Source: Cyanobium usitatum str. Tous
GTDB lineage: Bacteria; Cyanobacteriota; Cyanobacteriia; PCC-6307; Cyanobiaceae
NCBI RefSeq assembly: GCF_963920485.1
Contig: NZ_OY986431.1
Span: 1 to 64,000 of the forward strand
DNA length: 64,000 bases
Direction: 5' to 3'
The notes beneath the pieces were generated by a model, which saw only the letters and a program-made list of their open reading frames with translations, was not told the origin of the DNA and did not search any database. A program made the position numbers and the translations under genes. The number at the start of each line of letters is the position of its first letter. Position 1 is the stretch's first letter. Shown piece by piece: positions 1-64,000 of the stretch.

Positions 1-329
1 GGCTGGGTCTACGGCGTCTGCTCTCCGGAGCTGTCTGCGGTGGCTTGTTTCTGCTGCTGATTCGGGTGGCTTTCACCACCCCCTGGGGCCTGCCTGGCCC
101 AGAACCCGTTGGCGAGGAGGCCACGATTCGCATCGGCGAGCATCTGTTCAGCGATTATCTACTGCCCTTTGAGCTGGCTTCTGTGCTGCTGCTGATGTCG
201 ATGATCGGCGCCATCGTGTTGGCTCGCCGCGATGTGCTCAGCAGCGATGTGATCACAGGTGAGGCAGTAGATCAGGGCCTGATCGAGAAGGAGCGCACCC
301 CTTTGCTGCTGGAAAACTCTCCTCGCTAG
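1..329 (+). CDS. ndhG: NAD(P)H-quinone oxidoreductase subunit 6, NdhG (3' part)
   Basis: The gene is cut by the window start; the reading frame is open from base 3 and about 108 C-terminal residues are visible. NdhG (NuoJ-like) is a membrane-arm subunit of the thylakoid NDH-1 complex, which works in cyclic electron flow and respiration. The visible part has a hydrophobic helix near FLLLIRVAF, then the typical LPFELASVLLLMSMIGAIVLARR segment of the last transmembrane helix, followed by a polar tail. ndhE follows 82 bp downstream on the same strand, the usual ndhA-I-G-E order. The identification rests on the conserved final helix plus this context. Confidence 0.9.
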   Translation, partial: LGLRRLLSGAVCGGLFLLLIRVAFTTPWGLPGPEPVGEEATIRIGEHLFSDYLLPFELASVLLLMSMIGAIVLARRDVLSSDVITGEAVDQGLIEKERTPLLLENSPR

Positions 330-411
330 CGGTCGTTTCCGGGCCACCAGGCCTGCATCAAACCCTTTCCGCACTCTCCCAGCATCGCTGCCACTTCCAT
401 AATCGCCACCC

Positions 412-741
412 ATGGAGCTCACCATTCCCACCACCATCCCCTTGCAGGCCTACCTGGCCCTGGCGGCGGTGTTGTTTTGCACCGGTGTCTGGGGATTGAT
501 CAACAGCCGCAATGCGGTGCGGGTGCTGATGAGCATCGAGCTGATGCTCAATGCCGTCAACATCAACCTGATGGCTTTCTCCAACTATCTCGACGGCCAG
601 CTGATCCGTGGCCAGGTGTTCGCCATCTTCGTGATCACCGTGGCCGCTGCTGAGGCAGCTGTTGGTCTGGCGATCCTGCTCTCCCTCTATCGCAACCGCG
701 AAACGGTTGATATGGAGCGCTTCAACCTGCTGCGCTGGTAG
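412..741 (+). CDS. ndhE: NAD(P)H-quinone oxidoreductase subunit 4L, NdhE
   Basis: A 109-residue protein equivalent to bacterial NuoK, a three-helix proton-channel subunit of the NDH-1 membrane arm. Helix 1 is around residues 10-28, helix 2 contains [19 protein letters not shown] with the buried glutamates typical of NuoK, and helix 3 contains [21 protein letters not shown]. The length matches the family. It starts at an ATG after ndhG and lies 14 bp before the NAD kinase gene, so the kinase is probably in the same transcript. Confidence 0.95.
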
Positions 742-755
742 CTGGTTCTTTAGCG

Positions 756-1691
756 ATGCGGCTTGAGCGGGTCTGGCTGATTTCAAGGTCTGGCAGCCAG
801 GCGGCCCACCGCCAGGCCAAGCGCTGCGCAGAAGATCTGTCGGCCCAGGGGGTGCACGTGGTGGTGGCCTCTAGTGGCCTGGCCCGCAATCCCTTTCCCG
901 GCTTGCTGGCCACGGAAGCCGAGCTGCCCGATCTAGCCCTGGTGCTGGGGGGTGATGGCACCGTGCTCGGTGCGGCGCGCCATCTGGCCCCCCTCGATGT
1001 GCCGATCCTCAGTTTCAATGTGGGCGGCCACCTCGGCTTTCTCACCCACGATCGCCGCCTGCTGCGCCTGAGCAGCGACGCCCTTAAGAGCGAGGAGGAG
1101 AGCCTTTGGGACCGGCTGCGTCAAGACCGCTTTGCCCTGGAGCGGCGCATGATGTTACAGGCCCATATCGACCGGGGCGACGGCGTTGATGGCTCAGAGA
1201 TTGCCCACCTGGCTCTCAACGACTTCTATTTCCGGCCCTGCCTCGATGAGGTGTCCCCCACCTGTGTGCTGGAGCTGGAGATCGATGGTGAGGTGGTGGA
1301 TCAATACCGCGGCGACGGCCTGATCATCGCCACTCCCACCGGCTCCACTGGCTACGCCATGGCTGCCGGTGGGCCGATCCTGCACCCGGGCATAGAAGCG
1401 ATCGTGGTTAATCCGATCTGCCCGATGAGCCTCTCGAGCCGGGCCGTGGTGGTGCCGCCCAGGGCCCAGCTTTCGGTGTGGCCCCTGGGCGAAACCAGTC
1501 GCCGGGTCAAGCTCTGGAAAGATGGCGCCCACGCCACCGTGCTGGAACCTGGCGATCGGGCCTTGGTGGAGCGCAGCCCCCACCCGGCCCTGCAGGTGCT
1601 GCTGGAGCAAAGCCCCTCCTACTACCGCACGCTCACCCACAAGCTGCACTGGGCCGGCAGCCTCACCGCCATCGAGCCCTCCCACAACTAA
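756..1691 (+). CDS. nadK: NAD kinase
   Basis: This 311-residue ATP-NAD kinase makes NADP from NAD in the cytoplasm. The family signatures are present: the GGDGT motif ([16 protein letters not shown], about residues 63-78), followed by [10 protein letters not shown], and the substrate-binding [19 protein letters not shown] around residues 191-209. It sits 14 bp after ndhE, and a CYTH protein follows 30 bp later. Cyanobacteria usually carry two NAD kinases; this ndhE-linked copy is the one found beside the ndh operon in picocyanobacteria. Placement with NADPH-using NDH-1 genes is suggestive, but no direct link can be read from the sequence. Confidence 0.95.
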
Positions 1692-1721
1692 ACCCCTGCT
1701 GCCCTCGCCCGAAATCGCCCC

Positions 1722-2288
1722 ATGGCCCTGGAAATTGAACGCCGCTTTTTGGTGCAGGGGCTGGACTGGCGCCGCCATATCTGCTGGCAAGCCCAGCTGC
1801 AGCAGGGCTACCTGGTGGCGAGCGCCGATGGCTTCACCGTGCGGGTGCGCCGTGCCAGCGGTGACGAGGCCGTAGCCGGTGCCTGGCTCACCCTCAAGGC
1901 CCGCACCGAGCAGCGCTTTGAAGCCCCGGGCCAACTGCCGGAGGGATTGGTGCGCCAGGAATTCGAATACGCCATACCAGAGGCGGATGCTGCTGCCCTG
2001 CTGGCGTTGGCGCCCCAGAGCCTTTGCAAAGTGCGCTACGGCCTTGATCTGCCAGGTGGGGAGTGGGTGCTCGACGTCTTTGAGGGTGCCAACGCACCGC
2101 TGGTGGTGGCCGAGGTGGAACTGGAGCAGCAGGGGCTGGAGCAAGGCCTGGCCCTGCAGCCGCCCGCCTGGTGCGGGCGTGAGCTAACTGGGTGCCATGA
2201 GCTCAGCAATGCGGCCCTCGCCCGCCGGCCCCTGGCGCTCTGGCCAGAAGCGGAGCGCTTGGCCCTGTTCGAGCCTGCAGCTAGCTAA
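1722..2288 (+). CDS. CYTH domain protein (triphosphate tunnel family)
   Basis: A 188-residue protein beginning with the diagnostic EIERRFLV motif of the CYTH superfamily (class IV adenylate cyclases, thiamine triphosphatases and inorganic triphosphatases). Further acidic and basic strand motifs follow, including FTVRVRR, WLTLKAR, RQEFEYAIP, KVRYGL, WVLDVFEG and VVAEVELE, which would line the metal-triphosphate tunnel. Bacterial members often hydrolyse inorganic tripolyphosphate; the actual substrate cannot be read here. The gene follows nadK closely on the same strand and converges with a small LuxR-type regulator, overlapping it by 4 bp at the stop codons. Confidence 0.85.
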   Translation: MALEIERRFLVQGLDWRRHICWQAQLQQGYLVASADGFTVRVRRASGDEAVAGAWLTLKARTEQRFEAPGQLPEGLVRQEFEYAIPEADAAALLALAPQSLCKVRYGLDLPGGEWVLDVFEGANAPLVVAEVELEQQGLEQGLALQPPAWCGRELTGCHELSNAALARRPLALWPEAERLALFEPAAS

Positions 2289-2566
2289 GACTTGCCGGGC
2301 TCAATCGAGCAGCAGTTGAAGCCGTCACGGCAGATTTTGCCGTGGTCCATGGCCCAATTCAGCAGGGCTACCCGGTTCTTGGCGCCTGTTTTGGTGAACA
2401 CGTTGCTGACGTGGTTGTCCACGGTGCGCTTGCTGATCGTCAGCGATTCGGCGATCTCCTGGTTGGTGAGGCCCTTGGCCACCAATTCGATGATCTCAAT
2501 TTCCCGCTCCGAGAGCTCATGGCGCACCTGGCCTAGGGAGCCTCCCGTGGCGTGATCGGAAACCAT
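2285..2566 (-). CDS. Small LuxR-type (GerE) transcriptional regulator
   Basis: A 93-residue protein that is essentially one LuxR C-terminal helix-turn-helix: LSEREIEIIELVAKGLTNQE, then IAESLTISKRTVDNHVSNVF, which contains the recognition helix. No receiver domain is present. It resembles the stand-alone redox-responsive LuxR regulators of cyanobacteria (PedR type), and cysteines near the C-terminus (CRDGFNCC) are compatible with redox sensing; that role is inference. I chose the ATG at 2566 because GTGAGG lies 9 bases upstream. An in-frame ATG at 2590 has no obvious ribosome-binding site. It is divergent from metF. Confidence 0.85.
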   Translation of the reverse strand: MVSDHATGGSLGQVRHELSEREIEIIELVAKGLTNQEIAESLTISKRTVDNHVSNVFTKTGAKNRVALLNWAMDHGKICRDGFNCCSIEPGKS

Positions 2567-2613
2567 GGGCCCAAGCCTCACCCTTGTCATCACTGTAGGC
2601 AGGGTGTTGTTCC

Positions 2614-3531
2614 ATGATGCCCATAAGTGGCACGATTGGTTTGTTGCTTCAAAAGGCCCTTGCCAGCGGGCAGCCAGCTCTCACCGCAGAGGTGATGCCA
2701 CCGCGGGGAGGAGACCCCTCGCGCTCTTTGGCGGCGGCAGGGGCCCTGCGGGGCTGGGTCCATGCGGTAAACGTCACGGATGGCAGCCGTGCCGTGATGC
2801 GGATGAGCAGCCTGGCCCTATGCCGCCTGCTGCTTGACGCCGGCATCGAGCCGGTGCTGCAGCTGGCCTGCCGCGATCGCAACCGCATTGCCCTGCAGGC
2901 CGAATTACTCGGTGCCCATGCCCTAGGCGTGCGCAACCTGCTCTGCCTCACCGGCGATCCGGTGCGGGCCGGCGACCAGCCCGGGGCTCGCCCGGTGAAT
3001 GAGCTGGAGGCGGTGCGGCTGCTGCAGCTGGTGCAGCAGTTCAATGGCGGCCAGGATCCGGTGCAAGGTGAGCTGCCCGATGGACCCACCGACCTATTTG
3101 CCGGTGCCGCTGCCGATCCCCAGTCGGCTAGTTGGAGTGGTCTCAAGAGCCGGCTGCTGCGCAAGAAGCAGGCCGGTGCCCGCTTCGTGCAAACCCAGAT
3201 GGTGATGGACGCCGAAGCCCTCAAGCGCTTTGTCGGTGACCTTGCCGCACCGCTTGATCTGCCCGTGCTGGCGGGTGTGTTTCTACTCAAATCGGCTCGC
3301 AACGCCGCCTTCATCAACCGGGTGGTGCCCGGCGCCAACATTCCCCAGGCCGTGATCGACCGGCTGGCGGCGGCGCCAGATCAGGCGGCTGAGGGCATAG
3401 CTATCGCTGCGGAACAGGTGGGCACCTATCTCCAGATTGCCCAGGGGGTGCATCTGATGGCCATTAAGGCGGAGGAGCGAATTCCGGCGATCCTGCAGCA
3501 GGCCGGCCTGAAGCCCTTGGCGCCTGTCTAG
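2614..3531 (+). CDS. metF: Methylenetetrahydrofolate reductase
   Basis: A 305-residue FAD-dependent enzyme of one-carbon metabolism that reduces 5,10-methylenetetrahydrofolate to the 5-methyl form for methionine synthesis. Recognisable segments are TAEVMPPRGGDP near the N-terminus, VNVTDGS (about 54-60), the LACRDRNRIALQAELLGAHA region with the following NLLCLTGDP, and the FVQTQMV strand around residue 190. ATG codons stand at 2614 and 2617. Its last 4 bases overlap the convergent nucleotidyltransferase gene. Nothing about the protein is unusual. Confidence 0.93.
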   Translation: MMPISGTIGLLLQKALASGQPALTAEVMPPRGGDPSRSLAAAGALRGWVHAVNVTDGSRAVMRMSSLALCRLLLDAGIEPVLQLACRDRNRIALQAELLGAHALGVRNLLCLTGDPVRAGDQPGARPVNELEAVRLLQLVQQFNGGQDPVQGELPDGPTDLFAGAAADPQSASWSGLKSRLLRKKQAGARFVQTQMVMDAEALKRFVGDLAAPLDLPVLAGVFLLKSARNAAFINRVVPGANIPQAVIDRLAAAPDQAAEGIAIAAEQVGTYLQIAQGVHLMAIKAEERIPAILQQAGLKPLAPV

Positions 3532-4709
3532 TTGGCGTTGCTCAAGGCCAGGTCGGTGCCAAGTAGCTCGGCCATCGCCTTCTGCTGCGGCGATGGTGAC
3601 AACACATCCTGCCGGCGCACATCGGTGATCAGCCAGTCGAGGGCGGCCTCCTGCAGATCGAAGTGGTCGCCGTTGCGGTCAACGCAGTAGCGACCAAACA
3701 CCAGCTTCTCAACCAGTCGCACTCCGGCCCCGATGCGGGAGTAGTCAAAGATGATCGAGTTGTCGATTGTGGCCCCTTCGCAGATGTGGCAATTGGGGCC
3801 AATCATCGCCGGGCCAATAATTGTGGCGCCATTTTCAATGCGAGTCATCCCGCCCACGTAAATGGGACCGGTGATATTGATCTCATCCCAGTTGGCCGCT
3901 ACGTTGAGGCCGGCAAATACCCCTGGCCGCACCTCCTTGCCAGGGATCTGAACCTGGCGCACCTGACCCTGCAAAACGCTGCGGATCGCCTGCCAGTAAT
4001 CCGGCACCTTGCCGATATCAACCCATTCAAACTCCATTGGCAGGGCGTAGAAGGCTGCGCCGGCCTCCACCAGTTTGGGAAATAGGTCGGAGCCGATATC
4101 GAAGGGCTGGTTGCTTGGCACAAAGTCGAGCACCTCTGGCTCGAAGATATAAATGCCGGTATTGATCATGTCGCTGGCGGCCTCGTCTACCGCCGGCTTT
4201 TCCTGGAAGGAGCGCACCCTGCCGTCGTCGTCTGTGACGACCACGCCATAACTGCTCACCTGCTCCTTGGGTACTCGCTTGGTGATCATGCTGGCCATGG
4301 CTCCCTTGGCCTTATGGCGACGCACCGCTTCGCTTAGATCAAGGTCGATTAGGGCATCACCGCAGAGCACCACAAAGGTGTCGTCGAAGAAGCGCTGGAA
4401 ATTCTGGATCTTTTTTAGCCCTCCCGCCGATCCCATCGCGTCGCCGATCAGCTCACCGTCCTCGATGCGCCCTTCAAAGCTGTAGGCGATTTCAACACCG
4501 AAGCGCTGACCATCGCGGAAGTAGTTCTCGATCTCCTCAGCCAGGTGAGAGACGTTCACCATGATTTCGGTGAAGCCGTGCTCCCGCAGCAGCTCCAGCA
4601 GAAACTCCATCACGGGTTTCTGCAGGATGGGGATCATCGGCTTGGGGATCGTGTGCGTGATGGGCCGCACCCGTGTTCCCTTGCCAGCAGCCAGGATCAT
4701 CGCCTTCAT
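3528..4709 (-). CDS. NDP-sugar pyrophosphorylase (mannose-1-phosphate guanylyltransferase-like)
   Basis: This 393-residue protein has an N-terminal nucleotidyltransferase domain starting MKAMILAAGKGTRVRPIT, with the KPMIPILQKPVMEF continuation that binds the nucleotide. A C-terminal left-handed beta-helix follows with hexapeptide-like repeats (IYVGGMTRIENGATIIGPAM, IGPNCHICEGATIDNSIIFD). This architecture makes activated sugars such as GDP-mannose or glucose-1-phosphate derivatives for cell-surface polysaccharide. The exact sugar is not determinable. It lies 23 bp downstream of scpA on the same strand. Confidence 0.85.
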   Translation of the reverse strand: MKAMILAAGKGTRVRPITHTIPKPMIPILQKPVMEFLLELLREHGFTEIMVNVSHLAEEIENYFRDGQRFGVEIAYSFEGRIEDGELIGDAMGSAGGLKKIQNFQRFFDDTFVVLCGDALIDLDLSEAVRRHKAKGAMASMITKRVPKEQVSSYGVVVTDDDGRVRSFQEKPAVDEAASDMINTGIYIFEPEVLDFVPSNQPFDIGSDLFPKLVEAGAAFYALPMEFEWVDIGKVPDYWQAIRSVLQGQVRQVQIPGKEVRPGVFAGLNVAANWDEINITGPIYVGGMTRIENGATIIGPAMIGPNCHICEGATIDNSIIFDYSRIGAGVRLVEKLVFGRYCVDRNGDHFDLQEAALDWLITDVRRQDVLSPSPQQKAMAELLGTDLALSNAN

Positions 4710-4732
4710 GGGCGCCAGCCTAGACGCACCGC

Positions 4733-5623
4733 TTAAGCCGCCAGCACCTGCTCCGCCGCAGCGAGGGCTGGCACTAGGGGCAGTTGGCGGGTCTCGCCAG
4801 GGTTGAGCAGGCGCCGCAGGTGCAGAGGGCCAAACAGCCCGCCCTGCTGGTCGAGTTCCACCTTGCCCTGGTGGCAGAGAAACAACAGAGCCCAGAAAAC
4901 CCCCACCCGGTCCCGGTCCAGCTCGGCGTCCGCAGCCTTGGCTTCCACGTGGGCAGCCCAGTCGCGCACCAGCTCGTTGAAGCCGGCCCAGGCATGGCCA
5001 GGCTCCCAGCTGAGTAAAAACTGGCTGAGAGCGGCGGTGGTTTCTGGCAACTTCTCGCGGTGCGCTAGGGCCGCTACCTGCTCAATCGCGGCCCTTTCGC
5101 TATAGCGCTTGGGGCGGTGGCGCGGCCGAATCCGACCCTCGTCCGCTTCTAGTCGCTCGGCGATGTCCTCGAGCTGGCGGATCAATTCCCCCAGAGTCAC
5201 CGGTCGTTGTAGGGGGGGCGGTGCTACGGGCCGGCGCCAGAGGTGCCTTTCCGGTCGCTGCGGTAGGGCCAGGGCGGGGTTCACCAGCCAGCCTTGGCCA
5301 TCGGCATCGAAATCAAAGCCGATGTCGTCCTGCTCTGGCGCCTCCTGCGCAAAGGTGGCCGCTTCCAGCACCTCGGCTTTGAGGCTCACCAACACCGAGG
5401 CCGCCAAAAAAGCCTCACTGGTTTCGGCCAGGTCCTGTTCGTAGCTGCCGCCCCGGCTTGGTGCATTTGTTAGCACTAGGCGGGGCACCACCATGCGCTG
5501 GCGCAGCTGGTCGAGAAAGCCATCCACCACGGCGATCACGTCCACATCCCATGGGTCGAGATCGCCCCGCTCCGCCGCGTCCTGGAGCAGGCGAATGGCC
5601 AATCTTGCGCCTGCTTCAGCCAA
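4733..5623 (-). CDS. scpA: Segregation and condensation protein A
   Basis: A 296-residue kleisin that bridges SMC heads in the bacterial condensin complex. The N-terminus (ARLAIRLLQDAAERGDLDPW, then DVDVIAVVDGFLDQL) and the C-terminal winged-helix region (VGVFWALLFLCHQGKVELDQ) are characteristic of ScpA. The only suitable start is a TTG at 5623, preceded by an AGGG-type site. scpB is not in the window. The gene is followed at 23 bp by the sugar nucleotidyltransferase, and the LapA-like gene lies upstream in the same orientation. Confidence 0.9.
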   Translation of the reverse strand: MAEAGARLAIRLLQDAAERGDLDPWDVDVIAVVDGFLDQLRQRMVVPRLVLTNAPSRGGSYEQDLAETSEAFLAASVLVSLKAEVLEAATFAQEAPEQDDIGFDFDADGQGWLVNPALALPQRPERHLWRRPVAPPPLQRPVTLGELIRQLEDIAERLEADEGRIRPRHRPKRYSERAAIEQVAALAHREKLPETTAALSQFLLSWEPGHAWAGFNELVRDWAAHVEAKAADAELDRDRVGVFWALLFLCHQGKVELDQQGGLFGPLHLRRLLNPGETRQLPLVPALAAAEQVLAA

Positions 5624-5716
5624 TCGTGCCCTGCTGCCTCCACTGAGTCATTGGCCGCAAGCTACCGGTGTTGGCCGTTTCGCACCAGCACCCTTGCCAG
5701 AGCACCACCGCTGGGG

Positions 5717-6106
5717 TCAGCCAACGGACACGGTCATGGCCTCGGCGGCATCGGGATTGGCGGGAGCCGAGCTTTGCCCGGCCGCTGGCAGCAGCCCCAG
5801 CTGGGCATCCACCGTGGCTCGGTAGCGCTGCAGGTCGTTTTCCAGCTCCTGGATGCGCACCTGTTGGGCGGCGAATTCGCCCTGGCTCTGCACCGCTTCC
5901 ACCTTGCGCACCACCCCGGTCCACACCGCAAACACCCAGGCGGCGGTGGCGCCGATACCTCCCACTAGCAGCAGCAGGGCGGCTAGGGGCAGGGTGCCGC
6001 TCAGACCGGGCAGGAAGTGGACCGTGGTGGGCGCTGTGTTCTCCAGGGTGAACATCACCATGGCTAGGCCAAAGCTGAAGATCAGCAGAAAGTTCAGCTG
6101 TTTCAT
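5717..6106 (-). CDS. LapA family membrane protein (DUF1049-like)
   Basis: A 129-residue protein with two N-terminal transmembrane helices (residues about 2-20, FLLIFSFGLAMVMFTLEN, and about 37-60, LAALLLLVGGIGATAAWVFAV). A predicted coiled-coil/polar domain (VEAVQSQGEFAAQQVRIQEL) and an acidic tail follow. This is the layout of LapA/DUF1049 proteins, which are common in cyanobacteria and of poorly defined envelope function. I preferred the ATG at 6106 (MKQLNF) over a 13-codon extension because it places the helix at the N-terminus. Confidence 0.8.
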   Translation of the reverse strand: MKQLNFLLIFSFGLAMVMFTLENTAPTTVHFLPGLSGTLPLAALLLLVGGIGATAAWVFAVWTGVVRKVEAVQSQGEFAAQQVRIQELENDLQRYRATVDAQLGLLPAAGQSSAPANPDAAEAMTVSVG

Positions 6107-6185
6107 CTCAGGAGCGTAATTAGGGCAACCCAGGGGTGAACTCACCGCGGGCTATCTGCACAATTTTGTTACCCAGGGCGGCTGA

Positions 6186-7766
6186 TCAGGCCGGCAGGGC
6201 TGGCGCCGATAGCAGCGGTTGGCGAATCAGATCGCCCGGCGGTGGCTGAATCACCTTGGCCAGGGCGGTGGTCTCCCTTTGCACCAGAGCTTCGATCGAG
6301 GCCCGGTAGGTGTCGGTCATCACCCGGGGGTAGAGGCCGATGCCCACGATCGGCACCAGTAGGCAGCTGATCACGTAGATCTCCCGCGGCTCCGCATCCA
6401 CCAGGTGGGTGTGGGAGGCCAGCTCGGTGTTTTCCTTGCCGAAGAAGATTTCCCGCAGCATCGAGAGCAGGTACACCGGGGTGAGGATCACGCCCACCGC
6501 CGCTAGGGCCGCCATCACGATGCGGAAGCTGAGCGAATAGGCCTCGCTGGTCACGAAGCCCGTGAACACCATCAGCTCGGACACGAAGCCACTCATGCCT
6601 GGTAGGGCAAGGGAGGCCAGGGAACAGATGGTCCAGAGGGCAAACATCTTGCGCATCTTCTGGCCAATCCCGCCCATGTCGTCGAGCTGCAGGGTGTGGG
6701 TGCGGTCGTAGGTGGCGCCCACCAGGAAGAACAGGCTGGCTCCGATCAGGCCGTGGCTGATCATTTGCAACATGGCGCCGCTGGTGCCCAGGGCACTGAA
6801 GCTGCCGATGCCGATCAGCACAAAGCCCATGTGGCTGATTGAGCTGTAGGCGATCTTGCGCTTGAGGTTGCGCTGGGCAAACGAGGTGAGGGCGGCGTAG
6901 ATGATGTTCACCACCCCCAGCACCACCAGCAGCGGCGCAAATTGGGCGTGGCCTTCTGGCAGCAGCTGCACGTTGAAGCGCAGCAGGGCGTAGCCGCCCA
7001 TCTTCAGCAAGATGCCGGCCAGCAGCATGTGCACCGGAGCCGTGGCTTCGCCGTGGGCATCGGGCAGCCAGGTGTGCAGCGGCACGATCGGCAGCTTCAC
7101 CCCAAAGGCGATAAGCAGGCCTGCGTAGGCGAATAGCTGGAACTTCGTTGAGAAGTCCTTAGCCATCAGGTCCGTGTACTCAAAGCTGGGGGTGCCGCCG
7201 CCGTAGAAGGCCATGGCCAGGCCCACCACCAAAATGAACAGGGAGCTACCGGCTGTGTAGAGGATGAATTTGGTGGCGGCGTACTGACGCTTTTTGCCGC
7301 CCCAGATCGCCAGCAGCAGATACACCGGCAGCAGTTCCAGCTCCCAGGCCAGGAAGAACAGCAGCATGTCCTGCACGGCGAATACGGCGATCTGGCCGCC
7401 ATCCATGAGCAGCAGCAGGAAATAAAAGAGCTTGGGCTTGAAGGTCACCGGCCAGGCCGCCAGAGCCGCCAGGGAGGTGATGAAGCTGGTGAGCAGGATC
7501 AGGGGCATCGAGATGCCGTCCGCCCCAACCGACCAGGCCAACCCCAGGCTGGGTAGCCACTGCACCCGCTCCACTAACTGCAGACCTTCGACCGCCGGGT
7601 CATAGCCGTTGAGGTAGGCCCCCACGGTGATCAAGAAGGTGATCAGGGTGATGCCAAGGGCATACCAGCGAATCCGCTTGCCGTCGCCGGCATCGGGAAT
7701 GAAAGGAATTACCAGGGCCGCGGCGATCGGGAACAGGATCGACGCGCTCAACCATGGGAAGGGCAC
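6186..7766 (-). CDS. ndhD: NAD(P)H-quinone oxidoreductase chain 4, NdhD
   Basis: This 526-residue, Mrp-antiporter-like proton-pumping subunit of the NDH-1 membrane arm has about 14 transmembrane helices. The conserved channel residues are visible in [20 protein letters not shown] (glutamate of helix 5), [20 protein letters not shown] and [16 protein letters not shown]. The sequence is of the NdhD1 type that pairs with NdhF1 for cyclic electron flow and respiration. The start is a GTG at 7766. It lies downstream of ndhF on the same strand, with about 260 bp between them occupied by two long hairpins. Confidence 0.95.
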
Positions 7767-7856
7767 GAACCAGGCCTCACCGTTTGTTCGGAGTGTAGAA
7801 ATGCAGTCGGGCCCGGCACTCTGCTGATGGGGGATGTCACACAGAGTTGGGCCTCA

Positions 7857-7925
7857 CGCCCGCCGTTAGCTGATCCCCAGGCACGCGCTTTGCGCTCACG
7901 CCTGGGGATCAGCTAACGGCGGGCG
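7857..7925. repeat. Perfect 26-bp inverted repeat (long hairpin) between ndhF and ndhD
   Basis: Bases 7857-7882 are exactly reverse-complementary to 7900-7925, with a 17-base spacer that itself contains GCGC-TTT-GCGC, so the fold extends to almost the tip. There is no T-tract on either side, so this is not a classical intrinsic terminator. It lies in the non-coding region between the ndhF stop and the ndhD start. It could act as an RNA processing or stability element between the two cistrons, or be a mobile palindromic repeat; neither is proven. Confidence 0.9.
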
Positions 7926-7962
7926 CGGGCGTTGTGGCGAGCAGGGTATGCACGCGGCGTGA

Positions 7963-8040
7963 GGCTCGCTTGGCTGAGCGGCCGAGGCCGTGTTGCCCGC
8001 GCAGCGGGCGTAACGGCCGAACCGCTCAGCCAAGCGAGCC
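7963..8040. repeat. Second long hairpin, overlapping the ndhF stop codon
   Basis: A 19-bp perfect inverted repeat (7963-7981 with 8022-8040) encloses further stems: 7986-7991 with 8013-8018, and 7995-8000 with 8004-8009 around a GCA loop. The right arm contains the last codons and stop of ndhF, which lies on the minus strand and ends at 8026. It is separated by 37 bp from the first hairpin. No T-tract follows on the minus strand. Function is unknown; attenuation or mRNA processing downstream of ndhF is plausible. Confidence 0.9.
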
Positions 8041-10044
8041 GAATAAAACCACTAGGGCGATGACGCCGCCGAACACGATCAGGGCATAGAACTGGGCCCG
8101 GCCGGTTTCGAAGTATTTGAGACCCTCGCCGCTGCCCAGGGTTACCAGGCCGGTGAGGTTGACGACTCCATCAACAACCTTGGAATCAACCTCCAGCACC
8201 TGGCGGGCCAGTTTGCGGCTGCCCTGCACGAACAACTTGTCGTTGATCGCATCGAGATACCACTTGTTGGCCAGGAAGGCATTAAGTGCGGGGAAGCGAG
8301 CGGCTACGGCTTTGCCCAGGTCGATTTTGTGCAGCGCGTAGGCCAGCACGGCCACGGTGATGCCGGCGATCGAGATGCCCACGGAGGCTCCGGCCAGGGG
8401 CAGGAATTCGCTCCAGCTGAAGTGTTCGGCCACCTCGGCCGCCTCCTTGGGGTCGAGCAGGTTGCCAAAGCGGCTGTTCCAGGGGGTGCCAAGCAGGCCT
8501 ACCAGCACAGAGGGCACGGCCAGCACGGCCAGGGGCATGGCCATCTGCCAGCCGGATTCGTGCGGATGGCTGGCGTGGCCATGGTCGTCACCGTGACTAT
8601 CGCCCTGGTCGTCGGTGGTTTTGCCTGCTTCAGCCAGCAGTTGGGCCCGCATGGCCTGATCATTGCCGCGAAACTCGCCCTCAAAGGTGAGGAAGTAGAG
8701 GCGGAACATGTAAAAGGCGGTCATGCCGGCGGTGATGAAGCCAGCCACCCAGAGCACGGGGAATGAACCAAACGCCACGCCAAGAATCTCGTCCTTGCTC
8801 CAGAAGCCAGCCAGGGGCGGAATGCCGGCGATGGCGACGCAGCCAATCAGGAAGGTGCTGCTGGTGATCGGCATGTATTTGCGCAGCCCACCCATCAAGC
8901 GCATGTCCTGGGCGAGCACGGGCTCATGTCCCACCACCTCTTCCATGGCGTGGATCACCGAGCCGGACCCCAAAAACAGCATCGCCTTAAAGAAGGCGTG
9001 GGTCACCAGGTGGAACATGCCGGCCACCGGAGCGCCGCAGCCCATGGCCAGCATCATGTAACCCAGCTGGGAAACGGTGCTGTAGGCCAGACCTTTCTTG
9101 AGATCCATCTGGGTGAGGGCAATCGAGGCCCCCAGCACCAGGGTGATGGTTCCCACTACGGCGATCGTGGCCTGCACTGCCGGGAAGGGTTCGTAAACGG
9201 GTTGCAACCGGGCCACTAGGAACACACCGGCGGCCACCATGGTTGCGGCGTGGATCAGGGCGGAAATGGGGGTCGGGCCCTCCATCGCATCCGGCAGCCA
9301 GACGTGGAGGGGGAATTGGGCCGATTTCGCCATCGGTCCCATGAACACCAGCAGACACAGCAGGATCGCCGCCGCGTTGGAAACGCTGCCGCCGGCCACG
9401 GCCTCCTGCAGCCGGCTGCCAATTTCCTCAAAGCCGAAGCTGCCGGTGGCCCAGAACAGACCCAGGATTCCCAGCAGCAGACCGAAGTCGCCAACCCGGT
9501 TCACCACAAAGGCTTTCTGGGCGGCATTGGCGGCGCCATCGCGGTCGTACCAGAAGCCCACAAGCAGGTAGGAGCACATGCCCACCAGCTCCCAGAACAC
9601 ATAAATCTCGAGCAGGTTGGGGCTGATCACCAGGCCCAGCATCGAGCTGCTGAATAGGGCTAGGTAGGTGAAAAAGCGCACATAGCCCTTGTCATGGGCC
9701 ATGTAGCCATCGGAATAAACCATCACCAGCACGGCGATGGTGGTCACCAACGACAGCATCACGGCGCCGAGGGCGTCCACCCGGAAGCCCATCTGCAGGT
9801 TGAAGGTGCCGGCGCTGGCCCAGTTGAACAGCACTTCGGTGGGCGGTGCACCCGCCAGTTGCTGGGCCAATACGGCGTAACTCAGCACCGCAGCCGCGCC
9901 CACGCAGCTAATCAGCAACCAGGCCACTGGTTTGCGCAGCCGATTGACGGTGCGGTTGAAGCTGATCAGCCCCAGCCCGGTAATACAAGCCCCCACCAGG
10001 GGCAGCACCGGAATCAACCAGGCGAGTTCGGCGGCTGACGGCAT
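8026..10044 (-). CDS. ndhF: NAD(P)H-quinone oxidoreductase chain 5, NdhF
   Basis: A 672-residue proton-pumping subunit at the distal end of the NDH-1 membrane arm. Typical segments are YLLVGFWYDRDGAANAAQKA followed by FVVNRVGDFGLLLG, then FPLHVWLPDAMEGPTPISAL followed by IHAATMVAAGVFLVAR, with the channel lysine and histidine residues. The long amphipathic C-terminal helix is present. Around residues 478-492 there is a histidine/aspartate-rich insertion (DSHGDDHGHASHPHESG) in a loop before the last helices. The ATG at 10044 (MPSAAELAWLIPVLP) is preferred to a TTG three codons upstream. It is the first gene of the ndhF-ndhD pair. Confidence 0.95.
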   Translation of the reverse strand: MPSAAELAWLIPVLPLVGACITGLGLISFNRTVNRLRKPVAWLLISCVGAAAVLSYAVLAQQLAGAPPTEVLFNWASAGTFNLQMGFRVDALGAVMLSLVTTIAVLVMVYSDGYMAHDKGYVRFFTYLALFSSSMLGLVISPNLLEIYVFWELVGMCSYLLVGFWYDRDGAANAAQKAFVVNRVGDFGLLLGILGLFWATGSFGFEEIGSRLQEAVAGGSVSNAAAILLCLLVFMGPMAKSAQFPLHVWLPDAMEGPTPISALIHAATMVAAGVFLVARLQPVYEPFPAVQATIAVVGTITLVLGASIALTQMDLKKGLAYSTVSQLGYMMLAMGCGAPVAGMFHLVTHAFFKAMLFLGSGSVIHAMEEVVGHEPVLAQDMRLMGGLRKYMPITSSTFLIGCVAIAGIPPLAGFWSKDEILGVAFGSFPVLWVAGFITAGMTAFYMFRLYFLTFEGEFRGNDQAMRAQLLAEAGKTTDDQGDSHGDDHGHASHPHESGWQMAMPLAVLAVPSVLVGLLGTPWNSRFGNLLDPKEAAEVAEHFSWSEFLPLAGASVGISIAGITVAVLAYALHKIDLGKAVAARFPALNAFLANKWYLDAINDKLFVQGSRKLARQVLEVDSKVVDGVVNLTGLVTLGSGEGLKYFETGRAQFYALIVFGGVIALVVLFGSLG

Positions 10045-10144
10045 GCGCTGCAAGCTGGTTGGCGCAAGTGTAGGCAGCCAAACAGGTGCATATCCAGGCC
10101 TGTGCGGGCTCGCCCATGGGCGGGGGCTTCGCGGCGAACCGTAC

Positions 10145-10846
10145 TCAGCCCAGCAGGTGGGCCAAGCCTGTGCGAGCGAAGCTCGTAGCGCCGAGGCCGA
10201 TGAAGCGATGGGCCCACCAAAACACCCCTACGGCAATGGCAATGCCCAGCTGGGCTGGCCTTAGAAATTCGCTGGCCACCAACTGCTGGTGGCCGGTCAA
10301 TATCGCCCTAAAGGGAAGGATCGAGGTGCTAGCCCTCAGCTCCTCAAAGGCGCTACCGAAGCGCTTGGCTAGGCGCCGGTCGCCATTCCAGATGGCGAAG
10401 AGATGGTGGGCGATCAGGCCGGCGCAGGTGGCCACCATGAAGCTGCTGCCGATCCAGAGCAGGTGGGTGGCGCACCAGAGGACCTGGCCCACCGCCTGGG
10501 GATGGCGGCTGATGCGGATGATGCCGGTGGCATAAAGCCGCACCTGGGGCTTGAGCACTGCCGGGATTTCCAGCAGGTTGTAGGTGGCTGGATAAAGAAA
10601 CAAAAAGCTGATCGCGGTGCCGGCCCACACCACGGGCACGATCCAGGGCTGGTCCTGGAGATTCCAGAGGCGCACCCCGTCGTAGCGATGGGCGAGGAAG
10701 TAGCCGATCACCACCACGGCTGAGGGGATACTCACCGCGGCAAAAAGCAGCCGCCAGGCCCGCTCACCAATTTTTGCTGCGCCCCACACCCGCAAGGAGG
10801 CTCCGCCGCTGTGAACTACGGCGAAAGCCAGCAACAGGGCGAGCAT
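10145..10846 (-). CDS. NnrU family membrane protein
   Basis: A 233-residue integral membrane protein with about six helices and the NnrU/isoprenylcysteine-methyltransferase-like motifs FAVVHSGGASLRVWGAAKIG near the N-terminus and IIRISRHPQAVGQVLWCATH in the middle. NnrU relatives occur with denitrification and carotenoid-isomerase (Z-ISO-like) functions. Z-ISO isomerises 9,15,9'-tri-cis-zeta-carotene between CrtP and CrtQ, and crtP lies 2.3 kb away here, so that role deserves consideration but is inference. I chose the ATG at 10846, since residues upstream of it are low-complexity and polar. The gene is divergent from rbcR. Confidence 0.75.
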   Translation of the reverse strand: MLALLLAFAVVHSGGASLRVWGAAKIGERAWRLLFAAVSIPSAVVVIGYFLAHRYDGVRLWNLQDQPWIVPVVWAGTAISFLFLYPATYNLLEIPAVLKPQVRLYATGIIRISRHPQAVGQVLWCATHLLWIGSSFMVATCAGLIAHHLFAIWNGDRRLAKRFGSAFEELRASTSILPFRAILTGHQQLVASEFLRPAQLGIAIAVGVFWWAHRFIGLGATSFARTGLAHLLG

Positions 10847-10986
10847 TACCCAGCTGCTGTGGTGCGAAGAGCTGGGGGGCACGGGCCGGATGGGGAGTTG
10901 TGAAGCTCTCGATTCTCGCTGCCAGGCTTCCCCCCTAGAGTTTTGAACTCGCCAGCTGGCAGGCTCCGGCCGATCCAGGCAACCCA

Positions 10987-11961
10987 ATGGCAGACCTGCC
11001 TTTCACTCTTGATCAGCTCCGCATCCTGCGGGCCATCGCCTCTGAGGGGAGCTTCAAGAAGGCCGCAGACAGCCTTTATGTGACTCAGCCGGCGGTGAGC
11101 CTGCAGATTCAGAATCTGGAGAAGCAGCTCAGCGTCAGCCTGTTTGATCGGGGCGGGCGCAAGGCCCAGCTCACAGAGGCCGGCCACCTGCTGCTCAGCT
11201 ACTGCGACCGAATCCTGAGCCAGTGCCAGGAGGCCTGCCGGGCTCTGGAAGACCTGCACAACCTGCGCGGCGGCTCGCTCATAGTTGGCGCCAGCCAGAC
11301 CACCGGCACCTATTTAATGCCGCGAATGATTGGGCTGTTTCGCCAGAAGTACCCCGAAGTGGCGGTGCAGTTGCAGGTTCACAGCACCCGCCGCACCGGC
11401 TGGAGCGTTGCCAATGGCCAGGTGGATCTGGCGATCATCGGCGGCGAGCTTCCAACGGAGCTTTGTGAGCTGCTGCAGGTGGTGCCCTATGCCAGCGATG
11501 AGCTGGCCCTGGTGCTGCCGGTGAAGCATCCGCTGGCCCGCCTGCCCGAGCTCACTAAAGACGACCTCTACCGGCTGGGCTTTGTCTGCCTTGATGCCCA
11601 GTCGACCACCCGCAAAATGGTCGATCAGCTGCTGGCCCGCTCCGGGCTGGATGTGGGCAGGCTCAAGATCGAGATGGAGCTCAATTCCTTTGAGGCGATC
11701 AAAAACGCCGTTCAGTCGGGTCTTGGGGCCGCCTTCCTGCCGGTGGTCTCAATTGAGCGGGAGCTCTCGGCTGGCAGCCTGCATCGCCCCCAGGTGGCCG
11801 ACCTGCTCGTGCGCCGCCAGCTGAAGCTGATCACCCATCCAGCCCGCTATTGCTCCCGGGCTGCCGATGCCTTCCGCAAGGAGGTGCTGCCCGTGTTTGC
11901 CAGCCCCGATAGCCCCCTGCGCCGGCCGTTGCAGCAGCAGGAGGCTCTTACTCAGAACTGA
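10987..11961 (+). CDS. rbcR: LysR-type regulator, RbcR/Ycf30-like
   Basis: This 324-residue LysR regulator has an N-terminal winged helix ([20 protein letters not shown], then [20 protein letters not shown]) followed by the periplasmic-binding-like effector domain ([20 protein letters not shown]). It closely resembles the RbcR/Ycf30 group proposed to activate RuBisCO operons. In picocyanobacteria rbcR sits next to ndhF and the NnrU-like gene, as here. It diverges from the NnrU-like gene with a 140-bp shared upstream region in which the regulator probably binds; I could not define a clear T-N11-A operator. Confidence 0.9.
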
Positions 11962-11983
11962 TCTGGTTCAGAGTTGATCTGTT

Positions 11984-12645
11984 TCAGAACTGATCGGCTT
12001 CGGGGGTGACACCCACCGTGTCATCAGCTACGCCCTTGGTAAGGAACTTGTTTTGGCTGGTGTCTGTTTGGTAAACGCAGCGCACGATTGGCTTGTCTTT
12101 CACTGAGCCGGTGTAGGCGAAGGTGTTCATGCGCTGCTTGCACTGGCGCATCTGTTCGTTGGTTACGGCGCCTTCTTTCTGCAACACGCTCCAGTTTTCC
12201 CGGCGGATAACGCAGCCGGCCTTGAGCTCCGGCTGAGTCACAAAACTCGAGCTGGGGTTCATGGTTGTGTACAGCTCAATGTCCATTACGAAGGCACTGG
12301 CACCCCACTGGCGGCAGAACTCCGGATCGGGCACCGCCATGTCGAGCTGCTGGCTACTGGCGATGTTGCCCTGGTCGCCCTGGGTGGTGCTGGAGATGGC
12401 GGTGCCTATGCCGATGCCCACCACCAGCACCCCAGCCAGGATGGCCAGGGTGCCCACGTTGAACTGAAAGGGGCCCGTGCCGCCAGGGCCACCAGGGCCG
12501 CCTTTATTGCCGCCCCCGGCCGGCCGCCTGGGCTCATTGCGGCGACCGCCCCGCTCATAGGCATCCTCTGCGTAACGCCCTCCGGGGGGACGACCCTCAT
12601 CCGGGCGCTCACCGGCGTAGCGATCTGAGCTGTAGCGGGAGCGGC

Positions 12646-12649
<4 letters not shown>
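11984..12649 (-). CDS. DUF3172 protein with one transmembrane helix
   Basis: A 221-residue cyanobacterial protein of unknown function. It has an Arg/Gly/Pro-rich disordered N-terminus (about residues 1-60), one membrane helix ([20 protein letters not shown], about 65-84), and a soluble C-terminal domain with conserved cysteines ([36 protein letters not shown]). The start ATG overlaps the ndhM stop by 4 bp (ATGA), so it is very likely co-translated with ndhM. It converges with rbcR, 22 bp apart. The cysteines suggest disulfides in a lumenal or periplasmic domain; this is inference. Confidence 0.85.
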
Positions 12650-14502
<1,853 letters not shown>

Positions 14503-14504
14503 TC

Positions 14505-15416
14505 GTGGTGGTGTCCTCGCTCCCAAATTTGGAGGAGGCCTATGAGGCCTGCCGGCAGGAGACGGCCGAGTGGGCTAAGACCTTTTATCTAGGCACCTTG
14601 TTGATGCCGCCGGCTAAGCGCCGGGCGATTTGGGCAATTTATGTGTGGTGCCGCCGCACAGATGAGCTGATGGATAGTGCGGAGGCCCAGGCCCGTCCTG
14701 TGGCTGAGCTGGCAGATCGCCTAGATGCCTGGGAGGCGCGCACTAGGGCCCTGTTTGCTGGCGAGATTTGTGATGGTCTCGACCTAGTTATGCGGGACAC
14801 GATGGAGCGTTACCCCCAGCCCCTGCAGGCTTACTTAGACATGATCGAGGGCCAGAGGATGGATCTGCGCCTGCACCGTTACCCCACTTTCGAAGATCTA
14901 GAGCTCTACTGCTATCGGGTGGCAGGCACCGTTGGCCTGATGACTCAGGAGGTGATGGGACTAGATCCTGCCTATACAAGCGCCCCTTGGAGTGATCGGC
15001 CCGATACCTCCCACGCAGCTGTAGCCCTCGGCATCGCTAACCAGCTCACCAATATTCTTCGCGATGTGGGCGAAGATCGATCTAGAGGGCGCATTTACCT
15101 TCCCCAGGAAGATCTGGAGCGTTTTGACTATAGCGAAGCCGAATTGCTCGCGGGCACGGTGAATGATAATTGGCGTGCGCTGATGCGATTCCAGCTAGAG
15201 AGAGCCCGAATGTGGTTTGCCCGCTCAGAGGCAGGAGTGCGCTGGCTTGCGCCCGACGCTCGCTGGCCCGTATGGGCATCGTTGCGGCTTTATAGGGGCA
15301 TTCTTGATGTAATTGAGGAGCACCACTACGACGTTTTTAATAAGCGAGCCTTTGTGCCTAGGGTTGGCAAGCTATTTGATCTACCTTTTTCCTATTTGGT
15401 CGCTCAGGTGCGCTGA
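14505..15416 (+). CDS. crtB: Phytoene synthase
   Basis: This 303-residue head-to-head prenyl synthase joins two geranylgeranyl diphosphates into phytoene. The two aspartate-rich motifs are present: RRTDELMDS (about residues 54-62) and NQLTNILRDVGEDRSRGR with the following IYLPQEDL (about 183-208). The start is one of three consecutive GTG codons at 14505, 14508 and 14511; an upstream TTG inside crtP is unlikely. Its 3' end overlaps the convergent hydrolase by 13 bp. Confidence 0.95.
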   Translation: MVVSSLPNLEEAYEACRQETAEWAKTFYLGTLLMPPAKRRAIWAIYVWCRRTDELMDSAEAQARPVAELADRLDAWEARTRALFAGEICDGLDLVMRDTMERYPQPLQAYLDMIEGQRMDLRLHRYPTFEDLELYCYRVAGTVGLMTQEVMGLDPAYTSAPWSDRPDTSHAAVALGIANQLTNILRDVGEDRSRGRIYLPQEDLERFDYSEAELLAGTVNDNWRALMRFQLERARMWFARSEAGVRWLAPDARWPVWASLRLYRGILDVIEEHHYDVFNKRAFVPRVGKLFDLPFSYLVAQVR

Positions 15417-16393
15417 GTAGCGCCGCCTTCGATCCACTCCAACAGAATTGAATTAACCAACTCAGGTGCTTCGTCGTGGGGGCAGTGTCCTAGCCCCGGT
15501 AGCACGCGTAGATCCTGAATGCAGGAGTATTGCTCGGCCCAGCGGCGTGCCTCGGCTGGATCCTCCCAGGGATCAGCTTCTCCCCAGATCATGCGCACCG
15601 GCAGGGCTGGGTTGGCGGCGCTTAGGTCGGCCAGCAGCTCGGGGGCCAGGTGGTCGTTAAACAGGTTGACGAAGCCGCGAAAGCTTTCCGTGGCCCCTGG
15701 ATCGGTGCTGGGCCGGTGCAGCAGGGCTACCAGCTCATCGTCGACGTGAGCACCACTTGGGTAGGCCCGTGCCAGCACGCTGCGAATGAAGGCCGGCTGG
15801 GCCAGTAGGCGAAACAGGGGCACGATCACCCAGCGCTGCCGCACCAGCTGCTTCACCAGGGGGCGACTGGTGCGCTCCCAGCCCGGTAGCTGGGCCGCCC
15901 GTTTGTCGTCGAGGGTGCGCTGGGCACAGTCGATCAGGATCACCTGAAAGGGTGGGAAACCCTCTGCCAGGAGCAACCGGGCGGCGGTGAGGGCCACCAT
16001 CGCGCCGATGGAGTTGCCCACCAGGTGCACGCGGGGGGGCTCAGGGCCGCTGCCGGGTTCAGCCAGAAGCAGCTGCCGCACCGCGTCGGCCACCTGGCGG
16101 CCCCAGAGGTCGAAGCAGTACTGAACAGCGCCCTGCCTTGGCGGCTCTTGAGCTAATCGGGAACCAGGCTTATCGCTGGCGCCAAAACCAAGTAGGTCGA
16201 GGGCGAGCACCCGGGCATGGGGAGCGAGGGCCGGCAGGTTGTGGCGCCAATGGCCCACAGACGCCCCAAAACCATGGATAAGCACAACCCGGTCGGTGCT
16301 GCTGGGCGACCCGGCTGCAAGCAAGTGGATCCGATGTCCCTGCCAGTTCCAGTGGCTGGAGATCGGACCCGTATCAGTAAGTGCTTGGCTCAG
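15404..16393 (-). CDS. Alpha/beta-fold hydrolase with probable CTG start
   Basis: An alpha/beta hydrolase (about 329 residues) with oxyanion-hole HGFGAS, nucleophile elbow VGNSIGAM (Ser), acid in WGEADPWEDP, and catalytic His in PGLGHCPHDE. Similar proteins are common in photosynthetic organisms; the substrate is unknown. The first canonical start (TTG at 16324) would remove the normal N-terminal strand. The frame stays open and codes for family-like residues (SSHWNWQGHRI) up to a CTG at 16393, which overlaps the RRM gene's stop as CTGA and has AGAAGG exactly 7 bases upstream. I annotate that CTG as start. Catalytic identity is secure; the start is not. Confidence 0.8.
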   Translation of the reverse strand: MSQALTDTGPISSHWNWQGHRIHLLAAGSPSSTDRVVLIHGFGASVGHWRHNLPALAPHARVLALDLLGFGASDKPGSRLAQEPPRQGAVQYCFDLWGRQVADAVRQLLLAEPGSGPEPPRVHLVGNSIGAMVALTAARLLLAEGFPPFQVILIDCAQRTLDDKRAAQLPGWERTSRPLVKQLVRQRWVIVPLFRLLAQPAFIRSVLARAYPSGAHVDDELVALLHRPSTDPGATESFRGFVNLFNDHLAPELLADLSAANPALPVRMIWGEADPWEDPAEARRWAEQYSCIQDLRVLPGLGHCPHDEAPELVNSILLEWIEGGATQRT

Positions 16394-16818
16394 ACAGCAG
16401 CCTTCTGGTTAGCCAGCAGGTCCTTGAGCTTGGCCAGTTCGCCGGCCCAGCGGGGATCGGGAGCTTCGCTATCGACGTTGTCGGCGTGCACAACCTTGTT
16501 GACGGCCTTGCGGGCAGCGGTGGGAGCGGCGCTGCCGGGGCGACGCTCGCCGGGGGCAGGGCTGCGGCTGTCCTTGCGCTCAGAGATTTCGATGCGCATG
16601 GCGTTGCCGCCGAAATCCTTGCCGTTGAGCTGCTCGATCACCGTTTCGGCAGTCTTTTGATCTTCGACGTTGGCAAAGCCGAAGCCGCGGCATGCGCCGG
16701 TGTCGCGGTCGTTGACGGCCTTGAAACGCACTCCTTCACCCACGGCACTGAACAGAGCCTCGAGCTCCTTGGCATCAAAGGTCTGCGGCAGGTTGCCGAC
16801 GTAGAGGCGAATGCTCAT
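16390..16818 (-). CDS. RRM-type RNA-binding protein
   Basis: A 142-residue protein with one RNA recognition motif at residues 3-80: RNP2 is RLYVGNLP and RNP1 is CRGFGFANV. An Arg/Pro/Ala-rich linker and a conserved-looking C-terminal helix (WAGELAKLKDLLANQKA) follow. Cyanobacterial Rbp proteins of this type bind RNA and are often cold-regulated; some localise photosynthetic mRNAs. The gene is followed by the hydrolase with a 4-bp stop/start overlap. The C-terminal tail is longer than in the glycine-rich Rbps of other cyanobacteria. Confidence 0.9.
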   Translation of the reverse strand: MSIRLYVGNLPQTFDAKELEALFSAVGEGVRFKAVNDRDTGACRGFGFANVEDQKTAETVIEQLNGKDFGGNAMRIEISERKDSRSPAPGERRPGSAAPTAARKAVNKVVHADNVDSEAPDPRWAGELAKLKDLLANQKAAV

Positions 16819-16885
16819 GGGGAAGGGTAAGAAAAACTTTCTGCAGGCGAGGAGAAGCCTCTCGATGCGCCTTTACATCAGAAAG

Positions 16886-18175
16886 TTAATCACGCCGAGG
16901 GTCCGCGCCTGCCTCCCGTTCGTGGCGCTCCCACCAGCTTTGTGCCGCAGCCAGCACTTCTGCGCGGGCTTCAGCATGGGCCTCAGGCCCTGCAGCCAGG
17001 CGCCCGAAGGCGCGCTCGAGCGTGAGGTGTGAGAGCAGCCGCCCCAGCAGGCGCCCTGGGGGAATCGCCAGCTCCTGCTGCAGGCTGAGGCCATCTAGGG
17101 GCGGCGCTGGATGGAACAGGGGGTCGCTTGGCAGGCGCCAGCGCTCCAGCAGGCCCTCTGCTGGATGGGGTAGCAGCAGCAGCAGGGCGGGCAGATCTGC
17201 CTCCAATTCGCTGCACAGGGCCAGGCGTCCAGCCTCCGGCAGCCCATCCCAGCCACCCACTGAGCCCAGCTCCTGGCGCCAGTGGCGCAGGGCCCGGCAG
17301 CGTTGTTGCAGGCGCCGGCTGCTGCGCAGGCCGGCCAGGGCTTCGGGGGGCAGCAGGGCGGTTAGGCGCGCAAGAGGTAGGGCCCAGGAGATTTCTTCGG
17401 CTTGCAGGCCCTGTGCCTTGGCTTGATCTAGGCCCAGGGCGCTCAGGGCGGTTGCACTCCTGGGGGTGGCGGCATCGGCGCCCCAACTGCGTAGAAGGCC
17501 GCATTCCAGGGCCAGGGCCAGGCCCGCTTCTCCGCAGGCAGCGCTGGCCAATTTCTCCAGCTCCGCCAGCACCCGTTCGCCGGCTACCTGGGCCAGCTGG
17601 CTGGCATGGGATTCGATCCAGCGGCGGCTGGTGGGCTCTAGTTCAAAGTTCAGGCAGCAGGCCAGGCGGATGCCTCGCAGCAGGCGCAGGGGGTCGGCGA
17701 GCAGGTTTGCTTCGCTCACCGCCACCAGCTGGCGGCTGCCCAGGTGGCTGAGACCGCCGGTGGGGTCCACCAGGGCTGCCGCGGCGGCGCCGGCGGCGGG
17801 CAGGGGCAGGGCGATGGCGTTGATTGTGTAGTCCCGGCGCCCCAGGTCTGCTGCCAGGCTTTCGCCTTCCTGGCGGGCCAGGTCGAGGCTCCAGCCCCCC
17901 AGCACCAGCCGGGCGATGCTGCGCTCCGCATCCAGCACCACGCAGGTGCCGCCATGGGCCCTGGCCAGCTGGCGGGCCAGGGCTAGGGCATCTCCAGGCA
18001 CCACTACGTCCAGGTCCGGCTGGCGCTGCAGGCGCCCCAGCAGACCATCGCGAACGGCGCCGCCCACCAGGGCCGTGCCAGGTGGCAGGGCTTCTCGGGG
18101 AAGGGGCCAGGGCTTGGCCAGTAGGCGCCGCCACAGCTCCTCTGCCACCTCGCCAGCGGGGCGGTGAGCCGTCAC
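16886..18175 (-). CDS. tRNA nucleotidyltransferase / poly(A) polymerase family protein
   Basis: A 429-residue class II nucleotidyltransferase. The catalytic head motif LVGGAVRDGLLG is followed by DLDVVVPGDAL (metal-binding Asp pair), then RDYTINAIALP and DPLRLLRGIRLACCLNFELE. Such proteins add CCA to tRNA 3' ends or poly(A) tails; cyanobacteria may split these activities between paralogues, so I do not choose. The tRNA-Asn gene in this window does not encode CCA, so such an enzyme is needed. The start is a GTG at 18175, 28 bp from the divergent ycf34 start. Confidence 0.88.
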   Translation of the reverse strand: MTAHRPAGEVAEELWRRLLAKPWPLPREALPPGTALVGGAVRDGLLGRLQRQPDLDVVVPGDALALARQLARAHGGTCVVLDAERSIARLVLGGWSLDLARQEGESLAADLGRRDYTINAIALPLPAAGAAAAALVDPTGGLSHLGSRQLVAVSEANLLADPLRLLRGIRLACCLNFELEPTSRRWIESHASQLAQVAGERVLAELEKLASAACGEAGLALALECGLLRSWGADAATPRSATALSALGLDQAKAQGLQAEEISWALPLARLTALLPPEALAGLRSSRRLQQRCRALRHWRQELGSVGGWDGLPEAGRLALCSELEADLPALLLLLPHPAEGLLERWRLPSDPLFHPAPPLDGLSLQQELAIPPGRLLGRLLSHLTLERAFGRLAAGPEAHAEARAEVLAAAQSWWERHEREAGADPRRD

Positions 18176-18203
18176 AATGGGCTCCTGGCTCAGCCTGGGC
18201 AGC

Positions 18204-18455
18204 ATGTGCATCTGCGTGGATTGCCACTGGGTCGACCGCTGTCAGGCCTACCACGCGGTGGAGCGCCAGCACGGCGCACCCCACATCTGCCTGGAGCCCG
18301 ATCTCAGCCCGAGCGAGCCACGCATTCACGTGCAGGTGCAGGATCTTCCCGCAGGTGGGGTGGGAGTGGAGTGGGACGTGCGCGCCTGCGGCAGTTTTCA
18401 GCGGGATGCGGGCCGTTGGCAGCGGCTCTGCCCCGGCGCAGCCCTGCCGCGATGA
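18204..18455 (+). CDS. ycf34: Ycf34 family protein
   Basis: An 83-residue protein with the conserved N-terminus MCICVDCHWVDRCQAYHAVE followed by RQHGAPH. The Cys residues of the CxCxxC...C pattern in Ycf34 have been linked to Fe-S binding and photosynthetic electron transport control in cyanobacteria. The C-terminal part EWDVRACGSFQRDAGRW is also typical. An upstream in-frame ATG at 18177 would add nine residues not seen in the family. tsaB follows 10 bp later. Confidence 0.9.
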   Translation: MCICVDCHWVDRCQAYHAVERQHGAPHICLEPDLSPSEPRIHVQVQDLPAGGVGVEWDVRACGSFQRDAGRWQRLCPGAALPR

Positions 18456-18465
18456 GGACGAGCTG

Positions 18466-19080
18466 ATGGCTGCCGTTTTGGCCTTGCATAGCTCCAGCGA
18501 GGTGCTGGGCGTAGGAGTCCGCTGGCTCGACGGGCCAAGCGCTCTGGCGGGCAGCACTGTGGTGCGCGCCTTTCCCCTGGGCCGCGAGCTCTCCAATCAG
18601 CTGTTCAGCTGCGTTGAGCAGCTATTGCCCGCTGAGCAGTGGCCCCAGCTCAGCCGCCTGGCGGTGGCTACTGGTCCAGGCGGGTTTACCGGCACCCGAC
18701 TCACGGTGGTGCTGGCCCGCACCCTGGCCCAGCAGCTGCAGTTACCCCTCGATGGGGTGGGCAGCTTTTTACTGGTGGCCCGGCGGCTGGGGATTGGTGA
18801 GCCAACTTGGCTGGTGCAGGAGCTGCCGCGCCGCGGCGTGGTGGCTGGGCTTTATGCCCCTGCTGGCCCAGATGGAGCCATCATCGAGCTCCAGGCGCCC
18901 CGACTGTTTGCTCCAGATACGCCCTTGCCGCCGGGTCCCCAGCTGTCCGCCGCGGCCCTACTGCCCAACGACGTTGAGCAATTGCTGGAGCTAAGCGTGC
19001 AGGCGGCAGATCAGGGCCTGGCCGCTCCCTGGCAGCCCGTGTTGCCCTCCTACCCAACTTCGCCGGTGGCGGGGCTCTGA
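18466..19080 (+). CDS. tsaB: tRNA threonylcarbamoyladenosine biosynthesis protein TsaB
   Basis: This 204-residue actin/ASKHA-fold protein partners TsaD and TsaE in making the t6A modification at position 37 of ANN-decoding tRNAs. It is recognised by the N-terminal LALHSSSEVLGVGV and the central VATGPGGFTGTRLTVVLART motif. It is non-catalytic itself and acts as the heterodimer partner of TsaD. The stop codon overlaps the next start by one base (TGATG), suggesting coupling with the DUF218 gene. Confidence 0.9.
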   Translation: MAAVLALHSSSEVLGVGVRWLDGPSALAGSTVVRAFPLGRELSNQLFSCVEQLLPAEQWPQLSRLAVATGPGGFTGTRLTVVLARTLAQQLQLPLDGVGSFLLVARRLGIGEPTWLVQELPRRGVVAGLYAPAGPDGAIIELQAPRLFAPDTPLPPGPQLSAAALLPNDVEQLLELSVQAADQGLAAPWQPVLPSYPTSPVAGL

Positions 19081-19721
19081 TGGTGTCCCAACCCGATCCG
19101 CTGCAGCGCCCTCCCCTGCGCCGCGTTCAGGGGCGCTCCCGCAAGCGGCGCTCCCGCAAGCGGCGCTCCCGCCCCTGGGGGCTTGTGGCGCTGTTGCTAG
19201 GTGGTGGCCTGATTTGGTTGTCGCGCGGTTGGTGGTGGCCGGCGCCCCCGCCTGCCCAGATGATCCTGGTGCTGGGTGGCGATGTGGCGCGGGAGCGGGA
19301 GGCGGCGGCTTTGGCGGCCCGCCGGGGATTGCCGGTGGTGGTGAGTGGCGGCAGTAACCCTGAATATGCCCACTGGTTGTTTGAGCAACGCCAGGGCTTG
19401 CCGTCCCACCAGGTGCAGCTCGACTACCGAGCTCGCGACACCCTCTCCAATTTCACCTCCCTGGTGGACGATCTGCGCCAAGCCCGCATCCGCCACGCCC
19501 TGCTAGTCACCAGCAGTGACCACATGGACCGGGCGCTGCTGGTGGGACGGATTGTGGCCGGCAGCCGTGGCATCCACCTCACGCCGGTGCCGGTTTCCTG
19601 TGCTGATCTCTGTCAGCCGGAGGGTCGGCGCAAGGTGTGGGGCGACGGACTGCGGGCGGCCGTGTGGGTGCTGAGTGGCCGAGACCTCAAGGGCTGGGCG
19701 GGCCCAGCTGGTGGCCGTTGA
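19080..19721 (+). CDS. YdcF/DUF218-like membrane-anchored protein
   Basis: A 213-residue protein with a strongly basic N-terminus (RSRKR repeated), one transmembrane helix (GLVALLLGGGLIWLSRGWWW, about residues 34-53), and a DUF218 domain starting ILVLGGD, with VVVSGGSNPEYAHW and VTSSDHMDRALLVGRIV. DUF218 proteins include SanA/YdcF, implicated in envelope polysaccharide metabolism; the reaction is not established. The basic repeat is encoded by a 15-bp DNA tandem repeat (19133-19172). It overlaps the convergent plsC by 35 bp at its 3' end. Confidence 0.82.
   Translation: MVSQPDPLQRPPLRRVQGRSRKRRSRKRRSRPWGLVALLLGGGLIWLSRGWWWPAPPPAQMILVLGGDVAREREAAALAARRGLPVVVSGGSNPEYAHWLFEQRQGLPSHQVQLDYRARDTLSNFTSLVDDLRQARIRHALLVTSSDHMDRALLVGRIVAGSRGIHLTPVPVSCADLCQPEGRRKVWGDGLRAAVWVLSGRDLKGWAGPAGGR
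19133..19172. repeat. 15-bp tandem repeat inside the DUF218 gene
   Basis: The unit GCGCTCCCGCAAGCG occurs twice in full (19133-19147, 19148-19162), followed by its first 10 bases (19163-19172). It encodes successive Arg-Ser-Arg-Lys-Arg blocks just before the membrane helix. The unit length is a multiple of three, so copy-number change would lengthen or shorten the basic patch without a frameshift. Confidence 0.95.
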
Positions 19722-20376
19722 TCAGCCCCTGGTCGAGCAAAGCATTGATCTGGGCCTGACAGGCGGCCGTGGCGACGTCGAGGTCGGCTCTCCGCCTTGA
19801 GGCGGGTGGTGCAATTGGCGTGCCAATGCGGATGTGAATGGGCAGTAGCCGTGCGCCCGCTTGCCCAGGCCCCAGGGCCCGGTGGCTGTTGATGATCGCC
19901 ACCGGCAGCAGGGGAACGCCGGCTCGGGCCGCCAGTAGGGCGGCGCCAGCCTGGGGATCATTGATCCGGCCATTGGCCTGGCGGGTGCCGTCGATGAATA
20001 CGCCGGTGGCCCAACCCTCGAGCAGCCGGTTGGTGGCGGTGCGGATGGCCTCGCGGTCGCTGGCACCACGGGACACCGGGTAGGCGCCGCAGGCCCGGAT
20101 GATGGCGCCGAGTATCGGCACCCTGAACAGCTCGGCCTTGGCCATGAAGGCCACTGGCCGGCCAAGGGCGTGGCCCAGGAGGGGGGGATCAAGGTGGGAG
20201 CCGTGGTTTGCCACCACCACCAAAGCCCCTTGCCTTGGCACGTTGCCGTTGCCAGCGGTGCGGCCGCGAAACAACAATCGGTAAATCGGAAACACCAGCA
20301 GATAGCTGATCAGCCGGTAGGTGAGGCTGGGCCGCGGTGTGCGGATCAGGGCCGGCGGCTGGCTGGATTGGCTCAT
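19687..20376 (-). CDS. plsC: 1-acyl-sn-glycerol-3-phosphate acyltransferase
   Basis: A 229-residue acyltransferase making phosphatidic acid from lysophosphatidic acid at the membrane. The catalytic NHGSHLDPPLL (HxxxxD) motif is near residues 58-68, and the phosphate-binding region VFIDGTRQANGRI (in place of the usual EGTRS) near 133. It starts with MSQSSQ at an ATG that overlaps the fabD stop by 4 bp (ATGA). It is the last gene of the rpaB-plsX-fabH-fabD-plsC series. The frame is open upstream, but that part is the fabD antiframe. Confidence 0.92.
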   Translation of the reverse strand: MSQSSQPPALIRTPRPSLTYRLISYLLVFPIYRLLFRGRTAGNGNVPRQGALVVVANHGSHLDPPLLGHALGRPVAFMAKAELFRVPILGAIIRACGAYPVSRGASDREAIRTATNRLLEGWATGVFIDGTRQANGRINDPQAGAALLAARAGVPLLPVAIINSHRALGPGQAGARLLPIHIRIGTPIAPPASRRRADLDVATAACQAQINALLDQGLINGHQLGPPSP

Positions 20377-21266
20377 AGCGCCAGGTCGGCGGCGCTGCTG
20401 ATCTGGGCGGTTTGGATGCCCGGGCAGCTGCGTTTGATTAGGCCGCTGAGCACGGCTCCAGGCCCAATCTCCACGACGATATCGATGCCCAGAGCCCCAA
20501 ATTGCGCCATGGTTTCGCGCCAGCGCACGCCGGTGGTCATCTGATGCACCAGGCGGGCCTTGAGCGCGGCTGCGTTGGTTTCGGGGCTGGGATCGGTGTT
20601 GCTGAGCACGGGGATCGCCGCATCGGCGAAGGCCACCGCTTCCAGCTCGGTGGCAAAGGCGGTGGCGGCTGCCGCCATGAAGGGGGAGTGGAAGGCACCG
20701 CTCACGGCCAAGGGAATCGCCCGTTTGCACTTCAAGCTGCTGCTGACGGCTGCCACCGCTTCGGGGCTTCCGGAGAGCACCACCTGGGCGTCGCTGTTGT
20801 CGTTGGCAACTACCACCCCTTCGGTGGCTGCCACCAGGTCATCCAGCTCGCTGCGCTCGAAGCCCATCACCGCCGTCATGGCGCCGCCGCCGGCAGCAGC
20901 CATCAAGGTGCTGCGTCTTTTCATCAGCTGCAGACCGGTGGCGAAGTCAAATACCCCAGCCACATGCAAAGCGACCAATTCGCCCAGGCTGTGGCCCGCT
21001 ACTAGTTGGGGCGCGCGGCCTTGGGCCTGCAGGGCTTCTGCCAGCAGGCTTTCAATCACAAACAGGGCCGGTTGGGTGTTGCGGGTGTCGTTGAGATCGC
21101 TTAGCTCGCCACCCCCCCCCGTGCCTGAGCAGATCGCCAGCAGGTCACGGCCCAGCAGGGCTGAGGCTTGCTCGAAACGCTCCCGGGCTCCAGGCAGCTG
21201 CAGTACCGGCTCTGCCATGCCCACTTTCTGCGAGCCCTGGCCAGGAAACACCCAGGCAATGCCCAT
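20373..21266 (-). CDS. fabD: Malonyl-CoA:ACP transacylase
   Basis: A 297-residue enzyme loading malonyl groups onto acyl carrier protein for fatty-acid synthesis. The N-terminal AWVFPGQGSQKVGM, the nucleophile motif VAGHSLGELVAL (Ser about 92) and the later AFHSPFM (His about 204) are all present. Its length is normal. It starts at the ATG at 21266, 38 bp after fabH, and is coupled to plsC downstream by ATGA. Confidence 0.95.
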   Translation of the reverse strand: MGIAWVFPGQGSQKVGMAEPVLQLPGARERFEQASALLGRDLLAICSGTGGGGELSDLNDTRNTQPALFVIESLLAEALQAQGRAPQLVAGHSLGELVALHVAGVFDFATGLQLMKRRSTLMAAAGGGAMTAVMGFERSELDDLVAATEGVVVANDNSDAQVVLSGSPEAVAAVSSSLKCKRAIPLAVSGAFHSPFMAAAATAFATELEAVAFADAAIPVLSNTDPSPETNAAALKARLVHQMTTGVRWRETMAQFGALGIDIVVEIGPGAVLSGLIKRSCPGIQTAQISSAADLAL

Positions 21267-21304
21267 GCCTTCACCCTCTAACTGAGTCGGCAGGAGATTA
21301 GGTC

Positions 21305-22351
21305 TCAGTCGGTGGGGCCCTGCCAGCGCAGGAGCGCTGCACCCCAGCTAAGGCCGGCGCCGAAGCCGCTGCTGGCCAGTAGATGGCCCGGCTGCACTCG
21401 GCCGTCCTTGACGGCTTCATCGAGCATCAAGGGAATCGTGGCGGCCGAGGTGTTGCCGTAGAGGGCCAGGTTGCTCAGCACCTGGCTGTGGTCGATGGCG
21501 AAGCGGTCGGCAACGGCGTCGAGGATGCGCTGGTTGGCCTGGTGCAGCAGCAGCCAGTCGAGTTGCGCGGGGTCGGTGCCGGTGGCCTCCAGCAACTCGC
21601 TGAGGATTGCCGGCACCTCTCGCACCGCAAATTTGTAGACCTCTTGGCCGTTCATCTGGATCGGCGCAAAGCCGCCCTGCTGGGCCGTGAGCTCCCCGAG
21701 CAGGGGCGCGTGTTTATCGAGCTGGGCAAGGGTTAGGCAGCCGTTGCGGCTGCCGTCGGAGCGCATGCGGAAACCCAGTAGGCCACTGTCGACCGCTCCG
21801 CAAGCCTCCACCGCCACGGCACCGGCACCATCGCCAAACAGCACGCAGGTGCTGCGGTCGTCCCAGTCGACCCAGCGACTGAGCTGGTCGGCGCCGATCA
21901 CCAGAGCCCGCTTCATGGCGCCGCTGCCCAAATATTGGCTGGCGGTGATCAGGGCAAACAGAAAGCCGCTGCAGGCGGCGGTGAGATCGAAGGCCACCGC
22001 GCGTCTGGCGCCTAAGGCCCCCTGCACCCGTGGCGCCGTGCCGAATAGATCGTCGGGGCTTGAGGTGGCCAGCAGGATCAGGTCGACATCCTCGGGACTC
22101 CAGCCGGCATGGTCGAGGGCGGCCTGGGCGGCGCGGCTGGCCAGGCAGGTGAGGGATTCGCTGGGGCCGGCGATCCGGCGGGCGCCAATGCCAGTGCGGG
22201 TGCGGATCCACTCGTCATTGGTGTCAACCCTCTCGCTGAGTTGCTGATTGGTGATGCTGGCTGCTGGCACTGCGCTGCCACATCCAACTAAGGCCATGCC
22301 CAGCAGGCCCGTTGCTTTTAGCTCTGGTGTGTTGACTCCGCCGAGCGACAC
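21305..22351 (-). CDS. fabH: 3-oxoacyl-ACP synthase III
   Basis: This 348-residue initiating condensing enzyme of type II fatty-acid synthesis joins acetyl-CoA and malonyl-ACP. The catalytic triad is visible: Cys in DLTAACSGFLFAL, His in WLLLHQANQRILDAV, and Asn in ALYGNTSAATIPL. The start is a GTG at 22351; an internal ATG at 22297 (MALVGCGSAVP) also fits the core domain start. plsX lies 25 bp upstream. Confidence 0.95.
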   Translation of the reverse strand: MSLGGVNTPELKATGLLGMALVGCGSAVPAASITNQQLSERVDTNDEWIRTRTGIGARRIAGPSESLTCLASRAAQAALDHAGWSPEDVDLILLATSSPDDLFGTAPRVQGALGARRAVAFDLTAACSGFLFALITASQYLGSGAMKRALVIGADQLSRWVDWDDRSTCVLFGDGAGAVAVEACGAVDSGLLGFRMRSDGSRNGCLTLAQLDKHAPLLGELTAQQGGFAPIQMNGQEVYKFAVREVPAILSELLEATGTDPAQLDWLLLHQANQRILDAVADRFAIDHSQVLSNLALYGNTSAATIPLMLDEAVKDGRVQPGHLLASSGFGAGLSWGAALLRWQGPTD

Positions 22352-22376
22352 CGGGAAAGGCCCACAGTTGGCTCAG

Positions 22377-23717
22377 TCAATCACAGGCGACTGGCTCTGC
22401 GGGGCTGCCCGTTTCGCTGAGGGCGTGGAGGTTGGCCATCACCCCGTGGCTGGCGGCGGAGTGGGCTAGGCGCAGGGCGCTGAGCACGGAGAGGGCCTTG
22501 CTGCTGCCGTGGCCGATTACGCATACCCCATCTACGCCAAGCAGCAGGGCGCCGCCGTGTTCGGCATGGTCGAGGCGCTTTTTAATACGGCGCAGATTGT
22601 TGATCAGGAAGGCCGAGCCCACCTTGCCGCGGCGGCCCCTGGGCAGTTCCTCTTTGATCACATCCAGCAGCACGCTGCCCACGGATTCCAGGAACTTCAA
22701 CAGCACGTTGCCGGTGAAGCCGTCGCACACCACCACGTCAAACTGGCCCGAGAGGATGTCGCGCCCCTCGCAGTTGCCGGCGAAGGTGAAGCGCTGCTCT
22801 TCCGCTAGCAGGGGGTAGGTGCGCAGGCAGAGCTCGTTGCCCTTGCACTCCTCTTCGCCGATATTCACCAGGCCGATGCGGGGCTGGGCCACCTGCAATA
22901 CATCGCGGCTATAGATGTGGCCAAGCAGGGCCCACTGGTGCAGGTAGGCGGGCTTGCAATCCATGTTGGCGCCCACATCCAGCACCAGCACCTGCTGTTC
23001 GGTGTCTTTGGTGGGGAATAGGGCGCCGATGGCGGGGCGATCGATGCTCTTGAGTCGGCCCAGCCGGAAGATCGCCGCAGCCATCACGGCGCCGGAGTTG
23101 CCAGCGGAATAGACCGCCGTGGCCTCGCCCTGCTTCACCAGGTCCATGGCCTTGTTGATGCTGGCGTCGCGCTTCTTGCGCACCACCGTGGCCTCTTCGT
23201 TCATGCCCACCGAGGGGCCGCTGGCCACAAGCTCGATCAGGCCGCGGGCTACCGCTTCGTTGAGTTCGTCCTGGAGGCCCATGGCGGTCACGGCGGCCTG
23301 TAGCAGGGCCGTTTCGGCCACGAACCGCACCCGCAGGGGCAACAATTCCACGGCCCGCAGGCAGCCCTCCAGAATTGGCCCAGGGGCGTGGTCTCCACCC
23401 ATGCCATCCACCGCTACCCAGAGGCGGTCGGCGTCCTTGATCGGTGTGTCTTCGCCCGGTCCGCCCAGGCCCCGTTGCAGGCGGCGTAGGGGGTCGAAAA
23501 CCAGCGGCTGCAGCACCGTGTTGGCCATGTTGCCGGCCACGCTGGTGGCGGTGCCAGCCACATTGCCAGCCGTGTTGGCGGCGGAGCTGGCGGCAGAAGT
23601 GGCGCTATCCACCAGGCTGGTTACCGCCGCGTTGCGGCGATACCAGATCACCAGCCGGCGGATGGCCCGGCTGGGCTTGGCGCGCTTGTCAGGTCCCTTC
23701 GGAGGCAACGGCGTCAA
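22377..23717 (-). CDS. plsX: Phosphate acyltransferase PlsX with N-terminal extension
   Basis: PlsX makes acyl-phosphate from acyl-ACP for PlsY. The core begins at WVAVDGMGGDHAPGPILEG (about residue 99) and continues with SAGNSGAVMAAAIFRLGRLK and VVCDGFTGNVLLKF. About 98 residues precede the core: a basic segment (RRLVIWYRR) and an Ala/Ser/Thr/Asn-rich stretch (TSAASSAANTAGNVAGTATS) that may be an amphipathic membrane-associating helix. Such extensions occur in picocyanobacterial PlsX but not in most bacteria, as I recall. The only upstream start is a TTG at 23717, 29 bp inside rpaB. Confidence 0.9.
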   Translation of the reverse strand: MTPLPPKGPDKRAKPSRAIRRLVIWYRRNAAVTSLVDSATSAASSAANTAGNVAGTATSVAGNMANTVLQPLVFDPLRRLQRGLGGPGEDTPIKDADRLWVAVDGMGGDHAPGPILEGCLRAVELLPLRVRFVAETALLQAAVTAMGLQDELNEAVARGLIELVASGPSVGMNEEATVVRKKRDASINKAMDLVKQGEATAVYSAGNSGAVMAAAIFRLGRLKSIDRPAIGALFPTKDTEQQVLVLDVGANMDCKPAYLHQWALLGHIYSRDVLQVAQPRIGLVNIGEEECKGNELCLRTYPLLAEEQRFTFAGNCEGRDILSGQFDVVVCDGFTGNVLLKFLESVGSVLLDVIKEELPRGRRGKVGSAFLINNLRRIKKRLDHAEHGGALLLGVDGVCVIGHGSSKALSVLSALRLAHSAASHGVMANLHALSETGSPAEPVACD

Positions 23718-24459
23718 CGATGCGTTGGAACAAATAACCGGTGCCGCGAGCTGTGAGGATCAACTCGGGGTTGGCCGGATCATCCTCCAGTTTGGAGCGC
23801 AGTCGGGAAATGTGGACATCCACCACCCGGGTATCCACGTGACGCTCCGGGGTGTAGCCCCATACATCCTTGAGAATTTCACCCCGGCTGAAGGGCTCGC
23901 CGCTGCGGCTCACCAGCAGCTCCAGCAGGCTGAACTCCATGCCGGTGAGGCGGATGCGCTCATTACCTCGATACACCTGACGCTTGTTGGTGTCGATGCG
24001 CAGTTCGCCCACCGTGATCACTCCGGAATTGGGTGAACCGGCGATGGACTCCTTCTCCACCCGGCGCAGCACGCAGCGGATGCGGGCTTCCAGCTCCTTG
24101 GGGCTGAAGGGTTTCACCACGTAGTCGTCGGCGCCGAGCTCGAGGCCGGTGATGCGATCTGCCACGTCGCCTAGGGCGGTGAGCATGACGATCGGCACAT
24201 CCGATTCCTTGCGCAGCTCCTGGCAGACGCCGTAGCCATCGAGCTTCGGCATCATCACGTCGAGCACCACCAGATCTGGCTGGGTGGTCTTGAACAATTC
24301 CAGGGCCTCGATGCCGTCGCAGGCCGTGACCACCTGGTAGCCGATCATCGATAGGCGGGTTTCCAGGATCCGCCGGATGCTGGCTTCGTCGTCAACGACC
24401 AGGATTACTTCCTTGCCGTGATTGTTCCCGAGGGTGGTGGTGGGGGCGGAGGCCGTCAT
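23689..24459 (-). CDS. rpaB: OmpR-type response regulator RpaB
   Basis: A 256-residue response regulator with receiver domain ([20 protein letters not shown]; phosphorylated Asp in [15 protein letters not shown]; Lys in [10 protein letters not shown]) and winged-helix output domain ([20 protein letters not shown], then [15 protein letters not shown]). The receiver is nearly the textbook cyanobacterial RpaB/Ycf27, which binds HLR1 sites and represses or activates high-light genes downstream of NblS. I chose ATG 24459 over GTG 24462. Its 3' end overlaps plsX, placing it at the head of the lipid-synthesis cluster. It is divergent from radA. Confidence 0.95.
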
Positions 24460-24572
24460 CACTGCAGCCGGGCTGCTACATCAGATAGCCCCCACTGAAA
24501 AGGCGGGAGGGGGCGAAATTTCATTCAATGCCACCTTTCTTCATACAGCCCTCTCTCGTCAGCCCTTAGTTC

Positions 24573-26027
24573 GTGGCCAAGCCCAGCACTTTTTTTGTCT
24601 GCACCAGCTGTGGAGCCCAGGCCCGCCAGTTTTTTGGCAAGTGCGCCAGCTGCGGCAGCTGGAACACCTTGGTTGAGCAAAAAGCTGCTCCGGCGGCCGA
24701 CAGTCGGCGCCGGCGGCCAGTGGCCGAGGGTGCTGCCGCTGAAGCTGTTGTCGCCGGCCAGCCGCGACGCTCTGAGCCGATCCAAGCGGTTGGCGAGCGG
24801 GCCTTGCAGAGGCTTAGCAGCGGCTACGGCGAATTCGATCGGGTGCTGGGCGGTGGCCTGGTGCCCGGCTCCCTGGTGCTGGTGGGCGGCGACCCGGGAA
24901 TTGGAAAGAGCACCCTGCTGCTGCAGAGCGCCCGCGCCATGGCGGCTCGGGCGTCGGTGCTCTACGTGAGTGCGGAGGAGTCGGCCCAGCAGGTGAAGCT
25001 GCGCTGGCGTCGCCTAGCGGAGGCCAGTACTGGCGAACCCGAAGCTGGCGAATCCAATGCAGGGGCTGATTTTCAGCTGCTCGCCGAAACCGATCTGGAG
25101 CTGGTGCTGCAGGAGCTGGAGGCGTTGCGGCCAGCGGTGGCGATCATTGACTCCATTCAGGCCCTCCATGACGCTGAACTGGGCAGCGCCCCTGGTTCGG
25201 TGTCCCAGGTGCGGGAATGTGCCGCGGCCCTGGCCCGCATTGCCAAGCGCCAGGACACCGCCCTGCTGTTGGTGGGCCACGTCACCAAGGAGGGCGCCCT
25301 GGCGGGCCCGAAGGTGCTCGAGCACCTGGTGGATGCGGTGCTGACCTTTGAGGGCGATCGCTTTGCCAGCCACCGGCTGCTGCGGGCGGTGAAAAACCGC
25401 TTCGGCGCCACCCATGAGCTGGGCGTTTTCGAGATGCGTGATCGGGGCCTGGCCGAGGTGACCAACCCCAGCGAGCTATTTCTCGGCAGCGATGAACCCA
25501 GCGCCGGCACCGCCACGATCGTGGCCTGCGAGGGCACCAGACCCCTGGTGGTGGAGCTGCAGGCCCTGGTCAGCACCACCAGTTACGCCAGCCCGCGCCG
25601 CAGCGCCACCGGCATCGCCGTTAACCGCCTGCACCAGATCTTGGCCGTGCTCGAAAAGCATCTGGGCCTGCCCCTGTCGCGCTTTGACTGCTACCTGGCG
25701 GTGGCCGGCGGCCTGGAGGTGGAGGAACCGGCGGCGGATCTCGGCGTGGCCGCTGCGGTGGTGGCCAGCTACCGGGACCTCACCCTGCCGCCCGGCACGG
25801 TGCTGGTGGGGGAGCTGGGACTGGGCGGTCAGCTGCGGCCCGTGGGGCAGCTGGAGCTGCGGCTGCAGGAGGCGGCGCGGCTGGGCTTCACCCGGGCGGT
25901 GGTGCCGAAGGGCACGGGCCTTGCCAAGGCGGCTGCCGGGTTTGGTCTGCAGCTGCTGGAGGCCGGTGGCGTGGCCGAGGCCCTGGTGGCCGCCCTGGGG
26001 GTGAATCCGGCGGATGATCGGGGTTAA
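24573..26027 (+). CDS. radA: DNA repair protein RadA
   Basis: A 484-residue RecA-like branch-migration ATPase in recombination repair. The N-terminal zinc finger (FVCTSCGAQARQFFGKCASC) is followed by Walker A VGGDPGIGKSTLLLQSARAM (about 104-123), the RadA-specific KNRFGATHELGVFEM, and a C-terminal Lon-like domain (LEVEEPAADLGVAAAVVASY). The start is a GTG at 24573. It is divergent from rpaB; a nested inverted repeat follows its stop. Confidence 0.95.
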   Translation: MAKPSTFFVCTSCGAQARQFFGKCASCGSWNTLVEQKAAPAADSRRRRPVAEGAAAEAVVAGQPRRSEPIQAVGERALQRLSSGYGEFDRVLGGGLVPGSLVLVGGDPGIGKSTLLLQSARAMAARASVLYVSAEESAQQVKLRWRRLAEASTGEPEAGESNAGADFQLLAETDLELVLQELEALRPAVAIIDSIQALHDAELGSAPGSVSQVRECAAALARIAKRQDTALLLVGHVTKEGALAGPKVLEHLVDAVLTFEGDRFASHRLLRAVKNRFGATHELGVFEMRDRGLAEVTNPSELFLGSDEPSAGTATIVACEGTRPLVVELQALVSTTSYASPRRSATGIAVNRLHQILAVLEKHLGLPLSRFDCYLAVAGGLEVEEPAADLGVAAAVVASYRDLTLPPGTVLVGELGLGGQLRPVGQLELRLQEAARLGFTRAVVPKGTGLAKAAAGFGLQLLEAGGVAEALVAALGVNPADDRG

Positions 26028-26035
26028 AGCCCACC

Positions 26036-26077
26036 GCTTGCGACCTGCTCCTTGGCACGGAGCATCTTGATGCAAGC
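26036..26077. other. Nested inverted repeat between radA and the toxin-antitoxin pair
   Basis: An inner perfect stem TGCTCC/GGAGCA (26046-26051 with 26059-26064, 7-base loop) lies inside an outer pair GCTTGC/GCAAGC (26036-26041 with 26072-26077). No T-tract follows, so it is either a weak terminator for radA or an operator-like element for the downstream vapBC-like genes. A -10-like TATGAT sits 9 bases further on at 26087-26092. Confidence 0.6.
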
Positions 26078-26086
26078 TATCTGCAC

Positions 26087-26092
26087 TATGAT
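26087..26092 (+). promoter_or_regulatory. Possible -10 element of the vapBC-like operon
   Basis: TATGAT lies 24 bases upstream of the antitoxin ATG in an AT-rich island (26080-26110) that contrasts with the GC-rich surroundings. The best -35 candidate, TTGATG at 26067-26072, is only 14 bases away, so the promoter call is tentative. Confidence 0.35.
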
Positions 26093-26116
26093 GATTATCG
26101 GTACTAAGTTGAGTTG

Positions 26117-26377
26117 ATGCGTACCACGCTCACCATCAACGACTCGCTTTACGAGCAGGCGAAGGTGCAGGCCGCCCGTGAAGGCAGCACGGTTGGCTTG
26201 GTGTTTGAGGCGGCCTTGCAGTTTTATCTCGATCGAGCCCGTCTGTTGAAGCAGGTAGAGCTGCCCCCTATGCCTGTCCAGGGAGGTGGCTTTCTGCGCT
26301 CGGGAGTCGACCTCGACGACCTCTCAAAACTGCAGGAGCTGCTCGATGAAGAGCTGACTTTGAATCGGTTGCGCTGA
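26117..26377 (+). CDS. VapB-like antitoxin (ribbon-helix-helix, DUF2191 type)
   Basis: An 86-residue protein. The N-terminus MRTTLTINDSLYEQAKVQAA is a classic ribbon-helix-helix DNA-binding segment; the C-terminal half (residues about 50-86) is acidic, as expected for the toxin-binding part. It is followed 4 bp later by a PIN-domain gene, the standard antitoxin-toxin arrangement, and the complex probably autorepresses the operon. The ATG at 26117 is preferred to the adjacent TTG. This type II module is one of the few accessory-looking loci in the window. Confidence 0.85.
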   Translation: MRTTLTINDSLYEQAKVQAAREGSTVGLVFEAALQFYLDRARLLKQVELPPMPVQGGGFLRSGVDLDDLSKLQELLDEELTLNRLR

Positions 26378-26381
26378 TTTG

Positions 26382-26813
26382 ATGTACTGCGTCGACGTCA
26401 ACGTGCTGGTGCAGGCCTGCGTGGCCGCTTCACCACGACACCAGCTGGCCCGCTCCTGGCTGCTTGCCCACCGAGCATCTCCAGAGGGGCTTGGCCTCTT
26501 TTCTGTTGTGGTCAGTGGTTTTTTTAGGGTTGCCACCGATCGCCGCGTCTTCAGCGAGCCCATTGATCCAGCTGCCGCTGTGGCCTTCATCGACAGTCTC
26601 ACCGCCTCGACTGCAGTGTCCGTTCTCGACCCCGGGCCCCGCCATTGGAGCCTGTTTCGTCAGATGGTGTTGGAATATCAGCCAAGCTCGGCAGATATGA
26701 CCGATGTTTACTTGGCGGCGGCGGCTCAGGAGCTAAATGCCACCTGGGTTTCCTTTGACCGTGGCTTTGCCCGCTTTAAAAAATTGCGCTGGCTCAATCC
26801 TGTCGATATTTGA
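26382..26813 (+). CDS. VapC-like PIN-domain toxin
   Basis: A 143-residue PIN-fold ribonuclease. The first conserved acid is in MYCVDVNVLVQACVAASPRH; later acids are in the SADMTDVYLAAAAQE region and in TWVSFDRGFARF. Members of this group (TIGR00028-like) cleave tRNA or rRNA and are neutralised by the cognate antitoxin. The target cannot be predicted. All expected acidic residues seem to be present, so the toxin looks intact. It converges with ycf3, 6 bp apart. Confidence 0.85.
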   Translation: MYCVDVNVLVQACVAASPRHQLARSWLLAHRASPEGLGLFSVVVSGFFRVATDRRVFSEPIDPAAAVAFIDSLTASTAVSVLDPGPRHWSLFRQMVLEYQPSSADMTDVYLAAAAQELNATWVSFDRGFARFKKLRWLNPVDI

Positions 26814-26819
26814 TCTGGT

Positions 26820-27341
26820 TCAGAAATACACGTCGACGCTGCCGCGGCCGCTGGTTTTGAGCCAGTTCTGGGCTTCGATGTAGTTGTTTGGTGCCAGGCG
26901 GATCGCCTTGCCCCAGAAGTCGGCGGCCTGATCGAAACAGCGATCAGCTTCATCGGCATCGCCGCTTTCCTCGGCGATTGAGCCCAGGTGGTGGTGAATC
27001 ACCGCAATGTTGTTGAGGGCCTGCGGCATCTTGCTGTTGAGATCTAGGGCCTGGCCGTAGAAGTCAAGCGCTTTGGCGTGGTCACCATTTGAGGCAAACA
27101 CCAACGCCATGTTGTAGAGGATGAAAGCCTTGTCGTTGGGGTCGTCCTCGAGGGTTAGCGCCTCCTCGTAATTCTCAAGGGCTTCTGCGTATTCGCCGTC
27201 GGCCTGGGCGCTCATGCCGTCGCGGTAATAAGCAAATGCCTCCTTGGCGCGTCGGTTGGTGGGCAGCACCTTGAGGATCAAGTCGGCCATCACCGTGAAG
27301 CTCTTATCGATGAAGTTGTCGTTGCGCTGACTGCGGGGCAC
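26820..27341 (-). CDS. ycf3: Photosystem I assembly protein Ycf3
   Basis: A 173-residue TPR protein that chaperones PSI core subunits on the thylakoid surface. The N-terminus [20 protein letters not shown] is diagnostic, followed by three TPR units ([60 protein letters not shown]). I chose the GTG at 27341, which corresponds to the usual N-terminus. An ATG ten codons upstream (27371) would overlap the copper ATPase start region. It is divergent from that ATPase with only 38 bp between starts. Confidence 0.93.
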
Positions 27342-27379
27342 GGGCTGGGGCTGCGGATTTCGTGGACCCATCCTGGCGG

Positions 27380-29722
27380 ATGTCCCTAGCCTGGGCCGAT
27401 TCCTTTACCTGCTTGGCCTTGCACTCGCTCCAGGAGCCGCCTCTGCTGGAGCCCCTCCTGCTGGAGATCGAGGGGATGAAGTGCGGCGGCTGCGTGCGGG
27501 CCGTGGAGCAGCGCCTGCTGGATCAGCCCGGGGTGCGCCAGGCCAGCGTCAACCTCTTGACCCGCACTGCCTGGGTCGATCTCGCCTCTGCGGAAGCGGA
27601 TCAAGCCAACCTGCTTGAGGCCTTGGCAGAGCTGGGTTTCCAGGCGCGGCTGCGCTCCAGTGAAGTCGAGTTGTCGAGTCGCCGGGAGCGTTTGCGTGCG
27701 CGCAGCTGGTGGCAGCAGTGGCGCCAGCTGGTGGTGGCCCTGGTGCTGCTGCTGGTGTCCGTGCTCGGCCATCTGCCAGGGGTAGGGCTAGGTGCCCTCT
27801 GGATTCACGCCTTGGTGGCCACTGCAGCCTTGGCAGGGCCCGGGCGGCCGATTTTGGTGCGGGGAATCCAGGGAGCCCTGGCCGGCTTGCCCAGCATGGA
27901 CACCTTGGTGGGACTGGGGGTGTTCAGCGCCTACGGGGCCAGCTTGGTGGCCTTCCTTTGGCCCCACACCGGCTGGCCTTGCTTTTTCAATGAGCCGGTG
28001 ATGCTGCTCGGCTTTGTGCTGCTGGGCCGCTTTTTGGAGGAACGGGCCCGCTTTCGCACCGGCCGTGCTCTCGAGCAGCTCGCTGAGCTCCAACCTGACA
28101 CCGCCCTGCTGCTGCTTGGCGATGGACCGCCGCGTCCGGTGCGGGTTGGCGGCCTGCGCCCCGGTGACCGCGTTCGGTTGCTGCCTGGAGACCGGGTGCC
28201 AGTTGATGGCGTGGTGCTGGAGGGCTGCTCGGCGGTGGATGTTTCAGGTCTTACCGGCGAACCGCTGCCCCTGCAGGCCGCTGCCGGCAGCGAGCTCGCC
28301 GCCGGCAGTCTCAATTTGGAAGCGCCCCTGGTGCTGGAGGTGAGTCGCCGTGGGGCCGATAGCGCCATTGCCCGGATCATCCATCTGGTGGAGCGGGCCC
28401 AGGCGCGTAAGGCGCCAATTCAGGCCCTCGTTGACCGGATCGCCGGGCGCTTCACCCTGGTGGTGCTGGCTTTAGCGGTGGCGACGCTGCTTTTTTGGTG
28501 GTTGGTAGGCACCCAGATCTGGCCCCAGGTGCTCAACTCCCCCCATGCGGCAGGTCACGCTGGCCATGGGGTGCTTGGCACCAGCGCCGAAACCCCATTT
28601 GCCCTGGCCCTGCAATTAGCAATTGCGGTGTTGGTCGTGGCCTGCCCCTGCGCCCTTGGCCTAGCTACCCCAACCGCCATCACGGTGGGCACGGGCAGGG
28701 CTGCCCGCGAGGGTTTGCTGTTTCGCGGTGGTGATGCGATTGAAACCGCGGCCCGGCTCCAGGCCGTGCTGTTCGATAAAACCGGCACTCTCACCCTGGG
28801 CCGTGCCTTGGTGGCGGCGGTGGAGCCCTTGGCTGATCTTGATGCCGATCGGCTGGTGCAACTGGCCGCCAGCCTTGAAGCGGGCAGTCGCCATCCCCTG
28901 GGCCAGGCCTTGCTGCAGGAAGCCCAAAGCCGTGATCTGGAGCTGTTTGAGCTGGGTGATTCCCACACCACGGCCGGTGAAGGCGTGGTGGGCTTGGTTG
29001 AGGGCAGGCGGTTGCGGGTTGGACGGCTGGCCTGGGTGGAACCGGCGCCCTCAGCCGCATTGCTGGCCCGCCAGGCTCTGCTCGAGTGTCAAGGGGCCAG
29101 CGTGCTGGCTGTGGCCGACGACCAGCTGGGCCTGCTGGGATTAATAGCAATCAATGATCAGCCCCGCCCGGACGCGGCGGCGGTGCTGGCAGCGTTGCGG
29201 GGCATGGATCTGGAGCTTGGCCTGCTCAGTGGCGATCGGCGTGAACCGGTGCAGCAGCTGGGCAGCAGGCTGGGTCTGAAGCCGGCGGAGCTGGCCTGGG
29301 AACTGCGGCCCGAGCAGAAGCTGGAGCGCATCCTGCAGCATCCGGCCTACGGCGCTCTGGCGATGGTGGGTGATGGCATCAACGACGCCCCGGCCCTGGC
29401 TGCGGCAGACCTTGGCATCGCCGTCGGCACGGGCACCCAGATCGCCCAGGACAGCGCCGATTTGGTGGTGATGGGCGAGCAGCTCGACGGCATTGTGCGG
29501 GCCCTGCTGCTGGCCCGCCGCACCATGGCCAAGGTGCGCCAAAACCTTGCTTGGGCCTTTGGTTACAACCTGATTGTGCTGCCGTTGGCGGCCGGTGTGT
29601 TGCTGCCGGGCTTTGGGGTATTGCTCACCCCGCCGCTGGCTGCCCTGCTGATGGCCCTGAGCTCGATCACGGTGGTAGCAAATGCCCTGTTGCTGCAGGA
29701 TGGCAGGGATGATGGGAGCTGA
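27380..29722 (+). CDS. Copper-transporting P1B-type ATPase
   Basis: A 780-residue heavy-metal ATPase. It has an N-terminal HMA domain with GMKCGGC, the transmembrane metal site CPC ([20 protein letters not shown]), the phosphorylation site [11 protein letters not shown], an HP motif in SRHPLGQAL and the hinge [20 protein letters not shown]. The CPC motif indicates Cu(I) transport. Cyanobacteria use CtaA and PacS to deliver copper to plastocyanin and cytochrome oxidase; which one this is cannot be fixed. A His-rich loop (HAAGHAGHG) lies between helices before the CPC helix. The ATG at 27380 is preferred; a GTG at 27362 is also in frame. Confidence 0.92.
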
Positions 29723-30392
29723 TTTCCAGGTGTCAGCGCCGGCGGTGGCTCCCCGGGGCAGGTTTGTGGTGCTTGAGGGCATCGATGGCTGCGGCAAGAG
29801 CACCCAGATCGAGGCTCTGCGCCGCTGGTTGCCCACCAGTGGCTTGCTGGCAACCGGCGCCGAGCTGCTGGTGACCAGGGAGCCGGGCGGCACTGCCCTG
29901 GGGGCCGCCCTGCGCCAGCTGCTGCTGCACCCCCCGGGTGAGGCGGCGCCGGAGCCAATGGCCGAGCTGCTGCTCTATGCCGCCGACCGGGCCCAGCATG
30001 TGGAGCAGTGCATTCGGCCGGCTCTGGCAGCCGGCCATTGGGTGCTGAGCGATCGCTATAGCGGCTCTACGGCGGCCTATCAGGGCTATGGCCGCGGCCT
30101 CGACCTGGCCCGTATCGCCCAGCTGGAGGAGCTCGCTACAGGAGGTCTGGCCCCCGATCTCACCCTGTGGCTGGAGTTGCCCCTGGCCGAATCCCTGCGC
30201 CGCCGCGGTGAGCGCACTGCCGACCGCATCGAGGCCAGCGGCGAGGCTTTTCTGCAGCGGGTTATCGATGGTTTTGCGGAATTGGGGGCTGCGCAGGGCT
30301 GGCGGCGGGTTGATGCCACCGGGGCACCGCAGCAGGTGGCGGCAGCCTGCTGCGGCTTGCTGACCGAGCTTGCGGCTGGTTCGCCCCCATGA
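29709..30392 (+). CDS. tmk: Thymidylate kinase
   Basis: A 227-residue dTMP kinase. P-loop VVLEGIDGCGKSTQIEALRR, TREPGGTALGAALRQLL and the DRYSGSTAAYQGYGRGLDL region are all present. The start is taken at ATG 29709 (CAGG upstream), 14 bp inside the end of the copper ATPase gene; ATGs at 29682 and 29700 are alternatives. The stop overlaps the holB start by 4 bp (ATGA). The tmk-holB pairing is widespread in bacteria. Confidence 0.94.
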   Translation: MMGADFQVSAPAVAPRGRFVVLEGIDGCGKSTQIEALRRWLPTSGLLATGAELLVTREPGGTALGAALRQLLLHPPGEAAPEPMAELLLYAADRAQHVEQCIRPALAAGHWVLSDRYSGSTAAYQGYGRGLDLARIAQLEELATGGLAPDLTLWLELPLAESLRRRGERTADRIEASGEAFLQRVIDGFAELGAAQGWRRVDATGAPQQVAAACCGLLTELAAGSPP

Positions 30393-31339
30393 CGGCCCTG
30401 TTTGAAGACCTGCTTGGTCAGACCAGGGCCGTAGCCCTGCTTGAGGCCTCCTTGGTTAAGGGGCGGCTGGCGCCGGCCTATCTGTTTGCCGGCCCAGATG
30501 GCGTCGGGAGGCGGTTGGCGGCCTTGCGCTTTTTGGAGGGTGTGCTGGCAGGGCTTCAGGGCGATGCCGGTATCCGCCGGCGTCTGCAGGAGGGAAACCA
30601 CCCGGATCTGCTCTGGGTCGAGCCCACCTATCAGGACAAAGGCCAGTTGGTGCCGGCTTCCAAGGCCGAGGAGCTGGGCTTGGCGCGGCGGGCTGCACCC
30701 CAGCTGCGGCTTGAGCAGATTCGCGACGTTTCGCGCTTTTTATCCCGCCGGGCCGTGGAAGCCAGGGGCTGTGTGGTGGTGCTGGAGCATGCCGAGGCGA
30801 TGGCCGAGGGTGCAGCCAATGCCTTGCTCAAAACCCTGGAAGAGCCTGGCGAGGGCCTGCTGATCCTGATCGCGGCGACGCCAGAGCAGCTGCTCACCAC
30901 GATTCGCTCCCGTTGCCAGCAGATCCCCTTCACCCGGCTCAGCTCCGAGCAGCTGGCGGTGGTGCTGGAGCGCTGCGGTGAGCCCGCCCCAACGGCCGAT
31001 CCCCCTGAACTGCTGGAGCTGGCTGCAGGTTCGCCGGGGGCCCTGCTGCGTTGCCGCCAGGCCTGGGCAGACCTGCCTGAGGGGCTGGCGGCGAGGTTGC
31101 TGGATTTGGCAGCAGCTGCAGAGCCCCTGCAGGCCCTGGCCCTGGCAAGGGATCTGGCCGAGGCCCTCGATGCTGAACAACAGCTATGGCTGCTTGGCTG
31201 GTGGCAGCTGGCGTTATGGCGGCGGCAGGCCCCGGTGGCCCAGCTCCAGCGCCTGGAGCGCCTGCGCAGCCAGCTGCGCGCCTACGTGCAGCCGCGGCTG
31301 GCCTGGGAAGTGGCTCTACTCGAGTTGGCTGGGATCTGA
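30389..31339 (+). CDS. holB: DNA polymerase III subunit delta'
   Basis: A 316-residue AAA+ clamp-loader subunit. It begins FEDLLGQTRAVALLEASLVK; the Walker A equivalent is FAGPDGVGRRLAALRFL, where the catalytic Lys-Ser/Thr is replaced by Arg-Arg, consistent with the non-ATPase delta' role. The sensor-1 region ANALLKTLEEPGEGLLILIA and the SRC-type TTIRSRCQQIPFTRL (arginine finger) are present. It is coupled to tmk by ATGA. The stop abuts the convergent rpaA stop with no spacer. Confidence 0.9.
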   Translation: MTALFEDLLGQTRAVALLEASLVKGRLAPAYLFAGPDGVGRRLAALRFLEGVLAGLQGDAGIRRRLQEGNHPDLLWVEPTYQDKGQLVPASKAEELGLARRAAPQLRLEQIRDVSRFLSRRAVEARGCVVVLEHAEAMAEGAANALLKTLEEPGEGLLILIAATPEQLLTTIRSRCQQIPFTRLSSEQLAVVLERCGEPAPTADPPELLELAAGSPGALLRCRQAWADLPEGLAARLLDLAAAAEPLQALALARDLAEALDAEQQLWLLGWWQLALWRRQAPVAQLQRLERLRSQLRAYVQPRLAWEVALLELAGI

Positions 31340-32065
31340 TCAGCTGGCCTGGGCTTGGCGTTCGCTGGGTAGCTCCAGGCAGTAGCCGGCGCCGTACACC
31401 GTTTTGATGAAGCGGGGTTTGCGGGGATCGGGCTCGAGCTTGGTGCGTAGGTGGCGCACGTGCACCCTGATGGTCTCGATGTCGTCGTCAGGTTCGTAGC
31501 CCCACACCTCCTTGAGGATCAGGGAAGGGGCCACGGTTTGGCCGTGGCGCTGCAGCAGGCAGTGCAGCAGTTCGAATTCCAGGTGGGTGAGGCGCACCGG
31601 CTCGTCAAACCAGATGGCTTCAAAGCGCTCCGGCACCAGGGTGATGCAGCCGTAGCTGAGGATTTCGTTGTGCTTGGTGGAGAGGGGGGCATGGTCGCTG
31701 CGGCGCAGCAGCGCCTTAACCCGCACCATCAACTCCTCGAGATCGAAGGGCTTGGGGAGATAGTCGTCGGCGCCGGAATTGAAACCGCTCACCTTGTCTT
31801 TGATGCTGCCGAGGGCCGTGAGCATCAGGATCGGGATCTTGGCTGTCCGCTCATCGCGCCGTAGGCGCTGGCAGAGGGTGAGGCCATCCACCTTGGGCAG
31901 CATCAGATCCAGCAGGATCAGGTCAGGGCTGTATTGCAGGGCAAGGGCCTGGCCCTTGATGCCGTCTTCGGCTCGCTGTACGTCGAAGCCGCCATGCTCC
32001 AGGTGGCCTGCCACCAGCTCGCGCATGTCGCTGTCGTCTTCGATCAGCAGGATGCAAGGCTTCAT
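31340..32065 (-). CDS. rpaA: OmpR-type response regulator RpaA
   Basis: This 241-residue response regulator is the principal output of the circadian clock (SasA/CikA) and controls class 1 and 2 gene expression and phycobilisome coupling. The receiver starts [20 protein letters not shown], with the phospho-Asp in [17 protein letters not shown]. The RpaA-specific [20 protein letters not shown] and the winged helix [20 protein letters not shown] are near-identical to known RpaA. The ATG at 32065 gives the normal N-terminus; a further ATG at 32110 adds 15 residues of low-complexity sequence. It converges on holB. Confidence 0.95.
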
Positions 32066-32306
32066 GGAATGAGGTGGTGGAGCAATCGCTACTGCCGCAG
32101 CGAACTTCATCGCATTTTCTCCGTTTTTGCCCGAAAGGGCGAGCTCCGGCGCTGATTTAAGGCTTGCTGAAACGATTTTTTTGGGCTGATCGAGCCGGAT
32201 CGCACTCTTTCGCCTGACTCAGGCCAATGGCGGCAAGCCCTGAAGCTTTTATCTCCGGCCAGAATCCTCAGGATTTCTTCCTGGTTTTTGTTGTGGCAAG
32301 GCCATT
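32066..32306. other. rpaA upstream region; no gene seen
   Basis: About 240 bp between rpaA and the tRNA-Asn terminator hold no convincing ORF. They contain a small hairpin GCCC-GAAA-GGGC at 32129-32140, within 65-75 bp upstream of the rpaA start, and a T-rich stretch near 32177-32183. I could not define -10/-35 elements for rpaA with confidence. The length suggests a leader or promoter region, as expected for a clock regulator. Confidence 0.5.
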
Positions 32307-32336
32307 AAAAAACCGCAACCCGAGGGCTGCGGTTTT
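32307..32336 (-). terminator. Intrinsic terminator downstream of tRNA-Asn
   Basis: On the minus strand, AAAACCGCA (32336-32328) pairs with TGCGGTTTT (32317-32309), with an inner GC-rich stem and a terminal T-run. It begins 10 bases after the tRNA 3' end. It ends tRNA-Asn transcription before the rpaA promoter region. Confidence 0.85.
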
Positions 32337-32345
32337 GTGAATAAG

Positions 32346-32417
<72 letters not shown>

Positions 32418-32446
32418 ATAAGCCGGATCAAACCGGTTCGAAGACC

Positions 32447-33130
32447 TTACCCTTCGGCCCTGCCGCCCTGCAAGGGGGCCAGGCGCTGGGCTAGCTGCTG
32501 TCCGTTCTGCCAGCTCCCCACGGAGCCGTGCTCCATCAAGGCGGCGCCATCGCAGTGCTGCAGCTCCTCAAGCCTATGGGTGATCCAAAGGGCAGTGAGT
32601 GGGGCTGCGGGCCGGTGGGTTAGCTGCCAGAGCAACTGCAAAACACCTCTTTGGCTGTCGGGGTCTAGCAGCGCTGTTGGTTCATCAAGCAGCACTAGAT
32701 CAGCGTCGCTCGCCAGGGCGCCGGCTATGGCCAAGCGCTGCTTCTGGCCGCCGCTGAGGGTGTGGATTGGCCGCTCTTCAAAACCGCCTAAACCCACTTG
32801 GACAAGGGATTGGGCGACTCTCGAGCGCCGCGCATCACCGCCTAATTCTGCTGGTAAGCCTAGTTGCAGGTCGCTGGCGCAGCTGGGCAGCAGCAGCTGA
32901 TGGTCTGGGTTTTGAAAAACGAGTGCGGCCTTGCCGGCAGCGTGGATGCGGCCGCTGCGGGGCTCCAGTAGGCCGGCGATCAATCGCAGCAAGGTGCTCT
33001 TGCCGCTGCCATTGGTGCCCACCAGCATCCATAGCCCTGGCCTCGGGATCTGCAGGGTGCAGTGGCGCAGGGCTGGGCGGCCGTTGGGCCAGGCGAAGCT
33101 CAGGCGCTCAACGGTGAGAGGAGGGGTCAT
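32447..33130 (-). CDS. ABC transporter ATP-binding protein (ECF/CbiO-like)
   Basis: A 227-residue single-domain ATPase. Walker A VGTNGSGKSTLLRLIAGLLE, Q-loop VFQNPDHQLLLPS, signature TLSGGQKQRLAIAGALASDA, Walker B LVLLDEPTALLD and H-loop WITHRLEEL are complete. The QNPDxQ form of the Q-loop is typical of energy-coupling-factor and CbiO ATPases importing vitamins or metals. No permease or substrate-binding gene is adjacent, so substrate and partners must be elsewhere. It lies downstream of a small conserved hypothetical gene. Confidence 0.88.
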   Translation of the reverse strand: MTPPLTVERLSFAWPNGRPALRHCTLQIPRPGLWMLVGTNGSGKSTLLRLIAGLLEPRSGRIHAAGKAALVFQNPDHQLLLPSCASDLQLGLPAELGGDARRSRVAQSLVQVGLGGFEERPIHTLSGGQKQRLAIAGALASDADLVLLDEPTALLDPDSQRGVLQLLWQLTHRPAAPLTALWITHRLEELQHCDGAALMEHGSVGSWQNGQQLAQRLAPLQGGRAEG

Positions 33131-33163
33131 GACCGGTTGGCTCCAGCGCGATGCCGTGGCAGC

Positions 33164-33427
33164 TCAGCTGTCGAAGCTGAAACCGGGGCGCTTGCCGCCG
33201 CTACCTGTGGCTGATTTCTCGTACAGCTGCACTGCCACCACTTCACTGCAAAGCAAGGTGATGCGCTTGTCCTCCTCCTTCTCGCAGGTGAGTTCCAGCA
33301 GACGGGGGCCATCGCCTTCGAGGACCTGCCGCACCTGGTTGTAGAGGGCCTGGGCATCGTTCAGCTCCTTGCGCTGAACAGCGACAGGCATGGGGCTGAG
33401 CTTGAGGGAGAGCTCGACTACGTACAT
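33164..33427 (-). CDS. Conserved cyanobacterial hypothetical protein
   Basis: An 87-residue soluble protein starting [20 protein letters not shown], followed by the helix [19 protein letters not shown], a strand segment ([20 protein letters not shown]) and a Gly-rich tail ([11 protein letters not shown]). I recognise it as a widespread picocyanobacterial protein without assigned function. The start at ATG 33427 drops a non-conserved 23-residue extension. It is upstream of the ECF-type ATPase on the same strand and divergent from psbD. Confidence 0.8.
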
Positions 33428-33569
33428 GGATGGGGGTTGGGCTGGCCCCACTGTGGCGAATCCCGTCCCCCATGGTGCAAGACGCGACTTGGGCAAAACG
33501 CAACTGGCGACCCCTAGGTAAATCTGCTCAGCGTTGCCGTGGGCCTGCGCACCTGGCGGTTACGACCCG

Positions 33570-33575
33570 TAGTAT
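33570..33575 (+). promoter_or_regulatory. psbD: Likely -10 element of psbD
   Basis: TAGTAT at 33570-33575 stands 30 bases before the psbD ATG and would give a 5' leader of roughly 24 bases. No clear TTGACA-like -35 is visible 17 bases upstream. I looked for the HLR1 direct repeat (TTACAN-type) bound by RpaB and found only GTTAC at 33559-33563 and TGTAAC at 33581-33586 in inverted orientation. Confidence 0.4.
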
Positions 33576-33605
33576 TCCCGTGTAACGCTTCATGAAGCCG
33601 CTCTC

Positions 33606-34661
33606 ATGACGATCGCCTTAGGCCGCGCGCCGCAGCGGGGATGGTTCGACATCCTCGATGACTGGCTCAAGCGCGACCGCTTCGTATTTGTGGGGTGGTC
33701 TGGTCTGCTCCTGTTCCCCACGGCCTATTTGGCCCTGGGTGGCTGGCTCACTGGCACCACCTTTGTCACTTCCTGGTACACCCACGGAATTGCCAGCTCC
33801 TACCTGGAGGGCTGCAACTTCCTCACCGCCGCCGTCAGCACCCCTGCTGACGCCATGGGCCACAGCTTGCTGTTGCTCTGGGGCCCAGAAGCCCAGGGCG
33901 ACTTTGTGCGCTGGTGTCAGCTCGGTGGCCTCTGGCCCTTCGTGGCCCTGCACGGCGCCTTTGCTCTGATCGGCTTCATGCTGCGTCAGTTCGAGATTGC
34001 CCGCTTGGTGGGCATCCGTCCTTACAACGCCATCGCCTTCTCAGGCCCGATTGCGGTGTTCGTCAGTGTTTTCCTGATGTACCCCCTCGGTCAGAGCAGC
34101 TGGTTCTTTGCTCCCTCCTTTGGTGTGGCTGCAATTTTCCGCTTCCTGCTCTTCCTGCAGGGCTTCCACAACTGGACGCTCAACCCCTTCCACATGATGG
34201 GAGTGGCCGGCATCCTCGGCGGTGCTCTGCTGTGCGCCATCCACGGCGCCACGGTGGAAAACACCCTGTTCGAGGACAGCGACCAATCGAACACCTTCAA
34301 GGCGTTCGAGCCCACCCAGGAAGAGGAGACCTACTCAATGGTCACCGCCAACCGCTTCTGGAGCCAGATCTTCGGGATCGCCTTCTCCAACAAGCGCTGG
34401 CTGCACTTCTTCATGCTGTTTGTGCCGGTGATGGGTCTTTGGACCAGCAGCATCGGCATCATCGGCCTGGCCCTCAACCTGCGCGCCTATGACTTCGTGT
34501 CCCAGGAGATCCGCGCCGCTGAGGACCCTGAATTTGAAACCTTCTACACCAAGAACATCTTGCTGAATGAAGGTCTGCGTGCCTGGATGGCACCGGCTGA
34601 CCAGCCGCATGAAAACTTCGTCTTCCCTGAAGAGGTTCTGCCCCGCGGCAACGCTCTTTAA
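33606..34661 (+). CDS. psbD: Photosystem II D2 protein
   Basis: This 351-residue PSII reaction-centre protein binds P680 chlorophyll, pheophytin, QA and non-heme iron. The typical N-terminus [20 protein letters not shown], five transmembrane helices, ligand-bearing FNLWGP-equivalent [20 protein letters not shown], and [20 protein letters not shown] with the following [13 protein letters not shown] are all present. In cyanobacteria one psbD overlaps psbC; here no psbC follows and a strong terminator lies 35 bp after the stop, so this is the solo second copy (psbDII type), usually high-light induced. Confidence 0.97.
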
Positions 34662-34695
34662 GAGATCAGCTTCAATACTGTTAACTCAGCTTCTG

Positions 34696-34720
34696 GCGCC
34701 CCGAATGGGGCGCTTTTTTT
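34696..34720 (+). terminator. Intrinsic terminator of psbD
   Basis: A 7-bp GC-rich stem GCGCCCC (34696-34702) / GGGGCGC (34707-34713) with GAAT loop is followed by seven T (34714-34720). The T-run overlaps the stop codon of the convergent hydroxylase gene (34719-34721), so the two convergent units are packed without spacer. Confidence 0.95.
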
Positions 34721-35531
34721 ATGGCTTAATTGTCTTGGCTGCAAATTTCTGCCAGAAGCTGCGTTCAGCAGCTTTCTGCTTTGCATTGGCCTCTCGCAGG
34801 ATGGGGGCTAGCGCAGCTAAATTCAGCACCCATCGATTCAGGCTGTGAAGCGGCCAGCGCAGCGGCCGCTCGAAGTCCACGAAAAGTACAACCCTGTACC
34901 CATCTGTGTTATTCCAAACCTGGTGGTTGTAGGTGTCATCAAAAACCAGGCACCGTCCCTCTTGCCACGTGTGAACCTGATCAGCAATGCGGATGCGGCA
35001 TCGCTTCCGAGGTTCTGGCACTATCAGGCCAAGGTGCATGCGGAGCACCCCTGCCCACGCACCCCGGTGGGGGGGGATCTTCTTTCGGGGTGAAAGGATT
35101 GAGAAGAAAGCAGTAGTGCAACCTGGAATCACTGCCAGAACGCGCATGGTCTCTGGGCAGCGCCTGGCATTTTCGCTGCAGTTCATTCCCACACCTTTTA
35201 GGAAGAATGTTTTCCAATGGTCATCCTTCTGGATGCCGCCCACTTCCCGCAGGATGTCCTGGAAATTCGGCATCCCCTCCCGGTATGCCATCACCGCATC
35301 CAGTTCGCGGCGCACGTTGTGCCAGCTGGCCTCCACTTCGCTAATCCAGCTGAATTGTTCAGTGGCAAACACAGGTTGATCTCCGTGGATCGAGAAATGG
35401 CACACCAGTTTCTCCAGTTCTCCATGGATCCAGCGGCGTAGGCGTCTCCGCTGGCTGCGGGCCGGCGAGGTCCAGCGCCGTCTGGCCAGATGCTCAGGTC
35501 TGCTGGTTGGGGAGTGGTCGGACCCATCCAT
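34719..35531 (-). CDS. Aspartyl/asparaginyl beta-hydroxylase family protein
   Basis: A 270-residue Fe(II)/2-oxoglutarate-dependent dioxygenase-like protein. The metal site is visible as PHRGAWAGVLRMHLGLIVPE (first His) and CLVFDDTYNHQVWNNTD (second His), with the substrate-anchoring Arg in GYRVVLFVDFERP. Bacterial relatives include LpxO, which hydroxylates lipid A acyl chains, and small-molecule hydroxylases; the substrate is unknown. The N-terminal ~40 residues are Arg/Ser-rich. The ATG at 35531 is preferred to an upstream start at 35609. It lies between solo psbD and the porin. Confidence 0.85.
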   Translation of the reverse strand: MDGSDHSPTSRPEHLARRRWTSPARSQRRRLRRWIHGELEKLVCHFSIHGDQPVFATEQFSWISEVEASWHNVRRELDAVMAYREGMPNFQDILREVGGIQKDDHWKTFFLKGVGMNCSENARRCPETMRVLAVIPGCTTAFFSILSPRKKIPPHRGAWAGVLRMHLGLIVPEPRKRCRIRIADQVHTWQEGRCLVFDDTYNHQVWNNTDGYRVVLFVDFERPLRWPLHSLNRWVLNLAALAPILREANAKQKAAERSFWQKFAAKTIKP

Positions 35532-35602
35532 TCGTCTTGACTGGAATTTGTGTGCTCTCGAGCGTATGAAAGGGGCTCTCAGCTTTGGGCCTTTCCCCCC
35601 TA

Positions 35603-35617
35603 GGATCAATTCGATCC
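35603..35617. promoter_or_regulatory. Small inverted repeat in the divergent hydroxylase/mini-gene region
   Basis: GGATC-AATTC-GATCC is a 5-bp palindromic arm pair in the 96 bp between the divergent hydroxylase start and the small ORF at 35628. It could be an operator for either side. No family is recognised. Confidence 0.35.
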
Positions 35618-35627
35618 GTCAGCAGTG

Positions 35628-35753
35628 ATGTGGCATCCCGTTCCGGCGGGAGCCGAAGGCATCGCCGGCTGGCTCCAATCCCCCCAGGAGGAGGTGCCCG
35701 TGAGTTCCAGTTACTTAAACCAGGGTCTGCTGATCGCGGAGAACGCCATCTAG
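35628..35753 (+). CDS. Possible small protein (41 codons; internal 17-codon start)
   Basis: The ATG at 35628 opens a 41-codon frame ending TAG at 35753. Within it a GTG at 35700 is preceded by AGGAGGAGG (35686-35694), a far better ribosome-binding site, and would give the 17-residue peptide MSSSYLNQGLLIAENAI. No membrane helix and no recognised family. A strong terminator follows at 35786, so this is a self-contained transcription unit. The layout recalls picocyanobacterial leader RNAs with short downstream peptides (glutamine-II or 'downstream-peptide' RNAs), but I did not find that riboswitch core. It could equally be a non-coding RNA. Confidence 0.4.
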   Translation: MWHPVPAGAEGIAGWLQSPQEEVPVSSSYLNQGLLIAENAI

Positions 35754-35785
35754 CTGGTTTCGCGGCTGATTGCGGCCCGGCGAGA

Positions 35786-35825
35786 GCCCCCGGCGAGCCC
35801 TGTGTCCGCCGGGGGCATCGTTTTT
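35786..35825 (+). terminator. Intrinsic terminator of the small unit upstream of the porin
   Basis: A perfect 10-bp stem (35786-35795 with 35807-35816; GCCCCCGGCG) with an 11-base loop is followed by ATCG and five T. It lies 33 bp after the TAG of the mini-ORF and about 108 bp before the porin ATG, so it separates the two units or acts as an attenuator ahead of the porin. Confidence 0.93.
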
Positions 35826-35898
35826 GGAAGCAGGTGTCATTGTGTGCACTGGCACATCCGGTGGTGCGGCAGGCGTGATACCGGGTGAGTATGGGAAA

Positions 35899-35911
35899 GG
35901 CGCATCGCGCC
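35899..35911 (+). other. Small hairpin in the porin 5' UTR
   Basis: GGCGC-ATC-GCGCC forms a tight 5-bp hairpin ending 6 bases before the GTGTGAGGAA segment. It would leave the ribosome-binding region single-stranded and accessible. Confidence 0.6.
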
Positions 35912-35917
35912 AATCTC

Positions 35918-35927
35918 GTGTGAGGAA
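35918..35927 (+). promoter_or_regulatory. Porin ribosome-binding region matching the Yfr1 sRNA target
   Basis: GTGTGAGGAA contains the Shine-Dalgarno GAGGAA, five bases before the porin ATG. Its first nine bases are the exact complement of the UCCUCACAC core of the cyanobacterial sRNA Yfr1. Yfr1 is known to bind porin mRNAs of Prochlorococcus at such sites and block translation. The match is direct sequence; regulation here is inferred. Confidence 0.75.
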
Positions 35928-35932
35928 CACCC

Positions 35933-37399
35933 ATGAAACTCTTCCAGCAACTGCTGGTTGCTCCTGCAGCTCTTGGTCTGCTGGCCCCCGTGGCCGCTAC
36001 CGCAGCTGAGTTCAACCTGGATGGCGTCAACAAGTACGCCTCCGAGGAGCAAGTCACCAGCATTTCCCAGTTTTCCGACGTCAAGCCCACCGACTGGGCC
36101 TACCAAGCCCTCTCCAACCTGATCGAGCGCTACGGCTGCGTGGCTGGTTATCCCGATGGCACCTACAAGGGTGGCAAGGCGATGACCCGCTTTGAAGCTG
36201 CTGCCCTGCTCAACGCCTGTCTCGACCGCGTCACCGACTTGACCGACGAGCTCAAGAGGCTGATGGCCGAGTTCGAGAAGGAACTCGCCATCCTCAAGGG
36301 TCGTGTGGATGGCCTCGAGGCCAAAGTGGGCGAACTGGAAGCTAACCAGTTCTCCACAACCACCAAGCTGAAAGGTATCGCCACCATGGTGCTCGGCGGT
36401 GCATCCAACACCGGCTTCGGTGAAAACGTCACGATGAACTATGACGTTCGCCTGAACCTCGACACCAGCTTCACCGGTAAGGACCTGCTGCGTACCACCC
36501 TGCGCTCCGGTAACTTTGCCAACTCGGTGTTTGGTAATGGCAACACCGCCATGGAAGTGGCTTTCCAGGAAGATCAAACTGGTGCGCCTGGAGTTGATAC
36601 CGTCGGCATCAACCGCCTCTTCTATCAGTTCCCGATTGGTGAAAACCTGACCGCCACCTTCGGCGCCAAGGTCCGCCAGGATGACATGCTGGCCATGTGG
36701 CCCAGCGCCTACCCGTCTGATTCGGTCCTCGACCTGTTCACCTACGGCGGTGCCCGCGGCACCTACCTGCTCAACCTGGGCGCTGGTGTCGGTCTCTGGT
36801 ATGAGAAGGATGGATTCAGCATCAGTGCCAACTATGTCTCCGGCGAAGCAGCGTCTGAGAGCTCCTCAATTGGTGTTGGCGAAAACCTGACTGCCACCGT
36901 GCAGGCTGGCTATGCGGCCGAAAACTGGGGTGCTGCCCTTGCATACACCTACGCTGATTTCGGCACATTTGCTGGTTTCAACGGTGATACCTTCAACAGC
37001 ATCGGCCTCAGTGCCTACTGGAGCCCGATTACCGCGGCCTGGTTCCCTTCGATCAGTACTGGCTTCGGCTTCTCGGCCCAAGGCGATCCCTTCGCTAGTG
37101 CTGATTCCGACACTTGGAGCTGGATGGTTGGCCTCCAGTGGGCTGATGTAGGCATGAAGGGCAATGCTCTTGGCATGGCCCTCGGCAGTGCCGGTTCAGC
37201 TGGCAAGGGCGAATGTGCAGATACTATCTGTACTGGTGGCCTCTGGCTCGAGGATGGTGAAGACACTCTCGCCTACGAACTCTGGTACAAGTTCCAGGTC
37301 ACCGACAACATCAGTGTGACGCCTGCCTTCTTCTGGGTTGGCAACAACGGTGCTGACGACACCTACGGCGCCTTGGTTAAGACCACCTTCAAGTTCTGA
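35933..37399 (+). CDS. Major outer-membrane porin (SOM/OprB type) with SLH domain
   Basis: A 488-residue cyanobacterial porin. It has a signal peptide (about residues 1-24, MKLFQQLLVAPAALGLLAPV, cleavage near AAEF) and one SLH domain (FSDVKPTDWAYQALSNLIER through YPDGTYKGGKAMTRFEAAAL). A coiled coil (about 95-135, DELKRLMAEFEKELAILKGR) crosses the periplasm, and a C-terminal beta-barrel ends in aromatic strands with terminal Phe (LVKTTFKF). Such Som proteins pass small solutes and ions and tie the outer membrane to peptidoglycan. The 5' UTR has a Yfr1-type site and the 3' UTR a complementary hairpin loop. Codon usage suggests high expression. Confidence 0.94.
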   Translation: MKLFQQLLVAPAALGLLAPVAATAAEFNLDGVNKYASEEQVTSISQFSDVKPTDWAYQALSNLIERYGCVAGYPDGTYKGGKAMTRFEAAALLNACLDRVTDLTDELKRLMAEFEKELAILKGRVDGLEAKVGELEANQFSTTTKLKGIATMVLGGASNTGFGENVTMNYDVRLNLDTSFTGKDLLRTTLRSGNFANSVFGNGNTAMEVAFQEDQTGAPGVDTVGINRLFYQFPIGENLTATFGAKVRQDDMLAMWPSAYPSDSVLDLFTYGGARGTYLLNLGAGVGLWYEKDGFSISANYVSGEAASESSSIGVGENLTATVQAGYAAENWGAALAYTYADFGTFAGFNGDTFNSIGLSAYWSPITAAWFPSISTGFGFSAQGDPFASADSDTWSWMVGLQWADVGMKGNALGMALGSAGSAGKGECADTICTGGLWLEDGEDTLAYELWYKFQVTDNISVTPAFFWVGNNGADDTYGALVKTTFKF

Positions 37400-37414
37400 T
37401 CCTTAGAACAAAAC

Positions 37415-37444
37415 AGGGCCGGTTCCTCACACATTTCCGGTCCT
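37415..37444 (+). other. 3'-UTR hairpin of the porin presenting TTCCTCACAC in its loop
   Basis: AGGGCCGG (37415-37422) pairs with CCGGTCCT (37437-37444), 8 bp with one G-T, leaving a 14-base loop 37423-37436. Loop bases 37423-37432 (TTCCTCACAC) are the exact reverse complement of the porin's own ribosome-binding region at 35918-35927 and contain the Yfr1 core motif. A CU-rich single strand and the intrinsic terminator follow, so a released 3' fragment would resemble a Yfr1-type sRNA. Confidence 0.7.
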
Positions 37445-37476
37445 TTCTCCTCCACTTCTCAACACACCCCTCGATC

Positions 37477-37502
37477 AACCCCGGCTCACGCCGGGGTTTT
37501 TT
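37477..37502 (+). terminator. Intrinsic terminator of the porin gene
   Basis: CCCCGGC (37479-37485) pairs with GCCGGGG (37490-37496) around a TCAC loop, flanked by AA/TT, then six T. It lies about 80 bp after the porin stop, leaving a 3' UTR that contains the hairpin at 37415-37444. Confidence 0.95.
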
Positions 37503-37590
37503 GTTGGGCAGCAACAAGCGATATTGGCTGGCAGCGCGGCCTGAGTTCCTAAAATCATCAGCAAATTCCTTTGCCTGCGGAGGCTGAGCC

Positions 37591-38277
37591 CTGGCTGCTG
37601 CTGAACCCACTGCCGATCCCTATCGCGTGCTGGGTGTTTCACCCACTGCCAGCGGCGCTGAAATCAAGGCCGCTTACCGGGCTCTGGTGAAGCAGCACCA
37701 CCCGGATGCCGGCGGTGATGACCGCACAATCCTGGCTCTAAACGCTGCCTGGGAGGTATTGCGTGACGCCGATCGCCGCCGCCGCCACGACCTCACAGCG
37801 CCCAGCTCTTTAGATCCTGCTGGCGCCAGCTTTTCCGTGAAGCGGGCAAGGGCCCAGTCGACGCGCAGCGCCGCCACTGATGCCGTTTTGCAGCAGTGGT
37901 TGCAGCAGGTGTATGGGCCGATTGATCGGCTGTTAGCTCAGGTGATCAACCCATTTCCAGCCCAGCTCAAGGCCCTTTCCGCCGACCCCTACGACGACAC
38001 CTTGATGGAGTCATTCTGCGCCTTTCTTGAGCAGGGCCAGGCCCGCCTAGACAAGGTCGAATTGATCTACCGCTCCCAGATATGTCCACCAGGAGGACAA
38101 GCATTTGCCCTCGATCTTTATCACTGCCTCAGCTTGGTGAAAGATGCTTTAACTGAGCTGGAGCGCTACACCATGGGCTACGTGGATTCATATCTGCATG
38201 ACGGTAGGGAGCTGCTAAAGCAAGCTCGCCTGCGCCGTCAGGACTTGCAGTCCCAGCGGCGGGAGTTAGGGATTTGA
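37591..38277 (+). CDS. J-domain protein with probable CTG start
   Basis: A protein of about 228 residues with an N-terminal J domain: DPYRVLGVSPTASGAEIKAA, HPD in VKQHHPDAGGDD, and LNAAWEVLRDADRRRRHD. The C-terminal half is helical and cyanobacteria-specific; it probably works as a DnaK co-chaperone. The first canonical start (GTG 37627) would delete the conserved DPYR. The only start upstream before a stop at 37585 is CTG at 37591 (giving MAAAEPTADPYR), with GGAGG at 37579-37583 exactly 7 bases before it. I therefore annotate CTG. It is convergent with ndhO. Confidence 0.82.
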   Translation: MAAAEPTADPYRVLGVSPTASGAEIKAAYRALVKQHHPDAGGDDRTILALNAAWEVLRDADRRRRHDLTAPSSLDPAGASFSVKRARAQSTRSAATDAVLQQWLQQVYGPIDRLLAQVINPFPAQLKALSADPYDDTLMESFCAFLEQGQARLDKVELIYRSQICPPGGQAFALDLYHCLSLVKDALTELERYTMGYVDSYLHDGRELLKQARLRRQDLQSQRRELGI

Positions 38278-38301
38278 GCCAAAAGATTGCCCCCGTTGGC
38301 T

Positions 38302-38547
38302 TTAATTACTAAAGGCTTCCAGCTGATCCAGCCGCAACCACACATCAGGCACCGGGCGTCGCCAGCGCAGCTGGGCATAGTCGCCCTTGATAGCAAGAAT
38401 TTCGCCAGGACCTTCAATCAAGTAGCCCGGCAGTGCATCGCTCGCGTTGGCTTCCAGGCTGCCGCTGTAAGCAGCTTTATTTACCCGCACCAGGCTGCCC
38501 TTCTTTAAGGGCGTCTGGGCTGCAGGTGCTGGGGCGGCGTCAGCCAT
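38302..38547 (-). CDS. ndhO: NAD(P)H-quinone oxidoreductase subunit O
   Basis: This 81-residue peripheral NDH-1 subunit of oxygenic phototrophs is recognised by LKKGSLVRVNKAAYSGSLEA, GPGEILAIKGDYAQLRWRRP and PDVWLRLDQLEAF. The N-terminal 13 residues are Ala/Pro-rich. NdhO has been implicated in limiting NDH-1 assembly and activity and in ferredoxin-side interactions. The ATG is at 38547. It is divergent from the TIGR01777 gene. Confidence 0.93.
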   Translation of the reverse strand: MADAAPAPAAQTPLKKGSLVRVNKAAYSGSLEANASDALPGYLIEGPGEILAIKGDYAQLRWRRPVPDVWLRLDQLEAFSN

Positions 38548-38638
38548 GGTGAATTTGTCTGTTGACTCAGGCTAAGGCGCTCCGGGCAGCCCCTCCCAAT
38601 TGCAACCGCCTAGCCTCCATCAAGCTGTTAAGTCTCAA

Positions 38639-39574
38639 ATGCGGCTGCTGCTGCTGGGTTGTTCAGGGTTTGTTGGCCGCGAGCTGGTGCCTTTTCTGCT
38701 CGAGCTAGGCCATGAGCTGACCCTCGTGAGTCGTCAGTCCCAGCCCTTTCCGGCTCTGGTTGGTAAGAGGCTGGCCTGCATACGCCTAGATCCGGCCGAT
38801 GCGGCCAGTTGGGCCGATAACGGCCTTGATAGGGCCCTCTCTGAGGCGGAGGGTGTCGTGAACCTCGCCGGTGAGCCGATCGCTGAGCGTCGTTGGACCC
38901 CTGGCCACTGTCAGCTGTTGCTGCAAAGCCGCGTTCGCACCACTGAGCTGCTGGTGGCTGCCTTGGCGCGGCTGGAGCAGCCCCCCGCCGTGCTGGTTAA
39001 TGGTTCAGCCGTGGGCTTCTACGGCTCCAGTACGCAGGCGCGCTTCAGCGAGTCCAGCCCCGCCGGGGGCGATTTTCTGGCCGAGATCTGTCAGCGCTGG
39101 GAAGCGGCCGCTGATCAGGCTCCAGCTGCTTGCCGGCTGGTGAAGCTGCGCATCGGCATTGTGCTGGGCCCCGATGGTGGCGCCCTCGGCAAGATGTTGC
39201 CCATCTTCCGTTTGGGTTTCGGTGGGCCGGTGGGCTCGGGCCGCCAGTGGATGAGCTGGATTCATCGCCACGATCTCTGCCGCCTGATCGCCACGGCCCT
39301 TGAAGATGGCGCCTACAGCGGTGTCTACAACGCCGTTAGCCCGGAAGCCACCACCATGGGCCTGTTCGCCAGTGCCTTAGGCAAGGCCCTGGGGCGTCCC
39401 AGCCTGCTGCCCGTGCCGGGGCCGATCCTGCAGCTGTTGCTTGGCGATGGGGCCCAGGTGGTGCTGGAGGGCCAGCAGGTGCTGCCCGAGCGCTTGCTGG
39501 CCCAGGGGTTCACTTTCCAGTATCCCCAGCTCAGCGCTGCCCTCGCCGCTGCCACCAGCCCAGCGCCCCACTGA
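38639..39574 (+). CDS. TIGR01777 family epimerase-like protein
   Basis: A 311-residue short-chain dehydrogenase-like protein. The NAD(P)-binding motif LLLLGCSGFVGRELVPFLLE is at the N-terminus; later LAGEPIAERRWTP, NGSAVGFYGSS and MSWIHRHDLCRLI are typical of the TIGR01777/YfcH/SulA-homologue group. The Arabidopsis and Synechocystis relatives are linked to cell division or plastid development, but the substrate is unknown. The ATG at 38639 (MRLLLLG) is chosen over an upstream in-frame start. Its 3' end overlaps a convergent gene by 44 bp. Confidence 0.85.
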   Translation: MRLLLLGCSGFVGRELVPFLLELGHELTLVSRQSQPFPALVGKRLACIRLDPADAASWADNGLDRALSEAEGVVNLAGEPIAERRWTPGHCQLLLQSRVRTTELLVAALARLEQPPAVLVNGSAVGFYGSSTQARFSESSPAGGDFLAEICQRWEAAADQAPAACRLVKLRIGIVLGPDGGALGKMLPIFRLGFGGPVGSGRQWMSWIHRHDLCRLIATALEDGAYSGVYNAVSPEATTMGLFASALGKALGRPSLLPVPGPILQLLLGDGAQVVLEGQQVLPERLLAQGFTFQYPQLSAALAAATSPAPH

Positions 39575-39797
39575 GCAGGGCCGCTCCCATCAGCAAGCCA
39601 ATTGCCGGGGTGAACAGCGGCTCCCACAGCCGCTGAAACAACTCCAGGGGGGCTTCGATGTGCTGGCTGTGCAGGGTTACGGCCACGGCAAACCAAATTG
39701 CCCCGGCAATCACCACAAACACATCCACCACCAGCAGGGTGTCCATTGATCCCTTGAGTTGCTGCAGCAAGCTTGGGGAGGGGTTAGGTGCGGTCAT
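39531..39797 (-). CDS. Small conserved membrane protein
   Basis: An 88-residue protein with two transmembrane helices (TLLVVDVFVVIAGAIWFAVA, about residues 20-39; LFTPAIGLLMGAALLSGALG, about 61-80) and a short amphipathic N-terminus. It is a hypothetical protein of picocyanobacterial type. It follows the LpxB-related gene with a 4-bp overlap (ATGA) and overlaps the convergent TIGR01777 gene at the 3' end. Function is unknown. Confidence 0.75.
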   Translation of the reverse strand: MTAPNPSPSLLQQLKGSMDTLLVVDVFVVIAGAIWFAVAVTLHSQHIEAPLELFQRLWEPLFTPAIGLLMGAALLSGALGWWQRRGQR

Positions 39798-41017
39798 GGC
39801 AGCTCAGGGGCCGGATTAGGGCGCAGCATTGCCATGATCGCCGCTGCCACCGCCTCGCTGCCGCCAGGCGCGCCGATTCGCTCCAGGCCAATGGCCGCCA
39901 GGGACTGGCGTAGGGCTGCTCCTTGCTTGGGATCGCCTTGCTGCTCCAGCAGTTCCTGGGCCAGCTGGGCGGTGGCGGCCAGGGTTGCTGCACTGCCGCT
40001 GCTGCCGGGGGCGCAGCGCACGCCAGGGCCAAGCAAGCGGCGCTGGGCTTCAGCAAAGCCGGCCGTGAATTGGGGGCCTCCTCCCACCAGCTGCAGCACT
40101 GGCTTGCCTAGCCCCACGGCCTGTTCGGCGGCGGTGCCAGCCATGCACAGCACCAGCTGGGAGGAGGCCAAGATTTCCCCAAACTGGCCCCAGCCAAGTT
40201 CAACTACCAGGGGGCCGCGAATCAGCCGGTCGCTTGGCTCGAGCCGCCAGCCCAGGGGGCCGGCCAGCTTGGCAACGCAGCTGCTGTCGAGCTCGGCCAC
40301 CAGGGCGGCGCGTAGCCGCAGGGGCTGGCTGCGCGCCCATTCCTCGGGCAGCAGGGCGAGCACACGCAGCATCAAAGCCAAATTGCGCGCCGCTTCCGGC
40401 AGGCGGCTGCCTGGCACCAGCGCCAGCGCCAATTGCAACGCCGGCAGTGGCAGTGACTCGCTTGTGCCGGCGCTCACCACGTCGAGGAAGGGATTGCCAA
40501 GGAAGACCACGGCACGGTTCAGTTGCTGGCTGAGGTCGTTGGCGGTGAGGCAATCGCGGCTCCAGATGGCTTTGATGCTTGCTCGGTTCAGCAGCCAGCC
40601 GCAGGGCCAGGGCAGCCGCAGGCGGCCTTCGTAGTGGCTCGAGTAAGCCACCAGATAAACGGCGCTGGGTAGGCCCGAGAGCCAGCTCCCCAGCACCGCC
40701 AGCACATCGCCCACGGCCACTACCAGGCCGTAGTGGCGGCGGCGGCGGCGCAGGAGCAGGAGCCGGCCGAGCACATGGCCCATCTGGCCTTCCAGCAGCT
40801 CGCTGAGCCGTCCGCCCAGGCTGGTGTAGCCGAGGCCGCCCGTGCTGCAGCTGCGGGTGCGGCCCAGCACCGGCACGCCCCGCTGGCGATAGGGGCTGCC
40901 GTGACCCACCAAGGGCAGGGCCTCAACCGGGATTCCCCGCTGCATCAGCTCGGCAGCTACCAGGGCACCACTGAGGTCTTCCCCGTGGCCGTTGCTGAGT
41001 AGCAGAACCGGTTTCAA
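39794..41017 (-). CDS. Lipid-A-disaccharide synthase-related protein (TIGR03492-like)
   Basis: A 407-residue GT-B-fold protein distantly related to LpxB and conserved in cyanobacteria. Segments include LLLSNGHGEDLSGALVAAEL at the start, AVGDVLAVLGSWLSG, AYSSHYEGRL, FLGNPFLDVV, LALVPGSRLPEA and CMAGTAAEQAVGLGKPVLQL near the C-terminal donor site. It is probably a glycosyltransferase acting on an envelope or thylakoid lipid; true LpxB is a separate protein. It sits between a TPR protein and the small membrane protein, each joined by ATGA overlaps. Confidence 0.85.
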   Translation of the reverse strand: MKPVLLLSNGHGEDLSGALVAAELMQRGIPVEALPLVGHGSPYRQRGVPVLGRTRSCSTGGLGYTSLGGRLSELLEGQMGHVLGRLLLLRRRRRHYGLVVAVGDVLAVLGSWLSGLPSAVYLVAYSSHYEGRLRLPWPCGWLLNRASIKAIWSRDCLTANDLSQQLNRAVVFLGNPFLDVVSAGTSESLPLPALQLALALVPGSRLPEAARNLALMLRVLALLPEEWARSQPLRLRAALVAELDSSCVAKLAGPLGWRLEPSDRLIRGPLVVELGWGQFGEILASSQLVLCMAGTAAEQAVGLGKPVLQLVGGGPQFTAGFAEAQRRLLGPGVRCAPGSSGSAATLAATAQLAQELLEQQGDPKQGAALRQSLAAIGLERIGAPGGSEAVAAAIMAMLRPNPAPELP

Positions 41018-41436
41018 CCCGCCAGCCAGGCCTTCAGCTTCTCCATGGCCTTCCAGCCTGGTTTGCGCACCAGCCCATCGGCGATCGACTCCTGCAGTTC
41101 GCCAGTCATCTCAGGCGCCATTGCCATTACCCGCTGCACAATTTCGATGTGTTCGCGCACCCCTTTGGCGCCCGTTTCCAGCATGGCCAGGCTCAGGTTG
41201 ATGCGGGCCTGGGGGTCTTGGGGGTTAAGGCGCACGGCGGTTTTGGCGGAGCGCAGGGCAGCCTGGGGCTGCTCATCGAGCAGCTGCAGCCAGGCCAGGC
41301 AGGTCCACCCCGCCGACTGGTTGGGGGACTGCTCGGTGATGGCGATGAAGCTATCGATCAATTCAGCGGGTGCCACTCCCTCCTGGTAGCGCTGCATGGC
41401 CTGCTCGAACAGGGACGGTACGTCTGCTGAGGTCAT
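41014..41436 (-). CDS. TPR-like hypothetical protein
   Basis: A 140-residue helical protein with two to three degenerate tetratricopeptide units: AGWTCLAWLQLLDEQPQAAL, SAKTAVRLNPQDPQARINLS, then ETGAKGVREHIEIVQRVMAM. A scaffold or adaptor role is likely. It is upstream of the LpxB-related gene and overlaps it by 4 bp (ATGA), so the two are probably translated together and may act together. The IscA-type gene lies 49 bp upstream. Confidence 0.8.
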   Translation of the reverse strand: MTSADVPSLFEQAMQRYQEGVAPAELIDSFIAITEQSPNQSAGWTCLAWLQLLDEQPQAALRSAKTAVRLNPQDPQARINLSLAMLETGAKGVREHIEIVQRVMAMAPEMTGELQESIADGLVRKPGWKAMEKLKAWLAG

Positions 41437-41485
41437 AGGGAGGCGGCTTGCCTGGTCATCTGCTCAGATTGCCACCCGATGGGCA

Positions 41486-41896
41486 TTACACCGCAAACGA
41501 GCTGCCGCAGCCGCAGGTCTGGCTGGCATTGGGGTTGGTGAAGTTGAAGCCGCCGCCGATCAGGGCTGAGGAAAAATCCAGCTGCATTCCGTAGATGTAG
41601 AGCAGGCTCTTGGGATCGCACACCACCGCGAAACTGGGAGCATCGGCGGGTTCGTAGGTGTAATGCTCGTCATCACCCAGGATCGCGCTGGCATCGATGA
41701 AATCCATCGTGTAGCTCATGCCGCTGCAGCCCCCGGAGCGCACGCCCACCCTCAACACCTTGGCCTCACCCTGCTGATTCATCAGCGCCCCCAGCTGCTT
41801 CATGGCCGGTTCGGTGATCAGGATCCCCTTGCCGTCTTTGGCGGTGAAGGTGGGTTGGGCCTGGGCTGCAACAGCTGTGACAGTTTCGGTACTCAT
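41486..41896 (-). CDS. A-type iron-sulfur cluster carrier (IscA/SufA family)
   Basis: A 136-residue protein with the HesB/IscA fold and the three cluster cysteines: Cys in [16 protein letters not shown], and CGC in [14 protein letters not shown] at the C-terminus. A ~25-residue N-terminal extension precedes [14 protein letters not shown]. It delivers or receives Fe-S clusters during SUF assembly. It is divergent from crtQ, a frequent neighbour in picocyanobacteria as I recall. Confidence 0.92.
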
Positions 41897-41979
41897 CGAG
41901 ATCTACGCCAGTTGCAACCACTGTATGGAGGCTCCCCGTTCGCTGCCTGGTGGAGTGTCTCCATAGAGTCAGGACACTA

Positions 41980-43488
41980 ATGAGGGTTGCAAGGGTGCAG
42001 GTCGCCATCGTGGGAGCGGGACTGGCCGGTTTATCTGCGGCGGTGGATCTGGTGGATGCCGGCCACCAGGTGGATCTCTACGAGGCCCGGCCGTTTCTGG
42101 GCGGCAAGGTGGGCAGCTGGGTGGATGAGGGCGGCAACCACATTGAGATGGGGCTGCATGTGTTCTTTTTCAACTACGCCAACCTCTTCGCCCTGATGCG
42201 CAAGGTGGGGGCGATCGACAACCTGCTGCCTAAGGACCACACCCACCTGTTTGTGAACACGGGCGGAGACCTGCGGGAGCTGGATTTCCGCTTCGCCCTA
42301 GGCGCTCCCTTCAACGGCTTGAAGGCCTTCTTCACCACTCCCCAGCTCGACTGGATCGACAAGCTGCGCAATGCCCTAGCCCTGGGCACCAGCCCGATCG
42401 TGCGCGGCTTGGTGGACTACGAGGGGGCCATGAAGACGATCCGAGCCTTAGATCGGATCAGCTTCCAGGAGTGGTTTGTGGGCCATGGCGGCAGTGAGCA
42501 GAGCATTAAGCGGATGTGGAATCCGATCGCCTATGCCCTGGGCTTCATTGATTGCGAGGCGATCTCGGCCCGCTGCATGCTCACGATCTTCATGATGTTT
42601 GCCTCCAAAACCGAGGCCTCCAAGCTCAACCTGCTCAAAGGCTCGCCCCACCGCTGGCTCACGGGCCCGATCCTCGACTACATCCAGCAGCGCGGCGGCC
42701 GGCTGCATCTGCGCCACCGGGTCACGGAGGTGCATTTCGAGGAGGGGGCAGCTGGCGTCGATGGCCAGCCCGCTACCCGGGTGAGCAGCCTCACTCTCGG
42801 CACCCCTGAGGGGGATGTATCTGTAGTTGCAGACACCTATCTGGCCGCCTGCGATGTGCCTGGTATTCAGCGAATGCTGCCGAAAGCCTGGCGCCGCTGG
42901 CCCTTATTCGACAACATTTACAAGCTCGATGCGGTGCCGGTGGCCACCGTGCAGCTCCGTTATGACGGCTGGGTGACCGAGCTCGGTGATGACGCCGCCG
43001 CCACCGCCGCCCGCGCCGATCTCAGTAGCCCCGCTGGTCTCGACAACCTGCTTTACACCGCCGACGCTGACTTCAGCTGCTTCGCCGATCTGGCCCTGGC
43101 CAGTCCCGAGGATTACCGCAAACAGGGGCAGGGTTCCTTGCTCCAGTGCGTGCTCACCCCAGGTGATCCCTGGATTCCCAAGAAAACTGAAGAGATCGTG
43201 GCCCACACCGACGCCCAGGTGCGAAGCCTGTTCCCTTCGGCCGCGGGCCTGAAGCTGGTTTGGAGCAACGTGGTGAAGCTGGCCCAGTCCCTTTACCGCG
43301 AGGCTCCCGGCATGGAGCCTTACCGGCCAGAGCAAGCCACGCCAGTAGCCAATTTTTATCTGGCCGGTAGTTACACCAAGCAGGATTACATCGATTCGAT
43401 GGAAGGCGCCACCATGAGTGGGCGCTTAGCCGCAGCGGCGATCCTGGCAAGCCAGGCTGCGCTGGCCACCAACACCTCTGTTTCGTAG
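41980..43488 (+). CDS. crtQ: Zeta-carotene desaturase
   Basis: A 502-residue plant-type desaturase that converts zeta-carotene to lycopene isomers. FAD motif [20 protein letters not shown], then [20 protein letters not shown] and [15 protein letters not shown]; the C-terminal site is [20 protein letters not shown]. It is paralogous to crtP at 13129. The ATG at 41980 ([14 protein letters not shown]) is chosen; an upstream in-frame start adds ten unrelated residues. An SRPBCC gene follows 8 bp later. Confidence 0.95.
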
Positions 43489-43496
43489 GAGATTCC

Positions 43497-43940
43497 ATGG
43501 GCCGTTGGCTTGAGCACAGCGTCACCACAGAGATCCGGGCCTCGGTGGATCAGGTGTGGGAGGTATGGAGTGATTTGGAGGCGATGCCCCAGTGGATGCG
43601 CTGGATTGAGTCGGTTGTAACCGAGCCGGGCGACCCCGATCTCACCGATTGGACCCTGGCGGCGCAGGGCTTCCGCTTCCATTGGAAAGCCCGCATCAGC
43701 CAGCGGGTGGAGGCCCAGCAACTGCACTGGGAGTCGGTGGGAGGCCTGCCCACTAAGGGTGCGGTGCGCTTCTATTCCCAGGGGCCCGAGCTCACGGCGG
43801 TCAAGCTGAGTGTCAGCTATGAATTGCCTGGGGTCTTGGCACCGTTGATGGAACCAAGCATCCTGGGTGGAATTGTGACCAAGGAGCTTCAAGCCAACCT
43901 TGACCGATTCCGTGATCTCGTTGAAACCCGCAACCCTTAA
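43497..43940 (+). CDS. SRPBCC (polyketide cyclase/dehydrase-like) protein
   Basis: A 147-residue START/SRPBCC-fold protein: HSVTTEIRASVDQVWEVWSD, then LEAMPQWMRWIESV, with the later helix KELQANLDRFRDLVE. Such domains bind hydrophobic ligands. Position 8 bp after crtQ in the same operon suggests binding of carotenoid or another lipid, which is inference from context. GGAGA lies just upstream of the ATG. Its 3' end overlaps the next gene by 29 bp. Confidence 0.85.
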   Translation: MGRWLEHSVTTEIRASVDQVWEVWSDLEAMPQWMRWIESVVTEPGDPDLTDWTLAAQGFRFHWKARISQRVEAQQLHWESVGGLPTKGAVRFYSQGPELTAVKLSVSYELPGVLAPLMEPSILGGIVTKELQANLDRFRDLVETRNP

Positions 43941-44424
43941 GTTCCTCGGCCCTGCCATCGCTGCAGCCCTGCTGGTCGCCTGCGCTGGGGAGAAGCCCCC
44001 GCAGGCAACCCAGCCGCCGGCGCCCCCAGCACCAGCTCCTGTTGGGGCACCAGCTCCCTTGGCGGGACTGACACCCCTGCCCAGCTCCAACCAGGTGGTG
44101 GCTTCAGTTTCCTCTGGGCGTGTTGATCCCTTTGCGCCCCTGCAGATAAGCGCATCCCGACCGGTACTTCTCAGCCTCCCCCCTGGCTTGATCTTCAACG
44201 GCGTGATTCGCTCCGGCGGCACCCCGGAGGCTCTGGTGCAGTTCGGTGCGGAGAGCGGCACCTTGCGGGTCGGTCAGAGAGGCGGCAGCACCACTGACTA
44301 CAGAACCACGGACTACAGAACCACGCCCCTACTGCCCGCGGGTTGGAGCGTGGCCAGCATCGATGTTCAAAAGGGTCGCCTCACCCTGCGTCAGGGCAAG
44401 CAGGCGGTGACGGCCGAGCTCTGA
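43912..44424 (+). CDS. Putative lipoprotein of unknown function
   Basis: About 170 residues. The N-terminal hydrophobic segment (LKFLGPAIAAALLVACAGE) ends in a lipobox LVAC with Cys near residue 20. A Pro/Ala-rich linker follows (QPPAPPAPAPVGAPAPLAG), then a beta-rich domain with VDPFAPLQ and GLIFNGVIRSG that resembles pilus-assembly PilP-like small proteins only vaguely. The start is uncertain (GTG 43912, TTG 43921 or TTG 43900). A 15-bp tandem duplication near 44296 encodes TTDYR twice. Its 3' end overlaps the convergent hemD. Confidence 0.65.
   Translation: MISLKPATLKFLGPAIAAALLVACAGEKPPQATQPPAPPAPAPVGAPAPLAGLTPLPSSNQVVASVSSGRVDPFAPLQISASRPVLLSLPPGLIFNGVIRSGGTPEALVQFGAESGTLRVGQRGGSTTDYRTTDYRTTPLLPAGWSVASIDVQKGRLTLRQGKQAVTAEL
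44296..44325. repeat. 15-bp perfect tandem duplication in the lipoprotein gene
   Basis: GACTACAGAACCACG occurs twice back to back (44296-44310, 44311-44325), encoding a repeated Asp-Tyr-Arg-Thr-Thr. It is a recent-looking in-frame slippage duplication in a surface-exposed loop. Confidence 0.95.
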
Positions 44425-45226
44425 GGCTGCGGCCGCAGGCATCCACCAGTCCAGTCAGGTCATGGGGATCGGCTTCAGCATCGACGCGGCCGAGTAGCTG
44501 CCGGCAGCGCTCGCTGGTTTGGGGTCCGATTGAAACCACCGCCACCCCCTCCAGCTGGCTGCCCCAGGTGGGCCCGAAAGCCCTTTCCAGCAGCTGGCAG
44601 GTGTGGCTCACGGTTTTGGCGCTGCTGAAGGTGATGGCGTCGAGGCGACGTTGCTCTAGGGCGGCCACCGCAGCGCTGGGTAAACCCTCGGGACAGCTGG
44701 TCTCGTAGGCGGCAACTTCAACCACCCGCACACCAGCAGCGGCGAAGGCATCCGCTAGCAGGGTGCGGCCGCCGCTCTGCACCCGGGGCAGCAAAAGGCG
44801 CAGCCCCCAACCCGAGACGGGAAAATGCTCCAGCAGGCTGTCGGCCACAAAGCTGGGCGGGATGAAGTCGGCGGGCGCTCCAAGCGATTCCAGCTGGGCG
44901 GCGGTTTTACGGCCTACCGCAGCGATCTTCAGGTGGCTGGGCCGCCGTGCCAGGCAGCGGCCGATGCGGCGCAGCCGCTGCTCCACGGCCTCAACGCCGT
45001 TGCCACTGGAAAAAACCAGCCAGTGGAAATCATCGAGCTCGGCCAGGGCATCGTCGAGGGGGCCCCATTCATCTGGTGGGGTCACCACCAAGGCTGGTAG
45101 GTCTACCACCGTGGCGCCAGCGGCTTCAAACAGGCGCCGAGCTTCCCCTAGCTGGGTTTCGGCCCTGGTCACGGCGATGCTGCGGCCGCTCAGATAGGAG
45201 TCAGAAGCCATGGCCAGGGGGATCAC
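44381..45226 (-). CDS. hemD: Uroporphyrinogen-III synthase
   Basis: A 281-residue enzyme that cyclises hydroxymethylbilane to uroporphyrinogen III, precursor of haem, chlorophyll and bilins. This is a poorly conserved family; recognisable parts are RSIAVTRAETQLGEARRLFE, WLVFSSGNGVEAVEQRL, AAVGRKTAAQLESLG, DAITFSSAKTVSHTCQLLE and VVSIGPQTSERCRQ. A GTG at 45226 overlaps the stop of the upstream glycosyltransferase (GTGA); an ATG five codons later (45211) is an alternative. Confidence 0.85.
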   Translation of the reverse strand: MIPLAMASDSYLSGRSIAVTRAETQLGEARRLFEAAGATVVDLPALVVTPPDEWGPLDDALAELDDFHWLVFSSGNGVEAVEQRLRRIGRCLARRPSHLKIAAVGRKTAAQLESLGAPADFIPPSFVADSLLEHFPVSGWGLRLLLPRVQSGGRTLLADAFAAAGVRVVEVAAYETSCPEGLPSAAVAALEQRRLDAITFSSAKTVSHTCQLLERAFGPTWGSQLEGVAVVSIGPQTSERCRQLLGRVDAEADPHDLTGLVDACGRSLRARPSPPACPDAG

Positions 45227-46434
45227 TGGTCATCCAGCTTGACCATGCTGCCCGCCTGCTGCCGCAGTGCTTCCGCTTCGCTTTGCCGGTTTTGCTGCTC
45301 CAGTAGGGCGATCGCCTGGCGGAAGCCGCTGCGGGCCCCTGGCACGTCACCGCTGAGCAGCAGGGCCACGGCGAGGTTCTGCTGAGCGGCGGCCAGGCTT
45401 GGATCGCGCTCCAGGGCTGAGCGGTAGGCCGCGATTGCCGCCGGCAGCTGGCCGCGTCGCCGCTCGCTGATGCCCAGGTGCAGCCAGCCGAGGGCCAGTT
45501 CGGGGGCCGCTGCGCAGGCCTGGCGGCACAATTCGCAGGCCTCTTCCAGGGCGCCCTGGCTCCTGGTGCCGGGCTCTTGCAGCAGGGCGGCCAGATTCAG
45601 CCGGGCCGCCAGGGTGAGCCGCGGCGGCAGGGGTAGTTCCAGGGCTTGGCGGTAGAGCTGGCTGGCGCGGTTCGGGTCGCTGCTGCCCAGGGCGATCGCC
45701 AGGTGCAGCAGCAGCTCATAGCGCTCGGGGTGGCGGCTGGCTGGGCACCGGGCCAATCCCTGCTGCAGCAAGGCGATGCCGCGTTCGCGGTTGCCCTCGC
45801 TCACCTCCAGGCTGCCGAGCTTGGCGCAGGCGTAGGGATCTCCGGGATAGGCGGCCAGGTCGGCCTCCATGGCCTGGCGCAGCCGCTTTGCCTTGGCGCC
45901 GCTGGCCAGCAGATCACTGCGGTAGCCATCGTGGGCTAAAGCAGGCACGGCGCAATCCGCCAGTTGCCAGTGGGGCTCCTTTTCCAGCAGGGCCAGCACG
46001 CTGTCATCCACCATCGAGTGGTATGGCCGGCTCCAGTGGATGGCTGGATGGCGGCGAAACAGGCGGCTCACATTTGAGTAAGGCGACTGGGCTGCCCCCA
46101 GCTCCTGCCGCAGCAGGTTGATCAGCAGCAGATCCGGCTCGGCCATCAGGGCTTGGAGCGGCTGGCGGGCCTCGGGCAGCAGCCACTCGTCGGCATCGAG
46201 CACCAGCACCCAGTCGCCGGTCACGTGCCCCAGGGCCTCATTGCGGGCCGGTGCGAAATCCCCTGGCCAGGGCAGCTGGTGCACCACCGCACCGCAGCTC
46301 TCGGCGATGGCGATGGTGGCATCGCTGGAACCGGTGTCCAGCAGCACCATCTCATCGACGAAGTCCGCCACCGAGGCCAGGCAGCGCTCCAGCCGCTCGG
46401 CTTCGTTGCGCACGATCATCGAGAGACTGAGCAT
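45223..46434 (-). CDS. Family 2 glycosyltransferase with C-terminal TPR repeats
   Basis: A 403-residue protein. The N-terminal GT2 domain (MLSLSMIVRNEAERLERCLA, VLLDTGSSDATIAIAE, GDWVLVLDADEWLLP with the DXD) is followed by TPR units in the second half (PYACAKLGSLEVSEGNRERG, LALGWLHLGISERRRGQLPA, AQQNLAVALLLSGDVPGARS). It resembles SunS-like and cyanobacterial GT2-TPR proteins that glycosylate peptides or surface sugars; the acceptor is unknown. It is coupled to hemD downstream by GTGA. Confidence 0.88.
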   Translation of the reverse strand: MLSLSMIVRNEAERLERCLASVADFVDEMVLLDTGSSDATIAIAESCGAVVHQLPWPGDFAPARNEALGHVTGDWVLVLDADEWLLPEARQPLQALMAEPDLLLINLLRQELGAAQSPYSNVSRLFRRHPAIHWSRPYHSMVDDSVLALLEKEPHWQLADCAVPALAHDGYRSDLLASGAKAKRLRQAMEADLAAYPGDPYACAKLGSLEVSEGNRERGIALLQQGLARCPASRHPERYELLLHLAIALGSSDPNRASQLYRQALELPLPPRLTLAARLNLAALLQEPGTRSQGALEEACELCRQACAAAPELALGWLHLGISERRRGQLPAAIAAYRSALERDPSLAAAQQNLAVALLLSGDVPGARSGFRQAIALLEQQNRQSEAEALRQQAGSMVKLDDQ

Positions 46435-46479
46435 GGGCCGGATGGGGACGGGGCGAGAAACGGACAGCTCGGCTCCGGT

Positions 46480-48135
46480 TCAGTCGGTGAAGCCAGCGCT
46501 TGCTTCAGTGTCTCCCAGCCCCAGTTCACTGCCCAGTTTTTGCAGAGCTTCGGCCTGAGCCAGGGGCATCTGGCCAGGGCTGTAGACGCCAGGGACGCCC
46601 GGCGGCAGGAGGGGGCGCAGCTCCTCCCAGAGGTAGGGGCTGCCGTAAACCACCAGCCCCGCCAGCCTTCCGGCTCTTGCTAACTGGCGCATGGCCGCGG
46701 GCCAAGGTTCGGCGCTGCCGGCGCTGCCGCGAAAGGGATTGCCCCGCACAAACAACTGCAGGAGCACCTGGCCTGGGCCGAGCCGCTCCAGGGCGAGGGG
46801 GGCGTCGGCGTCTGTGGTCCAAGGGCTTGGGCTGCGGGCCTCCAGCAGCACGGTGCGCCAGCCGCGGGATTCGGGCCGCGCCAGGGCTGGAGCGGTGGCG
46901 CTCAGCACTGCTGCGGCTGCGGTTAGGGCCGAGTCGAGCCTGATTAGGTTGATGCCGGCCTGGGGGGTGGCGGCGCCGCTGCTGCCGGCTGTCTCCATGG
47001 TGGTTTGCACCAGTTCCAGGGCCAGGGCCTGGTTGGGCTGGGCGGCCGCCTCCGGATCGGCAACGGCCACGGCCTCCCCAGATCCAGATCCAGCGCAGCG
47101 CTCCAGGGCCTGAAGGCGGCGCTCGGCACTGGCTTCCAGCTGCTCAACCCTGAGCCGGCCGCTGGCCACCGCTTCAGCGATGGCGGCGATGGCGGCATCC
47201 GCATCGGCGGGCATCAAGACCAGATCGGCCCCGGCCTCCAGGGCCAGCACGGCCGCCTCCCCGGCGCCGTAGCGCCCGGTGATCGCGTCCATCACCAGGG
47301 CATCGGTCACGATCAAGCCAGCGAAGCCCAGCTGCTGGCGCAGCAGCCCGGTAAGCACCGGTGTGGACAGGGTGGCTGGCCGCTCTTGATCAAGCTCCGG
47401 CAGCATCAGGTGGGCGGTCATGACCGAGGCGACTCCAGCAGCGATCGCCTGTTGAAACGGCGGTAGCTCAATCGCCGCCAGCCGCTCGCGTCTGTGGGGC
47501 AGCAGGGGCAAGGTGATGTGGGAATCGGTGCTGGTGTCGCCGTGGCCAGGAAAGTGTTTGGCGCAGCCGAGCACCCCAGCTGCCTGCACCCCGCGCACAA
47601 AGGCTGCTGCCAGCGCCCCGGCCGTGGCTGGATCTTCTCCCCAGGCCCGCACATTGATTACCGGGTTGGCCGGGTTGTTGTTGACGTCGCACACCGGCCC
47701 CAGCACCCAGTTGAGCCCCAGGGCCCGGGCATCCCGGCCCGTGCACTGCCCGTAGCGTTCGGCTAGCTCAAGCGCCTGTTGGGGCTCGCGTCCGTAGAGG
47801 CGCCCTAGGGCTAGGGGTGGCACCAACCAAGTGGCGCCGTCGAAACGCTGGCCCACCCCCTCCTCCACATCGGCGCAGAGCAGCAGCGGCCCAGCTGCCC
47901 AGCGGCCTAGCTGGCTGCAGCGCAGGGCCACCTCGGCGGCGCTGCCGCCAAGCAGGATCACACCGCCCACCCCGGCCTCCAGCAGGCTGCGGAGCTTGTT
48001 GTTAGGCAGCTCCCAGCGGGGGTAGCCGCGTTGATGGTCGGCAAGTTTGCCGCTGGCCCGCACCACGATCAGCTGGTGGATCAGGCGCAGCAGGGCTGGA
48101 GCCGTGGTTTGGGTCGAGCTTGGTTCAGAGATCAC
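46480..48135 (-). CDS. Beta-N-acetylhexosaminidase (GH3, NagZ-like) with extra C-terminal domain
   Basis: A 551-residue glycoside hydrolase family 3 protein. The NagZ signature [20 protein letters not shown] (His-Asp catalytic dyad) and [20 protein letters not shown] (nucleophile Asp) lie in the N-terminal TIM barrel. It removes GlcNAc from peptidoglycan fragments during recycling. NagZ is usually about 340 residues; here about 200 C-terminal residues form a second alpha/beta domain (ending [20 protein letters not shown]), as in longer GH3 enzymes. The start is a GTG at 48135 overlapping rbfA by 11 bp. Confidence 0.88.
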
Positions 48136-48517
48136 TGGCTTCGGCGGGTTCGCCTTTCTCCTGCCGCTCGTCCTCTAGGCGATTGAGCAGTCCCAGCACT
48201 GTGGTGCCCTTTTCGATACCTCGATCGAGCACAAACACCACCTCAGGGGTGCGCCGCATCTTCAGCCGCCGGCTCAGCTCACCCTTCACGAAGGCGCTAG
48301 CCGAACTCAGCCCTGCCATGGCTTGCTCTTTGTCGGCGTCGCTGCCGAAGACGCTCACAAAAATCTTGCAGTGCTGCAGATCGCCCGCCACCTCAACTGT
48401 GGTGACACTCACCATCCCCTGGTTGACCCGCTCGTCCTTGATGCCGCCAATCAGGAGCTCACTAATTTCGCGGCGGATCAGGGAGGCCACCCGCTCCACC
48501 CGTCGGCTCTGTGCCAT
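48125..48517 (-). CDS. rbfA: Ribosome-binding factor A
   Basis: A 130-residue KH-type 30S maturation factor. [20 protein letters not shown] and [20 protein letters not shown] are typical, ending with LRRTPEV-like [20 protein letters not shown]. It assists 16S rRNA 5' processing and cold adaptation. It follows the DUF751 gene by 2 bp and overlaps nagZ at its 3' end. Confidence 0.94.
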
Positions 48518-48519
48518 GG

Positions 48520-48726
48520 CTATGCCAGCGGTGCTGGGTTCACCATCGCATGCAGGATCAGCCCCAGGCTCAGCAGGCCGCTGACGCCGGCGCCAATCAG
48601 GGCAACCGCCGTTACCGGATTGCGGCCCCGAGCCGCCAGCGGTTCGAACACCGAATTGGCCACACCCAGGCCAAAGGCCACCAGGTAGCGCGGGTAGCGC
48701 GTCACATTCAGGAAGAAGTCCTTCAT
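48520..48726 (-). CDS. DUF751 (Ycf33-like) membrane protein
   Basis: A 68-residue protein starting [20 protein letters not shown] with two hydrophobic helices (about residues 12-30 and 40-60). DUF751 proteins are short thylakoid/inner-membrane proteins conserved in cyanobacteria and algal plastids (Ycf33), of unknown function. It lies immediately upstream of rbfA in the same transcript and is divergent from the GST gene. Confidence 0.88.
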
Positions 48727-48791
48727 CGCCCGGGGTGGTCGGTCCTTGCTGCTTGCTGGCTACTCTGCCGCCCAGAGGTCAGGTTTGAAGC

Positions 48792-49511
48792 ATGGAACTG
48801 CACCAGTTCAGGCATTCGGCCTTTTGCGAGAAGGTGCGGCTGGTGTTGGCCGCCAAACGGCTCGACTACACGGTGGTCGAGGTCACGCCCGGTTTGGGCC
48901 AGCTGGAACTCTTCCGCCTGTCGGGCCAGCGCCAGGTGCCAGTGCTGCTGGATGACAGTGAAGTAATTGCCGATTCCACGGCCATTGCCCTGTATCTGGA
49001 GCGGCATCACCCCGAGCCGCTGCTGCTGCCCGAGGCCCCGGCCGAGCGAGCCCGGGTGCTGCTGATCGAAGACTGGGCCGATACGGCCCTTGCTGCCGGC
49101 TGCCGGCTTGCCCTGGTGCAAGCGGCGGCTGTTGATCCGCTGTTGCGCTCCGCCCTGCTGCCCGACTCCACCCCCGGCCCCCTGCGTCAGCTGGTCAGCA
49201 ACCTGCCCGCCGCCGTGATGGCTGGCGTTGGCGAGGCGGTGGCAACGGTGGTGGGCAGCGCTGAGCGCCAGCAGCTGCAGACCAACCTCGAGCAGTTGGC
49301 TGTGCTGGTTGCCGATCAGCCCTATTTGGTGGGTGATCGCCTCACCCTTGCCGATCTGGCTGTTGCCGCCCAGTTGGGCTTGCTGAAATTCCCGGCCAGC
49401 AGTGGTGCCCCCTTAGCGGGCCAGGGCGTTAGCGGCATCGCCGACCACCCGCTGCTTGAGCCCCTGTTCAACTGGCGGGATCGGATTGTGCTGGAGGCGG
49501 GTCGGGGCTGA
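48792..49511 (+). CDS. Glutathione S-transferase family protein
   Basis: A 239-residue protein with an N-terminal thioredoxin-like domain (MELHQFRHSAFCEKVRLVLA; active-site region Ser-Ala-Phe-Cys, then QVPVLLDDSEVIADSTAIAL) and a helical C-terminal domain (LVGDRLTLADLAVAAQLGLL). It is a detoxification or redox enzyme; the substrate is unknown. Its 3' end overlaps the convergent DUF6816-like gene by 44 bp. Confidence 0.9.
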   Translation: MELHQFRHSAFCEKVRLVLAAKRLDYTVVEVTPGLGQLELFRLSGQRQVPVLLDDSEVIADSTAIALYLERHHPEPLLLPEAPAERARVLLIEDWADTALAAGCRLALVQAAAVDPLLRSALLPDSTPGPLRQLVSNLPAAVMAGVGEAVATVVGSAERQQLQTNLEQLAVLVADQPYLVGDRLTLADLAVAAQLGLLKFPASSGAPLAGQGVSGIADHPLLEPLFNWRDRIVLEAGRG

Positions 49512-50133
49512 GCGGCGTCAGGGTTAGTTGGAAATGGCCGCTGCTGCTGGCCGCGGCGGCCAGGCCTAGGGCAGGGGAGGGATAGCTGGCCTGCCACTGC
49601 TCGGTCGTCACCGTGCCGTCGGGATTTTGGCTGTAGTGGCTCAGGGTTTCCACCCGGCTCACCCGGGGGTCGCCGGGGCCGTGCAGTACCTGCAGGGCCA
49701 GTTCGTCGGCCCAGAAGTCGGTCGGATTGGACGATTCGCTGCGGCGTCCCACCACCGTCGATTCCAGTTGCTGATCACCCGCCAGCAAGGCGATCTGGCG
49801 GTTTGGGTTGGTCGGATCATTGCGCACTTGCAGCAGGGCAGCGCCCAGCAGGGCCCTGCCGATCGCGGTGGCGTTGAAGGCCCGATCGCCCACCACTGCT
49901 CCGCCTGGGTCGGGGCTGAAGCGCACCTCGTACTCCAGGTCATCGCTGCGCACCTGCCAGCGCCCGGCCATCCAGTCGGGGTAGTTCAAATCCTGGTGGC
50001 CGGCTCGAGCTGAGGGTCGCTCCAGGGGAGCGGGCAGGCGCCACTCGGGCCAGTGGGCAGCCCGTTCCGCCAGCACGCCCGGCCCCATCGCCAGCAGCAG
50101 CGCCAGGATGGGCGCCAGTAGGGCTCCTGTCAT
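49468..50133 (-). CDS. Secreted cyanobacterial protein, DUF6816-like
   Basis: A 221-residue protein with an N-terminal signal peptide (TGALLAPILALLLAMGPGVL) and a beta-rich domain containing NYPDWMAGRWQVRSDDLEYE and later EQWQASYP. The YPDW...GxW pattern is typical of a conserved cyanobacterial/plastid family thought to reside in the thylakoid lumen. Function is unknown. Its start codon interlocks with the divergent crr7 start (the two ATGs share CATG at 50131-50134). Confidence 0.75.
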   Translation of the reverse strand: MTGALLAPILALLLAMGPGVLAERAAHWPEWRLPAPLERPSARAGHQDLNYPDWMAGRWQVRSDDLEYEVRFSPDPGGAVVGDRAFNATAIGRALLGAALLQVRNDPTNPNRQIALLAGDQQLESTVVGRRSESSNPTDFWADELALQVLHGPGDPRVSRVETLSHYSQNPDGTVTTEQWQASYPSPALGLAAAASSSGHFQLTLTPLSPDPPPAQSDPAS

Positions 50134-50392
50134 GTCCGATCCCCTGTTGCGGGAGCTTGATCATTACGTGGTGCTGGAGCCCGGTGGCGGCGAGCGGATT
50201 CTCACGGCGGCCGAAACCCTGGCCTGGCTTGAGGCCCGGCTTGCCAAGCTGGAGCCGGTGCCGGCAGATCTGGCCGCTCTCCCTAGCCCGGGCCTGCAGG
50301 CCCAGCGACTGCTGGAAACCGCCTGCGAACTGGAGTTGGCGCCTGGATTGACGATTCAGTGGTTTGCGGTGCGGATCGAACCGCCCGGCTAA
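50132..50392 (+). CDS. Chlororespiratory reduction 7 (Crr7) homologue
   Basis: An 86-residue protein with HYVVLEPGGGERILTAAETL, WLEARLAKLEPVPADLAALP, AQRLLETACELELAPGLTIQ and WFAVRIEPP, the core of the Crr7 family. In Arabidopsis CRR7 is needed for assembly of the NDH complex, so this protein probably helps NDH-1 assembly here; that extension is inference. The start at ATG 50132 is preferred to an upstream in-frame GTG/ATG at 50108. It is convergent with aroK. Confidence 0.85.
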   Translation: MSDPLLRELDHYVVLEPGGGERILTAAETLAWLEARLAKLEPVPADLAALPSPGLQAQRLLETACELELAPGLTIQWFAVRIEPPG

Positions 50393-50401
50393 GGGGGTAA
50401 C

Positions 50402-51028
50402 TCAGTTGAGGGATGGCGTGATCTGGCCATCGGCCTGGCGCAGCTCCACCGGGGCCTCAGGCGCTGCAGCTGGGTCTTTGAGAATGGCTGGCAGATCGGC
50501 CAGCACCTGCTGGGCCACTTGGGCGGGGCTAGCTCCAGCCTGCTGCACTCGCAGGTCGGCTTGGGCATAAAGCGGGTTCCGTTGGGCCAGCAGCTCGCCT
50601 AGGCGGGCGCCTGGATCACGGGCCTGCAGCAGGGGCCGGGTGGTCGAATCGGCGCGCAGGCGTTGCAGCAGTAATGGGGCTGGCGCATCCAGCCACACCA
50701 CCACCCCCTGGCGCATGTGGCCCCAGTTCTCGGGCCTGGTCACCACTCCACCTCCGGTGGCCACCACCAGGGAATGCCAGCCGGCGATCTGGCCAAGCAC
50801 CGCCGTTTCCAGTTCTCGGAAGCCGGCTTCGCCGTCAGTGGCGAAGATTTCGGGGATGGTGCGGCCAGCAACCTGCTCCAGAGCATCGTCGGCATCAAGG
50901 AAGCGGTAGCCCAGCGCTTCGGCCAAGGGGCGGCCGACGGCGCTTTTACCGGCGCCCATCATGCCGATCAAATAAATGTTTAGCCCTTGCAAGCGCTGGG
51001 TCAAGCTCGGCGATGGGGGTTTATTCAT
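50402..51028 (-). CDS. aroK: Shikimate kinase
   Basis: A 208-residue kinase for step five of the shikimate pathway. Walker A IGMMGAGKSAVGRPLAEALG, shikimate-binding DADDALE, GEAGFRELE and ATGGGVV are all present. About 18 residues precede the core and about 25 polar residues follow. It is convergent with crr7 and divergent from the tandem PTPS gene. Confidence 0.95.
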   Translation of the reverse strand: MNKPPSPSLTQRLQGLNIYLIGMMGAGKSAVGRPLAEALGYRFLDADDALEQVAGRTIPEIFATDGEAGFRELETAVLGQIAGWHSLVVATGGGVVTRPENWGHMRQGVVVWLDAPAPLLLQRLRADSTTRPLLQARDPGARLGELLAQRNPLYAQADLRVQQAGASPAQVAQQVLADLPAILKDPAAAPEAPVELRQADGQITPSLN

Positions 51029-51098
51029 GGCTGGGTTTTCCTGGTTCGACGCCTTGGCCCTTGCCCGTTTCTAGGATGGTGTGCCACCGACCCGGGCG

Positions 51099-52061
51099 AT
51101 GACTGCTACTGCAACAGCGTCAGGTTTCTCGCCGAACTCGGCCAGCTCCAGCCACGGGCGGGGCCGCCCCTGCGTAATTACCAGGCGGGCCACCTTCAGC
51201 GCCAGTCATCGCTACTGGTTGCCGGAGCTCAGCGCTGAAGAGAATCAGGCCCGCTTCGGACTCTGCAGCCTGGCCCCCGGCCACGGCCACAACTACACCT
51301 TGGTGGTGGCCATGGCTGGTCCGCTCGATGCGGACGGCATGGTGCTCAATCTCTCTGAGGTGAAGCACGCGATCCGGGCTGAGGTGACGGCCCAGCTCGA
51401 TTTTCGCTTCCTCAACGAGGCTTGGCCTGAGTTCGATCTGGATCGTCCTGAGGGCAAGCTGCCCACTACCGAAGCTCTTTGCCAGGCCATCTGGACCCGC
51501 CTGGCCCCCCAGCTGCCCCTGGTGGGGCTGCGTCTGCACGAAACCGACACGCTCTGGGTCGACCTGCTCGCCCCCGGCTCCGCCCCAACCCCCATGGAAG
51601 CCTTTCTTTCGATCCGCACCCACTTCGCAGCCGCCCATCGCCTGGCCCGGCCCGAGCTCTCCCAAGGCGAAAACGAAACCATCTACGGCAAGTGCGCCCG
51701 GCCCCATGGCCACGGCCACAACTACCTGCTCGACGTAACCGTCCGCGGCCCGATCGATGCCCGCACCGGCATGGTCTGTGATCTGGCGGCACTGCAGCAG
51801 CTCGTCGACGACCTGGTGGTGGAGCCCTTCGACCACACTTTCCTCAATAAGGACGTGGAGCACTTCGCCAGCACGGTGCCCACCGCTGAGAACATCGCCC
51901 TTCACATCGCCGACCTGCTCAGCGCCCCAATTGCTGCCACCGGCGCCCGCCTGCACAAGGTGCGCCTCCAGGAAAGCCCCAACAACGCCGCCGAGGTGTT
52001 TGCTGAAACTCCCCAGCTGGAAATGGTGCCTGCGGCGCTCGAAGCCCTGGTGGCTGGCTGA
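51099..52061 (+). CDS. Tandem 6-pyruvoyl/6-carboxy-tetrahydropterin synthase-like protein
   Basis: About 320 residues comprising two QueD/PTPS domains in one chain. Domain 1 (about 33-165): RATFSASHRYW, GLCSLAPGHGHNYTL, PTTEALCQAIW and LRLHETDTLWV. Domain 2 (about 180-310): RTHFAAAHRLA, GKCARPHGHGHNYLL, PTAENIALHIADL and VRLQESPNNAAEV. Both domains keep the three zinc His and a Cys before HGHNY. QueD makes preQ0 precursor; PTPS makes biopterin-type cofactors. Single-domain enzymes are the norm. A RibD-like reductase follows 5 bp later, compatible with a pterin or folate pathway. The start at ATG 51099 is tentative. Confidence 0.85.
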   Translation: MTATATASGFSPNSASSSHGRGRPCVITRRATFSASHRYWLPELSAEENQARFGLCSLAPGHGHNYTLVVAMAGPLDADGMVLNLSEVKHAIRAEVTAQLDFRFLNEAWPEFDLDRPEGKLPTTEALCQAIWTRLAPQLPLVGLRLHETDTLWVDLLAPGSAPTPMEAFLSIRTHFAAAHRLARPELSQGENETIYGKCARPHGHGHNYLLDVTVRGPIDARTGMVCDLAALQQLVDDLVVEPFDHTFLNKDVEHFASTVPTAENIALHIADLLSAPIAATGARLHKVRLQESPNNAAEVFAETPQLEMVPAALEALVAG

Positions 52062-52066
52062 GCCCC

Positions 52067-52702
52067 GTGCTGCGGCTGGTGCTGGCCGTCAGCCTGGATG
52101 GCCGCTTGGCGCCCCCGCAAGGTGGTGCTGCCCAGTTGGGTGGAGTTGGGGATCGTCAGGTGTTGGAGGAGGCCCTGGCCTGGGCTGATGGCTGCCTGAT
52201 CGGTGCCGCAACCCTGCGCTGCCATGGCAGTACCTGCCTAATTCGGGCGCCTCACCTGCTGGCCCAGCGTGCAGCCAGCGGCCGCGCTGAGCAGCCGGTG
52301 GCTGTAGTAGTGAGTCGTAGCAACGATTTTTCTCCAGATTTGCATTTTTGGCGGCAACCGCTGCAACGCTGGCTGCTTACACCCAAGCAATCGCCGCTAG
52401 CCCCGGCTTTTGATCTTCGCCTGGATCTAGAGAGCTGGGGTGGGGCCCTGGCTGCCCTAGCGGATCAGGGGCTGGAGAGGCTGGTGGTGCTGGGCGGTGC
52501 ATCCCTTGCCGCCAACCTGCTGGCCGAAGGCTGGATCGATGAGCTGCAGCTGACCCTTTGCCCCCGGCTGCTGGGTGGACCCCATGCCTGGTTGCCCCTG
52601 GAGGCCGCAGTTCAGGCTGGGGAGTGGGGCCTGCAGGAGCACCGGCGTCTGGAGGGTGAGGAGTTACTGCTGCGCTACCGCCGCGTCTTGGCGAAGCCCT
52701 GA
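52067..52702 (+). CDS. RibD C-terminal / DHFR-like reductase
   Basis: A 211-residue protein with the RibD C-terminal (dihydrofolate reductase-like) fold: LRLVLAVSLDGRLAPPQGGA, DGCLIGAATLRCHG, LVVLGGASLAANLLAEGWID and ELQLTLCPRLLGG. Stand-alone members reduce pyrimidine or pterin substrates with NADPH. It starts at a GTG 5 bp after the tandem PTPS gene, so a joint role in pterin metabolism is a reasonable hypothesis. It overlaps the convergent hypothetical gene by 28 bp. Confidence 0.85.
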   Translation: MLRLVLAVSLDGRLAPPQGGAAQLGGVGDRQVLEEALAWADGCLIGAATLRCHGSTCLIRAPHLLAQRAASGRAEQPVAVVVSRSNDFSPDLHFWRQPLQRWLLTPKQSPLAPAFDLRLDLESWGGALAALADQGLERLVVLGGASLAANLLAEGWIDELQLTLCPRLLGGPHAWLPLEAAVQAGEWGLQEHRRLEGEELLLRYRRVLAKP

Positions 52703-53097
52703 GCCAGCTCCCTCAGAGAAACCTGCTGGAGGGTGTCGGCGGGCAGGCCCAGCATGCCGGCTAGGCAGCGTTTCAGCACTACTTCGCTGTCGACGCCGAA
52801 GTCGCCGCGGATCAGATCGCCCAGCACCGCCAGGCCCCGACCACTCGAGGCAGTTTCCTCCACCAAGCACTGGCTGGTGGGCCGGGCCAGCTGGGCGCAG
52901 GGAGCTTCTAATTTGGCGGCCAGGCTGCCATTGCCGGCGGCTGCGGTTTCCACGCAAACGGTTTTCAGCCGTTGCTCCAGTTGGGGTCGTACCAGCTGCA
53001 ACACCGGCAGCAGCAGGCTCGTCAGCAATACGGGCGCGAACAGTACAGGTGCGAACAGGTGCACCGGAGTTGCCAGGGCACGGAACGATTGAGGCAC
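52675..53097 (-). CDS. Hypothetical secreted or membrane-anchored protein
   Basis: About 140 residues. The N-terminal hydrophobic stretch (FAPVLFAPVLLTSLLLPVLQ) could be a signal anchor; the rest is helical with three cysteines (KTVCVETAAAG, EAPCAQLARP, SQCLVEETA). It ends FAKTRR. No family recognised. The open frame runs further upstream through the antisense of the FemAB-like gene, but a GTG at 53097 gives the sensible signal-type start. It is divergent from the FemAB-like gene. Confidence 0.6.
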   Translation of the reverse strand: MPQSFRALATPVHLFAPVLFAPVLLTSLLLPVLQLVRPQLEQRLKTVCVETAAAGNGSLAAKLEAPCAQLARPTSQCLVEETASSGRGLAVLGDLIRGDFGVDSEVVLKRCLAGMLGLPADTLQQVSLRELAQGFAKTRR

Positions 53098-53150
53098 CAA
53101 GGCGGCGCAGCTGTAGTTAGTTTTGCCCCTTGCGAGCCCCCATTGCAGCC

Positions 53151-54341
53151 ATGGCTGAGTTGCAGGCCCGCTGGCACCAAAGCCTGGCCGAGATTCCCGA
53201 AGCCCATTGGGATGCCCTGCTGGCCGCGGCGCACCCCCAAGAGTTGCCTTTTTATCGCTGGCGCTGGCTGCAGCAGCTAGAGGCCAGCGGCAGCATTGCC
53301 CCGCGGGAGGGCTGGCAGGGCTGTCATCTGGGCCTGTGGCGCGGCCAGGTGTTGCTGGCGGTGGCTCCCCTCTATTTGAAGGGCCACAGCTACGGCGAAT
53401 TCGTTTTCGACCAGAGTTTTGCCCAGCTCGCTGGCCAGTTAGGCCTGCGCTACTACCCAAAGTTGGTGGGCATGAGCCCGGTGAGCCCGGTGCAGGGCTA
53501 CCGCTTTCTGATCGACCCCGCCGAGGACGAGGCGGAGTTAACCGCTTTTATGTTTGAGCTGATAGATGCGTTCTGCCGCCAGCACGCCATCCTCAGCTGC
53601 AATTTTCTTTATGTAGATCCAGGCTGGCAGCCGCTGGCTGAGGCAGCTGGCTGTGCTGCCTGGGTTAATCAGCAGAGTCAGTGGATCAATCCCGGCCATG
53701 AGGATTTCAACGCTTACCTGGCCAGCTTCAATGCCAACCAGCGCCGCAACATCAAGCGGGAGCGGCAGGCGGCGGCAGCCGCTGGCCTCACGGTTACGCC
53801 CCTGTTGGGCGAGGCAATCCCGCCGGCGCTAGTTGGGCGCATGTATGACTTTTATGCCCAGCACTGCAGTCGTTGGGGGGCTTGGGGCAGCAAATATCTG
53901 AGTGAATCCTTTTTTGCTGCCCTGGCTGCCGATCCGGAGCTGCGGCGCCACATAGTGCTCTTCAGTGCCCATCGCGGTAACCCCGGCGAGCCGGTGGCCA
54001 TGTCCCTGTGCGTCCATGCAGGCGACCAGCTCTGGGGGCGCTACTGGGGCAGTGATGAGCAGATTGACTGCCTTCATTTTGAGGTCTGTTACTACGCTCC
54101 GATTGCCTGGGCAATCGAGCGCGGCATCCGCGCCTTTGATCCCGGCGCTGGTGGTAGCCATAAGCGCCGGCGTGGTTTCGTGGCCCAGCCCCGCGTCAGC
54201 CTGCACCGCTGGAGCGATCCACGTTTTGCCTCGATCCTGCAGCGCTGGTTGCCTGGGGCTAATGAGGAGATGGCCGAGCTGATGGCGGCTATGAATGCGG
54301 AGCTGCCTTTTACGGCTGCCTACGATCCACCGCATGCCTGA
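53151..54341 (+). CDS. DUF482/FemAB-like N-acyltransferase
   Basis: A 396-residue GNAT-related protein (COG3146/DUF482). Characteristic parts are PFYRWRWLQQLEASGSIAPR, GHSYGEFVFDQSFAQLAGQL, YYPKLVGMSPVSPVQGYRFL, FNANQRRNIKRERQAAAAAG and GSHKRRRGFVAQP near the end. Members are predicted acyl- or peptidyl-transferases for peptidoglycan-like substrates; none well characterised. The ATG at 53151 (MAELQARW) is chosen over an upstream start at 53130. The DUF4346 gene follows with an 8-bp overlap. Confidence 0.86.
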   Translation: MAELQARWHQSLAEIPEAHWDALLAAAHPQELPFYRWRWLQQLEASGSIAPREGWQGCHLGLWRGQVLLAVAPLYLKGHSYGEFVFDQSFAQLAGQLGLRYYPKLVGMSPVSPVQGYRFLIDPAEDEAELTAFMFELIDAFCRQHAILSCNFLYVDPGWQPLAEAAGCAAWVNQQSQWINPGHEDFNAYLASFNANQRRNIKRERQAAAAAGLTVTPLLGEAIPPALVGRMYDFYAQHCSRWGAWGSKYLSESFFAALAADPELRRHIVLFSAHRGNPGEPVAMSLCVHAGDQLWGRYWGSDEQIDCLHFEVCYYAPIAWAIERGIRAFDPGAGGSHKRRRGFVAQPRVSLHRWSDPRFASILQRWLPGANEEMAELMAAMNAELPFTAAYDPPHA

Positions 54342-54717
54342 AGTGCCTCCCAGCCGCCAACAGCTCGATGACCAGCTCTCCCAGCGGTTCATCTCCTTAG
54401 ACCCCGCCGGCTACTTCCTAATTCGCATCGATCGCGAGGCGGCGGAGCTGGTTGTTGAGCACTACGGCAATGGCATCGATGAGCGGGGCTTAGCCACCGA
54501 TCCCGATACCGGAGAGGTATTGAGCTGCCGCGGCGGCGATGTTCGCGAGCCCTTGGCAGTTTTCCGGGGCTGCAGTGCCAAGCAACTGGGTATTGACCTA
54601 ACCGAAGGTCCAGCTCCTCACCCGCTCACCTGCTTAGACCACGCCCTCTATCTAGGCAGGGAGCTCCAAAGAGCTCAAGCGTGCCTTGAGCAAGGAATTG
54701 AATATGTACAAGATTAG
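54334..54717 (+). CDS. DUF4346 protein
   Basis: A 127-residue cyanobacterial protein with FISLDPAGYFLIRIDREAAE, VVEHYGNGIDERGLATDPDT and the C-terminal LTCLDHALYLGRELQRAQAC. DUF4346 domains also appear attached to the cyanobacterial dihydropteroate synthase-like/pterin-binding proteins; alone its role is unknown. It overlaps the FemAB-like stop by 8 bp and is followed by an imperfect hairpin (54735-54761) before the convergent radical-SAM gene. Confidence 0.82.
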   Translation: MPEVPPSRQQLDDQLSQRFISLDPAGYFLIRIDREAAELVVEHYGNGIDERGLATDPDTGEVLSCRGGDVREPLAVFRGCSAKQLGIDLTEGPAPHPLTCLDHALYLGRELQRAQACLEQGIEYVQD

Positions 54718-54734
54718 GCAAATATTGATTAATT

Positions 54735-54761
54735 AATCCAGCCGAGCTTGTCGACTGGATT
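54735..54761. terminator. Hairpin between the convergent DUF4346 and radical-SAM genes
   Basis: AATCCAG (54735-54741) pairs with CTGGATT (54755-54761); after one mismatch CGA pairs with TCG around a GCTTG loop. AT-rich flanks but no long T-run, so it is probably a weak bidirectional terminator. Confidence 0.5.
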
Positions 54762-54773
54762 CAACTAACACCT

Positions 54774-56381
54774 TTAAACCGGCTGTAGTTCGCGGCTTGG
54801 CTCGACTGTGGTCTTTGGAGGATCGGGTGGCAAGGTGGCCAGCTGCTCTTCTATCTCGCGCCGCACGATTGCGCGGTATTCGAGGAAGTGTTCGTTGTGG
54901 GCCAGGATCGATATGAAGCCAGTGAAGCGCTTCGGGTTGTGGCGATACATGCCATAGAGCGATTTCCAGAAACGCACCCTGGTGTTGCGCTTGAGGCCTT
55001 GGCGCCAAAGAATGATTCCTAAAGCGCGCAGATCAACCCAGCTGGTCGGCTTGGGCTGACGGCTGCCGGGAACAACCAACTTCTTCCATTGTTGGGGGGG
55101 TAGTTTCAGGAAGTAGGAATAAACGCGATCAATGAATGCGTTTGGCTCATAAAGGGCGCCGAAGGCGTCGACATACTCATTGGCGATGTCGCGAATCGGC
55201 CGGGTGGGCTCGAAATTAAGCAGGTTGGTTTGGTTGACCCCTTTTGCAGCTGCCTTGCCTTCGATCAAGCGACCCTCTTTTTCGAGGCGATGCCAAAGAG
55301 CTGTATTTGGAAGGGCCTGAAGCATGCCCATCATGGCGTGGGGAATGCCAGTGCGGGTCACAAACTCGACGATCCTGCCGCCCGCGCCTTCTTTCTCCCC
55401 GTCGAATCCGATAATGAAACCAGCCATCACCCGCAACCCGTAGGAGGTGATTTTGTCGACAGAATCCACTAGGGAGCTGCGAGTATTTTGTAATTTACCG
55501 GCAGTTTCCAGGCTCGATTCGTCGGGGGTCTCGATGCCGAGGAAGACGCTTTCAAAGCGGCACTCCACCATCATTTGCATCAGGTCATCGTCCGCCGCTA
55601 AATCCACTGAGGCTTCGGTGGCGAAGCTGAATGGGAAGCCGTGGTCAATCTGCCATTGGCGCAAAAGTGGCAACAGCAATTTGACATTGCGCTTGTTGCC
55701 GATGAAGTTGTCATCCACCAGGAACACCGAGCGACGCCAGCCCAAGTCGTAGAGGCACTGCAGCTCAGCTACTAGCTGCTCAGGGTTCTTGGTGCGAGGT
55801 TTGCGCCCATACAGCACGATGATGTCGCAGAACTCACATTGGAAGGGGCAGCCTCGGGAGAACTGCACCGACATCTCGGAGTAGGCGTCCAGCTCAAGCA
55901 GGTCAAAGCGTGGAATCGGCGTTCCAGTTACATCTGGTTTGACGCCATCAGAGCTGAACCGGCCCTGGCTGTCACCTCGCTCAATGGCTTCGATGAACAA
56001 TGGCAGGGTGATTTCACCCTCGTCGAGGATTTTGTAATCCGCCAGTTCGAGCTCGGGCGCATCTGGGGTGGAACTGGCAAAAGGACCTCCCACGGCGACG
56101 GGAATACCGCGCTGCTTGGCTTTGCCGATCTGAGTGGCCATATCGGCCTTCTGCACGATCATTCCGGAGATCACCACCAGCTCGGCCCAGTCCCACTCGG
56201 CTTCGCTGACCTCGCGCACGTTGCGGTCAACCAGCTTCATTTCCCATGACTGGGGCAGCAGGGCGGCCACTGTGACCAGTCCCAAGGGCGGCAAAAGCAC
56301 CTTGCGATCGATCAACTCAAGGATTTTTTCGTAGCTCCAGAAGGTTTTCGGGAACTCTGGGTAAACGAAGAGAGTGCGCAT
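54774..56381 (-). CDS. B12-binding radical SAM protein (DUF4070 type, HpnP-like)
   Basis: A 535-residue class B radical SAM enzyme. It has an N-terminal cobalamin-binding domain (LFVYPEFPKTFWSYEKILEL, LVVISGMIVQKADMATQIGK), the SAM/Fe-S motif SRGCPFQCEFCDIIVLYGRK (CxxxCxxC), the VDDNFIGNKRNVK and GIETPDESSLETAGKLQNTR regions, and a DUF4070 C-terminus. The overall pattern is close to hopanoid C-2 methylase HpnP and its relatives. Radical SAM/B12 enzymes methylate unactivated carbons; the substrate cannot be fixed. No hopanoid-synthesis gene lies nearby. Confidence 0.85.
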   Translation of the reverse strand: MRTLFVYPEFPKTFWSYEKILELIDRKVLLPPLGLVTVAALLPQSWEMKLVDRNVREVSEAEWDWAELVVISGMIVQKADMATQIGKAKQRGIPVAVGGPFASSTPDAPELELADYKILDEGEITLPLFIEAIERGDSQGRFSSDGVKPDVTGTPIPRFDLLELDAYSEMSVQFSRGCPFQCEFCDIIVLYGRKPRTKNPEQLVAELQCLYDLGWRRSVFLVDDNFIGNKRNVKLLLPLLRQWQIDHGFPFSFATEASVDLAADDDLMQMMVECRFESVFLGIETPDESSLETAGKLQNTRSSLVDSVDKITSYGLRVMAGFIIGFDGEKEGAGGRIVEFVTRTGIPHAMMGMLQALPNTALWHRLEKEGRLIEGKAAAKGVNQTNLLNFEPTRPIRDIANEYVDAFGALYEPNAFIDRVYSYFLKLPPQQWKKLVVPGSRQPKPTSWVDLRALGIILWRQGLKRNTRVRFWKSLYGMYRHNPKRFTGFISILAHNEHFLEYRAIVRREIEEQLATLPPDPPKTTVEPSRELQPV

Positions 56382-56535
56382 GCAAACAGCCGAACTGGGT
56401 TGATGACCGGGGAGAACCAGGGCGCTTTTCTGCGCTGCTATGCGGTGTAGGTGACTTAAGCTTAGGAGGTCTACGGAAATGAGGAAGCATGCGGGCTTTC
56501 TGCTGTAATGGCCTCACCTTCAATGATGGCCTGCC

Positions 56536-56628
56536 ATGGCTGCCGCGATTTACCTGGGTTTGTTTGGTGGTGGGCTGGCCGTTGCTATTGCAGCATCGAT
56601 CGTGCTGCGCGGCATCAAACTGATCTGA
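56536..56628 (+). CDS. petL: Cytochrome b6f complex subunit PetL
   Basis: A 30-residue single-helix protein encoded by a 93-bp frame: MAAAIYLGLFGGGLAVAIAA followed by [10 protein letters not shown]. One hydrophobic helix and the terminal Arg/Lys-Leu-Ile (IKLI) match PetL of cyanobacteria and plastids (IRLI/IKLI). PetL stabilises the b6f dimer. The region upstream (56460-56530) has the features of its promoter, e.g. TGTAAT near 56503. The stop region overlaps the 3' end of the convergent MFS gene by 14 bp. Short membrane genes like this are often missed in annotation. Confidence 0.75.
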   Translation: MAAAIYLGLFGGGLAVAIAASIVLRGIKLI

Positions 56629-57838
56629 GCTTGAGTCTCAGGCCCCTGCGGCTGATCAGCTCCTGCAGGCCTAAGACGAAGCCAGCCGCCCCCAGCACGG
56701 CAAAGGTTCCCTGTAACCCGAGCGTCAGGCTCATGGCAGCTGCCAACAGGCCGCTGAGACCGCCCCCACCCAAGAAGGCGATCTGGCCCAACCCGGCCAT
56801 GCGACCCCGGATGGCCATCGAAGAACCCACCTGGCTGATCAAATTGACCCCTGCCAGCAGGCTGGCGGTGCCAGCACCGAGGGCGAAGGTGGCCGCCAGG
56901 CCTATTCCCACCGTTTCTGGGCTGCTGAAAGCGGCCATAGCTAGTTGGGCTGTTGCGGTGATCAGGGTGCAGCTTCCTAGCAGCAGGCCAGGGCGCTGGC
57001 TCAACCAGCGACTGTGACGCTGCAGCACTAGGCCGCCGCTGATGCTGCCTGCTGCCAACACGCTGGTGAATAGGCCGAGGGCCTGGGGGGATGGGCCCAG
57101 TAAATCCCGGGCCATCAAGGGGGCTAGGCCTGGGTGGAAGAAGCCCAGTAAGCAAGCTAGAGCCGTGTAGATCAGCACGTGCCTCAGCACCGGACCACTG
57201 CCGCGCCAGGCGGCTCTGAGCCCACTGCTGGCTCCAGCCACGCTGCGCTGCTCCAGCCCCCTATTGGGGTGGAGCAGCCACAGCACTGAGGCGATAGGGA
57301 TCAAGTAAGTGGCGGCATCGATCGCCAGGGCCGTGCCCGCGCCGGTCCAGGCCAGCAGCCAGCCCCCTATGGGAGGCCCTACCAGCTTGCCCACGTTGAA
57401 AACCACCGAAAAGCTGGTGAGGTATGGAGCCAGTTGCTGGGGACCCTCCACCAGTAGGGCGCAATATTTGTTGCGGGCCGTGAGTTCGTAGGCACTGGCG
57501 ATGCCTACCAGCAGGGTGCTCAGTAGCAGCAGGACTACCTGCAGGTCACCACTGCTCAGTGGTATGGCAACGGCTCCCAGGATGCCGGCTGCGAAAAGTC
57601 CCCATTGGGAGCGGATCAGCACGGCTTCGCAGCCCAGCTTGTCGGTCGCAACCCCTGCTGGCCCACTTACCAGCAGGGAAGGCAGGGCCAGCACCGCGAA
57701 ATGGAGGGCAAGCACCATTGGATTGCCGCTGCCATCCATCAGGATCCAGCCCTTAGCCGTGAGACCTGCGAAGGATCCAGCTGTGCTCAGTCCTGAGGCA
57801 ACCAGAAAGGTGGTGCGTTGATGCGGCCGCCAGCTCAA
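56615..57838 (-). CDS. MFS transporter
   Basis: A 407-residue major facilitator protein with about 11-12 helices, MFS_3/enterobactin-exporter style ([20 protein letters not shown] at the start, [14 protein letters not shown] as the loop 2-3 motif, [20 protein letters not shown] in helix 5). The substrate is unknown; the motif is typical of efflux pumps. The start is a TTG at 57838 that overlaps the rimO stop (TTGA), indicating translational coupling with rimO. Confidence 0.85.
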
Positions 57839-59235
57839 GCGCCTAGGCGGCGGCTGTCAAGGGCCTCAGCAACCATTGCCTTGGCGCCCACGACCTCGCC
57901 GATCAGGTCGTAGGTGTCGGCAGCGGAGATGCGCACCTGCACCATGGTGCCTGGTGCTGCGCAAAGTCCGCCCTCACCTGGATGAACCCGCACTTCGCCA
58001 TCCACCTCGGGGGCGAAGCGGGCGCAGCGGCCGAGCATCTCGCCGCTGCTGGGGTTCTCCTGCTCGATCAGCACATCCACGATGCGGCCCACCCAGGCGG
58101 CGTTGCGGGCGGCGGCGATCGGCTGCTGTAGGGCCATCAGACGGTCCTTGCGCTCTGCTGCCACCTCGGCGGGCACCTGATCCGGCAGGTCGGCGGCGGG
58201 GGTGCCCTCCTCCGGTGAAAAGGTGAACACGCCCACGTGGTCGAACTGCTGCTCGCTCACGAAATCGAGCAGGTGCTGGAAGTGCTCTTCGGTTTCGCCA
58301 GGAAAGCCCACGATGAAGGTGGTGCGCAGCACCGACTCGGGCAGCTGTTCGCGGATCCGCCGCAGCACGCCGCCGGTTACGTCCGCTTGCCAGGGGCGGT
58401 TCATGGCCCGCAGCACCTCGGGGTGGCTGTGTTGCAGAGGCAGATCCAGATAGGGCAGCACGTTGGGCACCTCGCGGTAGGCCGTAAGCACTGCCTCGGT
58501 GAGGCCGGTGGGATAGGCGTAGTGAACGCGGATCCAGGGGATTTCCACCTCCCCCAGGGCCCGCAGCAGCTCCGCCAGCTGGGGCTTGCCGGCCAGATCG
58601 AGGCCGTAATTTGTGGTGATCTGGCTGATCAACACCAACTCCTTCACCCCTTGAGCCGCAAGCTGCTTTGCTTCAGCCACGATGCTCTCGATCGGGCGGG
58701 AGCGCTGATTGCCGCGCAGGTGGGGAATGATGCAGAAAGCACAGCGGTAGTCACAGCCTTCGGCCACCTTCAGGTAGGCCAAGGCTTCGCTGGTGGTGCG
58801 GTAGCGGGGCAGGTGCTCGTCGCCCACGAAGGTGGGGTTGGCGCTCACCTGATTGACCCGCTCGCCTGCCTCCACCCGCTCCAGCACGCTGACGATGTGT
58901 TGGTAGTCGCCGGTGCCCACGATCGCCTTGGCTTCGGGGAGGCTTTCGAGCAGCTCCTCCTGGAAGTGCTGGGCTAGGCAGCCCGCGATGATCAGCTCCT
59001 TGCCCTGTTCGGCTAGCTCTACCAGGGTGCGCACCGACTCCTCGCGTGCTTCCTGGATGAAGCTGCAGGTGTTCACAACCACCAGAGTGGCGTCGCTTTC
59101 ATCGGCACTGACTCCGTAGCCAGCCTCGGCTAGCAGACCCAGCATGTGCTCGGTGTCCACGCGATTTTTTTCGCAGCCCAGGTGGGCAAAAGCAACGGTG
59201 GGCTTGGCTGCAGGAGCTTGGGTTTCCTGGGTCAC
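57835..59235 (-). CDS. rimO: Ribosomal protein S12 methylthiotransferase RimO
   Basis: A 466-residue radical SAM enzyme that adds a methylthio group to the conserved Asp of ribosomal protein S12. It has the UPF0004 domain ([20 protein letters not shown] with [14 protein letters not shown] and GCLAQHF cluster cysteines), the SAM cluster [20 protein letters not shown], and a TRAM domain at the C-terminus ([20 protein letters not shown]). The GTG at 59235 ([11 protein letters not shown]) is the appropriate start; a longer open frame upstream overlaps the antisense of the VKOR gene. Confidence 0.94.
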
Positions 59236-59335
59236 AGTTTTGCCAGGGCAGGGAATCACCCTACGTTGCACGCTGACGGCACCCTGAAACCCTGGTTTGC
59301 GCCTGCCACAATCAGGCCAGCCTGGGCAACGACCC

Positions 59336-60262
59336 GTGACCTCAACCCGCCTCAGCCAGCGCCTTAGCTCCAGCCGGCGCCGTAGTGATCCGGCCCGCCG
59401 CTGGGCTCGGGTGGCCATGGCTGTATTGGCCACCATCGGCGCCATCGATACAGGCGCCATCACCCTGAAGCGCTGGGGTCTGCTGGGTCCGCTGAGTTGC
59501 CCTGGCGGAGCCGAGGGCTGCGACAAGGTGCTGAACAGCGCCTGGGGCAGCTTGTTTGGCCAGCCCCTGTCTTTGTTTGGCTGGCTGGCCTACGGGGCGG
59601 TGTTGCTGCTTGCTGTGCTGCCGCTGGTGCTGCGCGGCGACTCGAGAGCGGCCCTTGCTCAGCGCAGTTGGTGGGCCCTATTGCTGCTGAATACGGGCAT
59701 GGCCGTTTTCAGCCTGTTGTTGATGGGCTTGATGGTTCTGAAGATTCAGGCCTTCTGTTTCTTCTGCGTACTCTCAGCGACTCTCAGCCTGAGCCTGCTA
59801 GTGATCAGTCTCGTGGGTGGGGAGTGGGAAGACCGCGGCCAGCTGGTGTTCCGGGCCGTGATCGTGGCCTTGTTGGTAGGCATGGTGGGCCTGGGTTGGG
59901 CGGCTTCTGTGGATCGCCCCGCCGCGGTGCGGGGGGCTGGGGTTCCTCCCGTAGTTGTGGCCACCAGTAGGCCAGAAGCGGTTGGCCTAGCAGAGCATCT
60001 CAGCCGCACCGGCGCGGTGATGTACACGGCCTACTGGTGCCCCCATTGCCATGAGCAGAAGGAGCTGTTCGGCAAAGAAGCGAGCGCCAAGTTGGGCCTG
60101 GTTGAGTGCGCTGCCGATGGCCAAAACAGCCAGAAGCCACTGTGCGACACCAAGGCAATTGAGGGCTTCCCCTCCTGGGAGATCAACGGCAAGCTCGATT
60201 CCGGCGTGAAGTCCCTAGCTGAGCTCGCTCGGCTTTCTGGTTACGCCGGCCCAGTGCCCTGA
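59336..60262 (+). CDS. VKOR-thioredoxin fusion protein
   Basis: A 308-residue membrane protein. The N-terminal vitamin K epoxide reductase domain has four to five helices, with loop cysteines in [20 protein letters not shown] and the redox pair in [16 protein letters not shown]-terminal thioredoxin-like domain carries [18 protein letters not shown] and further Cys in [16 protein letters not shown]. This natural fusion oxidises proteins in the lumen/periplasm using quinones, and is the typical cyanobacterial disulfide-forming enzyme. The start at GTG 59336 is chosen; the N-terminus is Arg/Ser-rich. It overlaps the convergent nadB by 22 bp. Confidence 0.93.
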
Positions 60263-61911
60263 ATAGGGGCGGTGCTTGGGGGCTGGTGCATCTGTTGATC
60301 GGTGTGGCGCTGCCAAAAGGGCTGGGCGTGGGGCGAATCGGTGCGGTGGTGTCCCCCCCGGCTCTCGGTGCGAAACAGAGCAGCTTCGATTAGCAGCTCG
60401 GTCAGCACCAGCCGTTGCTGCAGTTCCTGCAGCCGCCGCAGGGCGGGCACCGCCGCCGGGTCGAATTGGACGCTCTGGCCCGGCTCCAAGTTTTGTAGTT
60501 GCCGCCAGGCTTGGCTGGTTTCGAGTTGCCGGCGCTGGCCCCGCAGTTGCTGCAGGGCAGGCCCCAGGCAGTGGCCATTGCGCTCTACCCCAGCCACCTG
60601 CCAGCAGAGATCCCGCAGGGCGCTGATCTGGGCCTCCAGGCTCTGTTTTGAGGGCAAGGGCAGCTGGGTGGTGGTCGGCGGCTCTCCTTGGTTGGCCGCG
60701 GTTGGCCTGGCCGGCGCCAGCTCGATTGTGCCCAGCTGGCGGGCAAACACCAGGCACTCCATCAGCGAGTTGCTGGCTAGCCGGTTGGCCCCGTGCACGC
60801 CCGTGCAGGCCACTTCGCCTACGGCATAGAGGCCAGGCACGCTGGTGGCGGCTTGGAGATCGGTCCAAATGCCGCCCATCCAGTAGTGGGCTGCCGGTGC
60901 CACTGGTATCGGTTCCCGGGTGGGTTCTAGCCCGAGTTCGCGGCAACGCCCCAGGATCGTGGGGAACTGGCGCTCCAGACGCGGCAGTCCCACAGGCCGC
61001 AAATCCAGCCACAGATGGTCTACGCCTAGGGCCTGCATCCTTCTGGCCAGGGCGCGACTCACCTCATCCCTTGGGGCGAGATCTGCTCCCGGCAGCTGGG
61101 CCACCGGGCTGGCTCCCGACCCTTCCACCAGGCGCGCCCCTTCGCCGCGCACCGCCTCCGAGATCAGGAAGTGGGGCGCACCCGGCAGCATGAGGGCCGT
61201 GGGATGAAATTGCACAAACTCCAGATCGCGCAGTTGTGCGCCGGCTTGCCAGGCCATCACTACCCCGTCGCCGCTCGCCAGGCTGGGGTTGGTGGTGTGG
61301 GCGAAAAGGTGGCCTCCACCACCGGTGGCCAGCACCACCGCCCGGCTGGCAAGCCAGTGGAGGCGGTTTGCCTCGAGCACGGCCAGGCCCACACAGCGGC
61401 CCTGCTCCAACCAGAGTTGCCAGGCCACAACCCCCTTGCGCTGTTCGAGCCGGGGCCGGAGCAGCACCTCCCGTTCCAGGGCTTCCACCAGGGCACCGCC
61501 GGTGCGGTCTTGGGCATGCAGCACCCTCCGGTGGCTGTGGGCGGCCTCCAGGGTTGTGCTCAGATTTTCGCCGTCGCGGTCGAAGGCCATGCCCAGCTCC
61601 AGCAGGCGCGCCACGCAGGCTGGAGCGTCATGCACGAGCCGCTCAACCGCCGCATGGTCACAGAGCCCGGCCCCCGCCACCAGGGTGTCGTCGATGTGGC
61701 TCTGAAAGCTGTCGTTAGGTCTTGTTACTGCGGCGATACCTCCCTGGGCCCAACGGCTGGCGGATCGTGGCGTGCTGCTGGGATCACTGTCCTTGCTCAG
61801 CAACAGCACCCGCAGATGGCTGGGCAACTCCAGGCAGGCCATGAGCCCGGCTGCACCGCTGCCAACCACCACCACATCCCAGGACTGCTCTGCCATGGCG
61901 GCTGAAGACAT
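60241..61911 (-). CDS. nadB: L-aspartate oxidase
   Basis: A 556-residue FAD enzyme, first step of de novo NAD synthesis (aspartate to iminoaspartate). FAD motif WDVVVVGSGAAGLMACLELP, the substrate/flavin region SRWAQGGIAAVT, the catalytic-loop HSHRRVLHAQDRTGGALVEA, EFVQFHPTAL, the RGEGARLV motif and APAAHYWMGGIWTD with the following GLYAVGEVACTGVHGANRLA are complete. ATG starts at 61911 and 61896 are both possible. A CCGAC-AAAG-GTCGG palindrome abuts the first ATG (61912-61925). It lies downstream of psbU past a terminator. Confidence 0.95.
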   Translation of the reverse strand: MSSAAMAEQSWDVVVVGSGAAGLMACLELPSHLRVLLLSKDSDPSSTPRSASRWAQGGIAAVTRPNDSFQSHIDDTLVAGAGLCDHAAVERLVHDAPACVARLLELGMAFDRDGENLSTTLEAAHSHRRVLHAQDRTGGALVEALEREVLLRPRLEQRKGVVAWQLWLEQGRCVGLAVLEANRLHWLASRAVVLATGGGGHLFAHTTNPSLASGDGVVMAWQAGAQLRDLEFVQFHPTALMLPGAPHFLISEAVRGEGARLVEGSGASPVAQLPGADLAPRDEVSRALARRMQALGVDHLWLDLRPVGLPRLERQFPTILGRCRELGLEPTREPIPVAPAAHYWMGGIWTDLQAATSVPGLYAVGEVACTGVHGANRLASNSLMECLVFARQLGTIELAPARPTAANQGEPPTTTQLPLPSKQSLEAQISALRDLCWQVAGVERNGHCLGPALQQLRGQRRQLETSQAWRQLQNLEPGQSVQFDPAAVPALRRLQELQQRLVLTELLIEAALFRTESRGGHHRTDSPHAQPFWQRHTDQQMHQPPSTAPIQGTGPA

Positions 61912-61929
61912 CCGACAAAGGTCGGCACT

Positions 61930-61960
61930 AAAAAAGCCGCCGGAAGGCCCCGACGGCTTT
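61930..61960 (-). terminator. Intrinsic terminator of psbU
   Basis: On the minus strand AAAGCCG (61960-61954) pairs with CGGCTTT (61939-61933), with an inner CGG/CCG stem, followed by a run of T (A on the plus strand, 61930-61935). It lies 23 bp after the psbU stop, so nadB downstream probably needs its own promoter or read-through. Confidence 0.88.
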
Positions 61961-61982
61961 CAAGAGAAGTGAATTTTAGACT

Positions 61983-62360
61983 TCAGCGGTACTGGCCATC
62001 GTTGATGCGGTCGTCGCCTTCGTTTAGGGCGATGACCGCATCAGTGACGGTGAAGTTGTCCTTGTACTTGTTGAACAGTTCCTTTTGGCGATCGGTCAGA
62101 TCGAGGTTCAGCACATCGTCAACGCTGGCGTAGGGCCCCCCAAGGACGATTTTGCCGGCCAGGGTTGGATACATGCCGGGATAATCCTGGAAGCGGCGCA
62201 CCGAACAGTTGTTGAGGTCCACCTTGCCGGCGCGCTCGGCGATTTTGTCGTCGGCCTGGTTGCGACGATCGGCTGCGTAAGCCGGGGGTGGAATCAGCAA
62301 CGTGATCAAGAGGCCGGCCAGCACAACCCCACTAATCAGCCAGGCAACCAGCCGTTTCAT
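61983..62360 (-). CDS. psbU: Photosystem II 12 kDa extrinsic protein PsbU
   Basis: A 125-residue lumenal extrinsic subunit stabilising the oxygen-evolving cluster. A signal peptide (MKRLVAWLISGVVLAGLLIT, cleavage after AYA) precedes the mature protein: KVDLNNCSVRRFQDYPGMYP and PYASVDDVLNLDLTDRQKEL with the helix-hairpin-helix fold. The ATG at 62360 follows a GTG at 62363. PsbU is absent from Prochlorococcus, so it helps place the organism among Synechococcus-like cyanobacteria. Confidence 0.95.
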   Translation of the reverse strand: MKRLVAWLISGVVLAGLLITLLIPPPAYAADRRNQADDKIAERAGKVDLNNCSVRRFQDYPGMYPTLAGKIVLGGPYASVDDVLNLDLTDRQKELFNKYKDNFTVTDAVIALNEGDDRINDGQYR

Positions 62361-62476
62361 CACGTCACTCCGTTGAACTACGGGAAGGGAGGCGACGCGA
62401 CATCGGTCACCAGGAATCCAACGTTACAGAGCCATGCCGGAATCTCTACCTGTAACCCTCCAGGATTTGCAGTTCT

Positions 62477-63208
62477 TCAGATCAGGCCGCTGAGGGTCGG
62501 TGCCCCAAGGGCGGCCAGCAGGAAAAGGGCATCTACCGCCAAGGTTGTGGCCAAGGCTGCGCTGGTAATGCGTCCCACCTCGCCCAAACCCCAGAGCCAG
62601 CGGCAGCCTTGAACCAGCACAGCAGCGCAGAGCACAACCAACACCAGGCTTTGGGGGGCGAGCACTTGCTGGGCGGCAGCTTGCAGGAGCAGGGGTGCTT
62701 GGGTGCTGCCCGCATTGAGGACCAAGGGCCAGGAGGGCATCAGCCCGGTACCGGCTATGGCTGCATCAGTGGCTGCCGTACCAAGCAGGGACCCTAAATA
62801 GAAACCGCAGGCAACTTTCCAGCGGCTCTGCAGTCCTGCCAGAGCCAGGGGCAGAGCAAAGGCCTCGATGGGTAGGTGCCACACCGGATGGAGCCGGCAC
62901 CAGCCCCAAAACAGGCTGCCAGCCAGCCAGCTGCCGCAGAAACCAACCAGCAATTCTCCGGCACGACTGGCTCGAGGATTGGGGTGCCGACTCAGGGCTA
63001 GTGCCAGGCCAAGCAGGGGCACCGTGAATAGAACCGCACTGAAAGGTGCTAGCCGCACCCAGGGAGCCTGCAGGAAAACTGGCAGGGTGACCAAAAATCC
63101 GCTGATCAGGCTCAGGCCAGGGTTGCGGCACAGTTGCAGCAACGCACGCAGCGAAGGTACGGGCGGAAGGCCTGCCGGGGCTATTGCGCTGGGAGGAGCC
63201 CCGACCAC
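62477..63208 (-). CDS. DUF3120 membrane protein
   Basis: A 243-residue integral membrane protein with six to seven helices and a short polar N-terminus. Segments such as PWVRLAPFSAVLFTVPLLGL, GFCGSWLAGSLFWGWCRLHP and FYLGSLLGTAATDAAIAGTG correspond to the DUF3120 family of cyanobacteria, without known function. The GTG at 63208 is taken as start. It is divergent from uppP. Confidence 0.82.
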   Translation of the reverse strand: MVGAPPSAIAPAGLPPVPSLRALLQLCRNPGLSLISGFLVTLPVFLQAPWVRLAPFSAVLFTVPLLGLALALSRHPNPRASRAGELLVGFCGSWLAGSLFWGWCRLHPVWHLPIEAFALPLALAGLQSRWKVACGFYLGSLLGTAATDAAIAGTGLMPSWPLVLNAGSTQAPLLLQAAAQQVLAPQSLVLVVLCAAVLVQGCRWLWGLGEVGRITSAALATTLAVDALFLLAALGAPTLSGLI

Positions 63209-63293
63209 CAAAAATTGTGAAGAAAGATGCGCAACCTTAAGGGTTCAAGCGGGTAGGCGCGCCATAGGGTCGCTTCAGCTCGTGTTGCCCGCG

Positions 63294-64000
63294 ATGTTTT
63301 TGCCGAACCTGCCTGTTGCGGTGATCGGTTTCTGGGAAGCCTGCTTTCGCTCCCTTGTGCTGGGGGTTTTGCAGGGGCTAACGGAGTTTTTACCGATCAG
63401 CAGCACCGCCCACCTCAAGGTGGTGCCGGTGTTGCTCGGCTGGGGCGACCCGGGGGTGGCGGTCACGGCGGTGATTCAGCTGGGCAGCATCGCGGCGGTG
63501 CTGGCCTATTTCCGCTCAGACCTGGCTGAAGTGTTGCGAGGCGTGGGCCGGGCCTGCCGCCACGGTCAGTGGGGCGAACCCTCTGCTCGCATGGGGGTCG
63601 CCATTGCCCTCGGCACTCTGCCGATTGTGTTTGCTGGTTCGGCTTTGAAGCTTTGGGTGCCCGATTACGACAACTCGCCGCTGCGCAGCATGGCCTCGAT
63701 TGCGGTCGTGTCGATCGTGATGGCTTTGCTGTTGGCATTGGCCGAGCTGGTGGGTAGCCGTCGCCGCGAGCTGGTTGATGTGCAGCCCCGTGATGGTGTC
63801 TGGGTCGGCCTGGCTCAGGCCCTGGCTTTGGTGCCAGGCGTTTCCCGCTCGGGGAGCACCCTCACTGCCGCTTTGTTTGACAGCTGGCAGCGCCCGGCCG
63901 CCGCCCGCTTCTCCTTTTTGTTGGGCATTCCTGCAATCACCCTGGCGGGGCTGGTGTCGCTCAAGGAGGCATTCAGTGCGCCAACTGGTGGCGGCGCCGT
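63294..64000 (+). CDS. uppP: Undecaprenyl-diphosphatase UppP (5' part)
   Basis: The gene runs off the window end; about 235 residues are visible. UppP (BacA) dephosphorylates undecaprenyl diphosphate in the membrane, recycling the carrier for peptidoglycan. Signature 1 LQGLTEFLPISSTAHLKVVP (about residues 27-46, catalytic Glu) and signature 2 LVPGVSRSGSTLTAALFDSW are intact, with several hydrophobic helices between. The ATG at 63294 is used. It is divergent from DUF3120 with 85 bp between starts. Confidence 0.95.
   Translation, partial: MFLPNLPVAVIGFWEACFRSLVLGVLQGLTEFLPISSTAHLKVVPVLLGWGDPGVAVTAVIQLGSIAAVLAYFRSDLAEVLRGVGRACRHGQWGEPSARMGVAIALGTLPIVFAGSALKLWVPDYDNSPLRSMASIAVVSIVMALLLALAELVGSRRRELVDVQPRDGVWVGLAQALALVPGVSRSGSTLTAALFDSWQRPAAARFSFLLGIPAITLAGLVSLKEAFSAPTGGGA

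Follow-up and report, generated by a model that had tools for sequence, protein, structure and literature searches.

A conserved 3′-UTR element with a Yfr1-type core on porin mRNAs of Cyanobium and its relatives, and its possible role as a Yfr10-like feedback module

The DNA analysed here (the window; 64,000 nucleotides) was taken from the 2.66 Mb, single-contig genome of Cyanobium usitatum str. Tous, which encodes four porins, the window porin and three others. The porin gene of the window and the parts of its ends are listed in Table 1. The element studied lies between the stop codon and the terminator of the porin mRNA, which is the placement expected of a 3′-UTR-derived sRNA. In the predicted fold of 37380-37520 an 8-bp hairpin stem and a 9-bp terminator stem were obtained (z -5.1), and none of 200 shuffles was equally stable. 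The hairpin had been described in a first-pass annotation of the same DNA; its stem (37415-37422/37437-37444) was upheld, and its loop, which had been given as 37423-37432 alone, was extended to 14 nt (37423-37436). The CU-rich stretch described there lies on the 3′ side of the hairpin, and the terminator was borne out by the fold and by a terminator scan (37477-37498). Inverted repeats close to the porin stop codon and resembling the small hairpin at 37393-37409 were seen by eye in some relatives. Elsewhere in the window, a tRNA gene (32346-32417, minus strand) was the sole Rfam match at gathering score.

Table 1. Porin gene of the window and the sequence parts at its 5′ and 3′ ends (window positions).
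Feature	Position	Strand	Basis or remark
Porin gene, SLH domain and OprB-type barrel, 488 aa	35933-37399	+	ORF; Pfam OprB 7.2e-17, SLH 2.5e-10
Porin Shine-Dalgarno region, GTGTGAGGAA	35918-35927	+	Core GTGTGAGG complementary to Yfr1 motif, recurs in relatives
Small hairpin spanning the porin stop codon, GTTCTGATCCTTAGAAC	37393-37409	+	Fold
Loop-presenting hairpin, 5′ arm, AGGGCCGG	37415-37422	+	Fold; compensatory changes
Hairpin loop, 14 nt, TTCCTCACACATTT	37423-37436	+	Yfr1-type core CCTCACAC at 37425-37432
Loop-presenting hairpin, 3′ arm, CCGGTCCT	37437-37444	+	Fold; compensatory changes
CU-rich linker	37445-37476	+	Part 37451-37470 can pair with Cyano-1/Yfr2 5′ arm (predicted)
Intrinsic terminator, 9-bp stem 37477-37498 and T run	37477-37503	+	Fold; terminator scan

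The exact 10-nt complementarity between the loop (TTCCTCACAC, 37423-37432) and the Shine-Dalgarno region of the same porin (GTGTGAGGAA, 35918-35927) was confirmed letter by letter; by sequence comparison, the element is complementary to its own transcript at the translation start, as autoregulatory 3′ UTRs are. The probability of a chance match had been put at about 1 in 10,000, which was too small a figure: when the 76 nt that follow the porin stop codon were shuffled 20,000 times with dinucleotides preserved, the 10-mer arose in 0.35%, the 8-mer CCTCACAC in 2.6% and CCTCAC in 20%. That estimate was too optimistic because the UTR is CU-rich, and the lone match is therefore less striking than first claimed. 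The part that recurs in relatives is an 8-nt core (CCUCACAC/GUGUGAGG); the two extra pairs of the window 10-mer are not general. As judged from the sequences compared, it is conservation, and not the single 10-nt match, that raises the complementarity of loop and Shine-Dalgarno region above chance. The predicted net binding to the porin 5′ region was -12.6 kcal/mol for the 3′ UTR and -12.6 kcal/mol for Yfr1; part of the 5′ site is predicted to be folded, at an opening cost of 4 kcal/mol.

Porins were collected from 79 loci of genome contigs and from further genomes. Thirteen non-redundant porins were at least 70% identical to the query: ten of them carried the exact core CCTCACAC, two had a single core change that still pairs as G-U, and one (the second porin in locus L008) was without the core. 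The outcome named beforehand as speaking against the element, a stem that is kept while the loop is not, was the reverse of what was found: the stem varies and the loop core stays in relatives.

A covariance model (R1) was built from 9 hairpins, picked for equal length and seeded with the motif, and 300 whole genomes of the family were searched with it (E <= 0.05). Matches were obtained in 27 genomes from 5 of 59 genera and, within the genus, in 14 of 16 genomes; in the genome of the window, the window copy was the sole match. With one exception (L139, not at a porin), the 30 matches sit 25-68 nt past a porin stop codon (29/30), among them L121, which follows a truncated porin frame. For the pair counts alignment A5 was used; A3 and A4, which included chance matches, and the first MAFFT alignment (A1), in which stems were shifted, were kept out of the counts. 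Over 26 distinct rows, 98.6% of the stem cells are paired, double changes occur in 7 of 8 pairs, and the stem covariation (0.635, compared with 0.214 in shuffles) was reached by 0/500 shuffles. A separate hairpin list, for which the filters were less strict than in the 300-genome search, contains the exact core in 33 of 37 hairpins on 25 different 5′ arms, a count that is biased upward since the motif, together with a few variants, served as the search query. Because model and alignment were motif-seeded, the conservation of the loop is better judged from the 13 relatives and from a shuffle test: CCTCACAC was found in the first 80 nt of the 3′ UTR in 38 of 123 porins with a 5′ site, and the shuffled expectation for the same porins was a mean of 1.4 and a maximum of 8 (200 rounds).

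The predicted unpaired probability of the motif averaged 0.88 over 67 rows (0.68 with shuffled flanks) and 0.96 in the 36 rows of hairpin type; the predicted value fell below 0.5 in 5 of the 67 rows. Covariation between loop and 5′ site is uninformative: the two cores hardly vary, and the bases beside the core do not track the site. These comparisons support a conserved 3′-UTR RNA element with a Yfr1-type core that occurs, in the genomes searched, almost only on porins.

The motif also occurs away from such hairpins. One paralogous porin of the window genome (692457-694034) has the 5′ site GGTGTGAGGAC (core GTGTGAGG) and, in its 3′ UTR, ACTCCTCACC, which contains ACTCCTCAC and is without a stem; in other porins, CCCTCACAA stands between a stop-proximal inverted repeat and the terminator. 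On this sequence evidence, the recurring unit is the motif and not one particular hairpin. In L035, L036, L037 and L068, a TGATCC-TTCA-GGATCA inverted repeat lies right at the porin stop codon and is followed by CCCTCACAA. A second copy of the motif, degenerate or exact (CTTCTCAAC, CCTCACA), was often seen in the linker (window 37445-37476, L028, L032, L134, L154, L161), and a porin 3′ UTR outside the main group (L300, genome G039) holds two near-copies, CTTCTCACAC and TTTTCACAC.

For the link between 5′ site and 3′ motif, 211 of 261 genes were retained after removal of duplicates and of short or masked 3′ UTRs, and 186 of these 211 after removal of unreadable 5′ regions and short frames. A GTGAGG located 6-19 nt ahead of an in-frame start codon was counted as a 5′ site. 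At the 123 sites called in the 211-gene set, GTGTGAGG was read 113 times; of the 186 porins with a readable 5′ end, 116 have a GTGAGG-type site, with GTGTGAGG in 107. The 3′ motif CCTCAC (RNA CCUCAC) is present in 54 of the 116 porins with the site and in 0 of the 70 without it, eight rows with the motif and no called site having been dropped from the 186 set (seven start at a sequence edge, and the second frame of L037 is short, 268 aa). By form of the site, the motif was counted in 53 of 107 porins with GUGUGAGG and in 1 of 9 with another GUGAGG site. Among the 88 rows without a called 5′ site, CCTCACAC was found in 8, as against 0.2 in shuffles.

This association is partly clade-level. When relatedness was allowed for, it was not significant: about 2 independent pairs were informative, and these pointed in the expected direction. 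On a quick FastTree tree, parsimony gave as a rough count at least 24 changes of the 3′ motif, and 23 when only site-bearing rows were considered. Fourteen small-genome relatives contributed 30 porins, which were screened with a looser definition of the 5′ site and for a 3′ motif within 150 nt: the site was present in 20 of the 30 and the motif in 1, and 19 of the 20 site-bearing porins are without the motif. The lone porin of these 30 with CCTCAC in its 3′ UTR (CCCCTCACATTT) is that of L311 (G054). Their genome size and base composition suggest that the 14 relatives resemble marine picocyanobacteria. From these distributions we infer that the 5′ site is the older of the two and that the 3′ element was added to it in part of the family. 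Site-bearing porins are often without the motif (62 of 116) and the element was found in only 5 of the 59 genera searched; it is therefore not needed for porin control. One group of porins (L003, L106, L107, L113) has TTGTGAGGAGT before the start and no 3′ motif. Within the genus, GTGTGAGG before ATG recurs between genomes in two forms (GGAA...CCATG and GGACCCGATG); most of these matches coincide with porin starts, and the few that were unmatched to a gene appeared sporadic by eye.

Small RNAs that share the motif or can pair with it are encoded in the same genomes. Yfr1 (RF01116) was located at 1625139-1625195 of the window genome (61.3 bits) and in 16 of 16 genomes of the genus, and Cyano-1 RNA (RF01701), a motif said to mark the Yfr2 family (PMC8400943), was found in the window genome with 51.8 bits and in 15 of the 16. 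The window element resembles Yfr1 in its core motif and in the kind of porin target; it is a separate locus, and in the Rfam search of the window it scored below the gathering score of RF01116. The genome holds ten exact matches to GTGTGAGGA on both strands, and those identified are two porin sites, the reverse of the loop, the reverse of Yfr1 and one in Cyano-1. Near 218774 (G000:C1; L268:1490-1525), GTGTGAGGA is flanked by inverted repeats (GGGAGCA...TGCTCCC) and lies ahead of a putative GTG start; an Rfam search at this locus gave no match, and the sequence may be a further target of Yfr1 or an RNA directed against Yfr1.

The Yfr1/Yfr10 motif has CCUCACAC as its core, and in the window element these 8 nt lie in a predicted single-stranded loop on a stem, as described for Yfr10 and other Yfr1-motif sRNAs, with which the element also shares little other conservation and no fixed synteny (PMC6778093; PMC2518516). 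The full Yfr10-like motif ACUCCUCACAC was found neither in the window loop, which reads UUCCUCACAC, nor in the paralog (ACUCCUCACC). The Yfr10-type RNAs are described in these papers as sRNAs (MED4 Yfr10 beside Yfr2, with a common precursor), whereas the window element is situated in a porin 3′ UTR.

The reading we prefer, which in our judgement is evenly poised between right and wrong, is that the 3′ end is a Yfr10-like module that acts on porin ribosome-binding sites and gives negative feedback. It builds on the observed sequence, predicted structure, conservation, placement on porins, matching 5′ sites and the Yfr1 and Yfr2 genes, and the release, binding, repression and direction of effect that we infer would be as follows. 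The 3′ end of the porin mRNA would present the core in the hairpin loop between stop codon and terminator, and the loop would pair with GUGUGAGG ribosome-binding sites, both on its own mRNA and on the mRNA of the paralogous porin that shares this site. The element might be active either after cleavage, as a free short RNA, or as an uncleaved part of the mRNA. Pairing would lower porin synthesis, in addition to the repression of porins by Yfr1, for which a lowering of a PMM1121 5′UTR-GFP fusion is reported (PMC6778093), and the feedback would be negative because the element is made together with the porin mRNA. Yfr2/Cyano-1 is able to pair with this motif too and would modulate the 3′ element as well as Yfr1. 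A plus-strand scan of 37150-37600 gave no sigma-70-like promoter ahead of the hairpin, and a site at 37528-37555 is downstream of the terminator; putative release of a short RNA would therefore need cleavage.

The close rival, absent from the first-pass annotation, is a Yfr2 (Cyano-1) binding module, in which loop and linker would sequester Yfr2 and so free Yfr1/Yfr10; such a sponge, similar in logic to SroC, would also give feedback. It is a close rival because the loop fits Cyano-1 nearly as well as the porin site and the linker fits it better, and Yfr2 is reported to pair with Yfr1/Yfr10 and to block both (PMC6778093). Over 30 loops, the longest perfect run averaged 8.8 nt when a loop was paired with its own 5′ site and 8.4 nt when it was paired with the Cyano-1 of the window genome, the own-site run being longer in 11 loops, equal in 18 and shorter in 1; this slight preference for the own site weighs against the sponge. 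The linker part 37451-37470 was predicted to pair with the 5′ arm of the genome's Cyano-1 at -28.8 kcal/mol, a value equalled or bettered by 13 of 500 dinucleotide shuffles. Each of 37 linkers was compared with 100 shuffles of itself: 22 reached the top 10% for Cyano-1 and 5 for the porin site, although the Cyano-1 and the site of the window genome were used throughout and the linkers are related, not independent. Against each genome's own Cyano-1 (8 genomes) the result was mixed: 5 of 8 linkers paired better than with the arms of the others, these five having a GGGG-type Cyano-1 arm, and two paired weakly (-13.2 and -14.3 kcal/mol). The presence of Cyano-1 in nearly all genomes of the genus and a second motif-like stretch in the linker of many UTRs would suit a sponge, which, on the other hand, would have no need to sit only on porins with a GUGUGAGG site. 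Yfr2 sequestration, the strongest of the rivals, we regard as possible but less likely than the Yfr10-like module; both may hold.

A purely cis-acting element, in which the mRNA folds back so that the 3′ loop covers its own ribosome-binding site and no free RNA is formed, would account for an exact 10-nt match inside one mRNA and for the predicted net pairing of -12.6 kcal/mol, a value computed as two strands. Some 1.5 kb separate the loop from its partner, early translation would escape a 3′ end that is transcribed last, and the use of the same core by the paralog and by Yfr1 suggests action in trans; we consider this reading improbable. Slightly more improbable still is that the loop serves as a signal for protein binding or stability, its match to the ribosome-binding site being a by-product. 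A near-invariant loop on a variable stem, as in the window-type hairpins, is usual for protein sites too. The loop, however, holds the core of the Yfr1 motif, pairing is retained through G-U in two close loop variants, and other porins carry the motif without a hairpin. That an ordinary 3′-UTR hairpin matches the site by chance, as the CU-rich UTR and the 2.6% of shuffles with the 8-mer might suggest, is barely credible; this reading was rejected in view of conservation across genomes, the excess over shuffles, the stem covariation and the loop core kept on changing stems.

Several components of the preferred reading, the Yfr10-like module, are already known: autoregulatory 3′-UTR sRNAs (PMC7398697), the cyanobacterial ApcZ (PMC8136909) and additional Yfr1-motif sRNAs (PMC6778093) have been described. 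In OppZ and CarZ of Vibrio cholerae, the 3′ UTR base-pairs with its own transcript and inhibits translation, as proposed here for the porin element, to which they are not homologous; for them, processing by RNase E and repression have been reported (PMC7398697), and both would be expected for the porin element. ApcZ of Synechocystis is likewise derived from a 3′ end, but has its promoter inside apcC and OCP as its target (PMC8136909), whereas no promoter-like site was found for the porin element. SroC, a 3′-derived sponge of GcvB (PMC9438474), follows the same logic as Yfr2 sequestration with different RNAs and no homology. Yfr21 of Prochlorococcus MED4 is a candidate RNA listed on one strand between PMED4_12671 and the porin-type PMM1121 (PMC2518516); according to that source it was undetected by Northern blot and is without homologues in the table, and it is compared here by its table entry alone. 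In the open-licence literature, as far as its accessible text extends, no description of the Yfr1 motif in porin 3′ UTRs was found.

The element is well supported by the sequence comparisons; the mechanism is a proposal. For the picocyanobacteria around Cyanobium, we suggest, with somewhat less than even confidence, that porin mRNAs carry their own 3′-UTR Yfr1-type module on many stems, and may in this way encode part of their own repression and also bind Yfr2. Yfr1 is reported to occur in nearly all cyanobacteria, with almost constant expression, and its modulation has been posed as an open question (PMC6974561). With a copy of the Yfr1 motif made in step with porin mRNA, the target itself would feed directly into that modulation. 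It would be a case of a small-RNA seed inside the 3′ UTR of its own target and, if true, would make the porin mRNA an mRNA-borne third partner of the Yfr1/Yfr2 circuit.
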